Source: Bacillota bacterium
GTDB taxonomy: Bacteria > Bacillota > SHA-98 > UBA4971
Direction of reading: 5' to 3'
Length of the DNA: 64,000 nt
NCBI GenBank assembly: GCA_012842395.1
Contig: DUSX01000017.1
Location: 124,001-188,000 of the forward strand
Numbering within the stretch: the stretch's first letter is position 1; every line of letters begins with the position of its first letter. Position numbers and translations under genes: made by a program. Shown piece after piece: positions 1 to 64,000 of the stretch. A model generated the notes under the pieces. That model saw nothing but the letters and a program-made list of their open reading frames with translations. It ran no database searches and was not told where the DNA came from.

Positions 1-95
1 ACGCTCCCATACGCACAAGCGCCCACCTCCTTGAGGCCCCCGCAGGGTACCAGCCGCCGCGTGCCACGCCCTGGGGCCCGGCAACCCGACGCGCC

Positions 96-1691
96 GTGCT
101 GTCCACAAAATCTCCACCGGCTGCGCGAAGTACCTCGTTCGAATATTCGACGCCCCGCCCGGAAATCCTAGCGTCCGGGGTGAATTCCTTGGCTTCTCCC
201 GGCCGAAACACGCTCCGCCGCGGCCTTGCCTCTCGCCACCTTTCCATGATATCAATAGGCGGGGTCATCGGGGTGGGCATGTTCCTCGGAAGCGCAGCCA
301 CGGTGAGGCTGGCTGGCCCCGCGGTGATCCTCTCCTTCGCGCTTGGCGGCGTCATCATGATGATGGTGATGCTCGCCCTCGCCGAGATGTCTGTGGCCGA
401 GCCAGTGGAAGGCTCTTTCCGCACGTATGCAGCGGAATCACTCCACCCGTACGTAGGCTTCGTAGTTGGGTGGACCTATTGGATCGCCTGGGTGGTCATC
501 ATGGCTGCCGAGATCGTCGCAGCCTCCACGTACATGCGCCTATGGGTCTCTCCTGAGCTCGCCCTCGCCTTCGGCCTGGTTTTCGCCGTAGCGATGACGC
601 TCGTGAATCTGACGAGCGTCAGGTCGTTCGGCGAGTTCGAATTCTGGTTCGCCATGATAAAGGTCGTCGCCATAGTCGCCTTCATCCTCATAGGCGCAGC
701 TGCAATACTCGGGCTCGGTCCCTTCAGCCCCATAGGCATCAGGAATTACGTGGGACACGGGGGTTTCGCTCCGAAGGGAATAGGCGGCGTGCTCCTGGCG
801 ATGGTCATGGTGATGGTGGCATACGGCGGAACCGAGGTGATCGGGGTCGCCGCAGCGGAGACTCAGGACCCAGCGACCAGCGTTCCCCGGGCGGTGAACG
901 GCGTCGCGTTGAGAACCCTCGTGCTGTACATCGGATCCATGACCGTCCTGGTGGGCACCATACCATGGTTCGAGGTAGGGCTCGGCGCGAGCCCGTTCGT
1001 TCGGGTATACCAGCTGCTAAAGATCCCGGCCGCCGCTGACATCATGAACTTCGTGGTCATCACGGCCGCGTTGTCTAGCATGAATTCGGGGCTGTACACG
1101 AGCTCGCGCATGCTATACTCGCTGGCTGAAGCCGGGGCAGCGCCGAGGTTTTTCACCAGGCTGGGCAAGAGATCACGCGTTCCCTATCTGGCGGTTATCG
1201 GGAGCACTTTCTTCCTGTACGTAGGCGTGATCCTGTACTACCTGGTGCCGAAAACTGCGTTCCTCTACATCACGGGAATAGGGGGCTTCGGATTCCTGTT
1301 TTCGTGGCTCGTCATAAGCCTGTCCCAGATATACATGCGCCGGCGTATCCTCGCGCAGAACCCCTCGGCGCTCAAGTTCAAAATGCCAGGCTATCCATAC
1401 ACCTCGTGGATGACGGTTGCTCTCATAGCCGGCGTGATCCTGACGCTGCCCTTCGTCCCCGGACAGCGCGTGGGCTTTATCTCGGGTCTCATTTGGCTCG
1501 CCGCGGTTTCCCTTTACTGGCTGGTCTCGTGTAAAAAGCGTTTCGCGCCGAGGCTAATCACGACCAAGGGGCTCACAAGGCTCGAGTTCGCCAGCATCAT
1601 CGGGTGGAGAGGTCTCGACCCGGACGTCGGCACCGGAGACGGCGGACCCCTCGGCGGATCCCGTGGGAACGGTGGGCGAAAGGACGGGTAA
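96..1691 (+). CDS. APC-superfamily amino-acid permease
   Basis: Integral membrane amino-acid transporter of the APC superfamily (GABA/lysine permease-like branch). After a polar N-terminus, residues 42-70 carry the family signature (LRRGLASRHLSMISIGG followed by GVGMFLGSA), and about twelve hydrophobic segments follow. The length of 531 residues is slightly long for the family, because of a glycine/arginine-rich tail and a loose N-terminus. GTG 96 gives the longest frame; GTG 180 (VNSLASPG) is an equally plausible start because neither has a strong SD. The last 138 bases overlap, antiparallel, the 3' end of the spoIID-like gene. The substrate cannot be read from sequence. Confidence 0.85.
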   Translation: MLSTKSPPAARSTSFEYSTPRPEILASGVNSLASPGRNTLRRGLASRHLSMISIGGVIGVGMFLGSAATVRLAGPAVILSFALGGVIMMMVMLALAEMSVAEPVEGSFRTYAAESLHPYVGFVVGWTYWIAWVVIMAAEIVAASTYMRLWVSPELALAFGLVFAVAMTLVNLTSVRSFGEFEFWFAMIKVVAIVAFILIGAAAILGLGPFSPIGIRNYVGHGGFAPKGIGGVLLAMVMVMVAYGGTEVIGVAAAETQDPATSVPRAVNGVALRTLVLYIGSMTVLVGTIPWFEVGLGASPFVRVYQLLKIPAAADIMNFVVITAALSSMNSGLYTSSRMLYSLAEAGAAPRFFTRLGKRSRVPYLAVIGSTFFLYVGVILYYLVPKTAFLYITGIGGFGFLFSWLVISLSQIYMRRRILAQNPSALKFKMPGYPYTSWMTVALIAGVILTLPFVPGQRVGFISGLIWLAAVSLYWLVSCKKRFAPRLITTKGLTRLEFASIIGWRGLDPDVGTGDGGPLGGSRGNGGRKDG

Positions 1692-3536
1692 ATTGTAGTT
1701 CGCAACCACCTCAGTGCCAGGATAGTAGTGTTTCAGGATGTCCACGTACGAGTACACGGGATTCCCGCGTTCGTCCCGCATCGACGCCATGCCCTGCGCT
1801 CCCCATTGGCTGAGGCCGACCCCGTGGCCATACCCCACGCCGTCGATGATGACGAGGGTTCCGGCCGACTCAAGCTCGCCTGCACATCCGGGCCCGACGG
1901 CCTTCCCTTGGACCACCACGTTCCTTCCGAGGCTCACGACGTAGCCTTTCGTGGAACCGTCTTCCCTCACCGCCACGCATCCGCTGACCGCTGGAAGCCC
2001 GGGCTCCGCGGTGCCGCCCGTGCCGTCAACCGGAGGCGTGCCGTCGCGAGCCGTCCGATCGGGGCCCGCGCCTCCCCCGGGCGCGTCAGGAGCCTCGCTA
2101 GGCACGACTATCCCCGTCTCCTCGGGTCCCACGACCCTGATGGTGAACCGGGGGCTCTTGAGTCCCACCTTGCGCCTGATCTCCTCCCGCGTGAGGGTCA
2201 CGCTGGCGGACGGGGTGCTAAAGCGGTAGCTCAGGACCTTTTCACCTGAGACCAACGCGGGCTCTATCCGCGCGGGAAACTGCGGCTGAAGGCCAAGCTT
2301 GGCAAGAAGGTTCGGTGCCCATAGCGCAGGCGGGTTCTGCCACACATAGTGTGGCGATGCCTGGTCAAAATCTGCCACTGCCTCGAGGTACGGCTCGTCC
2401 TCTCCCCCCGGCCAGACATCCTCGTCGTCCTCGGTCGTCCCACCACCTGACGCGAAGTAATGCGCGTTGATGATATCACCCTGGTATGTGACGACTTCGC
2501 CGCGGGTTTCCGCCACTGCCCGCCTGAACGATTCGATGGCGTGCCCGCCTGAGTACTTCTGGTACGCCACAGTATCGTCCACATCGTAATCCCGGCCGGA
2601 CGTCGTGGCCTTCCGGTAAAGCGCGTAAGTCCTCGCAGCCACAGCCTGGGCCTTGAGGGCCTCCATCTCCCAGCTCGGGTACACCTCTCCCGCAAGCACG
2701 CCCTCCACGTAGGACTCGATGTCGATGCGGTTGATGGCCACGAGCTCGACCTTCCCGTCCCAGGAGTCCTTCCTCCTTATCTCGAGCTCACCTTTGTATC
2801 TGACGCCTCCAACGGTGAAGCCAATCTCAAGGGAGTCCCGGGGTGCGACGCGCACGCCCCCGCCCACGAAGGACATGGTCGCACCCGACGAGGTCAGCAA
2901 CACGATTTCGCCAGGAAGCTCCCCGGCGCGCACTTCGAACGGGCCGTCTGCGGTCGAGAGGCGGGCCTTTTCGGACACCGCAGGCCTCACAAGGACAGGA
3001 ACGGGCGCAAAGCCCCTCTGTATCCCCACACGGGCGAGCGCCGCACTCAACTTGTGGAGCGCATCGGGATCGCCGGTCCCACCCACCCGGAAGACCCACT
3101 CAGTGCCGTCTGCCACAATATGCGGCACATACCGAACCTTGTCCTCATACGGGAGGGAGGCCGCCAGCACGGCCCGCAGGCCGAGCGCATCGTCCACGCG
3201 CCGGAACCTTCCGATCTCGACCTCGTACGCATCGTCACCAGCGCCAGGACCTCCCAAGACGGTCGTGAACGACTTCCCGAACGCAACGTCGCGCGCAAGG
3301 ACGTCGTCGCGGACATCCATCACCACCGCGTCCTGGTCCAGGTTAAACCTGAGAGGGCTACGCGCCGAGAGACGCACCCGCATCACGATACCGGGTCCGG
3401 CCGCACCCGCGCCTGCGAGTGCGAAGCCCCCGTCGGACATTCCGGCCGTCGCGCTCCCGGGTTCCGAAGCAGAGACCCCGAACGCCCACGCGACCGAGGC
3501 ACATAGCGCCAGAACGCACGCAAGCGTCCCGCGCAC
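1554..3536 (-). CDS. SpoIID/LytB-domain protein, exported
   Basis: Probable cell-wall protein of the SpoIID/LytB family; SpoIID is a lytic transglycosylase that cuts glycan strands during engulfment, and LytB relatives modulate amidases. The family core is split here: an IESYVEGVLAGEVYPSW segment with EALKAQAVAARTYAL in mid-protein, and GYGHGVGLSQWGAQGMA near the C-terminus. About 200 residues precede the core and a proline/glycine-rich linker interrupts it. GTG 3536 is preferred because GAGGTGA lies 5 bases upstream and the product then begins with a signal peptide ending near FGVSASEP; GTG 3545 is the alternative. At 660 residues it is much longer than SpoIID (about 340), so a vegetative LytB-like role is as likely as sporulation. 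The start lies 13 bases after the comB stop. Confidence 0.8.
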   Translation of the reverse strand: MRGTLACVLALCASVAWAFGVSASEPGSATAGMSDGGFALAGAGAAGPGIVMRVRLSARSPLRFNLDQDAVVMDVRDDVLARDVAFGKSFTTVLGGPGAGDDAYEVEIGRFRRVDDALGLRAVLAASLPYEDKVRYVPHIVADGTEWVFRVGGTGDPDALHKLSAALARVGIQRGFAPVPVLVRPAVSEKARLSTADGPFEVRAGELPGEIVLLTSSGATMSFVGGGVRVAPRDSLEIGFTVGGVRYKGELEIRRKDSWDGKVELVAINRIDIESYVEGVLAGEVYPSWEMEALKAQAVAARTYALYRKATTSGRDYDVDDTVAYQKYSGGHAIESFRRAVAETRGEVVTYQGDIINAHYFASGGGTTEDDEDVWPGGEDEPYLEAVADFDQASPHYVWQNPPALWAPNLLAKLGLQPQFPARIEPALVSGEKVLSYRFSTPSASVTLTREEIRRKVGLKSPRFTIRVVGPEETGIVVPSEAPDAPGGGAGPDRTARDGTPPVDGTGGTAEPGLPAVSGCVAVREDGSTKGYVVSLGRNVVVQGKAVGPGCAGELESAGTLVIIDGVGYGHGVGLSQWGAQGMASMRDERGNPVYSYVDILKHYYPGTEVVANYNLPVLSPTVPTGSAEGSAVSGADVRVETSPPDDAGELEPCEPLGRD

Positions 3537-3549
3537 CCCACTCACCTCG

Positions 3550-4275
3550 CTATTCAGCCCTGCGAACGATGTGTCCCTCGCGAAGCACCGGCACCACGCC
3601 AACCCTGTCGGCCTGCACGGCCGCCGCAACGTCGTCACCGAAACCGATCCGGGCAAGATACCTGGCGTGCTCCGAACTTGCTACAGCCGCTTCGAGGCCG
3701 CCGCGGAAGGAGGCATACAGTCGACGGGCGGCGACGCAACCGTCAGACTCGTCCACCGCGACCATAGACGCTATCCGCTCGCACATCATGCCGGCGCAAA
3801 CCGCGTCTTCCAGAGCAAACCTCCTGCCCTCCCCGGCACACACGATCAGGATGTCCCTGCCGAGAGCCACAGCCCGGTCACACGCCGCGGAGATGTTCCA
3901 GAAAGACCCCACGATTACGTCGTCCGCGCCCTTCGCGGCCCTTATGGCACCCGTGCCGTTAGTGGTGGTGATGATGATCTTCTTTCCCGCGACTCGGTCC
4001 GCCGTGTACTCGAGCGGCGAGTTCCCGAGATCGAAGCCTTCGATCTTCTCCCCCTTTCGCTCTCCGCAAAGGAGATAATCACCTCTCGCATAAGCGCGCG
4101 AGATCTCCACGGCCTCCTCGACCGAGGTCGTCGGAATGACTTCGTCGCAGCCGTTTGAGATGGCGCACGCGATGGTAGTGCTAGCTCTCAAAACGTCGAT
4201 CACTATCGCTGTAATCCCGTTGAGATTCCTTGCCTCGATTTCCTGTGGCACGAGAGCCACGTCGATGCGCACCAT
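3550..4275 (-). CDS. comB: 2-phosphosulfolactate phosphatase family (ComB)
   Basis: ComB-family phosphatase. In methanogens it hydrolyses 2-phosphosulfolactate to sulfolactate in coenzyme M synthesis; bacterial members are common, with unclear substrates. The family signature is visible from the start: MVRIDVALVPQEI, then AIVIDVLRASTTI (acidic metal-binding region), LLCGERKGEKIEGFDLGNSP and IITTTNGTGAI. The length of 241 residues is normal. It lies between the lcp gene and the spoIID-like gene on the same strand. No other coenzyme M gene is visible, so the physiological substrate here is uncertain. Confidence 0.85.
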   Translation of the reverse strand: MVRIDVALVPQEIEARNLNGITAIVIDVLRASTTIACAISNGCDEVIPTTSVEEAVEISRAYARGDYLLCGERKGEKIEGFDLGNSPLEYTADRVAGKKIIITTTNGTGAIRAAKGADDVIVGSFWNISAACDRAVALGRDILIVCAGEGRRFALEDAVCAGMMCERIASMVAVDESDGCVAARRLYASFRGGLEAAVASSEHARYLARIGFGDDVAAAVQADRVGVVPVLREGHIVRRAE

Positions 4276-4320
4276 CCAGAAATACCTCCCTCTCCCTCTG
4301 CCTCCGGCTTCCTCCTCGCG

Positions 4321-5292
4321 TCACCCGGGGAAACCCTCCTGCAGCGCCCTGACAAGCTCGTCGACGCGTTCCCGGTCAGGAACCCAGTACAACGGGGAGA
4401 ACTCACCGGGGAGCGTCTCTGACACGATCTCGGCTCTGGTCCTCACGAAGAACCAAGCGATGGACGCCATGTCCCGCTGGGACATGTCCGTTCTGACATG
4501 CTCCATCAAGATGCCCAGGATCTCGCGCGCCTTGGACAGGTTCCGCACGTTCAAAGCCTGCCGCGCCACAGCCTTCAGAAGCGTCTGCTGGCGTTTCACC
4601 CTGTTGATATCCCCAAGGGCATCCGCGCGGAATCTCACATATCCGAGCGCCTGCGCCCCGTCCAGGACCTGCCTGCCCTTTTTGAGGTCTACCTTGAGGC
4701 CGCCAGCCCTGTCCACGTAGTGCATGTCCTTGTCGACATCGATCTCCACCCCTCCCAGCGCGTCGATGATGCGTTGAAACCCCCTGAAATCGACTTCCAC
4801 GTAGCGATCAATCGGCATGCCCAGGAGGTTCTCCACCGTCCTGCGAGTAAGCTCTTGCCCCCCGTACGTGTGCGACGCGTTTATCTTGTTCGTGCCGTGC
4901 CCTGGGATCTGCGCCCTGGTGTCCCTTGGGATTGATACCAGGTATACCCTGTTGACCTTGGGGTTCACTGACGCCAGCATTATCACGTCCGCCCTCACGG
5001 GCGCGTCTATCGGGTTCCCGTGCTCGTCATAGGTCCTGTCTGTTCCGAGGATGAGGACGTTCACGGGCCGGTCGTCAACGCCGAAAGCAGCTTCCGGAGC
5101 AAGCCACGACGACAAAAGCACGTATAACGTCACCACGAGCGCGGCAATAGCCACGACCACAACGAAAAGCACGCGCCAGAATGTAAAGTAGCTTGGTCTT
5201 TCCGACGGCTCGAACGGGCTCGGGCCCAGAGGCCCCGCGGCCCCTCCTCGTCCCAGCCCCGGGCCGACCGGGGCGATATCGCCGCCTCCCAT
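4321..5292 (-). CDS. LytR-CpsA-Psr (LCP) family glycopolymer transferase
   Basis: Membrane-anchored LCP enzyme, a family that transfers undecaprenyl-linked glycopolymers such as teichoic acids to peptidoglycan. A short proline/glycine-rich cytoplasmic segment is followed by one transmembrane helix (WRVLFVVVVAIAALVVTLYVLL) and the LCP domain: VNVLILGTDRTYDEHG, DVIMLASVNP, VSIPRDTRAQIPGHGTNKIN and GYVRFRADALGDINRVKRQQ, which hold the conserved Arg/Asp residues that bind the pyrophosphate lipid. ATG 5292 is preferred (GGGGTGGAG 4 bases upstream); GTG 5310 gives six more residues. The upstream region holds two perfect DnaA boxes and an inverted repeat, so control may be unusual. Confidence 0.9.
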   Translation of the reverse strand: MGGGDIAPVGPGLGRGGAAGPLGPSPFEPSERPSYFTFWRVLFVVVVAIAALVVTLYVLLSSWLAPEAAFGVDDRPVNVLILGTDRTYDEHGNPIDAPVRADVIMLASVNPKVNRVYLVSIPRDTRAQIPGHGTNKINASHTYGGQELTRRTVENLLGMPIDRYVEVDFRGFQRIIDALGGVEIDVDKDMHYVDRAGGLKVDLKKGRQVLDGAQALGYVRFRADALGDINRVKRQQTLLKAVARQALNVRNLSKAREILGILMEHVRTDMSQRDMASIAWFFVRTRAEIVSETLPGEFSPLYWVPDRERVDELVRALQEGFPG

Positions 5293-5388
5293 GTGCTCCA
5301 CCCCTAACACCCTCTTCCGTCCGCGTCAAACCGCATCTTCCGTCCGAAGCGAGTCATATTTCGGACCGCTTGTGCATAATCATCAGTG

Positions 5389-5419
5389 GGCAGTATAACC
5401 TTATTTGCCATATACTGCC
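5389..5419 (-). promoter_or_regulatory. Inverted repeat overlapping the putative lcp promoter -10
   Basis: A perfect 9-bp inverted repeat (GGCAGTATA, 13-bp spacer, TATACTGCC) occupies 5389-5397 and 5411-5419. Read on the minus strand, the second arm contains TATACT (5397-5392), a good -10 for the lcp gene about 90 bases downstream. The matching -35 position, 17 bases further upstream, reads AGGCAG, which is very poor. A symmetrical site over a -10 looks like an operator, and the weak -35 suggests activator dependence. Confidence 0.5.
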
Positions 5420-5421
5420 TT

Positions 5422-5451
5422 TTATCCACACGTTCCACAGGGTTATCCACA
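5422..5451 (+). promoter_or_regulatory. Pair of perfect DnaA boxes upstream of lcp
   Basis: Two exact TTATCCACA nonamers lie at 5422-5430 and 5443-5451 in the same direction, with start points 21 bp apart (two helical turns). A degenerate box (CGTTCCACA, 5431-5439) lies between them. From a start point near 5385 on the minus strand, the perfect boxes centre near -41 and -62, a typical activator position. No dnaA, dnaN or AT-rich unwinding element is nearby, so this looks like a regulatory DnaA-box cluster and not an origin. Confidence 0.65.
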
Positions 5452-5542
5452 GGCCTTTCCGCGGCGCGCAGCCTTGCCGCGCCCCGCACGAAGTGCTCCA
5501 CACGAACCGCGTTCTCCGTTTTCCCCGCTAGCTTTCTTGATT

Positions 5543-6580
5543 TCACGATTCCAGATCGAGGTCGGGAATGGCGGGCACGTCCAGCGGGCTTTCCTTGCCT
5601 CTGATGAGCCGGAAATACCCCGCGCACGCCACCATGGCGGCGTTATCAGTACACAGGCCGGGCGACGGAAAAACCAGCCGCAGGCCGGCTTCTGACGCCC
5701 GGACGGCCATCCTTTCTCTGAGCCTGGAATTGGCGGCTACGCCACCCGCGAGAGCCACGATCTTGACGCCCGTTTCAAGCGCTGCCCGCACTGTCTTCTC
5801 CACGAGGACGCCCACCACGGCCTCCTGGAAACTCGAGGCGACGTCGGCCACGCCCGTCCTCACCTTTCTCACGTGGTTCAGGACGGCGGTCTTGAGCCCG
5901 CTGAAGCTGAAGTCGTACGATCCTTCTTCCAGGAACGCCCTGGGAAAGCGGACCGCCTCCGGGTCGCCGCTCCGCGCCGCTGCGTCGATCGCAGGACCGC
6001 CGGGATAGCCCAGCCCGAGGACCCTCGCGACCTTGTCGAACGCTTCGCCCGCGGCGTCGTCCCGCGTACGGCCCATTACTTCGTAGCTCCCGTGGTCTCG
6101 AAGGTACACGAGATCTGTGTGCCCACCAGACACCACAAGGCAGACGAAGGGGGGACGGAGGTCGGGGTGTTCGAGGAAGTTCGCGTACATGTGCGCCTCG
6201 ATGTGGTTCACCGCAACAAACGGCAGCTGCCGGGCGAGCGCCAGGGCCTTTGCGGCCGAGAGCCCGACCAGGATGGCGCCGACAAGCCCGGGACCGCGTG
6301 TTGCCGCGACCGCGGTTACGTCGGACAGGCGAAGACCCGCGTCGCCGAGAGCCTGGTCGATGACGGGGATTATCGTCTCCACATGCCTCCGGGAGGCGAC
6401 CTCAGGCACGACGCCGCCGAACCGCTTGTGCAAGTCCACCTGGGACGCCACCACGTTCGACAAAAGCCGCAGGCCAGAGGCCTCGCACGACCCGTCTGCC
6501 CTCAGCACTGCGCACGCTGTCTCGTCACAGCTTGTCTCGAGCCCGAGCACGCAAAACGCCGCACCGTCAGCGCCGACCAT
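5543..6580 (-). CDS. tsaD: tRNA N6-threonylcarbamoyladenosine transferase TsaD
   Basis: Catalytic subunit that transfers the threonylcarbamoyl group from TC-AMP to A37 of ANN-decoding tRNAs (t6A), acting with TsaB and TsaE. Family features are complete: LGLETSCDETACAVL at residues 12-26, the metal-binding motif HIEAHMYAN, SGGHTDLVYL, the PGGPAID segment, FSFSGLKTAV and LAGGVAANSRLRE near the C-terminus. The length of 345 residues is typical. It is the last gene of the tsaE-tsaB-rimI-tsaD cluster, and its first codons overlap the rimI stop by 14 bases, so translation is probably coupled. Confidence 0.97.
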   Translation of the reverse strand: MVGADGAAFCVLGLETSCDETACAVLRADGSCEASGLRLLSNVVASQVDLHKRFGGVVPEVASRRHVETIIPVIDQALGDAGLRLSDVTAVAATRGPGLVGAILVGLSAAKALALARQLPFVAVNHIEAHMYANFLEHPDLRPPFVCLVVSGGHTDLVYLRDHGSYEVMGRTRDDAAGEAFDKVARVLGLGYPGGPAIDAAARSGDPEAVRFPRAFLEEGSYDFSFSGLKTAVLNHVRKVRTGVADVASSFQEAVVGVLVEKTVRAALETGVKIVALAGGVAANSRLRERMAVRASEAGLRLVFPSPGLCTDNAAMVACAGYFRLIRGKESPLDVPAIPDLDLES

Positions 6581-7070
6581 GGTGGTCCCTCACAGGCCTC
6601 TCGCGCTGGGGCTGCTCATTTCTCCACATTATGATGGCGTCCTCGCCGTTATCGTGGTAATAACCAGGCCGTATCCCGGCGCTCACGAACCCCAGCTTCT
6701 CGTATAGCTTCTGAGCCCCCAGGTTCGACACCCTCACCTCGAGGGTGATCCTCTTCGCGCCCTTGGACCGGGCATAGTCGATGATGGCCTTCATGAGGCC
6801 CTCACCCACACCCCGGCGCCGGTAATCAGGATGCACCGCGAGGTTGGTGACGTGCCCCTCGTCGAGGATGATCCAGATGCCGACGTACCCTATGACTTCG
6901 CCGTTGTGTTTGGCCACGAGGTAACACGCCCTGCTGTTCTCGTAGATCTCCGAGAGGAACGCGTTCCGCGACCACGGGGTCGGAAAAGAGGCCTTCTCGA
7001 TCTTCATGACGCCGTCGAGATCGCTCTGCCGCATCTGGCTGATCTCAAAGTCAAAGCCCACGCTATGCAC
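6567..7070 (-). CDS. rimI: Ribosomal protein S18-alanine N-acetyltransferase family (RimI)
   Basis: GNAT-fold N-acetyltransferase; RimI acetylates the N-terminal alanine of ribosomal protein S18. It shows FEISQMRQSDLDGVMKIEK, the typical PTPWSRNAFLSEI, the acetyl-CoA-binding loop RRRGVGEGLM and a C-terminal LYEKLGF with YYHDNGEDAIIM. The longest frame carries a spurious N-terminal extension read through tsaB. GTG 7070 (167 aa) overlaps the tsaB stop, with GGGAGG just upstream; GTG 7061 (164 aa) has better spacing from the same SD. Placement between tsaB and tsaD is the common Gram-positive arrangement. Confidence 0.93.
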   Translation of the reverse strand: MHSVGFDFEISQMRQSDLDGVMKIEKASFPTPWSRNAFLSEIYENSRACYLVAKHNGEVIGYVGIWIILDEGHVTNLAVHPDYRRRGVGEGLMKAIIDYARSKGAKRITLEVRVSNLGAQKLYEKLGFVSAGIRPGYYHDNGEDAIIMWRNEQPQRERPVRDHHGRR

Positions 7071-7821
7071 GCCTCCCGCACGACACGGCCCCGCGCTGCG
7101 CCGTCTCAGCGCTGGACCTCCCCAGATAAAACGGCTCCACCTCAAAAGCGTTCCTCGCTCGACCGGAACTAACCGCGAGCCTTCCCATGGCTGCGACGAC
7201 GGCGGGACGAGGCCCGACGCACCAGTCGGGCCCGAGCGCGAATGTGTCGCCAGCGCTTTCAAGTATAACCTGCTTGTGCACCCTCGCACCATCCCCCACA
7301 AAGAGGACCTTGGCAGGCCCCCCTGCAAGGCCCCCCGCGTGAGCCTCCGGCGCAACCGCCGCGGCGCGCAGCCCCTCCAGGACCTCGCGGATGCCTTTCG
7401 CCTCGTAGTCGCTCAACCGCTCCGGATACGCGCCGTGCATGCGATAAGTAGCCGTGTACACGATATCGCGCCTGGCCGAGATGAGCGGGCACACCAGAGC
7501 TTCGGAGAAAGGGAGGTTGGCTGCGATGGCGTCAAGCGTCACGACGGTGCCGATCGGCAGGTCCAGCGCGTATGCCAGCACTTTTGCCATGGTCACCCCG
7601 ATCCGCACGCCCGTGAAGGATCCCGGGCCTATCGCCACCGCGACCGCATCGAGGTCGGAAGCAACCCATCCCGCCTCCGCGAGGAGCCTCCCGCAAACGG
7701 CGCAGACGCCCTCGGAGTTCGTCCGCGTCACAACGGCGCTGTATTCGGCGACAACCTCGTCGTCGTCAACGAGTGCCACGCCTCCTGTGAATGTAGATGT
7801 ATCAATGCCCAGGATGCGCAA
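7063..7821 (-). CDS. tsaB: t6A biosynthesis protein TsaB
   Basis: Non-catalytic partner of TsaD in t6A formation, an ASKHA-fold paralogue of TsaD. It starts MRILGIDTSTFTGGVALVDD and has AVAIGPGSFTGVRIGV and the LPIGTVVTLDAIA region typical of TsaB/YeaZ. The length of 252 residues is slightly over the usual 220-240. Its start overlaps the tsaE 3' end by 20 bases and its stop overlaps the rimI start. It needs TsaD and TsaE, both in the same cluster. Confidence 0.95.
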   Translation of the reverse strand: MRILGIDTSTFTGGVALVDDDEVVAEYSAVVTRTNSEGVCAVCGRLLAEAGWVASDLDAVAVAIGPGSFTGVRIGVTMAKVLAYALDLPIGTVVTLDAIAANLPFSEALVCPLISARRDIVYTATYRMHGAYPERLSDYEAKGIREVLEGLRAAAVAPEAHAGGLAGGPAKVLFVGDGARVHKQVILESAGDTFALGPDWCVGPRPAVVAAMGRLAVSSGRARNAFEVEPFYLGRSSAETAQRGAVSCGRRA

Positions 7822-8317
7822 GGGCTTTCAACTCCTCGACCATCCGGCGAAACTTCTCGCCATGCGGCAGGAACGCGATCTCCCGCGGGCCGGGGTCACT
7901 GTCACCATCCGGCATGCGGCCTCCTTCGTCAGCGTCGGCGGGCACGCTGATGACCACGTCGAGCCTTTCGTCGGGCAAGAGCTCCTGGATCCTCTGGGGC
8001 CACTCAATAGCCACTGCGCCGCGTCCGTAGAGGTACTCCTCAATGCCGGCAGTCCCGGCGTCGTCGACCCCTTCCAGCCGGTAGGCGTCTACATGATATA
8101 AGGGAACCTTTCCGGGATGCTCGTGAATAATAGTGAAGGTGGGGCTCGCAACCCGACCTCGAACACCCATTCCCGCAGCCATTCCCTGGACGAACACGGT
8201 TTTCCCCGCACCAAGCTCGCCCTCGAGGCAAACAACGTCGCCCGGGCCGAGAAGCCTCCCCAGGGTCTCACCCAGCTTCCTCGTCTCGTGCGGGCTCGAG
8301 GTCTGGAATACCGTCAA
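7802..8317 (-). CDS. tsaE: t6A biosynthesis ATPase TsaE
   Basis: P-loop ATPase that supports turnover of the TsaBD complex. The Walker A sequence GELGAGKTVFVQG, SPTFTIIHEH, the YHVDAYRL Walker-B-like strand and AIEWPQRIQELLP are all diagnostic. TTG 8317 is preferred (a run of G residues, GGGGGGGT, lies upstream and the product begins LTVFQTSSPHET); TTG 8350 would add eleven basic residues. A C-terminal tail beyond the usual 150 residues contains an acidic stretch. A TATAAT at 8360-8355 on this strand probably serves the whole tsaE-tsaB-rimI-tsaD cluster. Confidence 0.94.
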   Translation of the reverse strand: MTVFQTSSPHETRKLGETLGRLLGPGDVVCLEGELGAGKTVFVQGMAAGMGVRGRVASPTFTIIHEHPGKVPLYHVDAYRLEGVDDAGTAGIEEYLYGRGAVAIEWPQRIQELLPDERLDVVISVPADADEGGRMPDGDSDPGPREIAFLPHGEKFRRMVEELKALAHPGH

Positions 8318-8354
8318 CAGCCGACCCCCCCGGCGGCCGCGCAAATTCAAGCAG

Positions 8355-8360
8355 ATTATA
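8355..8360 (-). promoter_or_regulatory. Putative -10 for the tsaE cluster
   Basis: A perfect TATAAT (preceded by TGTGG on the minus strand) lies 38 bases upstream of the chosen tsaE start. The -35 position reads GGATTC and is weak. If it is used, TTG 8350 would sit very close to the transcript 5' end, which favours TTG 8317 as the start. Confidence 0.45.
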
Positions 8361-8428
8361 CCACAGGGGCTGGACGAGAATCCACAACGACCGCAAGGAC
8401 TTGCGCGGCGACTGACTCATAACCGTCG

Positions 8429-8458
8429 TTGACAGCTTTTCCTGGACGTGTATATAAT
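8429..8458 (+). promoter_or_regulatory. SigA-type promoter of endoAI-endoA
   Basis: TTGACA at 8429-8434 and TATAAT at 8453-8458 with an 18-bp spacer, both consensus matches. It fires toward the antitoxin gene at 8512. Immediately downstream, ACTGTA occurs twice in direct repeat (8469-8474 and 8481-8486) around an AT step, a possible operator for antitoxin autorepression. Confidence 0.75.
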
Positions 8459-8511
8459 CTGTGTGCAGACTGTAATATATACTGTAGCGCCCGAAGAGCG
8501 GAGGGGTTGCG

Positions 8512-8805
8512 GTGGCCCAGCAGGTCAAGAGGATAATGATCACCCTGCCGGATAGCCTCTTGCAGGAAGTTGACGGCGTCGCGAAGAGGGAGAACCGAAA
8601 CCGGAGCGAGTTCATCAGGGAAGCAATGCGCTGCTACATCGAGGAAAAGCGCAGGCTGGAACTCCGCGAGAGGCTGAAGGAGGGCTACCGCAAGATGGCG
8701 AGCCTGAACTTGGAGCTTGCCACCGAGGCCGTCGCCGCGGAAAACGAAGCCCTTGCCCTCTACGAGGAGGTCCTGGCACGGGGCAATGGAACCGATGGAG
8801 CTTAA
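8512..8805 (+). CDS. ndoAI: Antitoxin EndoAI (ribbon-helix-helix, CopG/MazE-like)
   Basis: Antitoxin of the Bacillus-type MazF (EndoA) pair. Residues 5-45 form a ribbon-helix-helix DNA-binding domain ([16 protein letters not shown] followed by [16 protein letters not shown]), and the charged helical C-terminus wraps the toxin dimer. GTG 8512 has GGAGGGG 5 bases upstream. The 97-residue length is close to B. subtilis EndoAI (93). The last 11 bases overlap the toxin gene. By family analogy it represses its own promoter at 8429-8458. Confidence 0.92.
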
Positions 8806-9145
8806 GCGCGGCGACATCTTTTATGCGGACCTCAACCCCGTCATAGGCTCGGAACAAGGAGGCACCAGGCCGGTTCTCGTCCTTCAAAACGATATCGGAA
8901 ACCGGTACAGCCCCACCACGATCGTGGCGGCTATCACATCACGCATCGACAAGGCGCGCCTCCCTACCCACGTCGAGCTGCCCTCAGCCAGGAGCAAACT
9001 GCCCATGGATTCTGTCATCCTCCTGGAACAGCTGAGGACCATAGACCGCCGAAGGCTCATCGAGAAAGTCTCTCATTTGGATCCCGTGACCATGGACCGG
9101 GTGGACCGGGCCCTTGAGATCGGCCTCGGTCTCGCCGGAATATGA
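8795..9145 (+). CDS. ndoA: mRNA interferase EndoA (MazF/PemK family)
   Basis: Sequence-specific endoribonuclease toxin, inhibited by EndoAI; the B. subtilis enzyme cuts at UACAU. It aligns along its length with Endo[52 protein letters not shown] and [20 protein letters not shown] 8795 gives 116 residues, the same as B. subtilis EndoA, so it is preferred over ATG 8786. The start lies inside the antitoxin gene, implying coupled translation. All core catalytic segments are intact, so the toxin should be active. Confidence 0.95.
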
Positions 9146-9146
9146 C

Positions 9147-9173
9147 CGGGCTTGAGCTAGCCCGAAGGATTTT
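9147..9173 (+). terminator. Weak hairpin after endoA
   Basis: CGGGCT (9147-9152), a TGAGCT loop and AGCCCG (9159-9164), followed by AAGGATTTT. The short stem and interrupted T-run make this only a possible terminator. Confidence 0.3.
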
Positions 9174-9218
9174 CCGCAGGACGGGCGAATATTAACGTTT
9201 GTAACCTCCGGTGAAGCG

Positions 9219-9983
9219 GTGCTTCGCACGCGTGCGCCTGCCAGGGGAGATGGATCTGGCTTGCGGCCGCTTGTTGGCGTCACTTGTTCAAGTTATAGCC
9301 CAAACGAGTCAGGCGAGACGAGGAAACACACGCTGCCCCACGATTACGTTCACGCCCTCACCAAGGCCGGCAGCGAGGTCGTGATATTGCCCGCGGGTGA
9401 CGGCGAGTCCGCGCGGCGTCTCGCCGAATCCCTTGACGGCGTGGTACTCTCGGGCGGAGCCGATCTCGACCCAACGCATTTCGGCGAGGGGCCCCACCCG
9501 AAGCTCGGATATATCGACCCAGAGCGCGACCAGTTCGAGCTTGCCCTCGTGAAGGCCGCTATTCAGGCGGGCACCCCGGTCCTCGCGATCTGCCGGGGCA
9601 TTCAGGTTCTCAACGTCGCAATGGGCGGCACGCTGTACCAGGACATCCCCTCCCAAATCAACGGCGCGATCAAGCACAGGCAGGAAGCCCCGCGCTACCA
9701 CGCGAGCCATAAGGTCATCGTGGAGCGCCACTCGAAGCTGGCGGGAATGGTCGGGGCAGGCGAGGTTCTCGTCAACTCCTTTCACCATCAGGCTGTCCGG
9801 CAAGTCGCGCCGGGGCTCGTCGTCTCAGCGCGTTCCCCCGATGGAGTGATTGAAGGGATAGAGTCGGCCCACGATCTCTTCGTGGTCGGCGTGCAGTGGC
9901 ACCCGGAGTGCATGACCGACCGATATCCCGCTATGCTCGAGATATTCGCGGCGTTCGTGGCCGAAGCGGCCGCGAGGCGTTGA
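9219..9983 (+). CDS. Class I glutamine-amidotransferase-like hydrolase (peptidase C26, PuuD-like)
   Basis: Family C26 hydrolase related to gamma-glutamyl-GABA hydrolase PuuD; it splits gamma-glutamyl amides in the cytoplasm. The active site is complete: nucleophile Cys in AICRGIQVLNVA, and the His/Glu pair in VQWHPEC near the C-terminus. LSGGADLDP and NSFHHQAV are family motifs. GTG 9219 gives 254 residues; TTG 9261 (GLRPLVGV) has a better SD (AGGGGAGA) and would remove 14 residues. It is the first gene of a rightward run of amidohydrolases. The substrate may be another gamma-glutamyl amide. Confidence 0.85.
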   Translation: MLRTRAPARGDGSGLRPLVGVTCSSYSPNESGETRKHTLPHDYVHALTKAGSEVVILPAGDGESARRLAESLDGVVLSGGADLDPTHFGEGPHPKLGYIDPERDQFELALVKAAIQAGTPVLAICRGIQVLNVAMGGTLYQDIPSQINGAIKHRQEAPRYHASHKVIVERHSKLAGMVGAGEVLVNSFHHQAVRQVAPGLVVSARSPDGVIEGIESAHDLFVVGVQWHPECMTDRYPAMLEIFAAFVAEAAARR

Positions 9984-10024
9984 ATCCGGTGGATCCTCAC
10001 ACAGCTCCGAGGAAGGTGGTTTCG

Positions 10025-11044
10025 TTGTCAGAGCCGGCAGTCAAGGTGACGCGCGGGCCGATTGTCGAAAGCGTCCACAGGGTGGATGTGGCGGTTGCCG
10101 ACAACGCGGGCCGCGTTTTATTTTGGCTTGGGGACCCAGACAAACTCACGTATTGGCGATCCTGCGCCAAGCCCATCCAGGCGGTGCCCGTGGTCGAAAC
10201 GGGCGCGGCCGGCCGGTTCGGATTCGACGATCAGGAGATCGCAGTCATGTGTGCATCCCATAGCGGCGAGGACGTGCACATTCGGACGGTAGCCAGCATT
10301 CTGAGGAAAATCGGGCTCACCGACGACGCGCTCAGCTGTGGGGTCCACCCGCCTCTCGATGCGGCCTCGGCAGATAGGCTGGTTGCCTGCGGCGTAGGCC
10401 CGTGGCAGCTCCACTGCAACTGCTCAGGCAAACACGCCGCCATGCTCGCCATAGCCGTCCATATGGGTTATCCTCCAGCGGGCTACTTCCGACAAGACCA
10501 TCCCGTTCAGCGCCTGATGCTTCACGAGGTGTCGGTCTTCGCGGGCTTGCCAGAGGACGACATAGTCATCGGAGTGGACGGCTGCGGGGTGCCCGTGTTC
10601 GGGTTGCCGCTTTCTGCCATGGCGAGGGCGTTCGCGACGCTCGCCAGCCCAGATCGTCTCGCAGCGACCGATACCGCTCGCGCCGACGCCGCACGGCGCA
10701 TATGCAACGCCATGAGGGCCTACCCCCACATGGTGGCGGGCACGGGCCGATTCACCACCGCCCTGATGCAGGTGGCTGGCGACCGGCTGGTGGCTAAGAG
10801 CGGGGCCGAGGGCGTGTACTGCGTGGGCATTCTGGGGCAAGGCCTGGGCGTCGCCGTTAAGGTCGAGGACGGGAACGCGAGGGCGTCCGCTCCAGTGGTG
10901 GTCGAGGCCCTGGCGCAAATGGGCGTCCTTCACGCACACCACCTCGAGGCGCTTGCCGGGCACCATCACCCACATGTGTTCAACCATCGCGGAGAGATCG
11001 TCGGAAACGTTATCCCCGACTTCAAACTTAGGTCGGATCATTGA
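10025..11044 (+). CDS. L-asparaginase II family protein
   Basis: Member of the asparaginase II family (pfam06089; Rhizobium etli-type asparaginase), structurally distinct from the E. coli enzymes. It shows VTRGPIVESVHRVDVAV at the N-terminus, RSCAKPIQAVP, CASHSGEDVH, NCSGKHAAML, IGVDGCGVPVFGLPL and KSGAEGVYCVG, the conserved blocks of the family. TTG 10025 is preferred (GGAAGG 8 bases upstream, 339 residues, the normal size); GTG 10016 is possible. It would deamidate asparagine or a related amide in the cytoplasm. Confidence 0.88.
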   Translation: MSEPAVKVTRGPIVESVHRVDVAVADNAGRVLFWLGDPDKLTYWRSCAKPIQAVPVVETGAAGRFGFDDQEIAVMCASHSGEDVHIRTVASILRKIGLTDDALSCGVHPPLDAASADRLVACGVGPWQLHCNCSGKHAAMLAIAVHMGYPPAGYFRQDHPVQRLMLHEVSVFAGLPEDDIVIGVDGCGVPVFGLPLSAMARAFATLASPDRLAATDTARADAARRICNAMRAYPHMVAGTGRFTTALMQVAGDRLVAKSGAEGVYCVGILGQGLGVAVKVEDGNARASAPVVVEALAQMGVLHAHHLEALAGHHHPHVFNHRGEIVGNVIPDFKLRSDH

Positions 11045-11155
11045 GCCCGCGAGCCGGGAACGTCCCGCCCGCCGACTGACATGCCGGGCGGAGCCGCACG
11101 CACGGCGCGACGTCGGCACCGGGACTCGCCGGCCCGGAGCAGGAGGTGACGGCTG

Positions 11156-11980
11156 GTGAAAGTATACATCTCCGCGGACCTTGAGGGCATAGCCGGGGTC
11201 ACACACGCGGAGCACACGATGAGAGATGGGAAGGAGCACGAGCGGGCGCGCGTTCTCATGACCGAGGAGGTGAATGCAGCGATCTCGGGAGCCATCGAGG
11301 CGGGAGCCACCGAGATCGTGGTCAATGACTCCCATGGCACCATGCGTAACATAATCCCCGAGAGGCTGCACAAGGATGCCTATCTCATATCCGGGACTCC
11401 AAAGCCCCTGAGCATGATGGAAGGCATCGATGATTCATTCGACGCCGCCATGTTCATCGGGTACCACGCGGCGTGCGGCACCCAGAACGCCGTCCTCGAT
11501 CACACTTATGCGGGACGCGTCGTCTCGGCGGCTATCATAAACGGCATGGAGCTCGGCGAGACCGGCATCAACGCTGCTGTAGCCGGGTATTTTGGCGTCC
11601 CCGTCGTCATGGTGAGCGGCGATACGGCGGTAGCAAGCCAGGCCAGGGACCTCATCCCCGGGGTCGTGACAGTGGTCGTGAAGCAAGGCATAGGGCGGTA
11701 CGCGGCGAGGTCTCTGCATCCAGAGAAGGCCCAGGCCGTCATCAAGGAAGCCGCGCGAAAAGCCTTGGGGAGCTTGGGATCCGTCGGGTGCTTCCGAGTG
11801 CGGCCGCCGGTATGCCTGGAGCTCCACATGAATAATACTGGTATGGCCGACATAGCGGAGCTCATCCCTGGGGTTGAGAGGATCGCGCCGAGGGCGATCA
11901 GGTTCGTCTCTGAGGATTACCTCACGGTCTTCAAAGCGATGAGGGCAGCCATCACGCTTGCGGGCGAGACCCTGCAATGA
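11156..11980 (+). CDS. D-aminopeptidase DppA family (peptidase M55)
   Basis: Zinc D-aminopeptidase of family M55; B. subtilis DppA releases D-amino acids from short D-peptides. Conserved elements are KVYISADLEGIAGV (metal-binding Asp/Glu), VNDSHGTMRN, IGYHAACG, LDHTYAGRVVSA and GDTAVASQARDLIP. GTG 11156 follows GGAGGTGA with 6-base spacing. The 274 residues match the family. It sits 19 bases ahead of the M20 gene, so co-transcription with the two downstream amidohydrolases is likely; cell-wall D-Ala peptides are plausible substrates. Confidence 0.93.
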   Translation: MKVYISADLEGIAGVTHAEHTMRDGKEHERARVLMTEEVNAAISGAIEAGATEIVVNDSHGTMRNIIPERLHKDAYLISGTPKPLSMMEGIDDSFDAAMFIGYHAACGTQNAVLDHTYAGRVVSAAIINGMELGETGINAAVAGYFGVPVVMVSGDTAVASQARDLIPGVVTVVVKQGIGRYAARSLHPEKAQAVIKEAARKALGSLGSVGCFRVRPPVCLELHMNNTGMADIAELIPGVERIAPRAIRFVSEDYLTVFKAMRAAITLAGETLQ

Positions 11981-11999
11981 GCAAAGGCGGTGGTGGGCA

Positions 12000-13265
12000 G
12001 TGTCGGCGATGACGAGTGTTAGAGGAAGGCCCAAGGGACGCGCGCTCCTCGAGATGGCGCGGGCGCTCTTGCCTCAGATGGTCGCCGTGCGCCGCGACCT
12101 CCATATGAACCCGGAGCTCGGTGGCGAGGAAAGGCGCACCGCCGGCATGGTCGCGTCAAAGCTGTGCGAGCTCGGGATAGGCGTCCAAGAGGGCGTGGGA
12201 GGCACGGGCGTCGTCGGGTTGATCCGGGGGCGTGGCGCGGCGAGCGCCAGTTCGGCTGACCCCAGCCGGGACCGCGACCCAGGCCCCGAGCACTGTGTGG
12301 CGCTGCGAGCTGACATGGATGCGCTGCCAATCGACGATCGCAAGGACGTGGACTACAGGTCGCGCGTGCCCGGCGTCATGCACGCGTGTGGTCACGACGG
12401 CCACGTGGCGATGCTGCTCGGAGCAGCCAAGCTCCTGGCGTCCCTCGCGGGCGAGTTCTCTGGATGCGTCAAGCTGATATTCCAGCCCGCCGAGGAAGGC
12501 CCCGGCGGCGCGGCACCGATGATACGGGACGGGGTGCTCTCAAACCCCGACGTCAGCGCCGTTGTGGCAGCCCACCTTTGGCCTGACCTCCCGACCGGGG
12601 TCATTGCTGTCAAGGGCGGGCCCGTGATGGCGGCAGCGGACAGCATCACCATCACCGTCACAGGAGAGGGAGGCCACGGCGCCGCGCCTCACAGGTCTTG
12701 TGACGCCATAGTCGTGGCGGCCCAAGCGATCATGGCGCTCCAGACGGTCGTGAGCCGTCAAGTCAACCCCGTCGACCCGTTGGTCCTCACCATCGGAACC
12801 ATCTGCGGCGGGTACCGCCACAACGTCATCGCGGACCAGGTCACTATGACCGGCACGGTCAGAACGCTCAGCCCGACATTGCGAAGGACCGTTCCCGACG
12901 TCATCCGGCGCACGCTCGAGGGCATAGCCAGGAGCGCTGGCGCCGAGATCGAGTGCGCATATTCGCCGGGATACCCGCCGCTCGTGAACGACGAGAGGGT
13001 GGCGGCGCTTGTGGCGGATAGCGCCAGGAAGATGTTGGGCAAAAGACGCGTCATCGAGGACGTTGAGCCTTCCATGGGCGGAGAGGATTTCGCGTACTTC
13101 CTTGAGCAGGTGCCTGGCGCCATGTTCATGTTAGGCGCGGGCAATCCTGAAAAAGGCGCGTGCCACCCGGCGCATCACCCCAAGTTCGATTTCGACGAGG
13201 ACGCCATGGCCATCGGCGCCGCGCTCATGGTTGACGTCGCGTTGGAGCTGCTCGAGAGGAGGTAG
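12000..13265 (+). CDS. M20 amidohydrolase (hippurate/N-acyl-amino-acid hydrolase type)
   Basis: Metal-dependent amidohydrolase of peptidase family M20D (HipO/AmaA type), which removes acyl groups from amino acids or splits dipeptides. Metal and catalytic motifs are complete: RADMDALPI, HACGHDGHVAML, FQPAEEGPGGA, the dimerisation-domain segment GEGGHGAAPH and SMGGEDFAYF near the C-terminus. GTG 12000 (GGTGG 6 bases upstream) is preferred over ATG 12009. It is 19 bases downstream of dppA and 6 bases upstream of the D-aminoacylase gene. Confidence 0.92.
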   Translation: MSAMTSVRGRPKGRALLEMARALLPQMVAVRRDLHMNPELGGEERRTAGMVASKLCELGIGVQEGVGGTGVVGLIRGRGAASASSADPSRDRDPGPEHCVALRADMDALPIDDRKDVDYRSRVPGVMHACGHDGHVAMLLGAAKLLASLAGEFSGCVKLIFQPAEEGPGGAAPMIRDGVLSNPDVSAVVAAHLWPDLPTGVIAVKGGPVMAAADSITITVTGEGGHGAAPHRSCDAIVVAAQAIMALQTVVSRQVNPVDPLVLTIGTICGGYRHNVIADQVTMTGTVRTLSPTLRRTVPDVIRRTLEGIARSAGAEIECAYSPGYPPLVNDERVAALVADSARKMLGKRRVIEDVEPSMGGEDFAYFLEQVPGAMFMLGAGNPEKGACHPAHHPKFDFDEDAMAIGAALMVDVALELLERR

Positions 13266-13271
13266 GGGCTG

Positions 13272-14870
13272 GTGCGGGACGGTGCGCTCCTCATCCGAGG
13301 CGCGAGGATAGTCGACGGGACTGGCTCTCCTTGGTTCTTCGGCGATGTCGAGGTCGCCGGCGACAGGATAGCCCGGGTTGGGAGGCGCCTCGATGCGACG
13401 CCCGGCGCTCGCGTGGTCGACGCCGAGGGACGCGTACTGGCTCCGGGGTTCATCGACATCCACTCGCACTCCGACGACACTATCCTCCTGAACCCGCGTG
13501 CTGAGAGCAAGGTCAGGCAGGGAGTGACATCCGAGGTCATAGGCAATTGCGGGTATTCCCTCGCGCCTCTGGAAGGCGGCGCGCTCGCCGATGTGAGACG
13601 GGATCTGGAAGACTCGGGCATTGACGTGCGCTGGAGGTCGTTCGATGAGTACCTGACGCACGTGGAGCGATCCGGCACGGCCGTGAACATCGCCTCCCTA
13701 GTAGGACACGGCACGGTGAGACGTGCGGTGATGGGATGTGTCGAGCGCGGCCCGTCCCGCGAGGAGTTGGACCGCATGAAAGCCCTTGTCGCGCGGGCGC
13801 TGAACGAGGGCGCATGGGGGATATCGAGTGGTCTCATCTATCCTCCGTCGTGCTATGCTTCCACGGATGAGCTCGTAGAACTCGCGCGGGTGGCCCGTGA
13901 GGCAGGGGGCATCTACGCAAGCCATATACGCAACGAAGACGACAGACTGGTTCAGGCGGTCGAGGAGGCCATCGCCATCGGTGAGAGAGCGCGGGTGCCC
14001 GTCGAGATATCGCACCATAAGGCTTCGGGCGTCCAGAACTGGGGCACGGTGCGCACGACCATCGCCCTCATGGACGAGGCTCGCGCACGAGGGGTGAACG
14101 TCGCCTGTGACGTCTACCCCTACACCGCTTCCTCCACATCCCTCTCTGTCATTCTGCCCCAGTGGGTCTTCGATGGCGGCCTTGACGCGGCCTTGCAAAG
14201 GCTCAAGGACCCGGCGGTGCGAGAGAGGATCCGTCCCATCGTGGAGGAAGAGGAAGGTCGAAAGCGCGGCTGGGACAAGACGGTGATATCGTCCGTCACA
14301 CGAGAGCGCAACAGGGTTTTCGAGGGAATGAGCCTTCTGCAGGTTGCCGAATTGACCGGGAAGGACCCTTTCACCGCTGCGCTGGACCTCTTGGTCGACG
14401 AGTGCGCGGCCGTGCAGACAGTACGGTTCGGCATGTGCGAGGAGGACGTCGCCTACGTGCTTGCGTGGCCGGAGTCTTGCGTGGGAAGCGACGCCTCGGT
14501 ACGAGCGCCGTATGGTCCTCTAGGCAAAGGCAAGCCCCACCCGAGAAGCTATGGAACGTTCCCGAGGGTGCTGGCACGATACGTGAGAGAACGGGGCGTC
14601 CTCCGGCTGGAGGAGGCGGTGCGCAAGATGACGTCGCTTCCAGCCTCACGAGTCGGATTGCCCGACCGAGGCATCATCCGCCCCGGGATGATCGCTGATC
14701 TCGTGCTCTTTGACCCGGATAAGGTTGCCGATATGGCCACTTACGCTGATCCTCACCGTTATCCCATGGGCATTGACTGGGTGTTCGTGGCTGGCACACC
14801 CGTCGTTGCACATGGCGAGCACACCGGAGCGACACCAGGGCGCGTGCTCAGGCGCGGGCGCGCGTCGTAA
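13272..14870 (+). CDS. N-acyl-D-amino-acid deacylase (D-aminoacylase)
   Basis: Amidohydrolase-superfamily enzyme that hydrolyses N-acyl-D-amino acids. An N-terminal beta-sandwich segment is followed by the metal site PGFIDIHSHSDD, the family-specific cysteine in VIGNCGYSLAPL, the SSGLIYPP loop, ASHIRNEDDR, EISHHKASG and the metal Asp in GSDASVRAPYG. The GTG start has GAGGAGGT 7 bases upstream. The 532 residues are normal. Six bases separate it from the M20 gene, and with dppA it makes a coherent route for D-peptides and N-acyl-D-amino acids. Confidence 0.93.
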   Translation: MRDGALLIRGARIVDGTGSPWFFGDVEVAGDRIARVGRRLDATPGARVVDAEGRVLAPGFIDIHSHSDDTILLNPRAESKVRQGVTSEVIGNCGYSLAPLEGGALADVRRDLEDSGIDVRWRSFDEYLTHVERSGTAVNIASLVGHGTVRRAVMGCVERGPSREELDRMKALVARALNEGAWGISSGLIYPPSCYASTDELVELARVAREAGGIYASHIRNEDDRLVQAVEEAIAIGERARVPVEISHHKASGVQNWGTVRTTIALMDEARARGVNVACDVYPYTASSTSLSVILPQWVFDGGLDAALQRLKDPAVRERIRPIVEEEEGRKRGWDKTVISSVTRERNRVFEGMSLLQVAELTGKDPFTAALDLLVDECAAVQTVRFGMCEEDVAYVLAWPESCVGSDASVRAPYGPLGKGKPHPRSYGTFPRVLARYVRERGVLRLEEAVRKMTSLPASRVGLPDRGIIRPGMIADLVLFDPDKVADMATYADPHRYPMGIDWVFVAGTPVVAHGEHTGATPGRVLRRGRAS

Positions 14871-15044
14871 TCAACTTACGCGCACAACGACCGCCGTCTC
14901 GCCCAGGGACCACCCGCCTACGGGTTTTGCGGCGGGCGGCATGAGGCTTGGCGCCGCGACCCACGCGTTGTTGTTCTCGCAAGACGTTCCTGCAACACCA
15001 GCCAACAGATCCTACCTTTACGCTACTGCCTCGTTGTAACATGA

Positions 15045-15073
15045 TTGACAGGATACACATGCCTTGGTATACT
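15045..15073 (+). promoter_or_regulatory. SigA-type promoter with a long leader
   Basis: TTGACA (15045-15050), 17-bp spacer, TATACT (15068-15073). It points toward the exported M20 peptidase gene at 15416, giving a leader of roughly 335 nucleotides that spans repeat copy A. Confidence 0.7.
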
Positions 15074-15147
15074 CGTGGAAAAGTAGGGCGTAGCAGGGTG
15101 TGCGCCGGAGGCTTGTGTGAGGCCGCACCCCGAGTACGGACGCTGTG

Positions 15148-15360
15148 GGTTCTCGCCGCTTTTCTTGATTCTTGATCGAGGGCGCTAGGGTTAGCGGTCT
15201 TGCATGATATGGCGCCTGGAGTTCCGCCATATCGCGCGCCGGATTCGGACGGTCCGCGCCCCGGGCGCGCCGTCCCCGGACGGCAAGGGCAAGGCCGATA
15301 GCCTCGAGCGAGGCCTCGGCGCCGAGAAGTGGCGCGGACTTGCGGCGATCTACGGAGAAC
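15148..15360 (+). repeat. Dispersed intergenic repeat, copy A
   Basis: One of four related 204-213 bp elements in this window. Shared blocks in order: a T-rich TTTTCTTGA start with GGCGCTAGGGTT, a central GGATTCGG... CGCGCCGTCCCCGG block, GGCAAGGCCGATAGCC, and an end block GCCGAGAAGTGGCGCGGACT then GCGATCTACG. It has no terminal inverted repeats or transposase. This copy is the most hairpin-rich. Confidence 0.65.
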
Positions 15361-15415
15361 CGGGTGCGGCGAGGTGCCGGGTAGAGACGCGCAATGGAAG
15401 GGAGTAGAGAAGCAG

Positions 15416-16630
15416 ATGAGCAGGGTGAGTAGTGGACGCCGCACAATCTGGGCACTTCTAGGAATCGTCGCCGTGATCCTTGCGGCGAGCACGGTGCTGG
15501 CCGCAAGCCCGCTGGACAACGCGTTTGCCTACGTAGACTCGCAAAGGGAAAGCATTCTCAACGACTGGATCACTCTCATCAAGATCCCCGCCCCTTCCAA
15601 GCAAGAGGACGATCGTGCCGCTTGGGTGAAGGCCAAGATGCAGGAGATCGGTCTCGCCGATATAGCTTCTGACGAAGCAGGGAACGTGTGGGGCAGCTAT
15701 CCGGGGGCTTCCGGGGGACCGGTCCTCGTATTCGCGGCCCACATGGACACGGTGTTCTCCAAGGACACCCCGATCAACCCCGAGGTAAAAGAGGGCAAGA
15801 TCTTCGCTCCGGGGTCCGGCGATAACACCTCTTCGGTAGTGGGCATGCTGTACGCCGCCAAGGCTATGAGAGCCGCAGGCGTCGTCCCCAAGTGCAAGGT
15901 GATCTTCCTCGCGACGGTCGAAGAGGAGATCGGCCTGAACGGGATGAGATACTTCCTCGAGCACAGCGGGATAACCCCTGATTACGTGGTGGCGGTGGAC
16001 GGCGGGTTCGGGGGCGTCACATACGGCGCCCTGGGCATCGAATGGTACAAGGCTACCTTCAAGGTACCTGGAGGGCACACGCTGTCGAGCACAGGCAAGC
16101 CCAGCGGCGCGAAGTCACTGTCCGCTGCGATCTCCAAGCTGTATGAAATCCCCCTCAAGGAGGACCCAAAGTGCTACATGAACATCGGGACCCTTGGAGG
16201 CGGAACCGTGCCCAACGCGATTGCGAGTGAGACATGGTTCACCGCGGACATGAGGTCGCAGTCCGCCGAAGAGCTCGCCAAGCTGAGAGACCAGGTGCTC
16301 GCGGTCATAAACGACCAGGCAAAGGCAACCGGCGCAGACGTGTCCATCGAAGCGCTCACGCTCATCCCGGCGGGCCTGCTCCCCGGGGCTGAAAACCATA
16401 AGCTCACTCAGACCGCTGCCGCGGCCCTCAAGGCTGTGGGCGTGGAGAACCCGCGCTTCAGCGCGTCCGGAGCTTGCGATTCCAATGTGTCCATCGCGAA
16501 GGGAATCTACTCGGTGGCGCTCGGCGTAACAAAGAGCCAGAACGGCCACTCGGTCGATGAGGTCGCCGAGATCGAGCCGATCTACGCGGGAATAAAGCAG
16601 CTCATCTACATTGCCTCGATGATGGACTAA
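15416..16630 (+). CDS. Exported M20-family peptidase
   Basis: Zinc metallopeptidase of family M20 with a signal peptide (MSRVSSGRRTIWALLGIVAV, then ILAASTVLAA), so it acts outside the membrane or is membrane-tethered. Metal site: FAAHMDTVFS, SGDNTSSVVGML and VEEEIGLNG. The dimerisation domain carries PGGHTLSSTGKPSG. ATG 15416 is used; a purine-rich GGAAGGGAG lies upstream with long spacing. It is similar to YgeY/tripeptidase-like members. It may generate amino acids or dipeptides for the upstream amidohydrolase genes, although it has its own promoter. Confidence 0.88.
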   Translation: MSRVSSGRRTIWALLGIVAVILAASTVLAASPLDNAFAYVDSQRESILNDWITLIKIPAPSKQEDDRAAWVKAKMQEIGLADIASDEAGNVWGSYPGASGGPVLVFAAHMDTVFSKDTPINPEVKEGKIFAPGSGDNTSSVVGMLYAAKAMRAAGVVPKCKVIFLATVEEEIGLNGMRYFLEHSGITPDYVVAVDGGFGGVTYGALGIEWYKATFKVPGGHTLSSTGKPSGAKSLSAAISKLYEIPLKEDPKCYMNIGTLGGGTVPNAIASETWFTADMRSQSAEELAKLRDQVLAVINDQAKATGADVSIEALTLIPAGLLPGAENHKLTQTAAAALKAVGVENPRFSASGACDSNVSIAKGIYSVALGVTKSQNGHSVDEVAEIEPIYAGIKQLIYIASMMD

Positions 16631-16733
16631 GGAAACCGACATGAGGCTCCGCGGACTCTAGAAGCCGAGCCAAGCTCTGAGAGGCTACAAGGCGCACACC
16701 CGCCCCCGGCACCACCGTGTCGTATGCGGCCTC

Positions 16734-17936
16734 TCACGTCGCGCATGCACGCGCGCGGCTCGGTTTCGCGCTGTACATCGCGTCGTCAGCGCTCTTGAAA
16801 AGCTCAGACATGCTCATCTCCATGGTTTCCCTGGTTGCCGCGCCGAGGGAGAGGCCGGTCAGGAGATCGGCCGCACCCGCCGCGTGCTGTCGAATGCGCT
16901 CGCGAATCGCCTTGGCCGCATTTGAGCCCGTGTTCGGGAGGAGCACCGCGAACTCATCGCCACCGATCCTCGCCACGATGTCGGAGGCGCGCACCGCACC
17001 CTTCACGATCTCAGCGGCGCGTCTCAAGACCGCATCGCCCGCCGCGTGCCCGTGCGCATCGTTGACTTGCTTGAGGTTGTCCACGTCGCAGATGATCATT
17101 GAGACCGGGAGGTAGCGCTCGGCGTCAAGCCGCCTCATCTCATGCTCAAAGCAGGCCCGGTTGTAGACGCCCGTGAGCCCGTCGTGCATGCTCAGGTACT
17201 TCAGTTTCTCCTCTTCCTTCTTACGGTCGGTAATGTCCCAGAAAACCCCGATGGTGCCCTTGACCGCCCCATCCGACCCGACAAACGGCGTTCCGGAAAC
17301 CAGCACGTCAACAACCTCGCCGTCTTTCCTTATCATCTTGGACTCGTACCTATCTGACCGGCCCTTCTTCCGCCACTTCGTCTTCTCTCTGTATACCCGG
17401 TATTCCTCAGGCGAGGTGAACTCGGAAAGGTTCTTGCCAATAAGTTCCTCCGCGGTATATCCGAGCATTTGCGCAAAGGCGTTGTTCGCGAAGAGGATGC
17501 TCTCATTGAGGTCCACGAGGACCATGCCTTCCTGCATCAAGTTCACGAGCGCTTCGTACGCTCCCTGCGCCTGGTACTCCTCACCACCCGGCACCGCGCG
17601 GCCGTGCGCAGCATCGACGAAGCTCCCGAACACAAGCGCGCCCACCGCGAAGAGCGCGGTGTCCCACAGAAAAGCGCCTGCTTGCCAGGTATCCCTAGCA
17701 AGAGCGCACCCGCCTGACGCTGCGGCAGTCAGCACCGCGAACACGAGACCGCCGCGCACTCCCCCGTGCACGCACCCGACCAGGACCGCGGTCAAGCTCA
17801 AAACCAGCGAGGCTTCACGCCCTGCGATACACGCAGCCGTCACCAGTGCCGCCGACGTGACCACCGCCAGAACCGGGCTACGAAGCGCCATCTCCACACG
17901 ATGCCACACACCACACCACACGCGGGCCGCGTCCAC
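16734..17936 (-). CDS. Membrane PAS-GGDEF diguanylate cyclase
   Basis: Makes cyclic di-GMP from two GTP. About four hydrophobic helices (residues 17-105) are followed by a PAS domain (about 120-240: LVNLMQEGMVLVDLNESILF through GTIGVFWDITDRK), a short coiled linker and a GGDEF domain (about 250-395). The active site is the intact RIGGDEF, and an RASD I-site lies exactly five residues before it, so product inhibition is expected. GTG 17936 has GGGGGTGA upstream; ATG 17891 is an alternative. It is alone on this strand; what PAS senses cannot be told. Confidence 0.93.
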   Translation of the reverse strand: MDAARVWCGVWHRVEMALRSPVLAVVTSAALVTAACIAGREASLVLSLTAVLVGCVHGGVRGGLVFAVLTAAASGGCALARDTWQAGAFLWDTALFAVGALVFGSFVDAAHGRAVPGGEEYQAQGAYEALVNLMQEGMVLVDLNESILFANNAFAQMLGYTAEELIGKNLSEFTSPEEYRVYREKTKWRKKGRSDRYESKMIRKDGEVVDVLVSGTPFVGSDGAVKGTIGVFWDITDRKKEEEKLKYLSMHDGLTGVYNRACFEHEMRRLDAERYLPVSMIICDVDNLKQVNDAHGHAAGDAVLRRAAEIVKGAVRASDIVARIGGDEFAVLLPNTGSNAAKAIRERIRQHAAGAADLLTGLSLGAATRETMEMSMSELFKSADDAMYSAKPSRARACAT

Positions 17937-18154
17937 TTCTCGACTTCACCCCCTGCCCCTGCATGGACGTCCTCCTCGGACGTGCGCCCGGTACCGCGGA
18001 TCTCAAGTGGCTGAACGCTCGTCTCATTCCACACTATGGGTGTAGTTCCAGCCGTCTTCTATCGGCCCTATGATACCATAGTCCTGTAATTTTGTGGAGA
18101 CCCGGCGGCAGAAAACGGCGACACTTCGGGCACGGTCCGCCTCCGCCGCGCCCA

Positions 18155-19129
18155 TCAAAACATCCGTCTCCTTGCAAGGAGGACCGCTGCCGCGAGGCTT
18201 GCGCCGAGCGAAACCACGAGCGTGCCTAGGAAGGCGTAGGGCGACCTCTGAAAAGGAAGCGCCACGTTCATCCCGTAGAAACTCGCCACTATGGTCGGGA
18301 TGGAAAGCACTATCGTTACTGAGGTAAGGAACTTCATCACGATGTTTAGGTTGTTCGAGATCATCGAAGCGAACGCGTCCATCATGCCTGTGAGGATGCT
18401 CGTGTATATGTCGCCCATCTCGATGGCCTGCTTGTTCTCGGTTATGACGTCCTCGAGAAGGTCCTCGTCCTCGGGGTAGGCTCTGAGAACCCGGGCCGGG
18501 GACTGGGCGGCCGAATCTGTCTTCACGAGGTACACCCTGAGGAGCTTCTCCATGACGATCTCGTTGGACTTGAGGGACGTGGTGAAATACACGAGGCTCT
18601 TCTCCAGGTTCAGGAGCTTCACCACCTCCTCGTTCTTCATCGACCAGTGGAGCCTCGCTTCGATCTCGCTTGTCTGCTTATCGATCTGTCGCAGATATCT
18701 GAGGTAAAGCCCGGCGGTCTTGAAGAGGATCTGAAGGAGAAGCCGGGTTCTTTTGAAGGTATATAACGCCCTCGGCTTCGCGCTGACCAGCTCGGTAAGA
18801 ACCAGGTTCTCTTTGAGACAGACGGTTACGATGTTGTCTTCGGAGATGATGATGCCTAGCGGGATGGTATCGTACAGAACGGGGTTGCCATTTCCGCACG
18901 CGATCGGAACGTTTATGAGGACCAGCACCTGCCCCTCCTCCGACTCGATGCGCGGCCTTTCCTCCTCGTCCAACGGGGCTCTCAGGAAATCCAGCACTGT
19001 GCCGAGCTCTTTGTGGACCCGGAGGATCTCCTCCTCGGTCGGGTTGAGAAGACTCACCCAGGTGCCCTTTTCGCCGATGGCATCGGTTTTCACAAGCTCT
19101 TCTTCGACCGTCTTGTAAGCAACTATCAC
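18155..19129 (-). CDS. CorA-family divalent-cation transporter
   Basis: Mg2+/Co2+ channel of the CorA family. A large cytoplasmic N-terminal domain is followed by two C-terminal transmembrane helices joined by the signature YGMNVALPF, with basic LLARRRMF at the end. GTG 19129 (GGGGGAG 5 bases upstream; the product starts VIVAYKTVEEE) is chosen over the long frame from 19330, which adds about 67 low-quality residues. The 324 residues are typical. No Mg2+ riboswitch was recognised upstream. Confidence 0.92.
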   Translation of the reverse strand: MIVAYKTVEEELVKTDAIGEKGTWVSLLNPTEEEILRVHKELGTVLDFLRAPLDEEERPRIESEEGQVLVLINVPIACGNGNPVLYDTIPLGIIISEDNIVTVCLKENLVLTELVSAKPRALYTFKRTRLLLQILFKTAGLYLRYLRQIDKQTSEIEARLHWSMKNEEVVKLLNLEKSLVYFTTSLKSNEIVMEKLLRVYLVKTDSAAQSPARVLRAYPEDEDLLEDVITENKQAIEMGDIYTSILTGMMDAFASMISNNLNIVMKFLTSVTIVLSIPTIVASFYGMNVALPFQRSPYAFLGTLVVSLGASLAAAVLLARRRMF

Positions 19130-19946
19130 CCGAACTCCCCCTTGCTGCGCGCGGTGCGACTCGCCTTCCGAACCTCGTCGGGGCCTCGCGCGTAACGCTC
19201 GCGTCCGCCCCCCTCGCCCTTCATCCACGGCGGCAATGTGTGTCACGTCACGCACCACGTGCGTTTTATCGTCGCGTCCGCGGGACCCCTGTAACATCAC
19301 GCGGGGACAAGCAAAAGCCCCTCTCCGCAATCAGGACCGCTGGGGCGCTGTGGCATCACGGCCTCGAAACCCGGCAACGTGCCCAGGCGCTCCCACGTTC
19401 GGAGCCCTCGAACGCGCCCGCGGGCGCAGCATCCTGAGGAGTCGGCCGTAGCTCTCGCAGGCAAAAGCTACGTAGATCGCCAGGAGTTCGCGTCACTTTT
19501 CAGACCCACAGTCTTGGCGAAGGGTATCGGCCCTGCGCTCCGGGCATGGGACGCCCGCGCCGCGAATCGTGCGGATTTGGCGGGCGACCTGGCCAAATTC
19601 CCCACAACCCGTCGTGCAAGTGCCGGCAACCCTGGCACCCTCAAGAAAAGAAACGAAAACTCGTGGCACCACAGTTAGATGCTCAGGACATGTGCGATGA
19701 GCGGGCTTGAGCACCGGGTGTCGTTCGGCCGGGTACTAGCTGGATCGCCGTCCACGCTCGTCTCCCCCCTTTTCATTATTTACTATATGTCCCCTGCATC
19801 TGCCAGTCAATGAAAAAGAGATGTCTCGGGCACCACGTTCCGCATGCCGCGGCCGCCCGAACACGCACGGGCCCACACGGGCAGGCCGGCTCCGACACCC
19901 CCAAGGCCAGCACCAGCCCCCGCCCGAAGCGGAGCCACACCCCAGC
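19130..19946. other. Intergenic region with repeat copy B
   Basis: This 817-base gap carries repeat copy B at 19467-19675. Short frames on both strands lack SD sequences and family motifs. Next to the repeat, GTAGCT (19448-19453) and AGCTAC (19466-19471) frame a hairpin. Nothing else was recognised. Confidence 0.5.
19467..19675 (-). repeat. Dispersed intergenic repeat, copy B
   Basis: Same family as copies A, C and D, inverted relative to A. Read on the minus strand it begins GGTGCCACGAGTTTTCG, continues TTTTCTTGAGGGTGCCAGGG, and ends AAAAGTGACGCGAACTC then GCGATCTACG. The first block is nearly identical to copies C and D; the middle is more diverged. Confidence 0.65.
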
Positions 19947-20771
19947 TTACATCGCATAGCAGTACACACAACCGTGACGGCACGTGCCGTACACCCCGAT
20001 GTCCCTGCTCACGACGCACCCGCATGCTGCGCGTTGGCCGGGGTCCTTCCTGGCCTGAACGTGGATGCCGAAAACGCGCGCGATGTACTCGTCGTCAATG
20101 CACTGTCCGGGCTTGATGCCCAGGTTCTCCAAGCTGTTCTCCTCGGCGCAGCTCGTGATCTCCATGCCTGACTCGTGGGCAGCACGTGCCATGCCGGCGA
20201 GAAGGTCTGCCGTTGCCGGGTCGTCCGCGGTGACCCTTCGTTCGACACGTATCCCACGTGCAGCCAGCCGTCTGAGACGGGCGCTGGAGCCGCGATAGTC
20301 GTCGAGGAGGCTTATGACGACGCGCCTGGTCTTGCCTGCCAACGCGTCGGCGATCTCCCTGAACCGGCGCCCGTGGTACGAAACGTCTGTTACGCTGGTG
20401 AGCACGATCGGGTCGTAGCGCCATATGACCCTCTCGGGGGAAACAGCCGCGGAAAGGCGCGCGAACGTAGCGAGCGTCTTGTCAAGAGGAGGCACGCCTG
20501 GCTCCAAGAACGATGGGTACCCGTTCACCGTGAAGTGGAAATAGTACCTAAACCCCCTGGTATCGAGCTCCTGCAAATGCGCGAGCATGGGCTCGGGGTC
20601 CTTGCTCCAAAAGACTATGACCTCCACGTCCTCAGGCCGGAGCGATACCACAGAGACTTGTTTCGGGTTGAACGGGTTGGGACACCTGCAGTACCCATCG
20701 CGAATCCGGTCCATCAACCACTCCGCGAAGAACTTCGGGATGTCCGTCCTTCGGCTCGCGCTTATGATCAT
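19947..20771 (-). CDS. DUF1848 family protein with C-terminal cysteine motif
   Basis: Member of the DUF1848 family, of unknown function. It starts IISASRRTDIPKFFAEW, has RYDPIVLT and ends with a C-x3-C-x2-C motif (CRHGCVYCYAM) that resembles a radical-SAM iron-sulfur site placed at the C-terminus; further cysteines (CGC, SCAEEN) precede it. ATG 20771 follows GGGGTGGAG with 4-base spacing; the longer frame from 20801 has no support. The 274 residues are normal. It is divergent from the lacI locus and shares a 570-base upstream region with it. The reaction is unknown. Confidence 0.85.
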   Translation of the reverse strand: MIISASRRTDIPKFFAEWLMDRIRDGYCRCPNPFNPKQVSVVSLRPEDVEVIVFWSKDPEPMLAHLQELDTRGFRYYFHFTVNGYPSFLEPGVPPLDKTLATFARLSAAVSPERVIWRYDPIVLTSVTDVSYHGRRFREIADALAGKTRRVVISLLDDYRGSSARLRRLAARGIRVERRVTADDPATADLLAGMARAAHESGMEITSCAEENSLENLGIKPGQCIDDEYIARVFGIHVQARKDPGQRAACGCVVSRDIGVYGTCRHGCVYCYAM

Positions 20772-21340
20772 GAGGCTCCACCCCGTTCTGAGAGGCGTCA
20801 CACCTGGGCTGGATCGTCCTGCGATCGCCCCAACCGCATTTTACATCGAAACCCACGGCGAGCAAACCTCGAGAGTCCGCGGGGACAGCGGAACGACCAG
20901 AAGCCGACTCCACCGGGACAACCCGTCCATCCTTGAGGGTTCGGCTCGGGGTGCGGGCACGCACGTTACCCATGCTCGTTGCGCAATTCTGCGCAACGAG
21001 CATGCTTGACCTGCCAAGGCGGCTGCTGGCGCGTTCCTGCCCAGCTCCACGCGGTATAATCGCACGTTCCGCCCGGGCGTGGAGGTCAGGGAAATCCATT
21101 CTGATAGGAGGAATCCGGCAACTCACGTAGTAGTAAATGAGTGCATGAGCAACATCTGCGCACTGTCGCGCAACACCGCGCCCGCTAGCCCCCGGTAGCG
21201 CGCGATGCGGTCCTGGGACGCTCCAAGCGTGGGTCCCGTGTGCGGGCGGGCAGGGAGGGCGGCCCGCCGGGGCGCAAAGGCCGCAGCGGAGGGCACAAGA
21301 GCCGCGCGAGAGGCACCATGACAAGGGAGACGATGGTCCA
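20772..21340. other. Divergent intergenic region upstream of the LacI locus
   Basis: This 569-base gap holds a perfect 15-bp inverted repeat (20971-21004), a TATAAT on the plus strand at 21055-21060 with no good -35, and TGCGCA/CGCGCAAC half-site-like sequences near 21156-21175. No convincing gene was seen. Confidence 0.5.
20971..21004. promoter_or_regulatory. Perfect 15-bp inverted repeat, candidate operator
   Basis: CATGCTCGTTGCGCA, an ATTC spacer, then the exact complement. Each arm holds TTGCGCA. There is no T-run, so it is unlikely to be a terminator. It lies 200 bases before the DUF1848 start and 337 bases before the LacI-type gene, and is a candidate binding site for that regulator. 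Confidence 0.5.
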
Positions 21341-22543
21341 GTGGACACAACCATACGCGAGATAGCAAGGCAGGTGGGCGTGTCGCCCTCCACCGTATCG
21401 AGGGCGCTGCGCCGCGAAGGTAGGATCAGTGAGACGACTCGCGCGCGGGTGTTGGCCGTCGCGCGATCACTGGGCTACCACGTGCCAGGCGACGTTGCGG
21501 CCGAGCCTGCGCAGCTCAGGGCGCCACTCAACGCAGACGCTGGCGCTGCGCCGGGTGGGGTCATTCTCACCGGCCCACGGAGCCCAAAAGGCGCAACAGC
21601 CACCCCGGGTCAAGGTCCGGGCCCAGGTCCGCGCGGCCGCGCAAACATAGGCATAGTGTTCAACAGGCGCCTATCCTCGCTGGTGACGGACCCCTTCTAC
21701 GGGGCGGTGGTGGCTGGCATCGAGGAAAGCCTCCAGAGACTGGGCTTGCGGGTTTTCCTCAGGAGCATAGACGGGGCCGGCGACAACGCCGACTTCTTCG
21801 CGGCGGACCAGACGGGCGAGACGGGCTTCGCAGGGCTGTTGCTGGTCGGGTGCGACGTCCACCCGCGTGTCGCGAGGATCGCCCGCGAGAAAGGTATCCC
21901 GGTGGTTCTAGTGGACAATGAGCTTCCGGATGAGCCTGTGGATTGCGTCGTATCAGACAACGAGGCCGCGGCCCGATGCGCGATAGAGTACCTTTATCGC
22001 TCCGGGCACCGCCGAGTCGGTTTCGTGGGAGGACCGCAGTCCCACATATCGCTCGCTCAACGCTATGCAGGCTACGTCAAAGCTCTGGGCGAGTTCGGCA
22101 TGGAGTTCCATCGCAAGTGGACGGTGTTCGCGGAGTCCGTGGATAGGCACGGGCCGCAGATCGGCTACGAAGGGGCACTCGGCCTCATGGACCTCGCCCA
22201 GCCGCCAAGCGCCATATTCGCAGACAACGACATGACCGCTCTCGGCGTGTTGAAGGCGCTTCACGAGCGTGGGGTGAGGGTTCCAGATGAGGTGTCCGTC
22301 ATAGGGTTCGACGACATACAAGTGGCCAGCCATACTCATCCTCCCCTAACGACGATGCACATACCGAAGCAGCAGCTCGGGTCGGTCGCCGCCCGCAGGC
22401 TCGTGGACATCATCGACGGCGTCGACCCCGCGCCCGTCAAGATCGTTATCCGTGCGACGCTCGTGGTACGCGGCACGGTGGCCCCGCCCCCGCCTGAGAG
22501 TGAGGCAGCGTTGACGAAGGCCGGGGCGGAACCACAGGCGTAG
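21341..22543 (+). CDS. LacI-family transcriptional regulator
   Basis: Sugar-responsive repressor. The N-terminal helix-turn-helix is TIREIARQVGV with SPSTVSRALRREGRIS. The hinge is unusually long, with a proline/glycine-rich insertion at about residues 60-100, before the periplasmic-binding-protein-like core (NIGIVFNRRLSSLVTDPFYG, FVGGPQSHISLAQRYAGY, IFADNDMTALGVLKALHE, VSVIGFDDIQVASHTHP). The length of 400 residues reflects that hinge (typical about 340). GTG 21341 has GGGAGA upstream. The sugar-uptake and hydrolase genes to 30.8 kb follow on the same strand and are its likely targets. Confidence 0.93.
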   Translation: MDTTIREIARQVGVSPSTVSRALRREGRISETTRARVLAVARSLGYHVPGDVAAEPAQLRAPLNADAGAAPGGVILTGPRSPKGATATPGQGPGPGPRGRANIGIVFNRRLSSLVTDPFYGAVVAGIEESLQRLGLRVFLRSIDGAGDNADFFAADQTGETGFAGLLLVGCDVHPRVARIAREKGIPVVLVDNELPDEPVDCVVSDNEAAARCAIEYLYRSGHRRVGFVGGPQSHISLAQRYAGYVKALGEFGMEFHRKWTVFAESVDRHGPQIGYEGALGLMDLAQPPSAIFADNDMTALGVLKALHERGVRVPDEVSVIGFDDIQVASHTHPPLTTMHIPKQQLGSVAARRLVDIIDGVDPAPVKIVIRATLVVRGTVAPPPPESEAALTKAGAEPQA

Positions 22544-22623
22544 GCGATAGGCACCGGCGGGAGCGCAACCCGCCCGGCCGAGGCAAGATCAGGCACGACA
22601 AGGGAAAACGGGGGCGTGAGCAG

Positions 22624-25248
22624 ATGGAGTACCGTTGCTTGCACGAGTTGTCAGAGCGCGACACCGGCGTGTACGATACCCCGTCAGGCCCGGTCGTCAC
22701 GTCGTCCGGGCACCAAATGGTTTTCGAGCGCGGAAGCGATGGAAGGCTGCGCTTTACCACCAGGGTCCACGACGGGTCCGGATGGCATGTTGTCGCCGGC
22801 CTTCCCAACGTGCTCGTGGGCGGGGCGAGTTTCGACCTCGCGCCGTCCTCATATCGGCTCGAGGACTCCGGGCCCTCGTGCGGGGGCAGCCGCCGGGCCG
22901 TGGTGTTCTCCGGCACCGGCCTGGGGTATACATGGAGGCACGCCCCGGACGAGCGTCGCAGCGATATCGAGCCGCGCCCATCGTTGACCGGAGCCGCCTG
23001 CAGCGTCGAGCTGGAGGAGATGCGATATCCCTTCGACGCGGAGGTCTCCGTAGCCCCGGGCGACCCGTGGATCCACGTGTCCGTGGTCGTACACCTGAAG
23101 AGGCCGCTCGTCCTCCAGCACTCTCCATCCATAGAGCCGGAGCTCGTGCTGTGGATCTCGGAGTACGCCACCATGAACGAGCGTCAAAACCACGAGTGGC
23201 GCAGAGTGGTCATCTCGAACCCGACGAGGAACTGCACCGGTATGCGGGGAAACGATTGTCCCGCGGTGTATTGTTACGACCCCGTCCGCCGCGCCGAGGT
23301 CGTGCTTTACTACGACATGACCTCCATGAGGTGGATGTCCAGGGACAACCTGGCGAGGTTCGAGGACTACCTTTGCTCCAGCAAGCTGGGCGGACCGCAC
23401 AAGGAGCGGTTCGGCGTAGGCCTTTTCGCCGACCATTATCACGGCCGGCTGTTCCCCGCCGGCGACCATGTGTTCCGGTATTCGATTTGTCAGCGCTATC
23501 GCCGTGAGATCCCTTCACAGTGGGACGCCTTGGCCACGCTGGTGGACAGCATCTCCGTCCTCTTTCTTTCGGACGAGGAGGGCCTCGGAGACCTCGATGC
23601 CAAGGGAACGACGCGCGCCGCGCACCTCAGCACCCGGACGCACGCGCATGGCGGTACGCAGGTCTGCGCATGTCCGTGGCGAGAGATGGCGTCGGCAGCC
23701 CTGGACGAGCTTGTGCACGATCCTGCGTGCCAGACCGAGGTTGAGGGGGTGTGGGGGCACCCCGCGTACGTTCGGTCAAGCTCGCGTCAGTGGACTGAGC
23801 CGAAGTCGTTCGAGCTCATGACCCAGGCTGACGTGCTCTGGCCTCTCATGCACTATGTCCGGGCGCTCCCGGGTCGAGCCGACGCGACCGACGGCACGCG
23901 CATGCCCGTCCCGGCGACGGACCTATCCAGCTATCTCGACCGCCTGGTGGCGACGCTTCCTCACTTCTTCAGAGAGGACATCGGTTTCATCAGCAACAAC
24001 CATCCACACGCACGCGGCCAGGAGAAGGTGGACACCTGGTACTTCTTCGAAAACGGCCTCATAAAGTGGCCGTGGATCACTCGCCTCTTGGAGACGTGGC
24101 ATGCAACGGTGAATTCGTGCCGTCCGGCGGGCCTCGCGCCTTCGGCAGCGGCGGACGCTTCGGCGCTTCGCCGCATGTTCCTCGAAGCCCTTGATGGCGC
24201 GAGGCGCTATGCCCGCAACGTGCGTTACATCTTCCCCCTTTTCTACGATCCCGCGACCGGCTCCCCCGTGGACTCGGGCACGAACTATTCCGTCGCAGGA
24301 CTGTACGCGTACGGGGCAATACTCGGGTTTCGCGCAAGCGGGCGCGAGGAGTTCCTGGCCGAGGCGAACGAGGCGCTTCTCACAATGACGCGACTGCCCC
24401 TTGACGCGCTTTATCACGAGCCCCAGCAATTCGCCTTCGGGGCCCTAGCCGCGGCGGAGCTCGCGTCGCTCCTCCACGACCCCTCTCTCACGCGCGTCTC
24501 GCGAGACCTCGTCCGGGCCCAGTTGCGGATGCTTTACTGGTACGACGACGTCGCGCGCAGCCGCGGCGGATACCACACCCGCGGGTTATTCCAGGCGTGC
24601 GCGTCCATCCTATATCCAGCTTTCAAGGAGAACGTCGAGTCCATTCTTCCGTGGCTGCCTCTGCTCAAAAACGGCGGCTTCAATCCCGCGCTCCTCAAGA
24701 TCCTCCATCTGCAACGATGGAACAACCTTTGTTACTTCGATCCATTCCTCCCAGAATCCGAGCGGACGGGGGCGCGCTGCCCTCACATTCCGTACGAGAA
24801 CATTGGCACGTTGGAGCTGCCTGACTCCACCGGCTACGTGGGAAAGGAGATATACGGGGCCGGCGAAGTCCTGTGGCTGTACCTCATGTTCGAGGCATTC
24901 GCGAAGGCCTCCGACCCACACGTGGACGTGGTCTTCCTGGATCTTTTGGACTGGGACCAGCCATTCGCCGACCACACGACGCCGAGATCCGTCCTGGTGT
25001 TCAACCCCACGCCGAGGGCGTTCGAAGGCACGGTGGACCTTGCGCCGCAAATCTGCGCCCGCGCGTGTCCGGTGGATGTCTTCCGGCTCGCTCCAGTGGC
25101 GGTCGATGCAGGGGTTTACCGGCCGCAGGCGCGGCCGGAGACGGTGGCCTCTTGGGAGCATGCCGGAGAGCTGACTGCGAACGGGGGCCGCGTCGAGATC
25201 TCGATAGCCCCTGGTGGATGCTGCAAACTGGTGACGCGCCCAAAGTGA
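22624..25248 (+). CDS. Large unrecognised protein of a sugar-utilisation locus
   Basis: Not recognised. The 874 residues have no signal peptide or membrane helix. Residues 1 to about 330 look beta-rich (alternating VVTSSGHQMVFE-type strands). About 350-770 is a helical region rich in Trp, Tyr and His, including NNHPHARGQEKVDTWYFFEN, GTNYSVAGLYAYGAILGF and YHEPQQFAFGALAAAE, which recall (alpha/alpha)-barrel glycosidases and lyases. A short beta-rich tail follows. It lies between the LacI gene and the ABC binding protein, so a cytoplasmic carbohydrate-active enzyme is the best guess. ATG 22624 follows a weak purine-rich stretch. Confidence 0.6.
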   Translation: MEYRCLHELSERDTGVYDTPSGPVVTSSGHQMVFERGSDGRLRFTTRVHDGSGWHVVAGLPNVLVGGASFDLAPSSYRLEDSGPSCGGSRRAVVFSGTGLGYTWRHAPDERRSDIEPRPSLTGAACSVELEEMRYPFDAEVSVAPGDPWIHVSVVVHLKRPLVLQHSPSIEPELVLWISEYATMNERQNHEWRRVVISNPTRNCTGMRGNDCPAVYCYDPVRRAEVVLYYDMTSMRWMSRDNLARFEDYLCSSKLGGPHKERFGVGLFADHYHGRLFPAGDHVFRYSICQRYRREIPSQWDALATLVDSISVLFLSDEEGLGDLDAKGTTRAAHLSTRTHAHGGTQVCACPWREMASAALDELVHDPACQTEVEGVWGHPAYVRSSSRQWTEPKSFELMTQADVLWPLMHYVRALPGRADATDGTRMPVPATDLSSYLDRLVATLPHFFREDIGFISNNHPHARGQEKVDTWYFFENGLIKWPWITRLLETWHATVNSCRPAGLAPSAAADASALRRMFLEALDGARRYARNVRYIFPLFYDPATGSPVDSGTNYSVAGLYAYGAILGFRASGREEFLAEANEALLTMTRLPLDALYHEPQQFAFGALAAAELASLLHDPSLTRVSRDLVRAQLRMLYWYDDVARSRGGYHTRGLFQACASILYPAFKENVESILPWLPLLKNGGFNPALLKILHLQRWNNLCYFDPFLPESERTGARCPHIPYENIGTLELPDSTGYVGKEIYGAGEVLWLYLMFEAFAKASDPHVDVVFLDLLDWDQPFADHTTPRSVLVFNPTPRAFEGTVDLAPQICARACPVDVFRLAPVAVDAGVYRPQARPETVASWEHAGELTANGGRVEISIAPGGCCKLVTRPK

Positions 25249-25396
25249 CGGGCGGCACTCGTTCGGAGGGACTTGATGTGCGTCACGGTTGTGGGGAGGT
25301 GATGAAACAGGACAAGAACGATACCGCGCCGCCGTTTGACGGTCCCATGGCGTTCAAACCCGAAAACGCCCAAGGCATGCAGGGAGGGAGAATGAA

Positions 25397-26695
25397 ATGT
25401 CAAGTCGCGTACGTGGTCTAGTGCTGCTGTTCGGAGTTCTCCTTTTCATGACATGTGTAGTGGTAGGCGGGACCCAGGAGGGGCTCGCCGCATCCAAGGT
25501 GAGGATCCGGCTCGCGACATGGGCAGGCGTGGAGGAGGCAAAGGAGCTGCAGGCCATCCTGGACCAGCTCAACGCGAAGTCCAGCACCTACGAGATCGTG
25601 CAGGAATCGAGCCCCGCGGAATACATGACGAAGCTCACCACCACACTTGCGGCTGAGACCGGCGCCGACCTCTTCTGGATCGCGCAAGAGTACGTGCCCA
25701 GCCTCGCTCAGAAGGGTACGATGATGGACATCACCGCGCGGGTGAAGGCTTCCAAACACCCAGCAGCCAACCTTGACGACTATTTCCCTTCGTCCCTGGA
25801 GCGAATGACCTACGAGGGCAAGATCTACGGGCTTCCGTGGATCAACCAGCCCGTCATGCTCTACGCGAATCTCGATCTCTTTGACAAGGCCGGCCTTTCC
25901 TATCCGGATGAGACGTGGGACTGGGACAAGTTCCTGTCGGTTGCGAAGACGCTTACCATCGACAAGAACGGCAAGCATCCGGATGACCCGGGCTTCGACC
26001 CTGCCAACGTCCAGCAATGGGGATTCACGCTGAACGGCTGGCCGCCCGTGCAGATGTTCATCTGGCAGGCCGGTGGAGACGTCATCAGCCCTGACTTCAA
26101 GTCCTGCCCTGTTGACTCGCCGCAGGCCATAAAAGGCGCTCAATTCTATGTCGATCTCATGAGCAAGTACCACGTGGCACCGCCGCTGTCCGTCATCAGG
26201 GACCGCGGGTTCGATACCATGTACCGTAACCAGCAAGTGGCCATGTTCATGGGCGGGGCCGCTGACGACCTCGACTACAAACCGTCGTTCAGATCCCAAG
26301 CGTTCCTGATCCCGAAGGGGCCGTCGGGCAAGCGGGCGAGCTTCATGTGGATGGCGGGCATGGCCATCAACGCGAAGACAAAGAACCCTGACGTCGCGTT
26401 TGAGGCGTTCCTGGACTTGTCGGACGCGATCCACCATTGGAAGGTCGTTCCGCCTCGCAAGTCCCTCGCGACCAGGGAAATGCTGCTTAAGCTGAAGCCT
26501 GAGAAGAAGCACTCCATCGACGCGATCGTGGCCGCTATGGAGGACACGCGAAGTTTCAGGATATTCCCCAACTATGCGGAATGGGACAGCATCTTCTGGA
26601 ACCAGTTTGCTGACCCGCTCCTGAACGGGAGAGGCACTGCGGAGCAGCTTGCGAAGCGCGTCCGGCCGTTGCTGGAGAGGACGCTCGGCAAGTAA
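25397..26695 (+). CDS. ABC sugar-binding protein (extracellular, family 1)
   Basis: Extracellular solute-binding protein of a carbohydrate ABC importer. The signal peptide is VLLFGVLLFMTCVVVGG, with mature protein starting near ASKVRIRLATWAG. No clean lipobox is seen around the single Cys. Family features are RLATWAGVEEAKELQAIL, DLFWIAQEYVPSLAQKG, YGLPWINQPVMLYANLDLFD and the Trp-rich binding segment. ATG 25397 follows AGGGAGGGAG. The following two genes encode matching permeases; no ATPase is present, so a shared MsmX-type ATPase is likely. Confidence 0.92.
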   Translation: MSSRVRGLVLLFGVLLFMTCVVVGGTQEGLAASKVRIRLATWAGVEEAKELQAILDQLNAKSSTYEIVQESSPAEYMTKLTTTLAAETGADLFWIAQEYVPSLAQKGTMMDITARVKASKHPAANLDDYFPSSLERMTYEGKIYGLPWINQPVMLYANLDLFDKAGLSYPDETWDWDKFLSVAKTLTIDKNGKHPDDPGFDPANVQQWGFTLNGWPPVQMFIWQAGGDVISPDFKSCPVDSPQAIKGAQFYVDLMSKYHVAPPLSVIRDRGFDTMYRNQQVAMFMGGAADDLDYKPSFRSQAFLIPKGPSGKRASFMWMAGMAINAKTKNPDVAFEAFLDLSDAIHHWKVVPPRKSLATREMLLKLKPEKKHSIDAIVAAMEDTRSFRIFPNYAEWDSIFWNQFADPLLNGRGTAEQLAKRVRPLLERTLGK

Positions 26696-26883
26696 CCGTT
26701 CCGAGATCGTCGTTCCCGCGTTCGGCCTGTCAGAGGGCTGCTCGCTCTCACCATGACCGTGGGCTGCCGGCGCTTGAGCGCGGCGCACGTGGCGGCGCCG
26801 GCAGCCACCTCCCAAGCGGACCGTGACTATTCGGGCGCGTGATGGTACTTGCGACTTAGCCGCGCCGAAGGAGGGGGTGTGAA

Positions 26884-27879
26884 GTGGAAAGCGGCATTTA
26901 CCTGGGGACACTTGCGCGCTATCTTCTGACTTTCGTCGCGATGTGCCTGTTGTGCCTCGGGGTGTATGGTGCGCTCAGGCTCGCGCGCGCCCGCGAGGAG
27001 ACCGCCGCGGGATACGCACTCATAACCCCTTGGCTCGCGGGATTTCTCGTGTTCACGGCCGGACCCATCCTCGCGTCCCTGGGCTTGAGCTTCACGTCAT
27101 ACGACCTTTTCAACCCGCCCAAGTGGGTGGGCCTCGAGAATTACAGGTGGCTCTTTTCCGATATACTCGATTTTTGGCCTTCCGTGAAGCTCACGCTCGC
27201 GTACGCGTTCCTCAGCGTTCCCGTGGGGGTGGCGGGCTCCCTGCTCGTTGCGCTGCTCCTTTCCGCCGACATCCGTGGCATAGGCATCTTCCGCACCATC
27301 TATTACCTGCCCGCGGTCCTCCCGGAGGTCTCGGTGGCCTTGCTCTGGAGGTGGATCTTCAACAGCGAGGCGGGCCTGCTCAACGCGGTGCTCGGCCCCA
27401 TCTTTCGCCTGATCGGCCTGCAGAACCCTGATTGGTTCGGAGACCCGAGGTTCGTTCTCCCCGCGTTCGTAATCATGAGCGTGTGGGGCGTGTTCGGCAT
27501 AAACATGGTGGTCTTCCTCGCAGCGATCAAGAACGTCCCCAGGGTGTTCTATGAGGCCGCTGAGATCGATGGGGCAGGCTCGTTTGCAAAGTTCTGGAAC
27601 GTGACCTTCCCGCAGATCTCGCCAGTGGTGCTTCTGCAGATAATCATGGGCATAATCGGCGCACTGCAGATCTTTACCGTGGCCATGTTCGCACGACCGA
27701 CCTCCGCGGCCGGGCGGTTCATGAACCAGCTCGTGTATGAACGGGGCTTCCTTCAGCTGAGAATGGGTGAGGCTTCGGCCATAGCCTGGGTGCTCTTCGT
27801 TATCATTCTCGCCCTTACCCTGCTCGTCTTCCGCTCCTCAACGGCGTGGGTGTATTACGAAGCGGAGGTGCGAAAATGA
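26884..27879 (+). CDS. ABC sugar permease, MalF/UgpA type
   Basis: Inner-membrane permease. An extra N-terminal hydrophobic helix (residues 7-30) precedes the canonical six. The cytoplasmic EAA loop that contacts the ATPase reads YEAAEIDGAGSFAKFWNVTF. Other family marks are ITPWLAGFLVFTAGPILASL and YYLPAVLPEVSVALLWRWIF. GTG 26884 follows GGAGGGGG. The stop overlaps the next start (ATGA). About 190 bases without a recognised feature separate it from the binding-protein gene. Confidence 0.93.
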   Translation: MESGIYLGTLARYLLTFVAMCLLCLGVYGALRLARAREETAAGYALITPWLAGFLVFTAGPILASLGLSFTSYDLFNPPKWVGLENYRWLFSDILDFWPSVKLTLAYAFLSVPVGVAGSLLVALLLSADIRGIGIFRTIYYLPAVLPEVSVALLWRWIFNSEAGLLNAVLGPIFRLIGLQNPDWFGDPRFVLPAFVIMSVWGVFGINMVVFLAAIKNVPRVFYEAAEIDGAGSFAKFWNVTFPQISPVVLLQIIMGIIGALQIFTVAMFARPTSAAGRFMNQLVYERGFLQLRMGEASAIAWVLFVIILALTLLVFRSSTAWVYYEAEVRK

Positions 27880-28769
27880 CCGCAAGGCTCGAAACCACAC
27901 TGGTCGTTGCACAGCGGGCAAGGCGTGTGCGGCGCGCGAAAGCGGTGGCATCAAGGACGGCCGCGTACGTCGTGGTCATCGCCGGGGCCGTTGTGCTCCT
28001 GGTGCCGTTCTTCTGGATGGTCTCGAGCTCTCTCAAGGAGCTCCAGGACGTCTTCGCTTACCCGCCGGTGTGGCTGCCCATCCCTCCGCAATGGCACAAC
28101 TACCTGGATGCCTGGAGAGCGGTGCCCTTCGGCCGGTACCTGGCGAACACGGTCTTTGTGACGGTTCTCGGGATGTTCGCGGAGATCACGAGCTGCACAC
28201 TTGTGGCGTACGGGTTCGCGCGCTACTCCTTCCCTGGCCGGAACGCACTGTTCTTCATACTGCTTTCCACGATGATGTTGCCATACCATGTGACCCTCAT
28301 CCCGACATACATGATCTGGCGGAACCTCAAGCTCCTGGATACTTTCGACCCTCTGGTGCTGCCAGCGTGGACAGCGTGGGGGCCATTTTACGTGTTCCTC
28401 CTGCGCCAGTTCTTCATGGGAGTGCCGCGGGATCTCGAAGAGGCCGCGAAGATCGACGGCGCCAATGTGCTGCAGACCTTCGCCCATGTTATGCTCCCGC
28501 AGATCAAGCCGGCCCTCCTGGCAGTGGCCGTGTTCGCCTTCCGAGGGTACTGGAACAACTTCCTGGGGCCGCTGATTTACCTCAACAGCATGAGCAAGTA
28601 TACGCTTACACTCGGAATGTACCTGTTCATGGGCGGCGTGAATGAGGCGCCGCAGTGGCACTGGCTCATGGCCATGTCCACGGTGCTTGCCGTGCCGATG
28701 CTCGTCACGTTTTTCCTGGCCCAACGCTACTTCATCGAGGGCATATCCTTGACCGGTCTCAAGGGGTGA
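27876..28769 (+). CDS. ABC sugar permease, MalG/UgpE type
   Basis: Second permease of the importer, coupled to the first by a 4-base ATGA overlap. It shows the start of helix 1 (AAYVVVIAGAVVLLVPFFW), the SSSLKELQDVF periplasmic segment and the EAA loop LEEAAKIDGANVLQTFAHV. The length of 297 residues is typical. Transport is from outside to cytoplasm, energised by an ATPase not encoded here. Confidence 0.94.
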   Translation: MTARLETTLVVAQRARRVRRAKAVASRTAAYVVVIAGAVVLLVPFFWMVSSSLKELQDVFAYPPVWLPIPPQWHNYLDAWRAVPFGRYLANTVFVTVLGMFAEITSCTLVAYGFARYSFPGRNALFFILLSTMMLPYHVTLIPTYMIWRNLKLLDTFDPLVLPAWTAWGPFYVFLLRQFFMGVPRDLEEAAKIDGANVLQTFAHVMLPQIKPALLAVAVFAFRGYWNNFLGPLIYLNSMSKYTLTLGMYLFMGGVNEAPQWHWLMAMSTVLAVPMLVTFFLAQRYFIEGISLTGLKG

Positions 28770-28901
28770 GCCTCAAGGGATGCCGGCGTGCGCCAGCATT
28801 CGCATCGGCGTGAGAAAGATACGCACGCACACGCGTTCGCGCATCGCATGATGGGCGCGCTATCGACATGTCGACACACGGATAGATGCGGAGGTATGAC
28901 A

Positions 28902-30797
28902 ATGGACGATTTCATTTGCGGGGTGAACTACTGGCCGCGCGAGACCGGGGTCCACATGTGGAAGGAGTGGAATCCGGAGTCTATCGAAACCGAATTCGCG
29001 CAGATGGCAGCACTCTCCCTCAATTCCTGCAGGGTTTTCCTGCTATGGGAGGACTTTCAGCCCAACCCGGACACGATATCCGAGGACGCAATGACCAAGT
29101 TCGAGACACTGGTGCAGATCGCCCGCCGCCACGGCATCAGGCTGATTCCCACGTTTTTCACGGGCCACATGAGCGGCGAGAACTGGGACGTGCCGTGGCG
29201 GCGCGACCGCGATCCATACAGCGACCCCGGCATGTTGCGGGCCCAGGTGAGGCTCGTGGGTGAGTTCGCCAGGCGCTACCGCGACGAGCAGGCGATCCTC
29301 TTCTGGGACCTCGCCAACGAACCCGACGTCTTCTGTAAACCCCGCTCAGTGGACGCCGCGTGGTTGTGGACGTACGTTCTCTACCGGGAGATCAAAGCCC
29401 ACGACCCCGTCCACCCGGTGACTTTGGGAACTCACGCCTGGTCCATCTTCACTCCCGGGCCGTTCCGGCTCGGCGATGTGGCCGAGGCATGCGACTTTCT
29501 TTGCATGCACCCGTACCCTTCGTACACACCTCTGTGCCCCGAGCCTCTCGACAGCCTGCGCAGCAGTTACTTCACGTCGTTCGCTTGCAAGCTCACCGAG
29601 GGTCTCGGAGGGAAAAGGGTTCTTTTGGAGGAATTCGGCTCATCCACGCAGATGGCCTCCGAAGATGTCGAAGGCAGATTCTTTTCGGCTGCCCTTTACA
29701 GCGCGCTCGCGAATGGTGTGACAGGCGCCCTCGCGTGGTGCTTCGGCGACTTCAAACGGCAGGACCGCCTTCCGTACGACTCCACCCCTTACGAAGTGGG
29801 GTTCGGAATAACCGCCGCGGACGGACGAGTGAAACCGAAGGGCGAGGCGCTTGCGTCCTTCGCCCGCGTCACGAGGGCCGCACGCATCGCGGAGCTGTCT
29901 CCGGCGCCGGCCCGCGCGGCCATACTCGTGCCCAAACGGTACTACGACAACCCGGACGAAGAAAACGGGCCTCTCCGAAATGCGGCTGCCTTGTTCGCGT
30001 CGTTCATCCTGGCCAAGCGCGCCGGGATGGACGTGGCTTTCGTGACCCCAGAGCAGCTGGGTGATGCCGCCCACGGGTACCGGGCTCTCTTCGTGCCGTG
30101 CGCCACGCGCCGCGGCACGCTGAATGTGACGGACTTCGCGGCGCTCAAAGCGTTCGTTGAAGCGGGCGGAACGTTGTACTGCTCATACGACGGCCTAGCC
30201 GTGGACGGCCTCGGGGAGCTCTTTCGTGTGGGAGTGGTCTCTTCGAGCGTGCCGCAGGGCGACACCTGGTCGCTGAGCTTGCCGGGTAGCGGCCCCGTGC
30301 TCTCAGGCCCGCTGCCGAAGCCGGTTCCCCCCATCCTGGCGAGGAAGCACCTGGCCGTCTCCGGGTGTTCCGAAGACGCGAACGGGTCCGGCCGGGGGAT
30401 AGTCGTAAGCGAATATGGACAGGGCCACGCCGTGCTCGTAACGATGCCCTTTGAGCTTTACCTTGCCACGACCCCGTACGCGTTCGAGGACGAGTCTCAG
30501 CCCTACCATGCGGTCTACTCGCTCGTGGGTAAGCTCGCCGGCCTCCCCGACGGCGCACACGTGTGCGATCGCGGCCCCGATGTGGAGGTCAAAGAGTTCG
30601 TGTCGGCCGAGAGAAGGGCGATAGTGGCCGTAAACCACGGGCGGCAACAACAAGCGGTCCGCATCCGCGTCTCTGCAGAAAACGCCCGGCGACGACCTGC
30701 CTGGTCTTGGCGCCAGGAGCGTCCCATCTCTGCGGCCGGCGGCGCACTCGAGCTTGCCCTCGGTCCATCCGAGGGGGACATCGTGGAGCTGCCGTGA
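28902..30797 (+). CDS. Clan-A glycoside hydrolase (GH5/GH42-like)
   Basis: Retaining (beta/alpha)8-barrel glycosidase. The acid/base Glu is in FWDLANEPDVF and the nucleophile Glu in VLLEEFGSST, the strand-4/strand-7 pattern of clan GH-A. The N-terminal DFICGVNYWPRETG and LSLNSCRVFLLWEDFQPNP fit GH5-like mannanases or GH42-like galactosidases. After the barrel (about residue 370), a second domain resembles the GH42 trimerisation domain, and a small beta domain ends the protein. ATG 28902 is chosen (GGAGG 7 bases upstream). No signal peptide, so it acts on imported oligosaccharides. Confidence 0.8.
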   Translation: MDDFICGVNYWPRETGVHMWKEWNPESIETEFAQMAALSLNSCRVFLLWEDFQPNPDTISEDAMTKFETLVQIARRHGIRLIPTFFTGHMSGENWDVPWRRDRDPYSDPGMLRAQVRLVGEFARRYRDEQAILFWDLANEPDVFCKPRSVDAAWLWTYVLYREIKAHDPVHPVTLGTHAWSIFTPGPFRLGDVAEACDFLCMHPYPSYTPLCPEPLDSLRSSYFTSFACKLTEGLGGKRVLLEEFGSSTQMASEDVEGRFFSAALYSALANGVTGALAWCFGDFKRQDRLPYDSTPYEVGFGITAADGRVKPKGEALASFARVTRAARIAELSPAPARAAILVPKRYYDNPDEENGPLRNAAALFASFILAKRAGMDVAFVTPEQLGDAAHGYRALFVPCATRRGTLNVTDFAALKAFVEAGGTLYCSYDGLAVDGLGELFRVGVVSSSVPQGDTWSLSLPGSGPVLSGPLPKPVPPILARKHLAVSGCSEDANGSGRGIVVSEYGQGHAVLVTMPFELYLATTPYAFEDESQPYHAVYSLVGKLAGLPDGAHVCDRGPDVEVKEFVSAERRAIVAVNHGRQQQAVRIRVSAENARRRPAWSWRQERPISAAGGALELALGPSEGDIVELP

Positions 30798-30819
30798 CCC
30801 GCGTCACATGCTGGTTTGC

Positions 30820-31857
30820 TCAGCGCCAGACCACGTGCGGGCCGATGTCGCGGATCGTGCGGGCTCCCGTCAGGATCATGGCGATGCGCAGGTCATCGCG
30901 AATGGCCGCAAGCGTGCGGGCCACGCCCGTCCGTCCAGCCCCGAAGGCACCGATGGCGAGCGGTCGGCCCACCAGGACCGCGTCAGCGCCCAGGGCCAGG
31001 TACTTCAGGACATCCACGCCCGTGCGTACCGCACCGTCCGCCAAGATCGTGATCTTGCCTTTGACCGCGCGGGCGATCGCGGGGAGCACCTCGGCCACTC
31101 CAGGCGTGTGGTCGAGAGCACGCCCGCCGTGGTTCGACGCGACGATCGCCGCTGCCCCGCACTCCAACGCCATCTCGGCCTCATCGGGTGTCATTATCCC
31201 TTTGAGAATGAGCGGCAGCGATGTGGACCGCACGAGCTCCCGAATGTCCTCCGGCGACTTGGGCCCCACGGGCGCGCCGAGAAGCCGCATATTCACCAAG
31301 CCGGCCGCGTCGACGTCGATTCCGACGGCCGGTGCTCCAGCAGCCTCTGCGGCCTTGAACTTGCGAATGATGTCGGTGTTCGGGCCAGGTTTTACTATGG
31401 GAATGCCACGCCCGCCCGCTTCGCGAATAGCCGTGATCCCTGATGCAAACACCTCGGGATGACCACCATCTCCGGTCATCGCAAGGGTGCCCGCATCGAG
31501 GCAGCCGAACACCATCGCCCCGGCAAAGTCCGCCTCGCTCATGAGCCCGCGGAAGTTGATCTTCACGCCGGCCACGGGCGCGCCCAGAACCGGCATTTCG
31601 ATGGCAAGCCCGAACAGCGTGGTTCGGAGATCAGGCTCCGCTGCGTCGTGCAGGACCCGCATGTTGATCTTAACGTCGGCAAGGGCTCTTGCGTTTCGGA
31701 TGAAGCCGGCACCCGTGCCGATCCCGCCCATGCCCGGGACCTCACCTGCGCACACCGTCCCGTCGCACACTCGGCACACCCGGCAGATCCCTTGCATGCT
31801 CTCCTTCGCGCGCCTGCGTATCTCCGGAAGCTCGGGAACCTGGTCCGTCTGGCCCAT
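30820..31857 (-). CDS. FMN-dependent alpha-hydroxy-acid oxidoreductase with N-terminal cysteine cluster
   Basis: TIM-barrel flavoprotein of the lactate/glycolate oxidase family, oxidising a 2-hydroxy acid. The FMN and substrate signature is VASNHGGRALDHTPG (catalytic His, Arg), preceded by LPLILKGIMTPDEAEMALE and followed by ILADGAVRTGVDVLKYLALG and GADAVLVGRPL. The N-terminus has C-x2-C-x2-C-x4-C (CRVCRVCDGTVC), which the classical enzymes lack and which could bind iron-sulfur or zinc. ATG 31857 follows GGGAGGG. It converges on the glycosidase gene with a 22-base gap. The substrate is unknown. Confidence 0.82.
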   Translation of the reverse strand: MGQTDQVPELPEIRRRAKESMQGICRVCRVCDGTVCAGEVPGMGGIGTGAGFIRNARALADVKINMRVLHDAAEPDLRTTLFGLAIEMPVLGAPVAGVKINFRGLMSEADFAGAMVFGCLDAGTLAMTGDGGHPEVFASGITAIREAGGRGIPIVKPGPNTDIIRKFKAAEAAGAPAVGIDVDAAGLVNMRLLGAPVGPKSPEDIRELVRSTSLPLILKGIMTPDEAEMALECGAAAIVASNHGGRALDHTPGVAEVLPAIARAVKGKITILADGAVRTGVDVLKYLALGADAVLVGRPLAIGAFGAGRTGVARTLAAIRDDLRIAMILTGARTIRDIGPHVVWR

Positions 31858-31982
31858 GTCACGACCCTCCCCCTCGTTCTCGCCCTTGCGCGGACGCAAG
31901 AACGTGCTCTACCAGTGGTTCTGCATAATGCCGCGCGTCCCTGCCAAACCGGGCAGCCCTGAGCCCAGGCCTGTGGGGCCAG

Positions 31983-32459
31983 TCATTCGCGGTCCCATCC
32001 CTTGCCATGACGGCCCCAGGGCATGTTTCCGAATCCGTGGCCGTTCTGGTCGGTCCGGTGCACCTCGCCAGCTCCACACCTAGGACACGTGATCTCCACT
32101 CCGCGTTGCCCGGTTCCGAAGGGCACCTCAAACTCGTGACCGCACGCCCGGCATCGGAACTCACGTTTCGCGACTCGGTAGTTGCCGCCCTCCACACGTA
32201 TAGCCGCGCCTTCGACGAGGGCCCTGGCGATCTTCTCCCTGGCGGACACAAGCACCCTTTGGAATGTCGGTCGAGAGACCTGCATCCTTTCGGCGCACTC
32301 CTCCTGTTCAAGCCCCTCGAGATCTTTCAGGCGGACGGCCTCCAATTCCTCCACGGAGAGCACTTCCTCCCGCAGATCGCGCATGGGAACCCCTGCAGGC
32401 TTGAACACGGTTACCTGCGGCAAGAACTCCACTCGCCTGCACTTGGGCGGCCGTGGCAT
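31983..32459 (-). CDS. DUF134 family HTH/zinc-ribbon protein
   Basis: Predicted DNA-binding protein of the DUF134 family. It starts [14 protein letters not shown], then [20 protein letters not shown] and a sigma-like helix-turn-helix ([18 protein letters not shown]). The usual C-terminus is extended by a four-cysteine zinc ribbon ([10 protein letters not shown] ... [11 protein letters not shown]). ATG 32459 is chosen; GGGAG lies upstream with long spacing. DUF134 genes often neighbour NifX/NifB-type iron-molybdenum-cofactor-like proteins, but none is here. Targets are unknown. Confidence 0.88.
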
Positions 32460-32551
32460 CCTATCAACTCCCATCCGGTAGCGATGTGGCATCAGCTGTC
32501 TCTCGAGGCAATCGACCGAGCCCCGGAAGCAAACACTGCGCAGTTAACAAT

Positions 32552-32557
32552 ATTATA
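32552..32557 (-). promoter_or_regulatory. Putative -10 for the DUF134 gene
   Basis: TATAAT on the minus strand, 93 bases upstream of the DUF134 start and overlapping the SWIM gene stop. No clear -35 was found. Confidence 0.35.
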
Positions 32558-33584
32558 CACCGCGAGCCGGTTCACCTGTATCACCGCCGGCGTCCGCATT
32601 GCCATCCCCGCCAGCTCTCTCACCGCAGCCGGTCATGCCGGTGCCGTTCCCGCCGCCATCGTAAGCAAGGCTCAGGGCTTCCCGGCTCACCGTCTTGTAG
32701 TAGTCCGCCAGCACCACCGCGAACCTCCCTTCGTCGAAGTCGCGGCTGCTGCGCCAGGGTCGAGGCACGCCGAGGCGTTTCGCGATCGCCCCTGGCACCA
32801 CCGGAGGACTCACCGATACTGGCAAAGCCTCGACCTTGCGCACATCGCCCGCCCAGAAAGCCTCGGTGGAAGCGAAGACCGCCTCCAGAACAGCTTGGCC
32901 GTCGTCACGGGCACCATTCCCGGCGCCACTCCAAGTGCCTGTGCAGCCACCGCCAACCCCTTCAGCCCCTTGGCGGCTGGCTGCACAGTCGTGTTTTGCC
33001 GGAGCGGCAGCGCGTCTCGGGGAAGGCCTCCTGTCCACCCCAGGGCACTCGGCCTGCATACGTTTGGCTCTCAACGCGGCCATCAACCCATCGCGGCTCC
33101 GCCCACGGAGCAGGAAGAGCAAGAACGGGTCGCGGTCGAACTCCTGCCCGAGCACATAGTACACGGCCGCCACGTGCTTGCAGGGGTTCGCCCAGTCCGG
33201 ACACGAGCAGGTCGTCACGATATCCCGCCCGGACGAAGGGAACAGCGAGACCCGGTTCCGGGTAAAAACCTCCTCGATGTTTTCCGGCATCTCGCCTGCC
33301 AAGAGGCGTGCTGCAAAAACCGCCTGTTCCGCCATGGCTGACGTTACCTTCTCCCATTCTGCGTCGTCAAGGGGCTTCACCCTGATGGTCACCCTGTAGG
33401 GACGGGCCCTCGATCCCTGAACCTTCGCCCTGACCTCCCCGGGCGCGACCACCACCTCAAGCACGTTCCCGTAACGAGCGTATGACCTCCCTCTCTGCAG
33501 GCGGTTCGACCAGCCGAACGACTCCAGCACCGAGATCCACCGTCTCGCCCACCAGTTCTTTCCGAACTCACCGCTTCGTGCCAT
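32553..33584 (-). CDS. SWIM zinc-finger protein
   Basis: Partner protein commonly encoded beside bacterial SNF2 helicases. The SWIM motif C-x-C-x6-C-x-H (CSCPDWANPCKH) lies at about residue 125-136. The N-terminal GKNWWARRWISVLESFG with RLQRGRSYARYGNV is the usual start of these proteins. The C-terminal 150 residues are low-complexity and variable. It begins 22 bases after the SNF2 stop on the same strand, so the two are probably co-expressed. SWIM domains bind DNA or protein; the biological role of the pair is not established. Confidence 0.92.
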   Translation of the reverse strand: MARSGEFGKNWWARRWISVLESFGWSNRLQRGRSYARYGNVLEVVVAPGEVRAKVQGSRARPYRVTIRVKPLDDAEWEKVTSAMAEQAVFAARLLAGEMPENIEEVFTRNRVSLFPSSGRDIVTTCSCPDWANPCKHVAAVYYVLGQEFDRDPFLLFLLRGRSRDGLMAALRAKRMQAECPGVDRRPSPRRAAAPAKHDCAASRQGAEGVGGGCTGTWSGAGNGARDDGQAVLEAVFASTEAFWAGDVRKVEALPVSVSPPVVPGAIAKRLGVPRPWRSSRDFDEGRFAVVLADYYKTVSREALSLAYDGGGNGTGMTGCGERAGGDGNADAGGDTGEPARGV

Positions 33585-33606
33585 CGATCACCCGTCCTTT
33601 GTCAGG

Positions 33607-36600
33607 TCAGTCGTCGTCCGCTACAGCTTCAGTGCGCAGCAGGAGCAAATGGCGTAGCTCGTCCGTGGACATCTCGGTTATCCACTCCTCGCCCGTTCCG
33701 ATCACTTCGTCCGCCAGGTGCTTCTTGTCCTCGATCATTTCGTCGATGCGTTCCTCCAGCGTGCCCGCACAGATAAACTTGTACACCTGCACCTTCTGGG
33801 TCTGCCCGATGCGGAACGCCCTGTCGGTAGCCTGATTCTCCACCGCAGGGTTCCACCACCTGTCGAAATGGAATACGTAGTTTGCCCGCGTGAGATTGAG
33901 GCCAAGTCCTCCCGCCTTCAGGGACAGGACGAAGACCGGCGGGCCGTCAGGGTCATCCTGGAACCGCTGCACCATCTCGTCCCTGGCCCTCTGCGGCACC
34001 CCACCGTGGAGGAACGCCACCTCGCACCCAAGCCTGTTGCAGAGGTAATCACGGAGCATAGCGCCCATCTCGGCGAACTGCGAGAACACGAGCGCCCGGT
34101 TTCCTCCGGCCACCACCTCATCCAACATCTCCGCAAGCCTCGCAAGCTTTCCCGAACGCCCGTCCAGGCCGCTCCTGTCCCGCAGGAACTGAGCAGGGTG
34201 GTTGCATACCTGCTTTAGCTTGAGCAGGGTGGCGAGGATCGCGCCGCGCCGCTCGATGCCTGACGTCGTCTCGATGACCTGGAGCATGTCGCTTACGACG
34301 GCCTCGTAGAGCGTTGCCTGCTCCCTGGTGAGCGTACAGTAGACCTTTACCTCCTCCTTCTCCGGAAGGTCCTGGATGACCCGCGGATCCGTCTTTAGCC
34401 TGCGAAGGATGAACGGCCCCACGAGGCGGCGCAGCAGCTCGGCCCGGTCTCGATCCCGATAGCGCTCGATGGGGATAGCGAACCTCCTCCGGAACTCCGC
34501 CGCCGGGCCGAGGTATCCAGGATTGAGAAAGTCCATTATCGACCACAGCTCAGACAGGCGGTTCTCGATGGGAGTCCCAGTGAGGGCCACCCTGAACCCC
34601 GCCTTCAACCTGCGCACGCTCTGGCTCTGTCTTGTGTCGGAGTTCTTGATGTTCTGCGCCTCGTCCAGGACTATGCCATGCCATTCAACGCAGGCAAGAT
34701 GCTTCTCGTCACGGTGCACGAGAGAGTATGTGGTGATGACCACGTCACAGGCGCTCGCCTGAGCTGCGAATTCGTGGCCTGAAAGCCTGTCCGCGCCGTG
34801 ATGAACCATAACCTTCAGGGACGGGCCGAACCGCCCGATCTCCCGGCGCCAGTTGCCCACCACCGACGTCGGGCAAACAAGCAGCACCGGGCCGCTGAGG
34901 GCACCTTCCTCCTTCGCCCGGAGGACGAGCGCTATCACCTGGATGGTCTTGCCGAGCCCCATGTCATCGGCGAGGCACGCCCCGATCCCCCACTCTTTCA
35001 GGAAGGACAGCCATGAGTAGCCCCTCACCTGGTAGGGGCGCAACCTCCCCGCGAACCCGCAGGGCTGAGGGAGTTCCTGGATTCTCTCGCTGGCGGCCAG
35101 GCGCCCGATAAGGTCGCCCATCCAACCGTCCGCGTCCACGCGGACTACGGGCAGGCCAGGCCCATCCCCTGACCCCGCCTGGAGGGCTGCGGCGAGCGCC
35201 TCGCCAACGGTCAGCACCGCGGCCTTCCTCCGCCTGTCCCAGAACTTGATGGCAGCCTCGATGTCTTCGCGACGGATCTCGACCCACTCGCCCCTCACGC
35301 GCACGAGAGGAACCTTCAGGGCCACAAGGCGGCGGAATTCATCCTTATCCATGACCTGGTCGCCGAGGGCTATTTGCCAGTCGTATTCCACCAGGCTGTC
35401 CATGCCGAAATAGGATTTGCTGGGCGCACCCGCCCCGGGCGACGCGGACGCCGACGCCGGGGCCCGCACCTTGAGGTGGATACCGAGACGTGCGGCCTTG
35501 CGGCGATTGTGGTCCCACCAGGGTGGCACAAGGACGCCGAAGCCGCTCTCCTCGAGCAACGGAGCCACCTCGCGCAGGAACGAGTATGCCTCGGCCGTAC
35601 TAAGGTAGCAAGCTTCAGGCCGGGCTGCCTTGAGGCTGTCCTCTATCGCCGGGAACAAGCGCGAAGCACGCCCTAAGTCGGCGAGGAGCCTCTCCTGGGG
35701 GTTTTCGAACCGGCGGCCCAGGAACTCCAGCACCCGTCCCTTCTCGCGCCAAACTCTCGCAGCCGGAACCACGAGGCTCGGGTCGTCGATCGCCTGCAGC
35801 AGGTATTCAACGGCCCAGACATCGTCGTGGGCAACATCATAACCAGCACAAATCGAACGCTGGCCGGCGTAAGCAATCTCTGCTGACGATACCGAAGCAG
35901 GCGTCAACGCCGAGGGCACCGCTCCCGGAGCCCTCGCCACCGCAGACTCCCCTCCAGGTGGCAGAAGCCGGAAACACGTCCGAAATCCGCCGACTGTCCC
36001 GCTCCCACCGCTTTCGACCAGCCACTGCTCTATGTCAGCACACAGCTTCACAAGCTCAGCCGCCGGCCTGTCAACGAAAGGACGCCTTTCGCCAAGGGCA
36101 TACAGCCATGCCATTGACGGATGCCTGTACACGCCGGCTCTCATGGCAGCCTCCGCGATGCACAAGTCCCTGCTGCCGAGGAAACCTCTCATGCGGCGTC
36201 GCCGTTCCTCGGAGAGCCAGCGACGTGCGGCTTCGTCGATGGTCGAGTCCAGGAAACTCTGCAGGAGAGCATCACCGGAGGAAAGCATGCGCCCGGCGGT
36301 CGTAGTCGTAGTAGCCTCATCCACCCTTTCGTCCGCGGTTTGAGGCCGACCGTTCGACGCGGCAGGCTGCCGTGCCTGGACCAGGCGCTCGGGGGCCACG
36401 AACGCGCGACAGAGCCCGGGCATCGACTGGGCGAGCTCCCGCACGCGGACCGCGTCGGCGGGAAGGTCCAGCGCCGGGCGCCATCCTGCCCTCGCTCTTG
36501 CCCTTGCCGCGTCGGCGCAGGCGTCAACGACCTTGACAGCGGCACCAGTACTGGTCCCAGTCCGGCGGACCGTGGCTTCTCCTCGCGCTTTCGACCTGCC

Positions 36601-37470
36601 CATCGATGCGGCCTGGCGCCCGGTTTCCAGTCTGCCGGCCGCGTCCTTCTGCTGATCTCCTCCTTCGGAGACCGGCACGATACACGGCACCAGCCTTTGC
36701 CTTGCGAGAAATTCGAGGGCGAGCTTGGCCGCCTTCACCCAAAAGCGGAAGTCGGGGCCCAAAGCGATGTGGGCTGCGCTCGTCCCTGGACGAGAGTCGC
36801 CGTCCTCCGGCACGACCGCAAGGAGGCTTAGGGCATCGGCCGCAGACAGGGACACGCCTGTTACTCGGTAAAGCCCCACCGACCTCCGGCCGTTGGGTTC
36901 GATACCAGCCTGAGTCTGGCCGTTATCTGCGGCGCTGTCTACGCCTGCTGGTGTCTCTTCGGCCCTGCCCTGCTTGCCTCCAGTGCCACTCCCCTGGCCA
37001 TTCCTGGCCGCATGCTCTGCTGGAGGCAGGCCGGACGTGACAACGCCCTGCGCCTCAAAGCCGCCATTCTGTGGTCGGCTGAAGCCTTCCTCACCGTGCA
37101 GCATGAAAGCCTCGCGCAGCAGCAACGGCGACGGCTCAGGCCTGCCGTCCCGCGACGGCAGGAGCGCGAGCACCTTGGCAGCTCTTGTGCTCGGTAGATC
37201 GCGCATGCCCGCTGCAGCTTCCAACAGCGTTGCAAGGGCGAGCTCAAGTTCGGCACGCGTCATAAGAAAGGGGTGGCGCGCGTACCCTTTGTGCCGCCTA
37301 CTGGACTTCGCGATCCCGGCCTCTCCGTGGAAGCGGTCAGGCGATTCACCCCATACGAAAAGGCGCCCATCAAAACTGGGCGCGCCCCCGCCCCCGCTAC
37401 TGGAGCGTGCCCCCTCTTCCCCGAAGTCATCGCAGGTACCGGATGGAATCCACGTAGCATGCAGTACCAT
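33607..37470 (-). CDS. SNF2-family DEAD/DEAH-like helicase
   Basis: Double-stranded DNA translocase of the bacterial SNF2 (HepA-like) group. It has an N-terminal region starting MVLHATWIPS with a LFVWGES motif, a middle SNF2-associated domain (DUF3670), and C-terminal helicase lobes: DDMGLGKTIQVIALVL (Walker A), VLDEAQNIKN (DEXQ box), LTGTPIENRLSELW and DRAFRIGQTQKVQVY. Glycine- and alanine-rich insertions before residue 800 make it longer (1287 aa) than most (about 1000). ATG 37470 is chosen because it matches the family start and avoids a frame running into nhaC. Confidence 0.94.
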   Translation of the reverse strand: MVLHATWIPSGTCDDFGEEGARSSSGGGGAPSFDGRLFVWGESPDRFHGEAGIAKSSRRHKGYARHPFLMTRAELELALATLLEAAAGMRDLPSTRAAKVLALLPSRDGRPEPSPLLLREAFMLHGEEGFSRPQNGGFEAQGVVTSGLPPAEHAARNGQGSGTGGKQGRAEETPAGVDSAADNGQTQAGIEPNGRRSVGLYRVTGVSLSAADALSLLAVVPEDGDSRPGTSAAHIALGPDFRFWVKAAKLALEFLARQRLVPCIVPVSEGGDQQKDAAGRLETGRQAASMGRSKARGEATVRRTGTSTGAAVKVVDACADAARARARAGWRPALDLPADAVRVRELAQSMPGLCRAFVAPERLVQARQPAASNGRPQTADERVDEATTTTTAGRMLSSGDALLQSFLDSTIDEAARRWLSEERRRRMRGFLGSRDLCIAEAAMRAGVYRHPSMAWLYALGERRPFVDRPAAELVKLCADIEQWLVESGGSGTVGGFRTCFRLLPPGGESAVARAPGAVPSALTPASVSSAEIAYAGQRSICAGYDVAHDDVWAVEYLLQAIDDPSLVVPAARVWREKGRVLEFLGRRFENPQERLLADLGRASRLFPAIEDSLKAARPEACYLSTAEAYSFLREVAPLLEESGFGVLVPPWWDHNRRKAARLGIHLKVRAPASASASPGAGAPSKSYFGMDSLVEYDWQIALGDQVMDKDEFRRLVALKVPLVRVRGEWVEIRREDIEAAIKFWDRRRKAAVLTVGEALAAALQAGSGDGPGLPVVRVDADGWMGDLIGRLAASERIQELPQPCGFAGRLRPYQVRGYSWLSFLKEWGIGACLADDMGLGKTIQVIALVLRAKEEGALSGPVLLVCPTSVVGNWRREIGRFGPSLKVMVHHGADRLSGHEFAAQASACDVVITTYSLVHRDEKHLACVEWHGIVLDEAQNIKNSDTRQSQSVRRLKAGFRVALTGTPIENRLSELWSIMDFLNPGYLGPAAEFRRRFAIPIERYRDRDRAELLRRLVGPFILRRLKTDPRVIQDLPEKEEVKVYCTLTREQATLYEAVVSDMLQVIETTSGIERRGAILATLLKLKQVCNHPAQFLRDRSGLDGRSGKLARLAEMLDEVVAGGNRALVFSQFAEMGAMLRDYLCNRLGCEVAFLHGGVPQRARDEMVQRFQDDPDGPPVFVLSLKAGGLGLNLTRANYVFHFDRWWNPAVENQATDRAFRIGQTQKVQVYKFICAGTLEERIDEMIEDKKHLADEVIGTGEEWITEMSTDELRHLLLLRTEAVADDD

Positions 37471-37475
37471 GTTTG

Positions 37476-38885
37476 TCACCGTCCGCGCTCCACCATACCA
37501 CAGCAGCGAAGAGATTGACAATGGGATGGCAAGAACCCACTGCAATTGCCTTGACTTAACAGAATCCAGGCAACGGACGCCACAGGAAGCGCCCAGCAGA
37601 GGAACGCGTACGGAATGTATGCGGAAGGTGACACGCCCAGGATCGCCGCGGGCCCAAGCGCTGCGACGCTCCACGGCACAATGGGCGCAACTATGACGCC
37701 GGAGTCGGAAACCGCGTGAGCGAGAGCGAGTCTTGACAACCCCTTCTCACGGTAGACGCGGTCAAGGAGCGTGCACGGAACGACCACTGAGAGCGCCTGG
37801 TTTGCGGCAACCATCCCGGTCGCGATGCTGAAGCCCATGGTCGCAATGAGGAGCCTGCGAGGGCTTGAAAAGTTGGAGAGCCATTTCCCAAGCGCGGCCT
37901 CGAATATCCCAGTCCCCGACAATACCCCGGACAAGGCGGTTGACGACACCAGAACGAGCAAGACGCCAACCATCGACGCGAGCCCTCCCCCAACCGTTAC
38001 AGGAGTGGCGGACGAAGGGGCGGCCACGTGGCATCCGAAGAGAGCCGTACGGATGACGAGCGCGGGCGATGTGTGCTGGACGACGACGGCCACGGTCGCG
38101 GCTCCAACGACGTTGAGAACCAGGTTCACGAGGATGGGCACCCTGAGCACCGCGAGCAGAATCATGAGCGCCGGCGCTGCTAGGAGGGCGGGGAAAGCCC
38201 CGTTTGCGAACTGGAAGACGCTTGCAACATCGCGCGATCCCGCTCCGTCCATGTGGCCCGCTGGGATGAGCCAGTAGAGCAGCACAGACACGGCCATGGC
38301 CGGGACGAGCGTGATGGCGAGCCGCCGGAATAACGTCCGAGGATCGCTGCCGGTGAGGTGAGCCACCATGTGCAGCACGCTCGAGACCAGCGATGACCGG
38401 TCGCCGAGGTAGACTCCTGAGATCACGGCGCCTGCAAGTAGTCCCTCGGACAACTGATATGCGTGGCCCAACATCATGAGCGGAAGCCCGATTATGCTCG
38501 CGGCCCCGTTCGCGGTGCCCACGGCCATTGAGACGAGCGCGCACAGAATGAAGGCGCTCAGCGCGAAGTAGCGGGGCTTCACCAGGGCGCTGCCGTAAAC
38601 GGCCACGGTCGCGGCGGTCCCGTTGAGCCTCCAAAGCCCCATCAGGACCCCGATGAGCGCCAGCATCTCGATGGGGAGGATCGCCTTCCTGACACCGTCC
38701 ACGGCCATTTGGGCCAGCGCCCTAGGATGGAACCCACGGCGCACCGCAAGACACGTGCACCCGAAGAATCCGGCAAACAATGGCAGATATGCGGGCATGT
38801 GAAGCACGGCAATGCACATGGCGAGCAGCGCCACGACCCCGCCGAGGACCACTCGCGATTCAGCCGCCGAAAAACCCCTGTGCAC
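37476..38885 (-). CDS. NhaC-type Na+/H+ antiporter family transporter
   Basis: Integral membrane protein with about eleven hydrophobic segments, of the NhaC family in the ion-transporter superfamily. Recognisable are SMAVGTANGAASIIGLPLM and ISGVYLGDRSSLVSSVLHM; the latter stands where classical NhaC has GDKMSPLSDTT, so substrate or ion use may differ (amino-acid carriers are also in this group). GTG 38885 follows CCGGAGGT. The stop is 5 bases before the SNF2 start, so read-through into the SNF2-SWIM genes is likely. The 469 residues are typical. Confidence 0.8.
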   Translation of the reverse strand: MHRGFSAAESRVVLGGVVALLAMCIAVLHMPAYLPLFAGFFGCTCLAVRRGFHPRALAQMAVDGVRKAILPIEMLALIGVLMGLWRLNGTAATVAVYGSALVKPRYFALSAFILCALVSMAVGTANGAASIIGLPLMMLGHAYQLSEGLLAGAVISGVYLGDRSSLVSSVLHMVAHLTGSDPRTLFRRLAITLVPAMAVSVLLYWLIPAGHMDGAGSRDVASVFQFANGAFPALLAAPALMILLAVLRVPILVNLVLNVVGAATVAVVVQHTSPALVIRTALFGCHVAAPSSATPVTVGGGLASMVGVLLVLVSSTALSGVLSGTGIFEAALGKWLSNFSSPRRLLIATMGFSIATGMVAANQALSVVVPCTLLDRVYREKGLSRLALAHAVSDSGVIVAPIVPWSVAALGPAAILGVSPSAYIPYAFLCWALPVASVAWILLSQGNCSGFLPSHCQSLRCCGMVERGR

Positions 38886-38943
38886 GTTCGTTGACCTCCG
38901 GAGGCAGGGGATATCTCGCTACACCGACCCGGCAGCAACAAGA

Positions 38944-38965
38944 GACCCCGGGTTCACCCGGGGTC
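38944..38965 (-). terminator. Hairpin after tRNA-Arg
   Basis: A perfect 9-bp stem (GACCCCGGG / CCCGGGGTC) with a 4-base loop. On the minus strand it is followed by TCTTGTTG. It lies 45 bases downstream of tRNA-Arg and is a probable intrinsic terminator with a short, impure T-run. Confidence 0.5.
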
Positions 38966-39009
38966 GACCATCGCCCGCCCGCTGTGCTGCGCCATCGCAC
39001 CGAAAACAA

Positions 39010-39085
39010 TGGCGCGCCTGGCAGGAATCGAACCTGCGGCCCACTGCTTAGAAGGCAGTTGCTCTATCCCCTGAGCTACAGGCGC
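39010..39085 (-). tRNA. tRNA-Arg (anticodon TCT)
   Basis: A full cloverleaf on the minus strand: acceptor GCGCCTG/CAGGCGC, D-arm GCTC...GAGC, anticodon arm ACTGC-CTTCTAA-GCAGT with TCT at the loop centre, T-arm GCAGG-TTCGATT-CCTGC, discriminator G and encoded CCA. It reads AGA/AGG. Confidence 0.96.
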
Positions 39086-39310
39086 GTAAAGACCTCGCGA
39101 TCTTGTGACAGACCCCAAATGTGCCCGAAGCCAACCTCTTCGAGCCTTGCTGCGACCAGCGCCGCGCATTCCACGCCTGCCTGCCGCCGATACCGCCTTG
39201 TCTCGCACGGCACACCCAGGCACGGCCCCAATGGCGCCAACCCCACGCAGCGCATGTGAACTCCGCCCGGCAGCAGCGAGCGACTCTCGAGCGCTGAGTC
39301 CATCGTTATG

Positions 39311-40033
39311 TTACCATATCGCCCGCACGCTTGCAAGACTAGCGAGTGCCCTCCGAAGTCGCGCCATCGCTGGGACTCTCTCCTTGCCCCGTTCAGCAAG
39401 CCGCCTTTCCCATGAGCCGAAAAGCACGGTGAAGGCCGTTGTCATGACAAGGTAGAAGACCCCGGCCGCAAAGAAGATCTCAAGCGGCCGAAACGTCGTG
39501 GCGATCATCTGTTGAGCGGCTCGCATGAGATCCACCATGGCTATGGTTGATACGAGAGACGAGTCCTTGAGCCGTGCGATGACTTCATTGCCCATGGGCG
39601 GGATGATCCTCGGAACGGCCTGCGGCAAGATAACCCACCTCATCGCTTGGATGTAGCTCATCCCGAGCGACCGTGCGGCTTCCATCTGGCCTTTGTCTAT
39701 GGACAGGATGCCGCCGCGTAGGATCTCTGCTATGTACGCGGCCGCGTTGAGCGTCATCCCGAGCGCGGCTGCAGGAAAAGGATCCAGCGTCACCCCAACC
39801 TGTGGCAGCCCATAGTAGATGAGGAAGAGCTGCATGAGGAGGGGCGTCCCCCTCATCCACCACGTGTAGAGCGACGCCGGCCCGCGGAGGAGCGGGTGAC
39901 GCGAGAGGCGAGCCAATGCGATCGGGAGCCCGAGCGCAGTCCCGACCACCACCGCAAGGCAGGTGAGCTCCATTGTCATCGCGGCGCCTTTCACTAGGAC
40001 CGGCACAAGCTTCACCATGAGCATGAAATCCAT
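39311..40033 (-). CDS. Polar amino-acid ABC permease (HisM/GlnP type)
   Basis: Membrane subunit of an amino-acid ABC importer. The EAA loop is MEAARSLGMSYIQAMRWVIL followed by PQAVPRIIPPMGNE, with ARLKDSSLVSTIA typical of the HisMQ/GlnP group. ATG 40033 follows GAGGAGCG; the longer frame from GTG 40051 is unsupported. The 240 residues are normal. It is 310 bases downstream of the binding-protein gene on the same strand and presumably shares its T-box leader. No ATPase gene follows; the next feature is tRNA-Arg. Confidence 0.92.
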   Translation of the reverse strand: MDFMLMVKLVPVLVKGAAMTMELTCLAVVVGTALGLPIALARLSRHPLLRGPASLYTWWMRGTPLLMQLFLIYYGLPQVGVTLDPFPAAALGMTLNAAAYIAEILRGGILSIDKGQMEAARSLGMSYIQAMRWVILPQAVPRIIPPMGNEVIARLKDSSLVSTIAMVDLMRAAQQMIATTFRPLEIFFAAGVFYLVMTTAFTVLFGSWERRLAERGKERVPAMARLRRALASLASVRAIW

Positions 40034-40343
40034 AATGCGTTCGCTCCTCACTCAGTCCTGTCCAGCTTCCCGGAATCGCCCCGGCGAGTTACGGATGTCG
40101 CGTTCCCTCCGTCACATTGACGTCAATCACATTCAGCTGCTCACGAGCCTTCCCGCCGCGAACGCGACGGCCACGACAGCCCTGCGCAGCCTTCCCGAGC
40201 GCGGCGAGCGGTTCGCAGCGGGCCACGCCATAACGCCATGTGTGCTGCAGACGTGACGCGGCCCGCCGGTCCAGCCCTGCTCACGCTTCCCTGACATCAC
40301 GCCGACCCCGGAAACGCGGGCTCACCTTGCATCCCGCGCCGCG
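40034..40343. other. Gap between binding-protein and permease genes
   Basis: 310 bases without a gene. It contains a perfect 12-bp palindrome ATTGACGTCAAT (40116-40127) flanked on the right by CACATT and on the left by TCAC, 83 bases upstream of the permease start. Such a gap is unusual inside an importer operon; no clear promoter was found. Confidence 0.45.
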
Positions 40344-41141
40344 TTACCTCCGAAGGACGTCCACTCCGAACCACTTCTTGGAGATGGCCGAGTACGTTCC
40401 GTCCGCCTTTATCGCCTCGACGGCCGCGCACACCGCCTCGCGCAGCGCATTATCTCCTTTGCGGAAGGCTATACCCACCTCTTCTTCTGCCAACCGCTCA
40501 GGGAGCACGCGGTACACGCCCGGGCGCTTCGTTATGTAGTAACGGCCCACGAACTCGTCCACCACCACGGCCTGTAGGCGCCCGATGGCGAGGTCCGTCA
40601 ACGCCTCTGTGAACTGGCCGTACAACTTGAGTTCCTTGATGCCCTCGATCTTCTTTGCGGCGATCTCACCGGTGCTTCCGAGCTGGCTCCCTACCACCTT
40701 GCCTGCGAGGTCTGCTACGGTGTTTATCGACTTATCGCCTTCCCTGACGACTATGATCTGCGCGCCCCAAATGTATGGTGGGCTGAAATCTATCTGCTTC
40801 GCGCGTTCCTTCGTGATGGTCATGGAGGATAGGATGATGTCGAACTTGCCTGACTGTAACGCGAGGATTACCCCGTCCCACGCGACCGGCACCCATTCTA
40901 TGGCGACCCCAAGGCGGCGCCCGATCTCGTCCGCCAGATCCACGTCAAACCCGATCAGTTTGCCCTTGTCATCGCGATACTCCATCGGTGGAAACGCGTC
41001 GTCCACCCCGATCCTGAGAACACCCGCTGCCTTGACCTTAGCCAGCGAGTCATCGCTCGCGGCGCTCGTGACGCCTGCAAAGGCAAGCACCGCGGCCATC
41101 ACCGCGATCAGCACAATCCTTCTGGTCTTCTGCGTGTTCAT
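40344..41141 (-). CDS. Polar amino-acid ABC substrate-binding protein
   Basis: Extracytoplasmic receptor of family 3. The signal peptide is RRIVLIAVMAAVLAFAGVTS followed by AAS. Family marks are VLRIGVDDAFPPMEYRDDKG, LIGFDVDLADEIGRRLG, WDGVILALQSGKFDIILSSM and TITKERAKQIDFS. ATG 41141 follows GAGGAGG with 9-base spacing. The 265 residues are normal. It is the first gene after a T-box leader whose features favour histidine, so it probably binds histidine; the sequence alone does not show the ligand. Confidence 0.93.
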   Translation of the reverse strand: MNTQKTRRIVLIAVMAAVLAFAGVTSAASDDSLAKVKAAGVLRIGVDDAFPPMEYRDDKGKLIGFDVDLADEIGRRLGVAIEWVPVAWDGVILALQSGKFDIILSSMTITKERAKQIDFSPPYIWGAQIIVVREGDKSINTVADLAGKVVGSQLGSTGEIAAKKIEGIKELKLYGQFTEALTDLAIGRLQAVVVDEFVGRYYITKRPGVYRVLPERLAEEEVGIAFRKGDNALREAVCAAVEAIKADGTYSAISKKWFGVDVLRR

Positions 41142-41281
41142 TGGTGACTGCCTCCTCTTTCTTCTCTTCAGGTAATAACAGGCTCTCGTGTCTTGTCCCC
41201 TGCTTGGGCCGCCCACTCGCGCACCGTGCGTGCGGCCGCGTGCGTCGGCCCCTCCTGCTCGCCTCAGCCCGCTACTAGCGC

Positions 41282-41318
41282 AAAAACGCCTCCCGTCCCG
41301 CAAGGGACGAGAGGCGTT
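41282..41318 (-). terminator. T-box transcription terminator
   Basis: AACGCCTCTCGTCCC and GGGACGGGAGGCGTT form a near-perfect 15-bp stem (41318-41304 with 41299-41285) with a 4-base loop and then T residues. The 5' arm is directly after the T-box sequence, as expected for terminator/antiterminator switching. Confidence 0.9.
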
Positions 41319-41858
41319 CTCCCGTGGTCCCACCCTTATTGGTTACCGCACAAAGCCGTAACCCGCTCATTTCCCGGTACGGCCCCGCCTCGACAGCCGC
41401 GCGCACGCACACGAAGCCGGCGCACGCCGTCACGCGTCACGCACAAGACGCGTCGTGACAAGCGACGCCGCAGCGGACCACCATGACGGTGATGCCGCGT
41501 GCCGTGGTGCCGGCGTTGCTGCGAGCGTCACGAACTCGCGAGTCAAGGGCTTATACCTCCCCGCGCTAACGGGCGGAACCCGTCAGAGCCTACTCCCCGC
41601 GCCGGTCCCCGTCGGGGGCCGCGTGGCCCACCAGGCAGGCAACGGCACTGGTTTCGGTCCGCGCTCAGGGGTGTGGTTCAACCGGCATGCCGTACCAGGA
41701 TTCCACCGGCCCTGGCTCTCTAGGACGGCATATCCGGCCTACTCTTCCCCTTCATGGCTTTCGTCGAGCTTTTCACGGTGAATTGTATCTGCCGTGACTT
41801 GCATCACCCTGTGCTTCCGAGGCCTGCGCAGGCTGCTTTCGCCAGGATGTGCGTATTT
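41282..41858 (-). ncRNA. T-box riboswitch leader (probably tRNA-His responsive)
   Basis: Stem I has a loop-E strand GAAGAGTAGG (41747-41738), an AGAGAGCC...GGTGGAA apical segment (41721-41700) and the specifier side TTGAACCACACCCCTGAG (around 41682-41665). The antiterminator carries AGGGTGGGACC (41336-41326), and the terminator follows. The UGGG bulge would pair with a discriminator C, unique to tRNA-His, and CAC (His codon) followed by A lies in the specifier loop. CCA (Pro) directly after GAA is the alternative reading. The leader is about 575 nt, long for a T-box, with a GC-rich insert between Stem I and the antiterminator. Confidence 0.85.
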
Positions 41859-41864
41859 ATGCAT

Positions 41865-41893
41865 AATGTAGCATGCCTCGACCGCATTGTCAA
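41865..41893 (-). promoter_or_regulatory. Promoter of the T-box leader
   Basis: TTGACA (41893-41888), 17-bp spacer, TACATT (41870-41865) on the minus strand. It starts 20 bases beyond the stop of the upstream GH13 gene, so the importer has its own transcript. Confidence 0.75.
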
Positions 41894-41912
41894 GCGCCGT
41901 GGCGCGCTTTTT

Positions 41913-43904
41913 TCATGTCGGACCCTCATCGGGCTCGCTGGACAGGGGGAGCAAGATGGCCGCTTGATGTGGCCCGAGCTGCTCCAGCCTCACACGGCCG
42001 CCCTTGGAGGGAACCATGCGCCCCGTGATGGCGTCCCAGAAGCTGTCGCCGCGGGGATGCGCACAGCGGTCGCCGCGCGGCCCTCCGGACCAGGGCGCGC
42101 ACGCGGCCTCCTCCCCGAACCCGGCGGCGAGGTCGAGGTCCAAAGTGACCTGCTTTTCGCCCGCACATACAGCGACCACCGCGAGCTCGCGCCCAAAGGT
42201 TCGGGCGAAAGCGAACGTCCTCATGGAGTCGTCCACCAGCAGCCACCGCACGTTACCACGGCGCAACGCCGCGCTCCTCCTGCGCACCCGCACGAGCCGT
42301 CGGTAGAGTCCAAGCAGCTCACGATCTTGGAGGCTTTCGTCCCAAACCATGGTTCCTCGGCAGCCAGGGTCCTTCTCGCCCACCATCCCGACCTCATCAC
42401 CGTAATACACCATGGGCGCGCCAAGGTAAGCCATCTGAAACACCACAGCGGGGATCATCCGGCGCTTGTCGCCGTGGAACGCTGTAAGGACTCGCTCGGT
42501 GTCGTGGCTGCCTAGGAGATTGAGCTGCGCTGCGCTGGCCTGGTGCGGGTAGTGGGCCCTCAGCCTTTCTAGCGTCGCCACCAGCTCGGATGCGGACGCC
42601 TTCTTCCTGGCGAAGAAATCAAGCACGGCATCGCGGAAAACGTAGTTCATGACCGCGTCGAACTCGTCACCCTTGAGCCACGGCGTGCCATCTTGCCAGA
42701 TCTCACCAACTATATACGCGTCAGGATTGATGCTCTTGACGTGGTCGCGAAAGACCTTCCAGAACGAATGGTCGATCTCGTTGGGCACGTCCAGCCGCCA
42801 CCCGTCGATCCCTGCCTCCCTCATCCAGAAGGTCACCGCGTTTAGGATATATGCACGCACCTCGGGGTTCCCCATGTTCAGCTTCGGTAGGTCCGCGAAT
42901 CCCCACCAGGTCTCATAGTTCGGTTTCGGGCTGCGGCGGACGGGGAACCCGTGGACATGGTACCAGTTGACGTAGGGCGACGCTGGTCCTTTCTCCACGA
43001 TATCCTGGAATGCCCAGAACTCGTCCCCCGTGTGGTTGAACACCCCGTCGAGGACCACTCTTATGCCCGCGGCATGGAACGCCTCAACGAGCTCGCGAAA
43101 CTTGGCAAGGTCCCCGAATGAGCCGTCAACCCGCATGTAGTCCGCGGTGTCGTATTTGTGATTGGAGACGGACTGGAAAATCGGGTTCAGCCATACAGCC
43201 GTAATCCCAAGGTCTCTGAGGTAAGGGATCTTCTCGATTATCCCCTGGAAATCCCCGCCGAAGAAATTGTCGCGGGTAGGCGGCTCACCCCACGGGCGAG
43301 TGCCTGGAGGGTCGTTGGTCGGGTCGCCGTTTGCGAACCTGTCCGGGAAGATCTGGTAGAACACTGCGTCATGGACCCACTCGGGCGTTCTGAAAACCCG
43401 GAGCCGCGAGACGTCAAGCGTGTACCAGTCGTTTGGGTCGGGCTCCCGAAGGAAAACCCCGGATGGTGTGCACCATACCTTGAGGACACCGCCCGAACCG
43501 GCATTCCCGCCTGACGTTGCGACGTCGCTGGGCCTCAGCACAAACCTGTACAGGAGCACGCCGTCGGAGACCTGGACCTCCCCGCGATAGTGAGTGAACA
43601 CGCCCTCGGTCGCGTACGGCTCCATGGCAACAAGCCCGTAGACGCTGCCTCCGGAGGCCGACTCGCGCCGGAAAGCCAGGTCCACGCCGGATACCGCCCG
43701 CGACCTCGCGCGGATCCTGATAGCCACGGTCTCTCCATCAGGCCTCTCCACATAGGGCGTGTCCTGCTCGTGCAAGAGGCCATCCAAAATGAGACGGGCC
43801 GCCTCATCCGGCACCGGCGGCCGTTCGATCTGAGGCGAGCCGCAGCCGCCCGTCTGCGCGCTCACGCCTTCAAGGTCGTCCTCGTTTTTTCGAAACGCTT
43901 CCAT
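41913..43904 (-). CDS. GH13 alpha-glucanase (neopullulanase/cyclomaltodextrinase type)
   Basis: Intracellular alpha-amylase-family enzyme acting on maltodextrins, cyclodextrins or pullulan. An N-terminal CBM34-like domain (to about residue 170) precedes the barrel: FYQIFPDRFANGDPTND, DGVFNHTG, nucleophile Asp in GWRLDVPNEID, acid/base Glu in IVGEIWQDG and Asp in LGSHDTERVL. The domain order and FYQIFPDRF indicate subfamily GH13_20. ATG 43904 follows AGGAGTG. No signal peptide. With GH57 and GH1 upstream on the same strand it forms an alpha/beta-glucan degradation group. Confidence 0.92.
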   Translation of the reverse strand: MEAFRKNEDDLEGVSAQTGGCGSPQIERPPVPDEAARLILDGLLHEQDTPYVERPDGETVAIRIRARSRAVSGVDLAFRRESASGGSVYGLVAMEPYATEGVFTHYRGEVQVSDGVLLYRFVLRPSDVATSGGNAGSGGVLKVWCTPSGVFLREPDPNDWYTLDVSRLRVFRTPEWVHDAVFYQIFPDRFANGDPTNDPPGTRPWGEPPTRDNFFGGDFQGIIEKIPYLRDLGITAVWLNPIFQSVSNHKYDTADYMRVDGSFGDLAKFRELVEAFHAAGIRVVLDGVFNHTGDEFWAFQDIVEKGPASPYVNWYHVHGFPVRRSPKPNYETWWGFADLPKLNMGNPEVRAYILNAVTFWMREAGIDGWRLDVPNEIDHSFWKVFRDHVKSINPDAYIVGEIWQDGTPWLKGDEFDAVMNYVFRDAVLDFFARKKASASELVATLERLRAHYPHQASAAQLNLLGSHDTERVLTAFHGDKRRMIPAVVFQMAYLGAPMVYYGDEVGMVGEKDPGCRGTMVWDESLQDRELLGLYRRLVRVRRRSAALRRGNVRWLLVDDSMRTFAFARTFGRELAVVAVCAGEKQVTLDLDLAAGFGEEAACAPWSGGPRGDRCAHPRGDSFWDAITGRMVPSKGGRVRLEQLGPHQAAILLPLSSEPDEGPT

Positions 43905-44096
43905 CGTACACTCCTGTGCGGGATCGTGTTCACTGGGAACCCGCCTCTCGACATACAGATGATATCGCACCGACTCCTGCAGCGCAAGGCCGAGTGATCA
44001 AGCTCATCCGCACGCCGGCCACGGCGCGCCGCGGCCCCGGCCCGCGAACGAGGACGCCCTTCCAGCCGGCCGAGGCCGGCCAAGAAAGGCCTCACG

Positions 44097-47000
44097 TCAG
44101 TCAGCGCCGTATACCATCGGGACCTCGGCAAGCTTGCCCGCGTTCACATCGTAGGCCCCGAGGATGTCTTCCTGAGTCGTGCCCGGGGGCGCAAGCAGGT
44201 CTATCACGTTCGGGTCGCCCTCGGAGTCATCTCCCCCGCCGAGGCGCCACTCCTGAGATACGGACAGCACCTCACGCACTCGCAGGTTCCCCGGGGAGGG
44301 ATATCCCTCCTGGCTCATCAGAAACACTTGGTATCCCCAGTTGGCTTGCGGATCGCCCAGGGCGGCCCTGGGCACGCGCACGGATATGACCTTGTTGACC
44401 GGGTCGTGGCTCACCCGGACGGCCTCCTGCACCTCCTTTCCGTCGGCCGTGAAGACCTTCTGGTTCCACCCTTCGACCCAGATGGCGTACTCCCATGCCG
44501 ACTCCGGTGCGAAGACCACGTGCCTTCCGCCAAGAGCCTCGGTCTTTCCGGACCCTGGTTTGTGATCGGTATCTATGTAGATGTCGATGGTCTGCAGCGA
44601 CACCCCCACAGGCGAGTTCCACGGGTTCGTGATGTCGCTCGCTATTCTCACCTGGAACACGATGTCGTCCTGGACCTCAAGGACCTCGAAGGACAGCATA
44701 TCGAACACACCCGGGGTGAAGACGGCGTTCAAGGGATAGGTGTACGTACCGGGGCCGTGGTCGTCGCCGGCAGGGTCATCCCATTTGAACAGCGTCTTCC
44801 CGACGATGGCCTCAGGCACCTTCACCTCAGCGGGCCCGCCGAGCGGCAAGAGGTCGACGTTTCTGCCGCCCCTCGACGCCACCACTGCAAGGCTCGCAGA
44901 CTCTCCGGGCCGCAAGCCGATGTCGGCAAAGGGGACCTGGACCTCAATGGTGCGGTCTGCCCCGACGGACGAGACTTCGTTCGCATCGACCCACGTCTCT
45001 TTCCCGTCGGCAAACGCAAGGCGAGCCTTTGCAACGCCTGGCCCCTTGATGGCCCGGAGGTCGATGAGCACCTCGGTTCCTGGCGCGAACCCCAGCACTG
45101 TTGCGCGAGACCCTTGCCCGCTCCACCTGGGAACGCTGTTGGCCTCGGCCCGCCTCGGGTTCGACAGGTACGCCGCGAGGGCGACGTCCTGTCCGAAGAA
45201 GCTCTCCAGCCCGCCCTTCACATCGAGGCGCAGGTAGAGGTTGTCTGCGTCTACGCCCACCCAGAGCGCCCTGAGCACCATCTCGCCTTCGCCAGATGGC
45301 ATGGGGGCGGCTTGCGTCTTGAAGTACATCGCCGCCGGTGACCACTCGCCTGCATCGATCCTGCCGTCCGGCGTTATCCTCGCAAGCCCGCTCATCTTCA
45401 CGTCGGGCTTGGCCGCTTGCTTCGGGATCAGAGACAAGTAGAGATACGAAGGAACAGGTTGCCCGATGGCGGTGTATACGTTCTGGAGGTGGGTCCTGAA
45501 GAGCTCATCGAACGCAGCGTCGTTGCCGGAGTCCTGGTCGTTGCCATACCACCAGAACCAGTCGCTGCCTTCAGCGGCGTAGAGCTCGTCCCATGCGAGC
45601 GCCATGCCTCGCTGCGCCGCCTCATTGTCGGCGTTCTCCGCCGAATACCTAGCAAGAACGTCTCGCGCTCGCGACAGGTACTCCCACGCCTTGTTTTCCT
45701 CGGCTTCGCCTATCCATGTCTCCAAGTTATCGGAGATCCAGGAGCCTGTGTGTAATCTGGAAAGCCTGGCTTCTGCGGGATGCGCTCTCAAGTACTCCTC
45801 GACCGTGACTAGCCTGAAATCCGGGTCAGCGTTCAGCATCCCGTAGAGCGAGTGCAAGAACTCCTTCCCGTCGTTGGCATAGTACTCCCAGCAATTCTCG
45901 CCGTCGAGCGCTATCGTCACCACGTGAGGGCCCGGCACTCCGGCCAGGTCTCGCTTGACCTTGCGCAGGTAATTCATGAGATCCAGCGCAGCGGCGGTGC
46001 CGTTCATCCCGGAATAACTGAAGCCTATCTTATCAGAGAGAACTATGTCGCGGAAGAGGATGGCAACGGATTTGCCGTTCTCCTCAACCACATAAGGCTT
46101 GTAGAGAAGGTCTGGTCTCGTGACATTTCCGGAGCCATCACGGAGGCTCACGCCGAGGGACCGAGCGAGCACCCCTTCGCTCGACACCATCCATTGAAAG
46201 CCTGCATCATGGACGATCCCGATGAGGTCCTGTCCGACGGCCTGCTCGGAGGGCCACAACCCACGCGGCGCACGGCCGAAATGGTCTTGATAGAACTTCA
46301 CGGCCATCTCGAGTTGCGCCTCGACATCCTCAGGATGCGCGAAACCGCTGGCGGGCAGATCGAGCCTGGGGCTTGCCACGCGCGCGAGGTCTATGTTGTA
46401 TAGGAGCGGCATTATGGGATGGTAAAAGGGAGTAGTAGTTATCTCTATCTGGCCGGAGTCCTGCATGGACCGGTAAAGCGGGATGATCTCCCTCATGATC
46501 TCGGTATGCTTCGCAAGCACTTGGCGCTTGTCCTCTTCAGTGAAGCCCCGGGCTTTCTGAACGAGCGCCCTCATGGCGGGGTCTTGGTCCCTGAAGTCCG
46601 GGTCGAGCCAGGCGAGGTTGAACCAAACCTGGAGGTCTCTGTAGTCCTGCTCGGTAAACGCCTCTATGGCGCGTGCAATGCTTTGGTCGCTCACCGTCTC
46701 TCCACGCTTCTGCAATAGCTCCCAGTATCGTGGGAACCTGCTGATGATCCTGTCCCAATTCGCATCGAAGAACCTTCTGAGAAGGAACTCCTTGTCCTCG
46801 CGGGACAGCTCGGACGCAGGTTTCTCAGCAACGATCTGCCATCTGTCTCGCACCCCAGCGGCGCACTCGTCAAGCTGAAAGATGAGGGATGGGACCAGGT
46901 TGAACGTGCAATGAACGTTGGGATATTGCTTTAGAATGGAGGCCATGTCGTAGTAATCCTTGACCGCGTGCATCCTGACCCACGGCAACATGTACTCACC

Positions 47001-47156
47001 GGTAGCGGGGTTCTTGTAGAACGGCTGGTGATTGTGCCAGATGAGCGCCACATACAGTGGTTCATCTGCACCCAGCACGTGCGCGGGCGAGAGCCCCGCC
47101 ACACCTGCAAGAAGCGCCAGCGTCATCGCAGCTATCAGGACACGGTGGTGTCTCAC
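44097..47156 (-). CDS. GH57 amylopullulanase-type hydrolase, exported
   Basis: Secreted GH57 glucanase hydrolysing alpha-1,4 (and perhaps 1,6) links. The signal peptide is VLIAAMTLALLAGVAGLSPA. The catalytic domain starts LYVALIWHNHQPFYKNPATG; the nucleophile Glu is in GLWPSEQAVGQD and the Asp in VTIALDGENCWEYY. From about residue 610 a beta-rich region follows, then a C-terminal glucodextranase-C/DOMON-like domain (DIYIDTDHKPGSG, SAWEYAIWVEGWNQ). GTG 47156 follows AGGAGG with 8-base spacing. The 1019 residues match APU-type members. A promoter lies 180 bases upstream. Confidence 0.93.
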   Translation of the reverse strand: MRHHRVLIAAMTLALLAGVAGLSPAHVLGADEPLYVALIWHNHQPFYKNPATGEYMLPWVRMHAVKDYYDMASILKQYPNVHCTFNLVPSLIFQLDECAAGVRDRWQIVAEKPASELSREDKEFLLRRFFDANWDRIISRFPRYWELLQKRGETVSDQSIARAIEAFTEQDYRDLQVWFNLAWLDPDFRDQDPAMRALVQKARGFTEEDKRQVLAKHTEIMREIIPLYRSMQDSGQIEITTTPFYHPIMPLLYNIDLARVASPRLDLPASGFAHPEDVEAQLEMAVKFYQDHFGRAPRGLWPSEQAVGQDLIGIVHDAGFQWMVSSEGVLARSLGVSLRDGSGNVTRPDLLYKPYVVEENGKSVAILFRDIVLSDKIGFSYSGMNGTAAALDLMNYLRKVKRDLAGVPGPHVVTIALDGENCWEYYANDGKEFLHSLYGMLNADPDFRLVTVEEYLRAHPAEARLSRLHTGSWISDNLETWIGEAEENKAWEYLSRARDVLARYSAENADNEAAQRGMALAWDELYAAEGSDWFWWYGNDQDSGNDAAFDELFRTHLQNVYTAIGQPVPSYLYLSLIPKQAAKPDVKMSGLARITPDGRIDAGEWSPAAMYFKTQAAPMPSGEGEMVLRALWVGVDADNLYLRLDVKGGLESFFGQDVALAAYLSNPRRAEANSVPRWSGQGSRATVLGFAPGTEVLIDLRAIKGPGVAKARLAFADGKETWVDANEVSSVGADRTIEVQVPFADIGLRPGESASLAVVASRGGRNVDLLPLGGPAEVKVPEAIVGKTLFKWDDPAGDDHGPGTYTYPLNAVFTPGVFDMLSFEVLEVQDDIVFQVRIASDITNPWNSPVGVSLQTIDIYIDTDHKPGSGKTEALGGRHVVFAPESAWEYAIWVEGWNQKVFTADGKEVQEAVRVSHDPVNKVISVRVPRAALGDPQANWGYQVFLMSQEGYPSPGNLRVREVLSVSQEWRLGGGDDSEGDPNVIDLLAPPGTTQEDILGAYDVNAGKLAEVPMVYGAD

Positions 47157-47335
47157 GAGGTTCGCCTCCTCTTGACTTCTCGAGATAGCTACACCCATCT
47201 CCCTTTGGGACAGGTGTATCGACTCGTAACGGATGTATGCAACGAGACGCCCGACGGACTGGAGTTGGGCCCATGCGAGGTCGAATCGGCTCCACCCGGG
47301 TTGCGCTTCCTATAACGTTGTAGGACCGCATTATC

Positions 47336-47365
47336 ATTATACTGGTGCCACGTTTTGCTTGTCAA
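47336..47365 (-). promoter_or_regulatory. Promoter of the GH57 gene
   Basis: TTGACA (47365-47360), 18-bp spacer, TATAAT (47341-47336), both perfect. The leader of about 180 nt contains a hairpin with ACACC and TCCC paired to GGGA and GGTGT (around 47190-47218) close to the start; no T-run follows it. Confidence 0.8.
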
Positions 47366-47439
47366 GGCAGATCCTGCCACGCTTCGCAGTATCACCCATC
47401 AAGCTCCGAGTGTTGTCAGCCGGTTATGATGATCAGCAG

Positions 47440-48741
47440 CTATTGCAGGCGTTCCTGAGGCAGCGACCCAGTCCGTATGATTTCAGAGTACAGTCTCGCG
47501 CTCGGACGGACGATCCGCGCCTGAGTCTTGTAGTCCACCTCCACGAGGCCAAACCTAGGCGTAAACCCCTCCTTCCATTCGAAGTTGTCCACGAGCGACC
47601 AGTGGAAATACCCGCGGACGTCCACCCCGTCTGCGATGGCGGAAGCCACCTCGCGAAGGTGGGACACGAGAAAGCGCTCACGCTGCTTGTCATCGGTGGT
47701 CGCGATCCCGTTTTCGGTGATGTATACCGGGAGCCCGTACTCCTTCACGCTCATGAGGATTCGGTATATGCCCTTCGGGTAGATCTCCCACCCCAGGTTG
47801 TTCTTCTCCACATCCTCCTTGACAGCCATGTCGATGAAAAGCGTCTGGGGTTTTCTGATGTTGAAACCTACAAGAGTTCGCGAGTAGTAGTTCACCCCGA
47901 TGAAATCCTGGGTTCCCGCGAGCTTCGGATCGGTCTCGCGCCGAACCAACGGGAATGCCATGACGCCGGTAGTAAGCGCGTCAAGGAAAGACTTGTTGAA
48001 TATGCGGTCGATCTTGGACGCGACCGCGCGGTCCCACCGGCTCTCAGGCCTCTTGGGGTCGAAAACCATCATGTTCTTCGCGATCCCGACCAAGGGGCGC
48101 ATCCCGCGTGCCTCGAGCAACTCATGAATGGCGTGATACGCGCGGCCGTGGGCCTTCGCCAGGTTTTTCGCCACACGAAACGCCAGCACGACTGACTTCT
48201 TCTCAGGAGGCCAGACCCCAAATAGAAAGCTCTGCGTGGCATACACCATCGGCTCATTGATGGTGACCCAGAGGTCCACCAGATCCCCGAGTTCGACAGC
48301 CACGTGGCGAGAGTACCTCTCGAACAGCCCGACGACCTCTGGGCGCAACCAGCCGCCTTTGGCCGCAAGCCACCTTGGGTTCGTGAAATGGTGAAGAGTC
48401 ACCATGGTGGCCATGCCGAGGGACTTCAAGGTGCCCAGCACGTCCCGGTAGTGCTCGACCGCTGCCCGGTCAAAGCGGCCTTCCTCAGGCTCGATCCTGC
48501 TCCATTCGAGCGAAAGCCTGTGGGCATTGTGGCCCAGGTCGCGAGCCATCTCGAAGTCCTGCCGGTACCTGTTGTACTGGTCACAAGCATCGCCAGACTT
48601 GTCTCCGTGGGCTACCTTCCCAGGCAGCTGTTCCCAATCCCACCAGTCATTGTTCACGTTGTTCCCTTCCACCTGATGGGAGGACGTCGCGGCGCCCCAC
48701 AGGAAGCCTTCAGGGAATACTCTCCGCACATCACCGCCCAT
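47440..48741 (-). CDS. GH1 beta-glucosidase/beta-galactosidase
   Basis: Retaining beta-glycosidase. FPEGFLWGAATSSHQVEG is the N-terminal signature, the acid/base Glu is in VTINEPMVYA and the nucleophile Glu in VYITENGIAT; DNFEWKEGFTPRFGLVEVDY completes the +1 subsite. The 433 residues are typical. ATG 48741 (MGGDVRRVFPEGF) is chosen; GAGGAGAG lies upstream with long spacing, and an in-frame start at 48792 is less likely. No signal peptide, so imported di- and oligosaccharides are the likely substrates. Confidence 0.95.
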   Translation of the reverse strand: MGGDVRRVFPEGFLWGAATSSHQVEGNNVNNDWWDWEQLPGKVAHGDKSGDACDQYNRYRQDFEMARDLGHNAHRLSLEWSRIEPEEGRFDRAAVEHYRDVLGTLKSLGMATMVTLHHFTNPRWLAAKGGWLRPEVVGLFERYSRHVAVELGDLVDLWVTINEPMVYATQSFLFGVWPPEKKSVVLAFRVAKNLAKAHGRAYHAIHELLEARGMRPLVGIAKNMMVFDPKRPESRWDRAVASKIDRIFNKSFLDALTTGVMAFPLVRRETDPKLAGTQDFIGVNYYSRTLVGFNIRKPQTLFIDMAVKEDVEKNNLGWEIYPKGIYRILMSVKEYGLPVYITENGIATTDDKQRERFLVSHLREVASAIADGVDVRGYFHWSLVDNFEWKEGFTPRFGLVEVDYKTQARIVRPSARLYSEIIRTGSLPQERLQ

Positions 48742-49093
48742 GGCATTCCGTCTCTCCTCTCTCGCGCCCTTGCCTTCGAGCCCCTCGTGCAACCCGCAAT
48801 CATGGCCAACCTCTCAGGCAAGGTCGGAAACGCTGGCGCATCCTCGCCCTAGCGCGCTCAGGAAAAGTTACGAGGGCGCGCGCGGGCCATGCCGTTTAGG
48901 CCTGGGTCCCCTGGGTCCCGGCAGGCCCCGGCCGAACCCGGCCGAGCCCGACGCAAGCCCGATCATCCTTCGAGCTCGCCATCGGGCGTCGGCCACTCGC
49001 GCGCCTGCCGGGACCCGCGCTGCTCCAGGCAGCACGCAGCCGCCTGTTGCGCTTATCCGTCCGCGTTGCAGGATGCGCTGGCTGCTGTGCCAG
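48742..49093. other. Intergenic region, no gene recognised
   Basis: 352 bases between GH1 and the 5'-nucleotidase gene, very GC-rich, with a tandem GGGACCCAG-like duplication near 48907-48925. A stretch at 48847-48880 resembles the first block of the dispersed repeat (17 of 21 bases match copy B) but the rest of the element is not evident. No promoter was found for GH1. Confidence 0.4.
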
Positions 49094-50635
49094 CTACTTT
49101 ACAACGATCCTTCCCTCTACCTCAGGAGCGATCTTGCCGGCCTCCTGTATGTACCTGGCCATCACATCGCGCAGGAGCTCACCCGACGAGAATAGCACCT
49201 TCGAGCCCTTGAGCATGTCATACCCGTCGCCGCCGGCCGCCGTGAAATCGTTGGTGGCGACAGTGTAGAGCTTGTTCGGGTCTAGAGGTGCGCCGCCGAC
49301 CGTCACCGAGGTCACGCGCTGGCCAACGGGCCTTGACGGGTCGAACTCGAACTTCAGGCCTGAGACCTGCAGGAAACCACCGAGCTGCTCGGGATATGCG
49401 CTCACGGAGTGCTCCAACGCAGCCTTGATGTTTGCCCCCGTCACCTCGAGCACCACAAGGGTGTTGTCGAACGGCAGCGTCGTGAAGATCTCGCCGACGG
49501 TGATCGGCCCCGCATCTATGGATGCGCGAATGCCGCCTCCGTTGGTGAAACCGATGTCAGCCTGCCCCGCCTCGCGCATGATGTCGGCGACCAGGTTCCC
49601 CAGGTTGGTCTCACGCGTGCGAACGTTTGAGCGCTCCCCATCCAGAGGCACAAGGGACTCGCCCACGACCACCGACAGCTTTTCATCAAGCTGGCTCCCA
49701 TAGGTAGAGACGATGGCGCCCACCGCCGGGTCGTCGGCCACGTCCGCGCCCACCGGCAGCAACTCGCCGGCGAAGGTCGTGACCTTGCCGCCTTCCACGG
49801 TGACGTCGAGCCTTCCGAGGTACTGGGCGTACTCGCCGGCCTGGACTATGATGGTGTCTCCAACCTTCTCGGGTTTCTCCAACTTCGTGTGACTGTGTCC
49901 GCCCACGATGATGTCGATGCCGGGCACCGCGGCGGCCAACCGCTTGTCGTCTTCATACCCTATGTGGGTGAGAGCGATCACGAGGTCCACGTTCTCCTGC
50001 TCGCGCAGGAAGGGCACCATCCAGCTCGCTATCCTGATGGGGTCGACGAACTCGAGGCCCTGGACGTTCTTCGGATGGGTTGACGTGTAGGTATCGAGGG
50101 GCGATAGGCCAAGGATGCCGACGCGGATGCTGCCCACCGACACGATGAGCACCCCGGGAAGGAGCGCGCGCCCGTCCTTCTCCTGAATGGTGTTGGCCGA
50201 TAGGAACGGAAAGCCCGCTTCCTGCGCCCTTTCGAGCAACACCGGCTGACCGTAATTGAACTCGTGGTTGCCCACGGCCATGGCCTCGACGCCCACCGCC
50301 TCCAGGGCTTCGACCATGGGCTTCCCTTCGAACAGGTTCACTATGTTGGTGCCGTGTATGGAATCCCCTGCGTTCAAGATGAGGACGTTCTTGCCCTCTC
50401 TCTTCACCACATCTTCCACGAGAGTCGCGAGCTTGACCACGCCGCCCATCGCCTGGTCAGACCCTGACGGCTTGAACGATTCAAGCCGCCCGTGAATGTC
50501 ATTGCTGTAAAGGATGACGATGTGACCGCTTGCCGACTGCGCGGCTACAGCGGGCAGAGCGCACAGCAGCGAAAGAAGGAATACGAGCATCCCGACGCCT
50601 ACAAGCTTCCTAGACCGCACTGTAAACGGAGACAT
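49094..50635 (-). CDS. Exported 5'-nucleotidase/2',3'-cyclic phosphodiesterase family protein
   Basis: UshA/YfkN-type two-domain phosphatase that dephosphorylates nucleotides outside the membrane. The signal peptide is VGVGMLVFLLSLLCALPAVA. The metallophosphatase domain has ILYSNDIHGRLES, NAGDSIHGT, AVGNHEFNYGQP and VGGHSHTKLE; the C-terminal nucleotidase domain has FTNGGGIRASID and the FTAAGGDGYDML substrate loop. ATG 50635 follows AGGAGGGG. The 513 residues are normal. No cell-wall sorting motif is present. It is upstream of nothing obviously related. Confidence 0.93.
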   Translation of the reverse strand: MSPFTVRSRKLVGVGMLVFLLSLLCALPAVAAQSASGHIVILYSNDIHGRLESFKPSGSDQAMGGVVKLATLVEDVVKREGKNVLILNAGDSIHGTNIVNLFEGKPMVEALEAVGVEAMAVGNHEFNYGQPVLLERAQEAGFPFLSANTIQEKDGRALLPGVLIVSVGSIRVGILGLSPLDTYTSTHPKNVQGLEFVDPIRIASWMVPFLREQENVDLVIALTHIGYEDDKRLAAAVPGIDIIVGGHSHTKLEKPEKVGDTIIVQAGEYAQYLGRLDVTVEGGKVTTFAGELLPVGADVADDPAVGAIVSTYGSQLDEKLSVVVGESLVPLDGERSNVRTRETNLGNLVADIMREAGQADIGFTNGGGIRASIDAGPITVGEIFTTLPFDNTLVVLEVTGANIKAALEHSVSAYPEQLGGFLQVSGLKFEFDPSRPVGQRVTSVTVGGAPLDPNKLYTVATNDFTAAGGDGYDMLKGSKVLFSSGELLRDVMARYIQEAGKIAPEVEGRIVVK

Positions 50636-50893
50636 TGACACCCCTCCTACGTGAGTATTAGGAAACTCCCCCATAGGTAATTCTGCGCAGGAAGGATTTC
50701 CCCTTCAGACCGTTGCGGTCAACTTTCGGGACGCCAACGGACCACAAGGCCATCCGTAGCGGCGGTGGCCCCTGAGACCTGCGGGCATGCGCCCGCCCGA
50801 GGCTCATGGTTCGCACCAGTCGTTGCTGGAACACTGGAGGCGCATGGACAGGCGAGGGAACAACTGCGTGAAAGAAAGGAACGCAGAAAAAGA

Positions 50894-50971
<78 letters not shown>

Positions 50972-51033
50972 AACGAGACACAAGACGTGATGCCTTTCCC
51001 AACTTGAGATTCTACAGCAAATGTCCCCAAAAG

Positions 51034-51675
51034 TCAAAAGCCGCCGGCGGCCGGCAAACCGAGTTGCTCGCGGATCGCCGCAATGGCCGCCCTGAGGGCT
51101 CTCGCCCTGTGGCTGATCTCATTCTTCACTTCCGGCCCGAGCTCCGCAAATGTCTTGTCATACCCGTCTGGGACGAACACCGGGTCATAACCGAATCCAC
51201 CTGACCCACGAGGAGCAAGTATTATGCGCCCTTCACACACGCCTTCGGTGGTCCGGACACGGCCGCCGGGAGATGCAACCGCGACCACGCATCGGAAACG
51301 CGCTGTCCGCGCGGGGCCGGGCACGCCCTTAAGAAGCAGGAGCAGTTTCTCGCGATTGGCCTTGTCACGCGACTCTCCACGCGGGATCGCCTCTCCCGCA
51401 AACCGCGCTGACCTCACCCCAGGCGCGCCGCCGAGGACGTCGACTTCGAGGCCGGAGTCATCGGCCACCGTCACCTCGCCCGTAGCCTCCGCCACAGCAA
51501 GCGCCTTTTTCTTGGCGTTCTCCTCGAAGGTCTCGCCGTTCTCCTCAACATCGCCAAGCCCGGGGAAATCCGCGGAAGAGAGCACCTTCACCGAGCCGAG
51601 CCCGCCCAAGCGCAGGATGGCCCGCATCTCCTCCACTTTGCCTGGGTTCCTCGTCGCGAGCACAAGCCGACACAA
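51034..51675 (-). CDS. rdgB: XTP/dITP diphosphatase (RdgB/HAM1)
   Basis: House-cleaning nucleotidase that hydrolyses ITP, dITP and XTP to monophosphates. It shows LVLATRNPGKVEEMRAIL, ENGETFEENAKKKALAVAE, VADDSGLEVDVLGGAPGV and GFGYDPVFVPDGY, followed by EISHRARAL. TTG 51675 is chosen because its codon overlaps the rph stop region and GGTGG is upstream; the longer frame reads through rph. The 213 residues are usual. The rph-rdgB order next to murI is a known Gram-positive arrangement. Confidence 0.95.
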   Translation of the reverse strand: MCRLVLATRNPGKVEEMRAILRLGGLGSVKVLSSADFPGLGDVEENGETFEENAKKKALAVAEATGEVTVADDSGLEVDVLGGAPGVRSARFAGEAIPRGESRDKANREKLLLLLKGVPGPARTARFRCVVAVASPGGRVRTTEGVCEGRIILAPRGSGGFGYDPVFVPDGYDKTFAELGPEVKNEISHRARALRAAIAAIREQLGLPAAGGF

Positions 51676-51676
51676 C

Positions 51677-52462
51677 TCAGCGACCCACCTTTGCCGCAAG
51701 CTCACCGAGGACTTCACGCTGGATGCTGACGAGCGTGTCGATGGCACCCTTGGCGAGCCTGAGCATCCTATCCAAGTCCGCCTTGGAGAATGGATGCCCC
51801 TCTGCGGTCCCTTGGACCTCCACCAACTTGCCGCCCCCGGTCATCACCACGTTCATGTCGACGCTCGCGCGGGAATCCTCGTCAAAGGAGAGGTCGGCGA
51901 GCAGCTCGCCGTCGACGATGCCGACGCTCGTCGCGGCGATGAAATCCTTCACCGGGATGGGGTGGGCGAGCTCCCGTCCGGCAGCGCGGCCAGCGCCCTC
52001 CGCGTCGCCGGCCTCCCCGTCATCGCAGGAGAGCAGAGAAAGAGCCTCCACGAGAGCAACGAAGGCGCCCGTGATGGCAGCCGTGCGCGTGCCCCCATCG
52101 GCCTGGATCACATCGCAGTCGACCCACACCGTCCGCTCGCCCAGGGCCTCGAGGTCCACGACGGCTCGGAGCGCTCGGCCTATCAACCTTTGGATCTCGT
52201 AACTCCTGCCGGACTTGCCCTTCGTAGCCTCGCGGGGGTTCCGTTCGCTCGTCGCCCTCGGCAGCATTCCATATTCGGCAGTGACCCAACCCTTGCCCTG
52301 CCCCTTCAGGAACTGCGGCACTCGATCCTCGAGCGTGGCCGTGCACACGACCCGCGTGTCGCCCACCTCTATCAGCGCCGAGCCTTCGGCGTATTTCATG
52401 TACCCCCTTGTAATCCTGACCGGACGAATCTCATGGTTCGCTCTGCCGTCTTGCCTCGGCAC
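51677..52462 (-). CDS. rph: Ribonuclease PH
   Basis: Phosphorolytic 3'-5' exoribonuclease that trims tRNA 3' ends. Diagnostic segments: [72 protein letters not shown] and the C-terminal [20 protein letters not shown] 25-residue acidic/glycine-rich insertion (after LSLLSCDD) is not in standard homologues. GTG 52462 follows AAGGAGG with 9-base spacing. 261 residues. Confidence 0.96.
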
Positions 52463-52650
52463 GTCACGACCGCCTCCTTGACAACGCCTGCCCGGTCCTC
52501 CACCCGCCCGTCTGTGCACCGGCCCGCCGGCCGGCCCCTTTGCCGGATTGCCGAAGACCCGCTCTCTTTGCCAAAGAAGAAACCCTGTGGACCTCTCAAA
52601 ACCCGTAAGCCTATAAGCTCGAAATCCCTCAAAGCGGAGACCCGCGCATC

Positions 52651-53463
52651 TTAGCTTCGTTGCAGCTCCGCTAAGGCGACCCTGGCTACAGGCGGGATCC
52701 GGCTGCCAAGTAGTTTCTCCGCAACACGCGCAAATCCTGCAGGATCGCCGCTCACCATAAACTCGTCAGGCCCTGTCCGCGAGGAGCTCGCGAGGCCAAG
52801 GTCATTCAGGAGCGCCGACACCGTCTCCACGGTCTCGCCCGCAGGATCTACAACGGCCACACCCGGTCCCACGATCCGCCTTATGCCGTCCGCGAGGAAA
52901 GGGTAGTGAGTGCAACCGAGCACGAGTGTGTCGACGCCGCGTTCCATGACCGGGGCAAGGTACTCACGGAGAGCGTTCATGGCTTCTGGAGAGTCGGCCC
53001 GGCCAGCCTCGACGATGGGGACGAGCAGGGGGCAGCCTTGCGAGACGACGTCCGCGTGCGGCATCAATGCTCTTATGGCCCTCTCGTAAGCGCCGCTTCG
53101 AACCGTGCCCTCAGTTGCGATGACCCCGATCTTGCCGGTGTGCGTAGCCTTCGTCGCGGCACGCGCCCCAGGCCTCAAAACACCCACGAGGGGCAGGTCG
53201 AACTCGCGCTCGACTTTGTCCAAAGCCAGGGCTGAAGTGGTGTTGCATGCCACGATAATGAGTTTGACCCCGCGTTCCCTAAGGTAGGACATGATCTGCC
53301 TCGCGAAGGTCTCTATCTCGAAGGCGGGTCTTCCGCCGTAGGGCACCCTCGCGGTGTCGCCGAAATACAGGACGCGCTCGCTTGCAAGCCGGCGCCACAG
53401 CTCGCGTACCACGGTAAGCCCGCCCACACCGGAGTCGAATACGCCGATCGGCCGTCCGTCCAC
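52651..53463 (-). CDS. murI: Glutamate racemase
   Basis: Converts L- to D-glutamate for peptidoglycan. Both catalytic cysteines are present, in [11 protein letters not shown] and [13 protein letters not shown], with the acid [13 protein letters not shown] at the start. GTG 53463 is chosen (GGAGG 8 bases upstream); GTG 53481 adds six residues. The 270 residues are typical. It is followed 188 bases later by rph-rdgB on the same strand and preceded by a promoter-like sequence. Confidence 0.96.
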
Positions 53464-53514
53464 CGGGGTCGCCTCCAACACAACGCTGCAATGCTCACTA
53501 TCGTTGCGATGCTT

Positions 53515-53544
53515 ATTATACGCGTGCGTGAAGCATCATAGCAA
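53515..53544 (-). promoter_or_regulatory. Putative murI promoter
   Basis: TTGCTA (53544-53539), 18-bp spacer, TATAAT (53520-53515) on the minus strand, about 50 bases before the murI start. Confidence 0.5.
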
Positions 53545-53697
53545 CCCTGGTAAACACCATGTTTCAGGGGCCTCACCTTTCCAACATGGAAGCAAAGGGA
53601 CGCCGCGGTCCGTGGAGGCTTGGCATGAGAGAGAATCGGCTGGCGCGACGCTCACCGTTTCGGTCATGTTTCGGTCAGTAGACGGGACTGGTGAGGA

Positions 53698-54117
53698 TCA
53701 CTTGGACGGCCCGTCCGGCGCGTCTGGGGTGGGCTCGGCTTTCGCGTCGGGACCGCGGTCCGCGACCCGGTAGCCCGAGGAGAGCACCGTCTCCGCTATC
53801 CTCGTGATGAGCTTCACCTGCTCAGGCGACGCGCCTGCAACGAGAGCTAGGAGGTCTTCGACGAGGGATTCATCATCGCCATCGCCGGTGGATTTCACCA
53901 GCAGCGCCGGGTCAACCTGCAGGGCCTTGGCGATAGCATCGAGGGTCTTGACGGACGGGGTTCTCTGGCCGCGCTCGAGCTGCCCGATGTAACTCACGTG
54001 CAGGCCGGTAAGCTCTCCGAGCTGTTCCTGGGTCATGCGTCTCAGGCGGCGAAGTCTTCTGATTCGGCTGCCGGTATGCTCGAAACCCCCGTCCAACCTG
54101 CTCACCTCACACTTCAT
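53698..54117 (-). CDS. XRE-family transcriptional regulator
   Basis: Small DNA-binding protein. The helix-turn-helix occupies about residues 17-70 (SRIRRLRRLRRMTQEQLGEL, then TGLHVSYIGQLERGQRTPS and VKTLDAIAKALQVDP). A C-terminal helical segment (SPEQVKLITRIAETVL) may dimerise, and the tail is acidic and proline-rich. ATG 54117 gives 139 residues; GTG 54105 or TTG 54096 with GGTGA upstream are alternatives. It is divergent from the amidase gene, which it might control. SinR-like repressors have this size and layout. Confidence 0.85.
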   Translation of the reverse strand: MKCEVSRLDGGFEHTGSRIRRLRRLRRMTQEQLGELTGLHVSYIGQLERGQRTPSVKTLDAIAKALQVDPALLVKSTGDGDDESLVEDLLALVAGASPEQVKLITRIAETVLSSGYRVADRGPDAKAEPTPDAPDGPSK

Positions 54118-54376
54118 ATTACCGGGCTGTCCAGGTGAAGTGAAGAAGCGCACAGCGCGGACTGGCCGCAGCTATGCGCGCTGGCTGCGCGTCCTGGCCT
54201 TCAGCCCGGGCATGCGCTCCACATCGTCGCGACATACGTGCGACCGCCCGGAACGGGGGAACGCAGACGCCCTCATTGAGCTCCCGATGAGCTCTCGATC
54301 ACTCGCCCTTTGGAAGAGGAAATTGCTGAACGGAGTCGAAAGAGAACCTGGCTGCAGTCGAATCGTTGGAGGCGCA

Positions 54377-56242
54377 ATGTTGAAACCTCGAGGTTGCGCA
54401 CAAACCCAGCTGCTCTCGGTCTTCCTCATTGTGGCGGGGCTTCTCGCGTTGTGCGCGCGCTCGCTCGCGGCTGTGCCCGCGTCCGCGTCAACGCCGGCCG
54501 ACTCCGGTCAGGAGCTCGCGCGCGTCGTCGGGGTCAACTATGCTGAGGTCGACGGGCGGGGCACTGTGACGGTGTCGCTCGGGGGCCGCGGAGCGGCATC
54601 ATGGCGGTCGTTCGCGCTCAAGGACCCGCCGCGGCTCGTCGTCGACATTGTGGGCGCGGTGCTGCCCTCCCGCCCCGAGCCTCTCGCCGTGGCTGATGGG
54701 ATCATCGACAAGGTGAGGATCGCCCAGTTCAGCTCGACTGTGGTTCGACTCGTGGTTGACCTTTGCCAGGAGTCGTCATGCACCGTAAGCCAGCCGGAGG
54801 AGGACCCTCGCCAGATCGTGGTCACGTTTCCCAAGCGCGTCACCGGCGTGGAGTTTCGGGAGGTAGACGGACGGGCCGAGGCCGTCATCAGGGGCAGCGG
54901 AAGGCTCGGCTATAAGACGTCCGTGCTCATCGAACCGCCAAGGATAGTGGTGGACCTCGCCGATGCGGTCTTGGTGGGCAACCCTCCCCCGATGCCCGTG
55001 TCTCACGCAATAGCCCGCCAGATCCGGGCAAGCCAGCATTCGCCGGACACCGTACGAGTGGTTGTGGACCTCGTCAAGGAAACGACGTATTCCGTGTTCA
55101 CGTCGCCCGACAGGCCCGGGGAAGTCGTGGTGGATTTCGGCCATCGGATCCTTGGCGCGGATTTTGCAACAAGCCTCAAATCCACGCGTGTAAGCGTGAA
55201 ATCCACGGGCTTGCCGCCCGTGAAGATCACGCGCCTCACAGACCCTCACAGGATCGTTATGGACTTCGACGATTCCGTCTTGGACTCGCCCGACTCCACC
55301 ATCGAGGTGGGAGACGGCACGGTCGACAGGATACGGCTGGCCCAGTTCGGACCGATGACCGTGAGGGTCGTGGTGGACATGCCCTACTACGTCGGCCATA
55401 CCGAATTACCCAGGGGGCCTGGACCGTGCGGAACGTGGGACGAGACGGCCGTTGAGATCACGCGCTCCCCACTGTACCAGAAGACGATAGCGGTGGACCC
55501 CGGACACGGCGGGACCGACCCGGGGGCCATCGGCTCCACGGGCCTGCAGGAGAAAGCCGTGACCCTCGACATCGCGAAACGCCTCGCTGCAATGCTGGAG
55601 GAGGCGGGAGCCAAGGCCGTCCTCACCCGAACTGACGACGTGAGCGTCTTCCTGCCGGAAAGGGTGAGGATCGCGGCCGACGCGCGCGCCGACGCCTTTG
55701 TGAGCGTACACGCAAACGCGGGCAGAACCGACGAACCCGCGGGCACAGAGACGCTGTTCTGCTCAAACGTGCCGATGAGCAGCCGGCTGGCGCAGTGCGT
55801 TCAGGCGAGCCTCGTCAAGGAGACAGGTCGCCTGGACCGCGGAACTCGCGAGAGGCCGGATCTTTACGTGATCCGAGAGGCAACGATGCCTTCGTGCCTG
55901 GTCGAGGTGCTCTTCATGTCGAATCTCACGGAGGAGTTGCTCCTCATCGACCCTGCCTTTCGAGAAAAGGCCGCGCGCGGCATAGCGAACGGCATCTGGG
56001 CCTACTTCGAATGGCGGCTCGAGGCCAGCGCCAGCGCAGATGGTGGCGGCGCCAGGGCCGGGCCGGCGAAGGCTGGCAACGCCGCCCGCCCAGGCAATGA
56101 CAGTGCTGACGGCGGCGGCGCTAGTTGCGCCGACACAGTTCCAGGGGACGTGATCGAGGCCCAGCACGGACCCGCTGCTGATACCGGAGGCGAGGGCGGA
56201 ACGGAAGGCGATACGGGCGGAGGAAACGGGCAGGGAACTTGA
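54377..56242 (+). CDS. N-acetylmuramoyl-L-alanine amidase with three AMIN domains
   Basis: Exported peptidoglycan amidase (Amidase_3, zinc). The signal peptide is LLSVFLIVAGLLALCARSLA. Three AMIN-type repeats follow, each with a DPPRLVVDI-like strand and an RIAQFS...VRLVVDL half: about residues 50-160, 160-265 and 265-360. The catalytic domain starts KTIAVDPGHGGTDPGAIGST, with zinc ligands there, in LQEKAVTLD and in VSVHANAG, and catalytic Glu in CLVEVLFMSN. A glycine/alanine-rich tail of about 80 residues ends the protein. ATG 54377 follows TTGGAGG; the long upstream frame is antisense to the XRE gene. Confidence 0.94.
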   Translation: MLKPRGCAQTQLLSVFLIVAGLLALCARSLAAVPASASTPADSGQELARVVGVNYAEVDGRGTVTVSLGGRGAASWRSFALKDPPRLVVDIVGAVLPSRPEPLAVADGIIDKVRIAQFSSTVVRLVVDLCQESSCTVSQPEEDPRQIVVTFPKRVTGVEFREVDGRAEAVIRGSGRLGYKTSVLIEPPRIVVDLADAVLVGNPPPMPVSHAIARQIRASQHSPDTVRVVVDLVKETTYSVFTSPDRPGEVVVDFGHRILGADFATSLKSTRVSVKSTGLPPVKITRLTDPHRIVMDFDDSVLDSPDSTIEVGDGTVDRIRLAQFGPMTVRVVVDMPYYVGHTELPRGPGPCGTWDETAVEITRSPLYQKTIAVDPGHGGTDPGAIGSTGLQEKAVTLDIAKRLAAMLEEAGAKAVLTRTDDVSVFLPERVRIAADARADAFVSVHANAGRTDEPAGTETLFCSNVPMSSRLAQCVQASLVKETGRLDRGTRERPDLYVIREATMPSCLVEVLFMSNLTEELLLIDPAFREKAARGIANGIWAYFEWRLEASASADGGGARAGPAKAGNAARPGNDSADGGGASCADTVPGDVIEAQHGPAADTGGEGGTEGDTGGGNGQGT

Positions 56243-56252
56243 GCCCGTCGCG

Positions 56253-57434
56253 TCACTCGCACCCCGCCTGGCCGGACGCAACCAGCTCCGCATACAAGTC
56301 TCTCGTCTGGCGAGCAATGGAATCCCAACTGAACTGCGCCTCGACGCGCCTGCGGCCAGCCTTGCCGAACGACCTGGCGAGCTCGGGGTTGGCCAACAGG
56401 GTGTTGATCGCCTTGGCGAGGGCCTCGGGGTCGCCGGGCCTGACCAGGAACCCGGTCTCGCCATCCACGACGACCTCGGGTATTCCCCCGACGGCCGATG
56501 CCACCACGGGAGTCTCGCAAGCCATGGCTTCAAGGTTGATTATGCCGAACGGCTCGTAGACTGACGGGCAACAGAACACGCGGGCATTCGTGTACAGCTC
56601 GATGAGCCGGTCCTTCGGCACCATCTCCCGGATAAGCACAACGTTCCGCTTCCCTTCGGCCCGCTCCACGACCTCTCGCTCGATCTCCTCGGTGTCGGGT
56701 GCTCCAGCGCAGAGAACGACCTGCGTGTCTTCGGGCAAGTGCGCCACGGCGTCCAGCAGGTGGACTATTCCCTTCTGCCTGCTCATTCGCCCTACGAAGA
56801 GCACATAGTCATCACCTATCCCGTACCTTCTTCGCGCGTCGTTGCCAGGTGTGGGTTTGTACTCGTCCGGGTCGATGCCATTATGGATGACACGGATGCG
56901 ATCCTCGGGAATGGTGTAACATTTCAAGATGTCGTCCTTCATGCCCTTTGAGACAGCGATGACCCTGTCGGATGCGAGCACCCCCGTGCGTTCCATCCAC
57001 CGGCTCAGTTTGTAAGCCGGGCCGAGCTGTTCCTCCTTCCACGGGCGGAGCGGCTCGAGGCTGTGGATGGTGGTCACGAGCGGCTTTCCATAAAGCTCCT
57101 TCGCGTAGAACCCAGCCATGAAAGTGTACCAGGTATGGCAATGAACCACATCCGCCGTGACCGGGTCGCTCACCATCGCAAGGTCCGTCGAAAGGGGCGA
57201 AAGGGCTTTAGCGAGGCGCTTATCGCCACATCTTGTCACGAGATCCCAGGGTCTATAGGCCCGCACCGCGAGTCCGTTGGATGCGGGAGGCCGCTCTTCT
57301 CCGAAGCACCTGACCTCCACATCCATCAACTTCGCCAGCGCGCGGGAGAGGTAGTCAACATGCACCCCCGCGCCTCCATACACGTTTGGCGGGTACTCGT
57401 TCGTCATGAGAGTCACGGATAGTCGCTTCGCCAT
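56253..57434 (-). CDS. GT4 glycogen synthase, GlgM/actinobacterial GlgA type
   Basis: Retaining glycosyltransferase of family GT4, similar to the actinobacterial enzyme that makes maltose-1-phosphate from ADP-glucose and glucose-1-phosphate, or extends glycogen. The N-terminal EYPPNVYGGAGVHVDYLS is the hallmark; the C-terminal domain has VLFVGRMSRQKG and the E-x7-E motif EPFGIINLEAMACETPVV. ATG 57434 (MAKRLSV) is chosen, with GAGGAGG upstream at long spacing. The 393 residues are normal. The maltokinase gene ends 125 bases upstream on the same strand, so both supply the same metabolite. Confidence 0.88.
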   Translation of the reverse strand: MAKRLSVTLMTNEYPPNVYGGAGVHVDYLSRALAKLMDVEVRCFGEERPPASNGLAVRAYRPWDLVTRCGDKRLAKALSPLSTDLAMVSDPVTADVVHCHTWYTFMAGFYAKELYGKPLVTTIHSLEPLRPWKEEQLGPAYKLSRWMERTGVLASDRVIAVSKGMKDDILKCYTIPEDRIRVIHNGIDPDEYKPTPGNDARRRYGIGDDYVLFVGRMSRQKGIVHLLDAVAHLPEDTQVVLCAGAPDTEEIEREVVERAEGKRNVVLIREMVPKDRLIELYTNARVFCCPSVYEPFGIINLEAMACETPVVASAVGGIPEVVVDGETGFLVRPGDPEALAKAINTLLANPELARSFGKAGRRRVEAQFSWDSIARQTRDLYAELVASGQAGCE

Positions 57435-57559
57435 CGGATTTTCAGGCCTCCTCGTCGCCCGGCTCATTCGTTGCCCGTGGTCGTTGTCCTCCTTGTCGCG
57501 ACGCTGCCGCCCCGCCGCTATCGCGCCGCCGCGACGAGCCTGCCGTGGAGGGTGTTGCC

Positions 57560-59227
57560 TCACGGAGTGCCGACAAGGCTGCCGAGCTCGTCGACACAAT
57601 CTAACACCCCCGCAAGGGGGATCTCCACCCACGACGGCCGGTTCCCAAGCTCGTATCTCACCTCATACAGCGCTTTCTCCAGCTTGAAGCACGTAAGGAG
57701 GAGCTTGAAGTCCCTATCGTTCCGCGGCACGAGCCCCAGCGGGCTGCAGCGTGCCCTGCGCAGATAACCTGCCAGAAACGAGCCTCCCGCGTGCCGACCC
57801 CATGTCCTGGCCCTCCTCAAGGGGTCGTCTGGGCGCTCCCCTGCTCCCGCCCCCACCCCGGCCCTGGGTCCCGGCATTTGGGCGCTGCCGCCCAGCCCGT
57901 TACCGGCCCGCTTCGCGCCTTCCTCGAGAGCGGCGAAAGCCGCAGAGTAAGCAACATAGTCGAAGGATCTCTGCATCCCGGCCACGTCACGAAGGGGGCT
58001 GGCCTTACGCCTCCTTTCCTCGACAGGCCGAAGTGGCTCTCCTTCGAAGTCGATCACGACGAAGTCCTCAGGCATGCCTCCGCCGTCCCCGCAAACCATC
58101 AGGAACTGCCCGAGGTGTAGGTCGCCGTGGATCCGGATCTTCTTCCCGAGGTCGTCGGAGGACATGAGCACGCGCGACGCGCGTCTCACGAGCTGGACAA
58201 TGTCCCGCCCCCGGGCAGAGACGTCTCTCATCCTCCCGACTTGCTGCGGCTCGTATCGTGCCTCCGCCCGCTGTAGAGCCTCCACCGAGCCGGCCACCGC
58301 CGCCTCGAGGCTTTGCTCGAGGCTGGCAACGTCCGCGGCCTCGAATTCCTCTGGTCGGAACGGCTCGTCGTCAATGCTCGCAGAGGCGTCGTGGAGCATG
58401 GCAGTGATCTCGCCGAGCCGGGCCTTCCGGCTTTCGTCGCGGACTCGCGCATCGGGCTCCACGCCGCGAACGAAATCCAACGCGCCCGCAAGGAACAAGC
58501 GCCATGCTTCGCCTTGGTTCATCACGAATCGCTGCACAAGGAGGACCGGGAAGGAGCTTCCGTCATGGGCACGGTACACAGCGTAGCCGACCGCAGCAGG
58601 CGTGTGACGGAAGCCTGCTCTCGTGAGGTTTACGCTCATCTCCAGGTCTGGAGATGTACCATTCACCATTCTGCGATAAACCTTGATGACATGCGTCGAA
58701 TCCACCGCCACCAGCGTATTCGTGGATGCGTCCGGAAGCCTCCTAGCCTCGGGCGCCAAGGAGCTCTGTGTCGGCTCCACGCTGCGGAATTCGAACACGC
58801 CCTGGACAGCAGGGAGCGAGGACCCCTGGTCCACATAGCTCAGCATCGCTCCGGCGAACATCGCGGTGCCTGTGCCATCGCAGACAAGGGCTCGGTAGCC
58901 TGGGCCGGCGATCTCAGCGAACGGTTCCTCCGGCAGGTCAACGCCCTCGAGAGCAACGACCATCGGCACGTTGTACAACTCCGGGTCCTTCGCCCGTCTG
59001 CCGCCTGGCTCGCGGAACCACACCTCAACGACGCCCAAAACGCAGTGCATGACGTCGTTCCGGGCGACCGTCGCGAGATCGCGCACCCTGATCCCGTCGA
59101 TCGCCATGTCCTTCCGCTGAAGCCATCTCGCCCGCGATAGCCATCCACGCGCGGACCTCTCTACAACGATGTAGAGCTCATCCACGACATCCCCGAAGTC
59201 CCGTCCCGTAACGTGCGCATCCGGCAT
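57560..59227 (-). CDS. Maltokinase (Mak/Pep2-like)
   Basis: Kinase that makes maltose-1-phosphate from maltose and ATP in the GlgE pathway. An N-terminal cap domain is followed by an aminoglycoside-phosphotransferase-like core: VIKVYRRMVNG (ATP Lys), IRIHGDLHLGQFL (catalytic loop) and FVVIDFEGEPLRPVEERRRK (metal site), all specific to maltokinases. ATG 59227 follows GGAGGGCGG. The 555 residues exceed mycobacterial Mak (about 455), partly through a glycine-rich insertion near residue 470. It is paired with the GlgM-like gene; GlgE and TreS are not in the window. Confidence 0.9.
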   Translation of the reverse strand: MPDAHVTGRDFGDVVDELYIVVERSARGWLSRARWLQRKDMAIDGIRVRDLATVARNDVMHCVLGVVEVWFREPGGRRAKDPELYNVPMVVALEGVDLPEEPFAEIAGPGYRALVCDGTGTAMFAGAMLSYVDQGSSLPAVQGVFEFRSVEPTQSSLAPEARRLPDASTNTLVAVDSTHVIKVYRRMVNGTSPDLEMSVNLTRAGFRHTPAAVGYAVYRAHDGSSFPVLLVQRFVMNQGEAWRLFLAGALDFVRGVEPDARVRDESRKARLGEITAMLHDASASIDDEPFRPEEFEAADVASLEQSLEAAVAGSVEALQRAEARYEPQQVGRMRDVSARGRDIVQLVRRASRVLMSSDDLGKKIRIHGDLHLGQFLMVCGDGGGMPEDFVVIDFEGEPLRPVEERRRKASPLRDVAGMQRSFDYVAYSAAFAALEEGAKRAGNGLGGSAQMPGPRAGVGAGAGERPDDPLRRARTWGRHAGGSFLAGYLRRARCSPLGLVPRNDRDFKLLLTCFKLEKALYEVRYELGNRPSWVEIPLAGVLDCVDELGSLVGTP

Positions 59228-59809
59228 TCTTCCGCCCTCCGTGCGGCGACGCGGCGACCCCGCCCCGGCCCCCGGCCTTGCGGGCACGCGGCAGCGTTTT
59301 CCGCGACGCCTGAGCGGACCGGCCTCGACCCCTGCCGAGAGTCTGGAGCGCTCTTCCGCCCTCGCTTGGCGAGGCCGCCACCGCATCTCACGCCCTGGCC
59401 GCTTCTATCGGTCGCAGCGTGAGCTCGTCCGCTCACTCATGGTCATAGTCTTCCCAGTTTCGTTCCGAGCTGCATCGTTGCGTCAGGTACTCCCGAAATC
59501 TACCACCCTGCCCGTCGTTCGTCGCCGTGTGGCCGGACTCCCTGCCACAGCCGGAGCCCAAGTACGGTGCGGTGCACGTATCCGTGCCTCTTCACGAGGA
59601 CACTAAGTATGTCGTCGAGAATTCGCGCCACTTTTCGGCGGAGGGGTCCTGCCTAAGGCTATCGGCCTTGCCATCCGGGGACGGCGTGCTTGCGGCGCGC
59701 CTCGTTCGAATTCAGCGTGGGACACATCCGAATCCTCCACGCCCCGTCGCGCAAGCACCGGCAACCCTAGCGCCGTCAAGAAAGGAGACGAAAACTCATG
59801 GCACCATAC
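59228..59809. other. Intergenic region with repeat copy C
   Basis: 582 bases between the DUF362 stop and the maltokinase start. Copy C fills 59606-59809 and abuts the DUF362 stop codon (59810-59812). The remaining 380 bases show no supported gene or promoter. Confidence 0.5.
59606..59809 (-). repeat. Dispersed intergenic repeat, copy C
   Basis: Minus-strand copy: GGTGCCATGAGTTTTCGTC, TTTCTTGACGGCGCTAGGG, TTGCCGGTGCTTGCGCG, then GAATTCGAACGAGGCGCGCC, GGCAAGGCCGATAGCC and AAAAGTGGCGCGAATTC. It shares most with copy D in the middle and with copy A in the end half. Confidence 0.7.
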
Positions 59810-60940
59810 CTAGACCACGCCCACCATGACCAGCGTATAGTCCCTCGTGCCAAGCCCGATCCGCTCGCCGTGCCTGAGCTGCACGGTCCAGTCTACCTCC
59901 GGGTAGAGCGCCGCAAGCTTGTCCGAGTGGGGGTCAGCACTGGCGATGTGTTCTATGGCCGACCCGGGCAGAGCGTGCGCTTGGTTCACGAGATCAGCAG
60001 AGGCGGCGTCTATGGCCACCGGGTCCCGCGAGGCAAGGATGCCGATGTTCGGCACTATGGGCGCATCGTTCCACGCATAGCAATCGCACTGGGGAGAGAC
60101 GTTCATGACGAAGTTCATGAACCCGCACTTGCCCTCCTTGGTCTTCACCACTCCCAGCGCGTATTCAGCCATCTTCTCCTGGAGACTCCCTTCCTGTCCC
60201 TTCTCCCATTCCACCCTGATAGCTCTGTTGTTGCAGGTTATCGTGCACTCTGCGCACCCGATGCAGCGTTCCGGGTCTATACGGGCCTTGCGGTCATCGC
60301 CGCCAACGGAGAGCGCACCGGTGGGGCACCACTTGACACACCTTCCGCACCCTGTGCATTTCTCCGGACGCACCGCCGGCTTTAGGCCCGAGTGTTGCTC
60401 CTGCTTGCCGCTGCGGCTCGCCGAGCCCATCCCTATGTTCTTGATGGCCCCGCCGAAACCCGTAGCCTCATGCCCCTTGAAATGCGACAGGGCTATCATC
60501 GCGTCGGCTTGGGCGATCGCCGCGCCTATGCGGACCTCCTTGAGCCGCACGCCGTCGATGCGCACTTTCATATGCTCGTGGCCGGTCAGGCCGTCGGCCA
60601 CGATGAAGGGGGCCCCAACGGTCGCGTAAGTAAAGCCGTTCTCCAGAGCGGATACGGTGTGGTCAACCGCGTTCGACCGTCTCCCCACATATAGCGTATT
60701 TGAATCGGTGAGAAAGGGCCGGGCACCCGCGGCTTTCACCTTGTCGACGACTTTCCTCACGAGTTGCGGCGGAATGTAGGCAAGGTTCCCGGGCTCACCT
60801 ACGTGCAGCTTGATGGCAACGAGGTCATCCTTCTCGAAGAGCTCCGAAAACCCAGCCGCGTCGAACAGCACGCCGACCTTGTCCACCAAAGAAAGACCGC
60901 TCTTCGTTCGCATGTTCGTGAAGTACACCTTGCTTGACAC
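59810..60940 (-). CDS. DUF362 protein with two 4Fe-4S clusters
   Basis: Cytoplasmic iron-sulfur protein. An N-terminal DUF362 domain (VAIKLHVGEPGNLAYIPPQL, DSNTLYVGRRSNAVDH, SHFKGHEATGFGGAIKNIGM) is followed by a two-cluster ferredoxin segment (CTGCGRCVKWCP and CIGCAECTITC) and a C-terminal continuation of DUF362 (NIGILASRDPVAIDAASADL). The 376 residues are usual for these fusions, common in anaerobes; the redox partner and reaction are unknown. The gene is downstream of plsY on the same strand with a 51-base gap. Confidence 0.92.
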   Translation of the reverse strand: MSSKVYFTNMRTKSGLSLVDKVGVLFDAAGFSELFEKDDLVAIKLHVGEPGNLAYIPPQLVRKVVDKVKAAGARPFLTDSNTLYVGRRSNAVDHTVSALENGFTYATVGAPFIVADGLTGHEHMKVRIDGVRLKEVRIGAAIAQADAMIALSHFKGHEATGFGGAIKNIGMGSASRSGKQEQHSGLKPAVRPEKCTGCGRCVKWCPTGALSVGGDDRKARIDPERCIGCAECTITCNNRAIRVEWEKGQEGSLQEKMAEYALGVVKTKEGKCGFMNFVMNVSPQCDCYAWNDAPIVPNIGILASRDPVAIDAASADLVNQAHALPGSAIEHIASADPHSDKLAALYPEVDWTVQLRHGERIGLGTRDYTLVMVGVV

Positions 60941-60991
60941 GTCGCTCCCCTCCTGAAAACGCTGCGGAACACCCGGTGCCCGCCACGGGAG

Positions 60992-61579
60992 TCAGCAAGC
61001 AGCTATGCTGTCTGGCTTCGTGCCATATCTCAGCCAGGCTACGACCTGCTTTACGCCGAGCAAGACGCCCATGCCCAGCCCGAAGCCGAAGTACGCCCAT
61101 GACTGCTCGTAAATCCCGAGAAACACGGGCAGCGACGCGCAACCGAACATGGAGCTCGCGTACTTGTGCCTCGTGAGAACGTACGAGGCGCCCCACAGCG
61201 CAAGGAGATAGAATACGGAAGCCGCCGACAGCACGAGCAGTGTGCCGATGCATGTTGCGAGGCCCCCGCCCCCGTGGAAGCCGAGCCACACGGGCCAGTT
61301 GTGACCCACCACCGCGAACAAACCCGCGATGAACGCGGCCCAGGGCAGCTCGGGTGCGGTGGCTTTCGCGATAAGCACAGCCAGGATCCCCTTGCCGCAG
61401 TCGCCTACGCCCGCAAGAAGACCGGGGATGAGACCTGCCGTTTTCACCACGTTGGTCGTGCCGACGTTCTTAGATCCCACCTTCCGGAGGTCGATCTTCT
61501 TAAATGCCCGGGCAGCAAGGTATGAAAAGGGGACCGATCCTATTAGGTAGCTCAATGCAACTATCGCAAACGTTCTCAC
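60992..61579 (-). CDS. plsY: Acyl-phosphate:glycerol-3-phosphate acyltransferase
   Basis: Membrane enzyme that makes lysophosphatidic acid from acyl-phosphate and glycerol-3-phosphate, the first step of phospholipid synthesis in most Gram-positives. All three PlsY motifs are visible: SYLIGSVPFSYLAARAF, VGSKNVGTTNVVKTAG and HNWPVWLGFHGGGGLAT. About five transmembrane helices. The 195 residues are typical; the third motif has GGGG where most have GGKG, so the usual lysine is replaced. GTG 61579 is the start. Confidence 0.9.
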   Translation of the reverse strand: MRTFAIVALSYLIGSVPFSYLAARAFKKIDLRKVGSKNVGTTNVVKTAGLIPGLLAGVGDCGKGILAVLIAKATAPELPWAAFIAGLFAVVGHNWPVWLGFHGGGGLATCIGTLLVLSAASVFYLLALWGASYVLTRHKYASSMFGCASLPVFLGIYEQSWAYFGFGLGMGVLLGVKQVVAWLRYGTKPDSIAAC

Positions 61580-62144
61580 CGTCCGCTCACCTCCAAGGCC
61601 GGTGTAAGCCAGAGATCGCCTGACTATGGCGCCACGAGTCCCCGCTTTCTCTTTTTGAGCGTGCCAGGGCTGTCGTTGACCAGCCGACAGGGCTCCCGGG
61701 TCTCGTCAGCCGCCCGCGCAGCGAATTCGAGCGAGGCGCGGCGCAAGCGCGGTCCCGGGCGGGCAAAGCAGACAACCCCGGACAGAGGCCGGCCGCGTGC
61801 CGAGATGTCGCGCGAGCTTACAGCGGCGACCCGTGATCCCCCGGGGGCTGCGAAGTTGGGCGAGCCCGCGCCGGCCTTGGGTACTATGATCGAGCTGGTC
61901 TGGCACAATGCGGGAGAATCCAACGGTCTCATGCCGCCCTGCTTGGCGTCACCATTTGGTTTTTCGTCGCTTGGTCCCGTTTTCCTGCTTTTAGCCGCGT
62001 CCTTGCGCGCAGCCGTTTTCTTGCAATACAAGGTCACCGAGTACGGCGGGCATGATGAGTCTGCTTCTCTGCTCTTGATGGCGGTAAGGATGTCGCTGCT
62101 CGCACGACGAGGCGCCTGGGATTCGGACGGAGCCCGCCTCGAAT
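61580..62144. other. Intergenic region with repeat copy D
   Basis: 565 bases between plsY and the trypsin-like gene. Copy D occupies 61625-61832. Overlapping frames of about 170 residues exist on both strands (61624-62155) but neither has a convincing SD or any family motif; no gene is called. Confidence 0.5.
61625..61832 (+). repeat. Dispersed intergenic repeat, copy D
   Basis: Plus-strand copy: ATGGCGCCACGAGT, TTTTTGAGCGTGCCAGGG, then GAATTCGAGCGAGGCGCG and GCGCAAGCGCGGTCCC (close to copy C), and an end block CCGAGATGTCGCGCGAGCTT. The same block order and spacing as copies A-C, total 208 bp. Confidence 0.65.
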
Positions 62145-63236
62145 TCAAGTGGTGACGCCCAGAGCGTCCAACACGCTGGTCATTCTATTGTAGATCGTCG
62201 ATCTATCGGAGCCGGCGAACAAGAGGCCCACCGCCCGCACCTCGGCGTCCACTAGGACCGACCCGGAATCGCCTCCGTCAGCCATTGGGCTCGTCACGAT
62301 CTGATCCCTGAAAATCGCCGTGACGTTGCCAGAGTATACCACCCTAACCGTCGTGTCGACCGATGTTATTTCGCCGGTCGTCACCCCCGTTGTCCGGCCG
62401 CTCTTTCTCACCGCCATTCCGAGCTCCGGCTCGGTCACGCCCCGGAGCTCGCCCAAGTCAAGGATAGATGGTTCAATGGAGTCGGGGCGGAGCGGCCTGG
62501 CGAGCGCCGCGTCCACGGTGTTCGCCGCAAACGGGAACTGCCTTATTACTATCTCGACGCGCGCCGACGTTCCGGTCGCGCGCAGCCAGTTGTTCATCGC
62601 CTTCTCGGCGGCCCTCGAGGCCATGCATGCAGGCACCCTGCCGGACATATGAATCGGCACAAACCTTTCCAGGACAGCTATGCGGTCCCGCTCGACCGTC
62701 CCCCCGTCGGCCGCTCCCGGCTGGACGATCGGGTCGCCCGCCCTTGCCCTGCCATCGCGACCCGAAGTCGCATTTGCCAGCACATGGTTGCACGAGAGGA
62801 TGAAAGGCTCGCCCGTTTTATTGTCCCATACGACCGCCCCAAATGTGCCGGCTGTCGTCTGATAGTGCCCTATGCTCACGCCCGGCCGCGCCGGGCGCAT
62901 CCGCTCCAGCCTGCGTGCACATGAGCCCGAGGTCGGGGCGCCGACCGTGCTGCTCACGTTCTCCTCCCCATGGTCAGCAGCACCCACGCGAGCTCCAAGG
63001 AAACGTATCTCTCCGACCTCCACCACATCGGTGGGGATCCCACGCACTTCGGCGGGCACCATGTCCTGAGCCTCGAGGACCCTTCCCGGAACCTTCTGCT
63101 TCACGAGGACCACGATGCACTCAGCGGAAGTCCGCACGCCAGCTGTGGCCTTGTATCCACGCCCCACGCCTACAACGTTGGGCAGGCTCATCAGTCTCAA
63201 GGTCTCGTCCTCGAGGACACGGGATATTCGGGCCAT
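62145..63236 (-). CDS. Trypsin-like serine protease, apparently cytoplasmic
   Basis: Chymotrypsin-fold peptidase with a complete triad: His in FILSCNHVLANA, Asp in ANTVDAALARPL and Ser in MADGGDSGSVLVDA. The N-terminal 100 residues (LPNVVGVGRGYKATAGVRTS, IVVLVKQKVP) match the N-terminal segment of Nal1-like bacterial proteases. There is no signal peptide. ATG 63236 follows GAGGTGA with 5-base spacing. 363 residues. The subtilisin-family gene lies 59 bases upstream on the same strand, so the two are likely co-transcribed. Confidence 0.88.
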   Translation of the reverse strand: MARISRVLEDETLRLMSLPNVVGVGRGYKATAGVRTSAECIVVLVKQKVPGRVLEAQDMVPAEVRGIPTDVVEVGEIRFLGARVGAADHGEENVSSTVGAPTSGSCARRLERMRPARPGVSIGHYQTTAGTFGAVVWDNKTGEPFILSCNHVLANATSGRDGRARAGDPIVQPGAADGGTVERDRIAVLERFVPIHMSGRVPACMASRAAEKAMNNWLRATGTSARVEIVIRQFPFAANTVDAALARPLRPDSIEPSILDLGELRGVTEPELGMAVRKSGRTTGVTTGEITSVDTTVRVVYSGNVTAIFRDQIVTSPMADGGDSGSVLVDAEVRAVGLLFAGSDRSTIYNRMTSVLDALGVTT

Positions 63237-63295
63237 ACTGAATCACCTCGCCACTCACAGGAAAGCCGGGGGCTTGAGGACCCGGGCTCGGGTTT

Positions 63296-64000
63296 CTAGG
63301 CGGACAGGCGCACGCGTGTTACTGCCGCGCCTGCGTTCACCACGCCCGACCCTTGTTGATCTGGAGAGAACCCTGGCAGCTTGGTAGCCGTCCGGCACAG
63401 AACCTCTCGAACACCATCTCTCGCGAGCCCAGGGGAGATGGAGAGGAGCAAAGCCGCGGCTCCCGTCACATGAGGGCATGCCATGGACGTCCCGGTCAGG
63501 CTCTTGTAACCGCCCTCCCTGTACGTCGAGTAGATGTCTTCCCCTGGAGCAGCCATCGCCACCTGCTCGCCCGAGTTGCTGAACGCCGCGATCCGGTCGT
63601 CGCGGGTTGAAGCGGCGACGGCAATGACGTTGGGGTCGCGGGCCGGATAGAGCACGTTGTCGCGTCTGCCGTCGTTGCCAGCGGCGGCTACCATGATGAT
63701 GCCGGTTTGCGCCGCCTTCTGGATAGCCATCGCCAGGGCTTTACTGGAGTCGATCGTCCCGAAGCTCATGTTGATGATGTGCACGCGGTTCGCGATGCAC
63801 CATTCCACGCCCTGCACGATATCGGATACCTGCCCCTGTCCTTTCGAGTCAAACGCCTTGACTGCGTACAGCCTTGCTTCGGGGGCAACGCCCACGACCC
63901 CGAGATCGTTGTTGCAAGCGGCGATGATGCCCGCCACGTGGGTGCCGTGGCCGTTGTCATCGATGACGTTCGTCGTCTCGTTGATGCAATCGAAGCCGCC
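63296..64000 (-). CDS. Subtilisin-family serine protease (partial, runs off the window)
   Basis: S8 peptidase. The window holds the C-terminal 234 residues; translation continues to the last base as GGFDCINETTNVIDDNGHGT, so the start lies beyond 64000. The His motif is NGHGTHVAGIIAA and the Ser motif GTSMACPHVTGAAAL; the oxyanion Asn is in VAAAGNDGRRDN. The Asp motif is outside. The protein ends shortly after the catalytic domain with no extra domains. It is followed by the trypsin-like gene. Confidence 0.93.
   Translation of the reverse strand, partial: GGFDCINETTNVIDDNGHGTHVAGIIAACNNDLGVVGVAPEARLYAVKAFDSKGQGQVSDIVQGVEWCIANRVHIINMSFGTIDSSKALAMAIQKAAQTGIIMVAAAGNDGRRDNVLYPARDPNVIAVAASTRDDRIAAFSNSGEQVAMAAPGEDIYSTYREGGYKSLTGTSMACPHVTGAAALLLSISPGLARDGVREVLCRTATKLPGFSPDQQGSGVVNAGAAVTRVRLSA

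Follow-up and report, generated by a model that had tools for sequence, protein, structure and literature searches.

A tsaD-linked DnaA-box cluster in a Bacillota genome is probably an inherited DnaA sink and not mainly a switch for lcp

The closest described counterpart of the locus reported here is found in Bacillus subtilis, where the region 'downstream of gcp; downstream of ydiF' (gcp is tsaD) belongs to a set of eight regions that bind DnaA with high affinity (PMC4447404). Its Kd for ATP-DnaA is 0.15 uM, and DNA recovery at 55 nM was 16-fold higher with ATP-DnaA than with ADP-DnaA (PMC4447404). Deletion of six non-origin clusters in B. subtilis leads to early initiation, and putting one of them back gives partial relief (PMC5295017; PMC13220808). 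Like the gcp/ydiF DnaA-box cluster (DBC), the boxes described below lie outside oriC and directly 3' of tsaD.

The window, i.e., the whole stretch of 64,000 nt that was analysed (G000:C17:124001-188000), belongs to a Bacillota genome of 3.14 Mb. Its boxes are located in a 250-bp spacer between tsaD and lcp in the minus-strand gene order tsaE, tsaB, rimI, tsaD, lcp, as annotated with NCBIfam and Pfam (Table 1). Two perfect DnaA boxes (TTATCCACA) start 21 bp apart, and a degenerate box (CGTTCCACA) abuts one of them, so that successive box starts are spaced 9 and 12 bp. Read in the sense of tsaD, the order is TGTGGATAA-CCC-TGTGGAACG-TGTGGATAA, with starts 12 and then 9 bp apart. The two same-direction boxes and the degenerate one between them are thus present as the preliminary description had reported. 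The spacer also contains a short open frame (MANKVILPTDDYAQAVRNMTRFGRKMRFDADGRGC, 5304-5411, minus strand) that ends at the lcp start and is probably a chance occurrence. A search of the locus for conserved RNA found nothing in Rfam up to E 0.1, and comparison with a phage collection gave no match that would indicate a phage origin.

Table 1. Features of the tsaD-lcp spacer and its flanking genes (window coordinates)
Feature	Position	Strand	Remarks
tsaD, gene preceding the cluster; last of tsaE-tsaB-rimI-tsaD	5543..6580	-	TIGR03723, 425 bits
DnaA box 1, TTATCCACA (TGTGGATAA in tsaD sense), tsaD-proximal	5443..5451	+	invariant in the genus and in other families of the class
Middle DnaA box, CGTTCCACA, degenerate (3 mismatches)	5431..5439	+	perfect in five congeners
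DnaA box 3, TTATCCACA, abuts middle box	5422..5430	+	
9-bp inverted repeat including TATACT	5389..5419 (5389-5397 / 5411-5419, 13-nt loop)	.	unique to the window species
-35-like ATGGCA	5406..5411	-	located 10 bp 3' of box 3; most congeners have TTGGCA/TTGACA here
-10-like ACTGAT, weak	5382..5387	-	relatives have AATAAT/TATAGT, spaced 17-18 bp
Extra TTATGCACA, fits TTATNCACA	5371..5379	-	not conserved in congeners
lcp (LytR-CpsA-Psr family), next gene	4321..5292 (about)	-	PF03816; alternative GTG at 5310

Perfect boxes occur 15 times in the genome, compared with about eight expected at its G+C content. Four of the 15 surround dnaA (contig C9:14875-16185) and mark oriC; because these copies sit at the dnaA locus, we regard TTATCCACA as the organism's own box. 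The DnaA of this genome retains the GRDHTTVLHA recognition motif. Judged by their sequence, the boxes of the window are DnaA boxes, and they form a cluster outside oriC that comprises two perfect boxes and a degenerate one here and three boxes in congeners. Single boxes do arise by chance, as the expected number implies, but only about 0.0005 same-strand pairs within 25 bp are expected per genome, which makes a chance pair unlikely. A fortuitous pairing of 9-mers is also refuted by conservation across families, and we give it practically no weight.

The triple box with its 12/9 spacing was found between tsaD and lcp in all five congeners, four of which carry three perfect boxes, while the fifth (G005) has one mismatch in the third box. 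The layout common to the window and its congeners consists of two abutting boxes, 3 bp, and a third box. Two further families of the class contribute three genomes (L063, L064, and L065) that show the same layout with one to two mismatches in single boxes. The boxes are thus shared with relatives at the position upstream of lcp, as the preliminary description would lead one to expect. The window copy, with only two perfect boxes, is the most eroded among the window species and its congeners. The triple box was not found in the sister genus (six genomes) nor in G016.

We assessed the linkage of such clusters to tsaD across the phylum using tsaD genes from 199 Bacillota genomes, with 4 kb on either side examined in 60 of them, one per family. 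A cluster was defined as a perfect box with another box, of at most one mismatch, within 60 bp. A cluster was present 0-600 bp 3' of tsaD in 35 of the 60 families; about 40% of the sampled families had none at tsaD. Upstream, all 600-bp bins between -4800 bp and the end of tsaD (56-60 loci per bin) were free of clusters, and successive bins beyond 600 bp downstream held 1, 0, 3, 1, and 0 clusters. Most boxes 3' of tsaD were in the tsaD sense (160 of 179), and their commonest spacings, 9, 12, and 21 bp, are those of the window. The 18-mer TTATCCACATTATCCACA, which represents two abutting boxes, matched 37 sites in 28 genomes with up to one mismatch, and 16 of these sites lay no more than 900 bp 3' of tsaD; the reversed 18-mer, used as a control, matched zero sites. 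None of 17 genomes from other lineages, mostly Actinomycetota, had a cluster 3' of tsaD.

Many different genes follow the cluster: lgt, murC, a radical SAM/DUF512 gene, paaK, nuoE, ispD, genes for 5-formyltetrahydrofolate cyclo-ligase (5-FCL), a laccase-type protein and a hydroxyacid dehydrogenase, an acetyltransferase gene on the opposite strand, and lcp. The cluster is linked to tsaD independently of the downstream gene, and its retention there regardless of which gene comes next points to selection on the cluster itself. The literature searched contained no statement on conservation of the tsaD cluster across Bacillota; the key B. subtilis paper (Okumura 2012) lay outside that search.

Box clusters were also observed elsewhere. 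In G028, a cluster (L190, C1:2137544-2141561) is separated from tsaD by 20 kb and flanked by an integrase-like gene and a 5-FCL gene, a position that suggests an insertion between tsaD and the cluster. Four genomes of different families (L186 1976-2104, L188 1908-2340, L192 1986-2060, and L193 2001-2018) have a second recurrent cluster, located upstream of hpf (S30AE long form); in L186, the gene that borders this cluster opposite hpf encodes a ComF-like phosphoribosyltransferase.

Within the class, the spacer carries a further conserved element. In the nine class members with a triple box, which represent three families, a promoter-like block oriented toward lcp begins 9-10 bp 3' of the third box: a TTGGCA-like -35, 17-18 bp, AATAAT or TATAGT, and then TATATGC, all in register, while the rest of the spacer is highly variable. 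The box-to-promoter spacing is held at 9-10 bp in the class, although the window's own elements are weak, and no consistent distance was seen outside the class, across the phylum. On the strand opposite lcp, all nine members (the window, L052-L056, and L063-L065) also carry a TCATAWT-like motif followed at exactly 14 bp by a CATATACA-like one (TCATATT, N14, CATAATCA at 5354-5382, plus strand, in the window). This element, which we take to resemble a sporulation sigma-E promoter, points through the DnaA boxes, and the genomes encode sigma-E.

A different promoter, TATACT (minus strand, 5397-5392) overlapped by a perfect 9-bp inverted repeat, had been proposed earlier. Both sequences exist, but they are confined to this species and at chance level: the repeat occurs in no congener, and the window holds 10 distinct perfect 9-bp inverted repeats with loops of 3-20 nt. 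We rejected the repeat as an operator on these grounds. The placement of the boxes at about -41 and -62 depended on TATACT and is unreliable for the same lack of conservation.

The proposal attached to that promoter was that DnaA bound to these boxes regulates lcp transcription and thereby ties the attachment of cell-wall glycopolymers to replication. Its parts fared differently. The DnaA boxes, their conservation, and a promoter-like block at fixed distance in nine class members of three families, beside lcp on the same strand and in an otherwise variable spacer, all agree with it, and the block leaves added control of lcp by DnaA possible in the class. The idea that the site exists for lcp is contradicted by the unrelated downstream genes across families, some on the opposite strand (L112; ydiF in B. 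subtilis), and by the absence of the cluster at lcp elsewhere and from the sister genus and G016. Upstream of lcp, the boxes were not conserved independently of tsaD: none of 14 genomes with lcp away from tsaD had an upstream cluster, nor did four other families with the tsaD-lcp order (L084, L102, L114, and L115). Given also the poor promoter elements of the window and the inconsistent box-to-promoter distance outside the class, we consider regulation of lcp an unlikely main role. The literature search returned no paper joining DnaA boxes and LytR-CpsA-Psr proteins.

Two other roles were weighed. Bound DnaA could act as an insulating roadblock between the tsaD operon and the gene that follows, as the position of the boxes exactly at the tsaD 3' end and their single direction might suggest; yet there is no reason for such a device to be specific to tsaD, and terminators would suffice, making this very unlikely. 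Even less credence is due to the boxes being part of a second replication start, a relic or cryptic origin. Tandem same-direction boxes do occur at oriC as well (L198), but the oriC of this genome surrounds dnaA on contig C9 with boxes of its own, and the tsaD-lcp spacer is short.

The reading that we favour, and consider probable, is that the window site is a slightly eroded local copy of a gcp/tsaD DnaA-box cluster inherited within Bacillota, most likely serving as a DnaA sink. As the cluster lies 3' of tsaD in much of the phylum whatever the next gene, control of initiation is the likelier function: most likely, it mainly helps to control the timing of replication initiation and not mainly to switch lcp. 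DnaA, probably DnaA-ATP, would be held cooperatively on the head-to-tail abutting boxes. The distance between tsaD and dnaA is 10-27% of the chromosome in 14 complete or near-complete genomes that carry the cluster (for G130 and G030, computed with a rounded chromosome length). Such an origin-proximal locus would be duplicated early and take up free DnaA after initiation, and this uptake would restrain initiation. The position of tsaD may simply reflect conserved gene order. In the two complete genomes whose tsaD is >30% of the chromosome from dnaA, G201 and G084, no cluster was found at tsaD (in G084, by the 18-mer only).

We presume that the gcp cluster was among the six deleted in B. subtilis. 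Since the effect there requires removal of all six, a single site may do little. If the cluster affects lcp transcription at all, this would be a secondary function in the class, where the conserved promoter-like block beside the boxes suggests some added local role. A broader version, which we hold only tentatively and consider rather unlikely, is that the box module linked to tsaD represents an ancestral device for initiation control in Bacillota, a functional counterpart of datA kept ~10-27% of the chromosome from oriC, whose early duplication would time the drop in free DnaA, and that in the class this module also came to serve the lcp promoter as a DnaA-responsive element.

In over half of the Bacillota families sampled, a cluster known from B. 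subtilis has been retained next to the same gene with a common arrangement of boxes. Natural variants in which it is lost, shifted, or separated from tsaD are numerous and could be used to test its function.

Like the DnaA-controlled promoters of B. subtilis sda and yqeG, the window has boxes clustered upstream of a gene and, in the class, close to promoter-like elements, but its cluster is linked to the upstream tsaD and not to the downstream gene. The E. coli loci datA, DARS1, and DARS2 resemble it by analogy only, as loci outside the origin that bind DnaA and determine how much of it is available; they differ in working through DnaA-nucleotide switching (datA with IHF). The datA/DARS systems and IHF are reported to be absent from B. 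subtilis (PMC13220808). The gcp/ydiF DBC has about 10 predicted sites, whereas the window has two perfect boxes and one degenerate box, and tsaD is followed by lcp on the same strand in the window but by the convergent ydiF in B. subtilis. In relatives of the window organism, the cluster is origin-proximal, as is the gcp/ydiF DBC.
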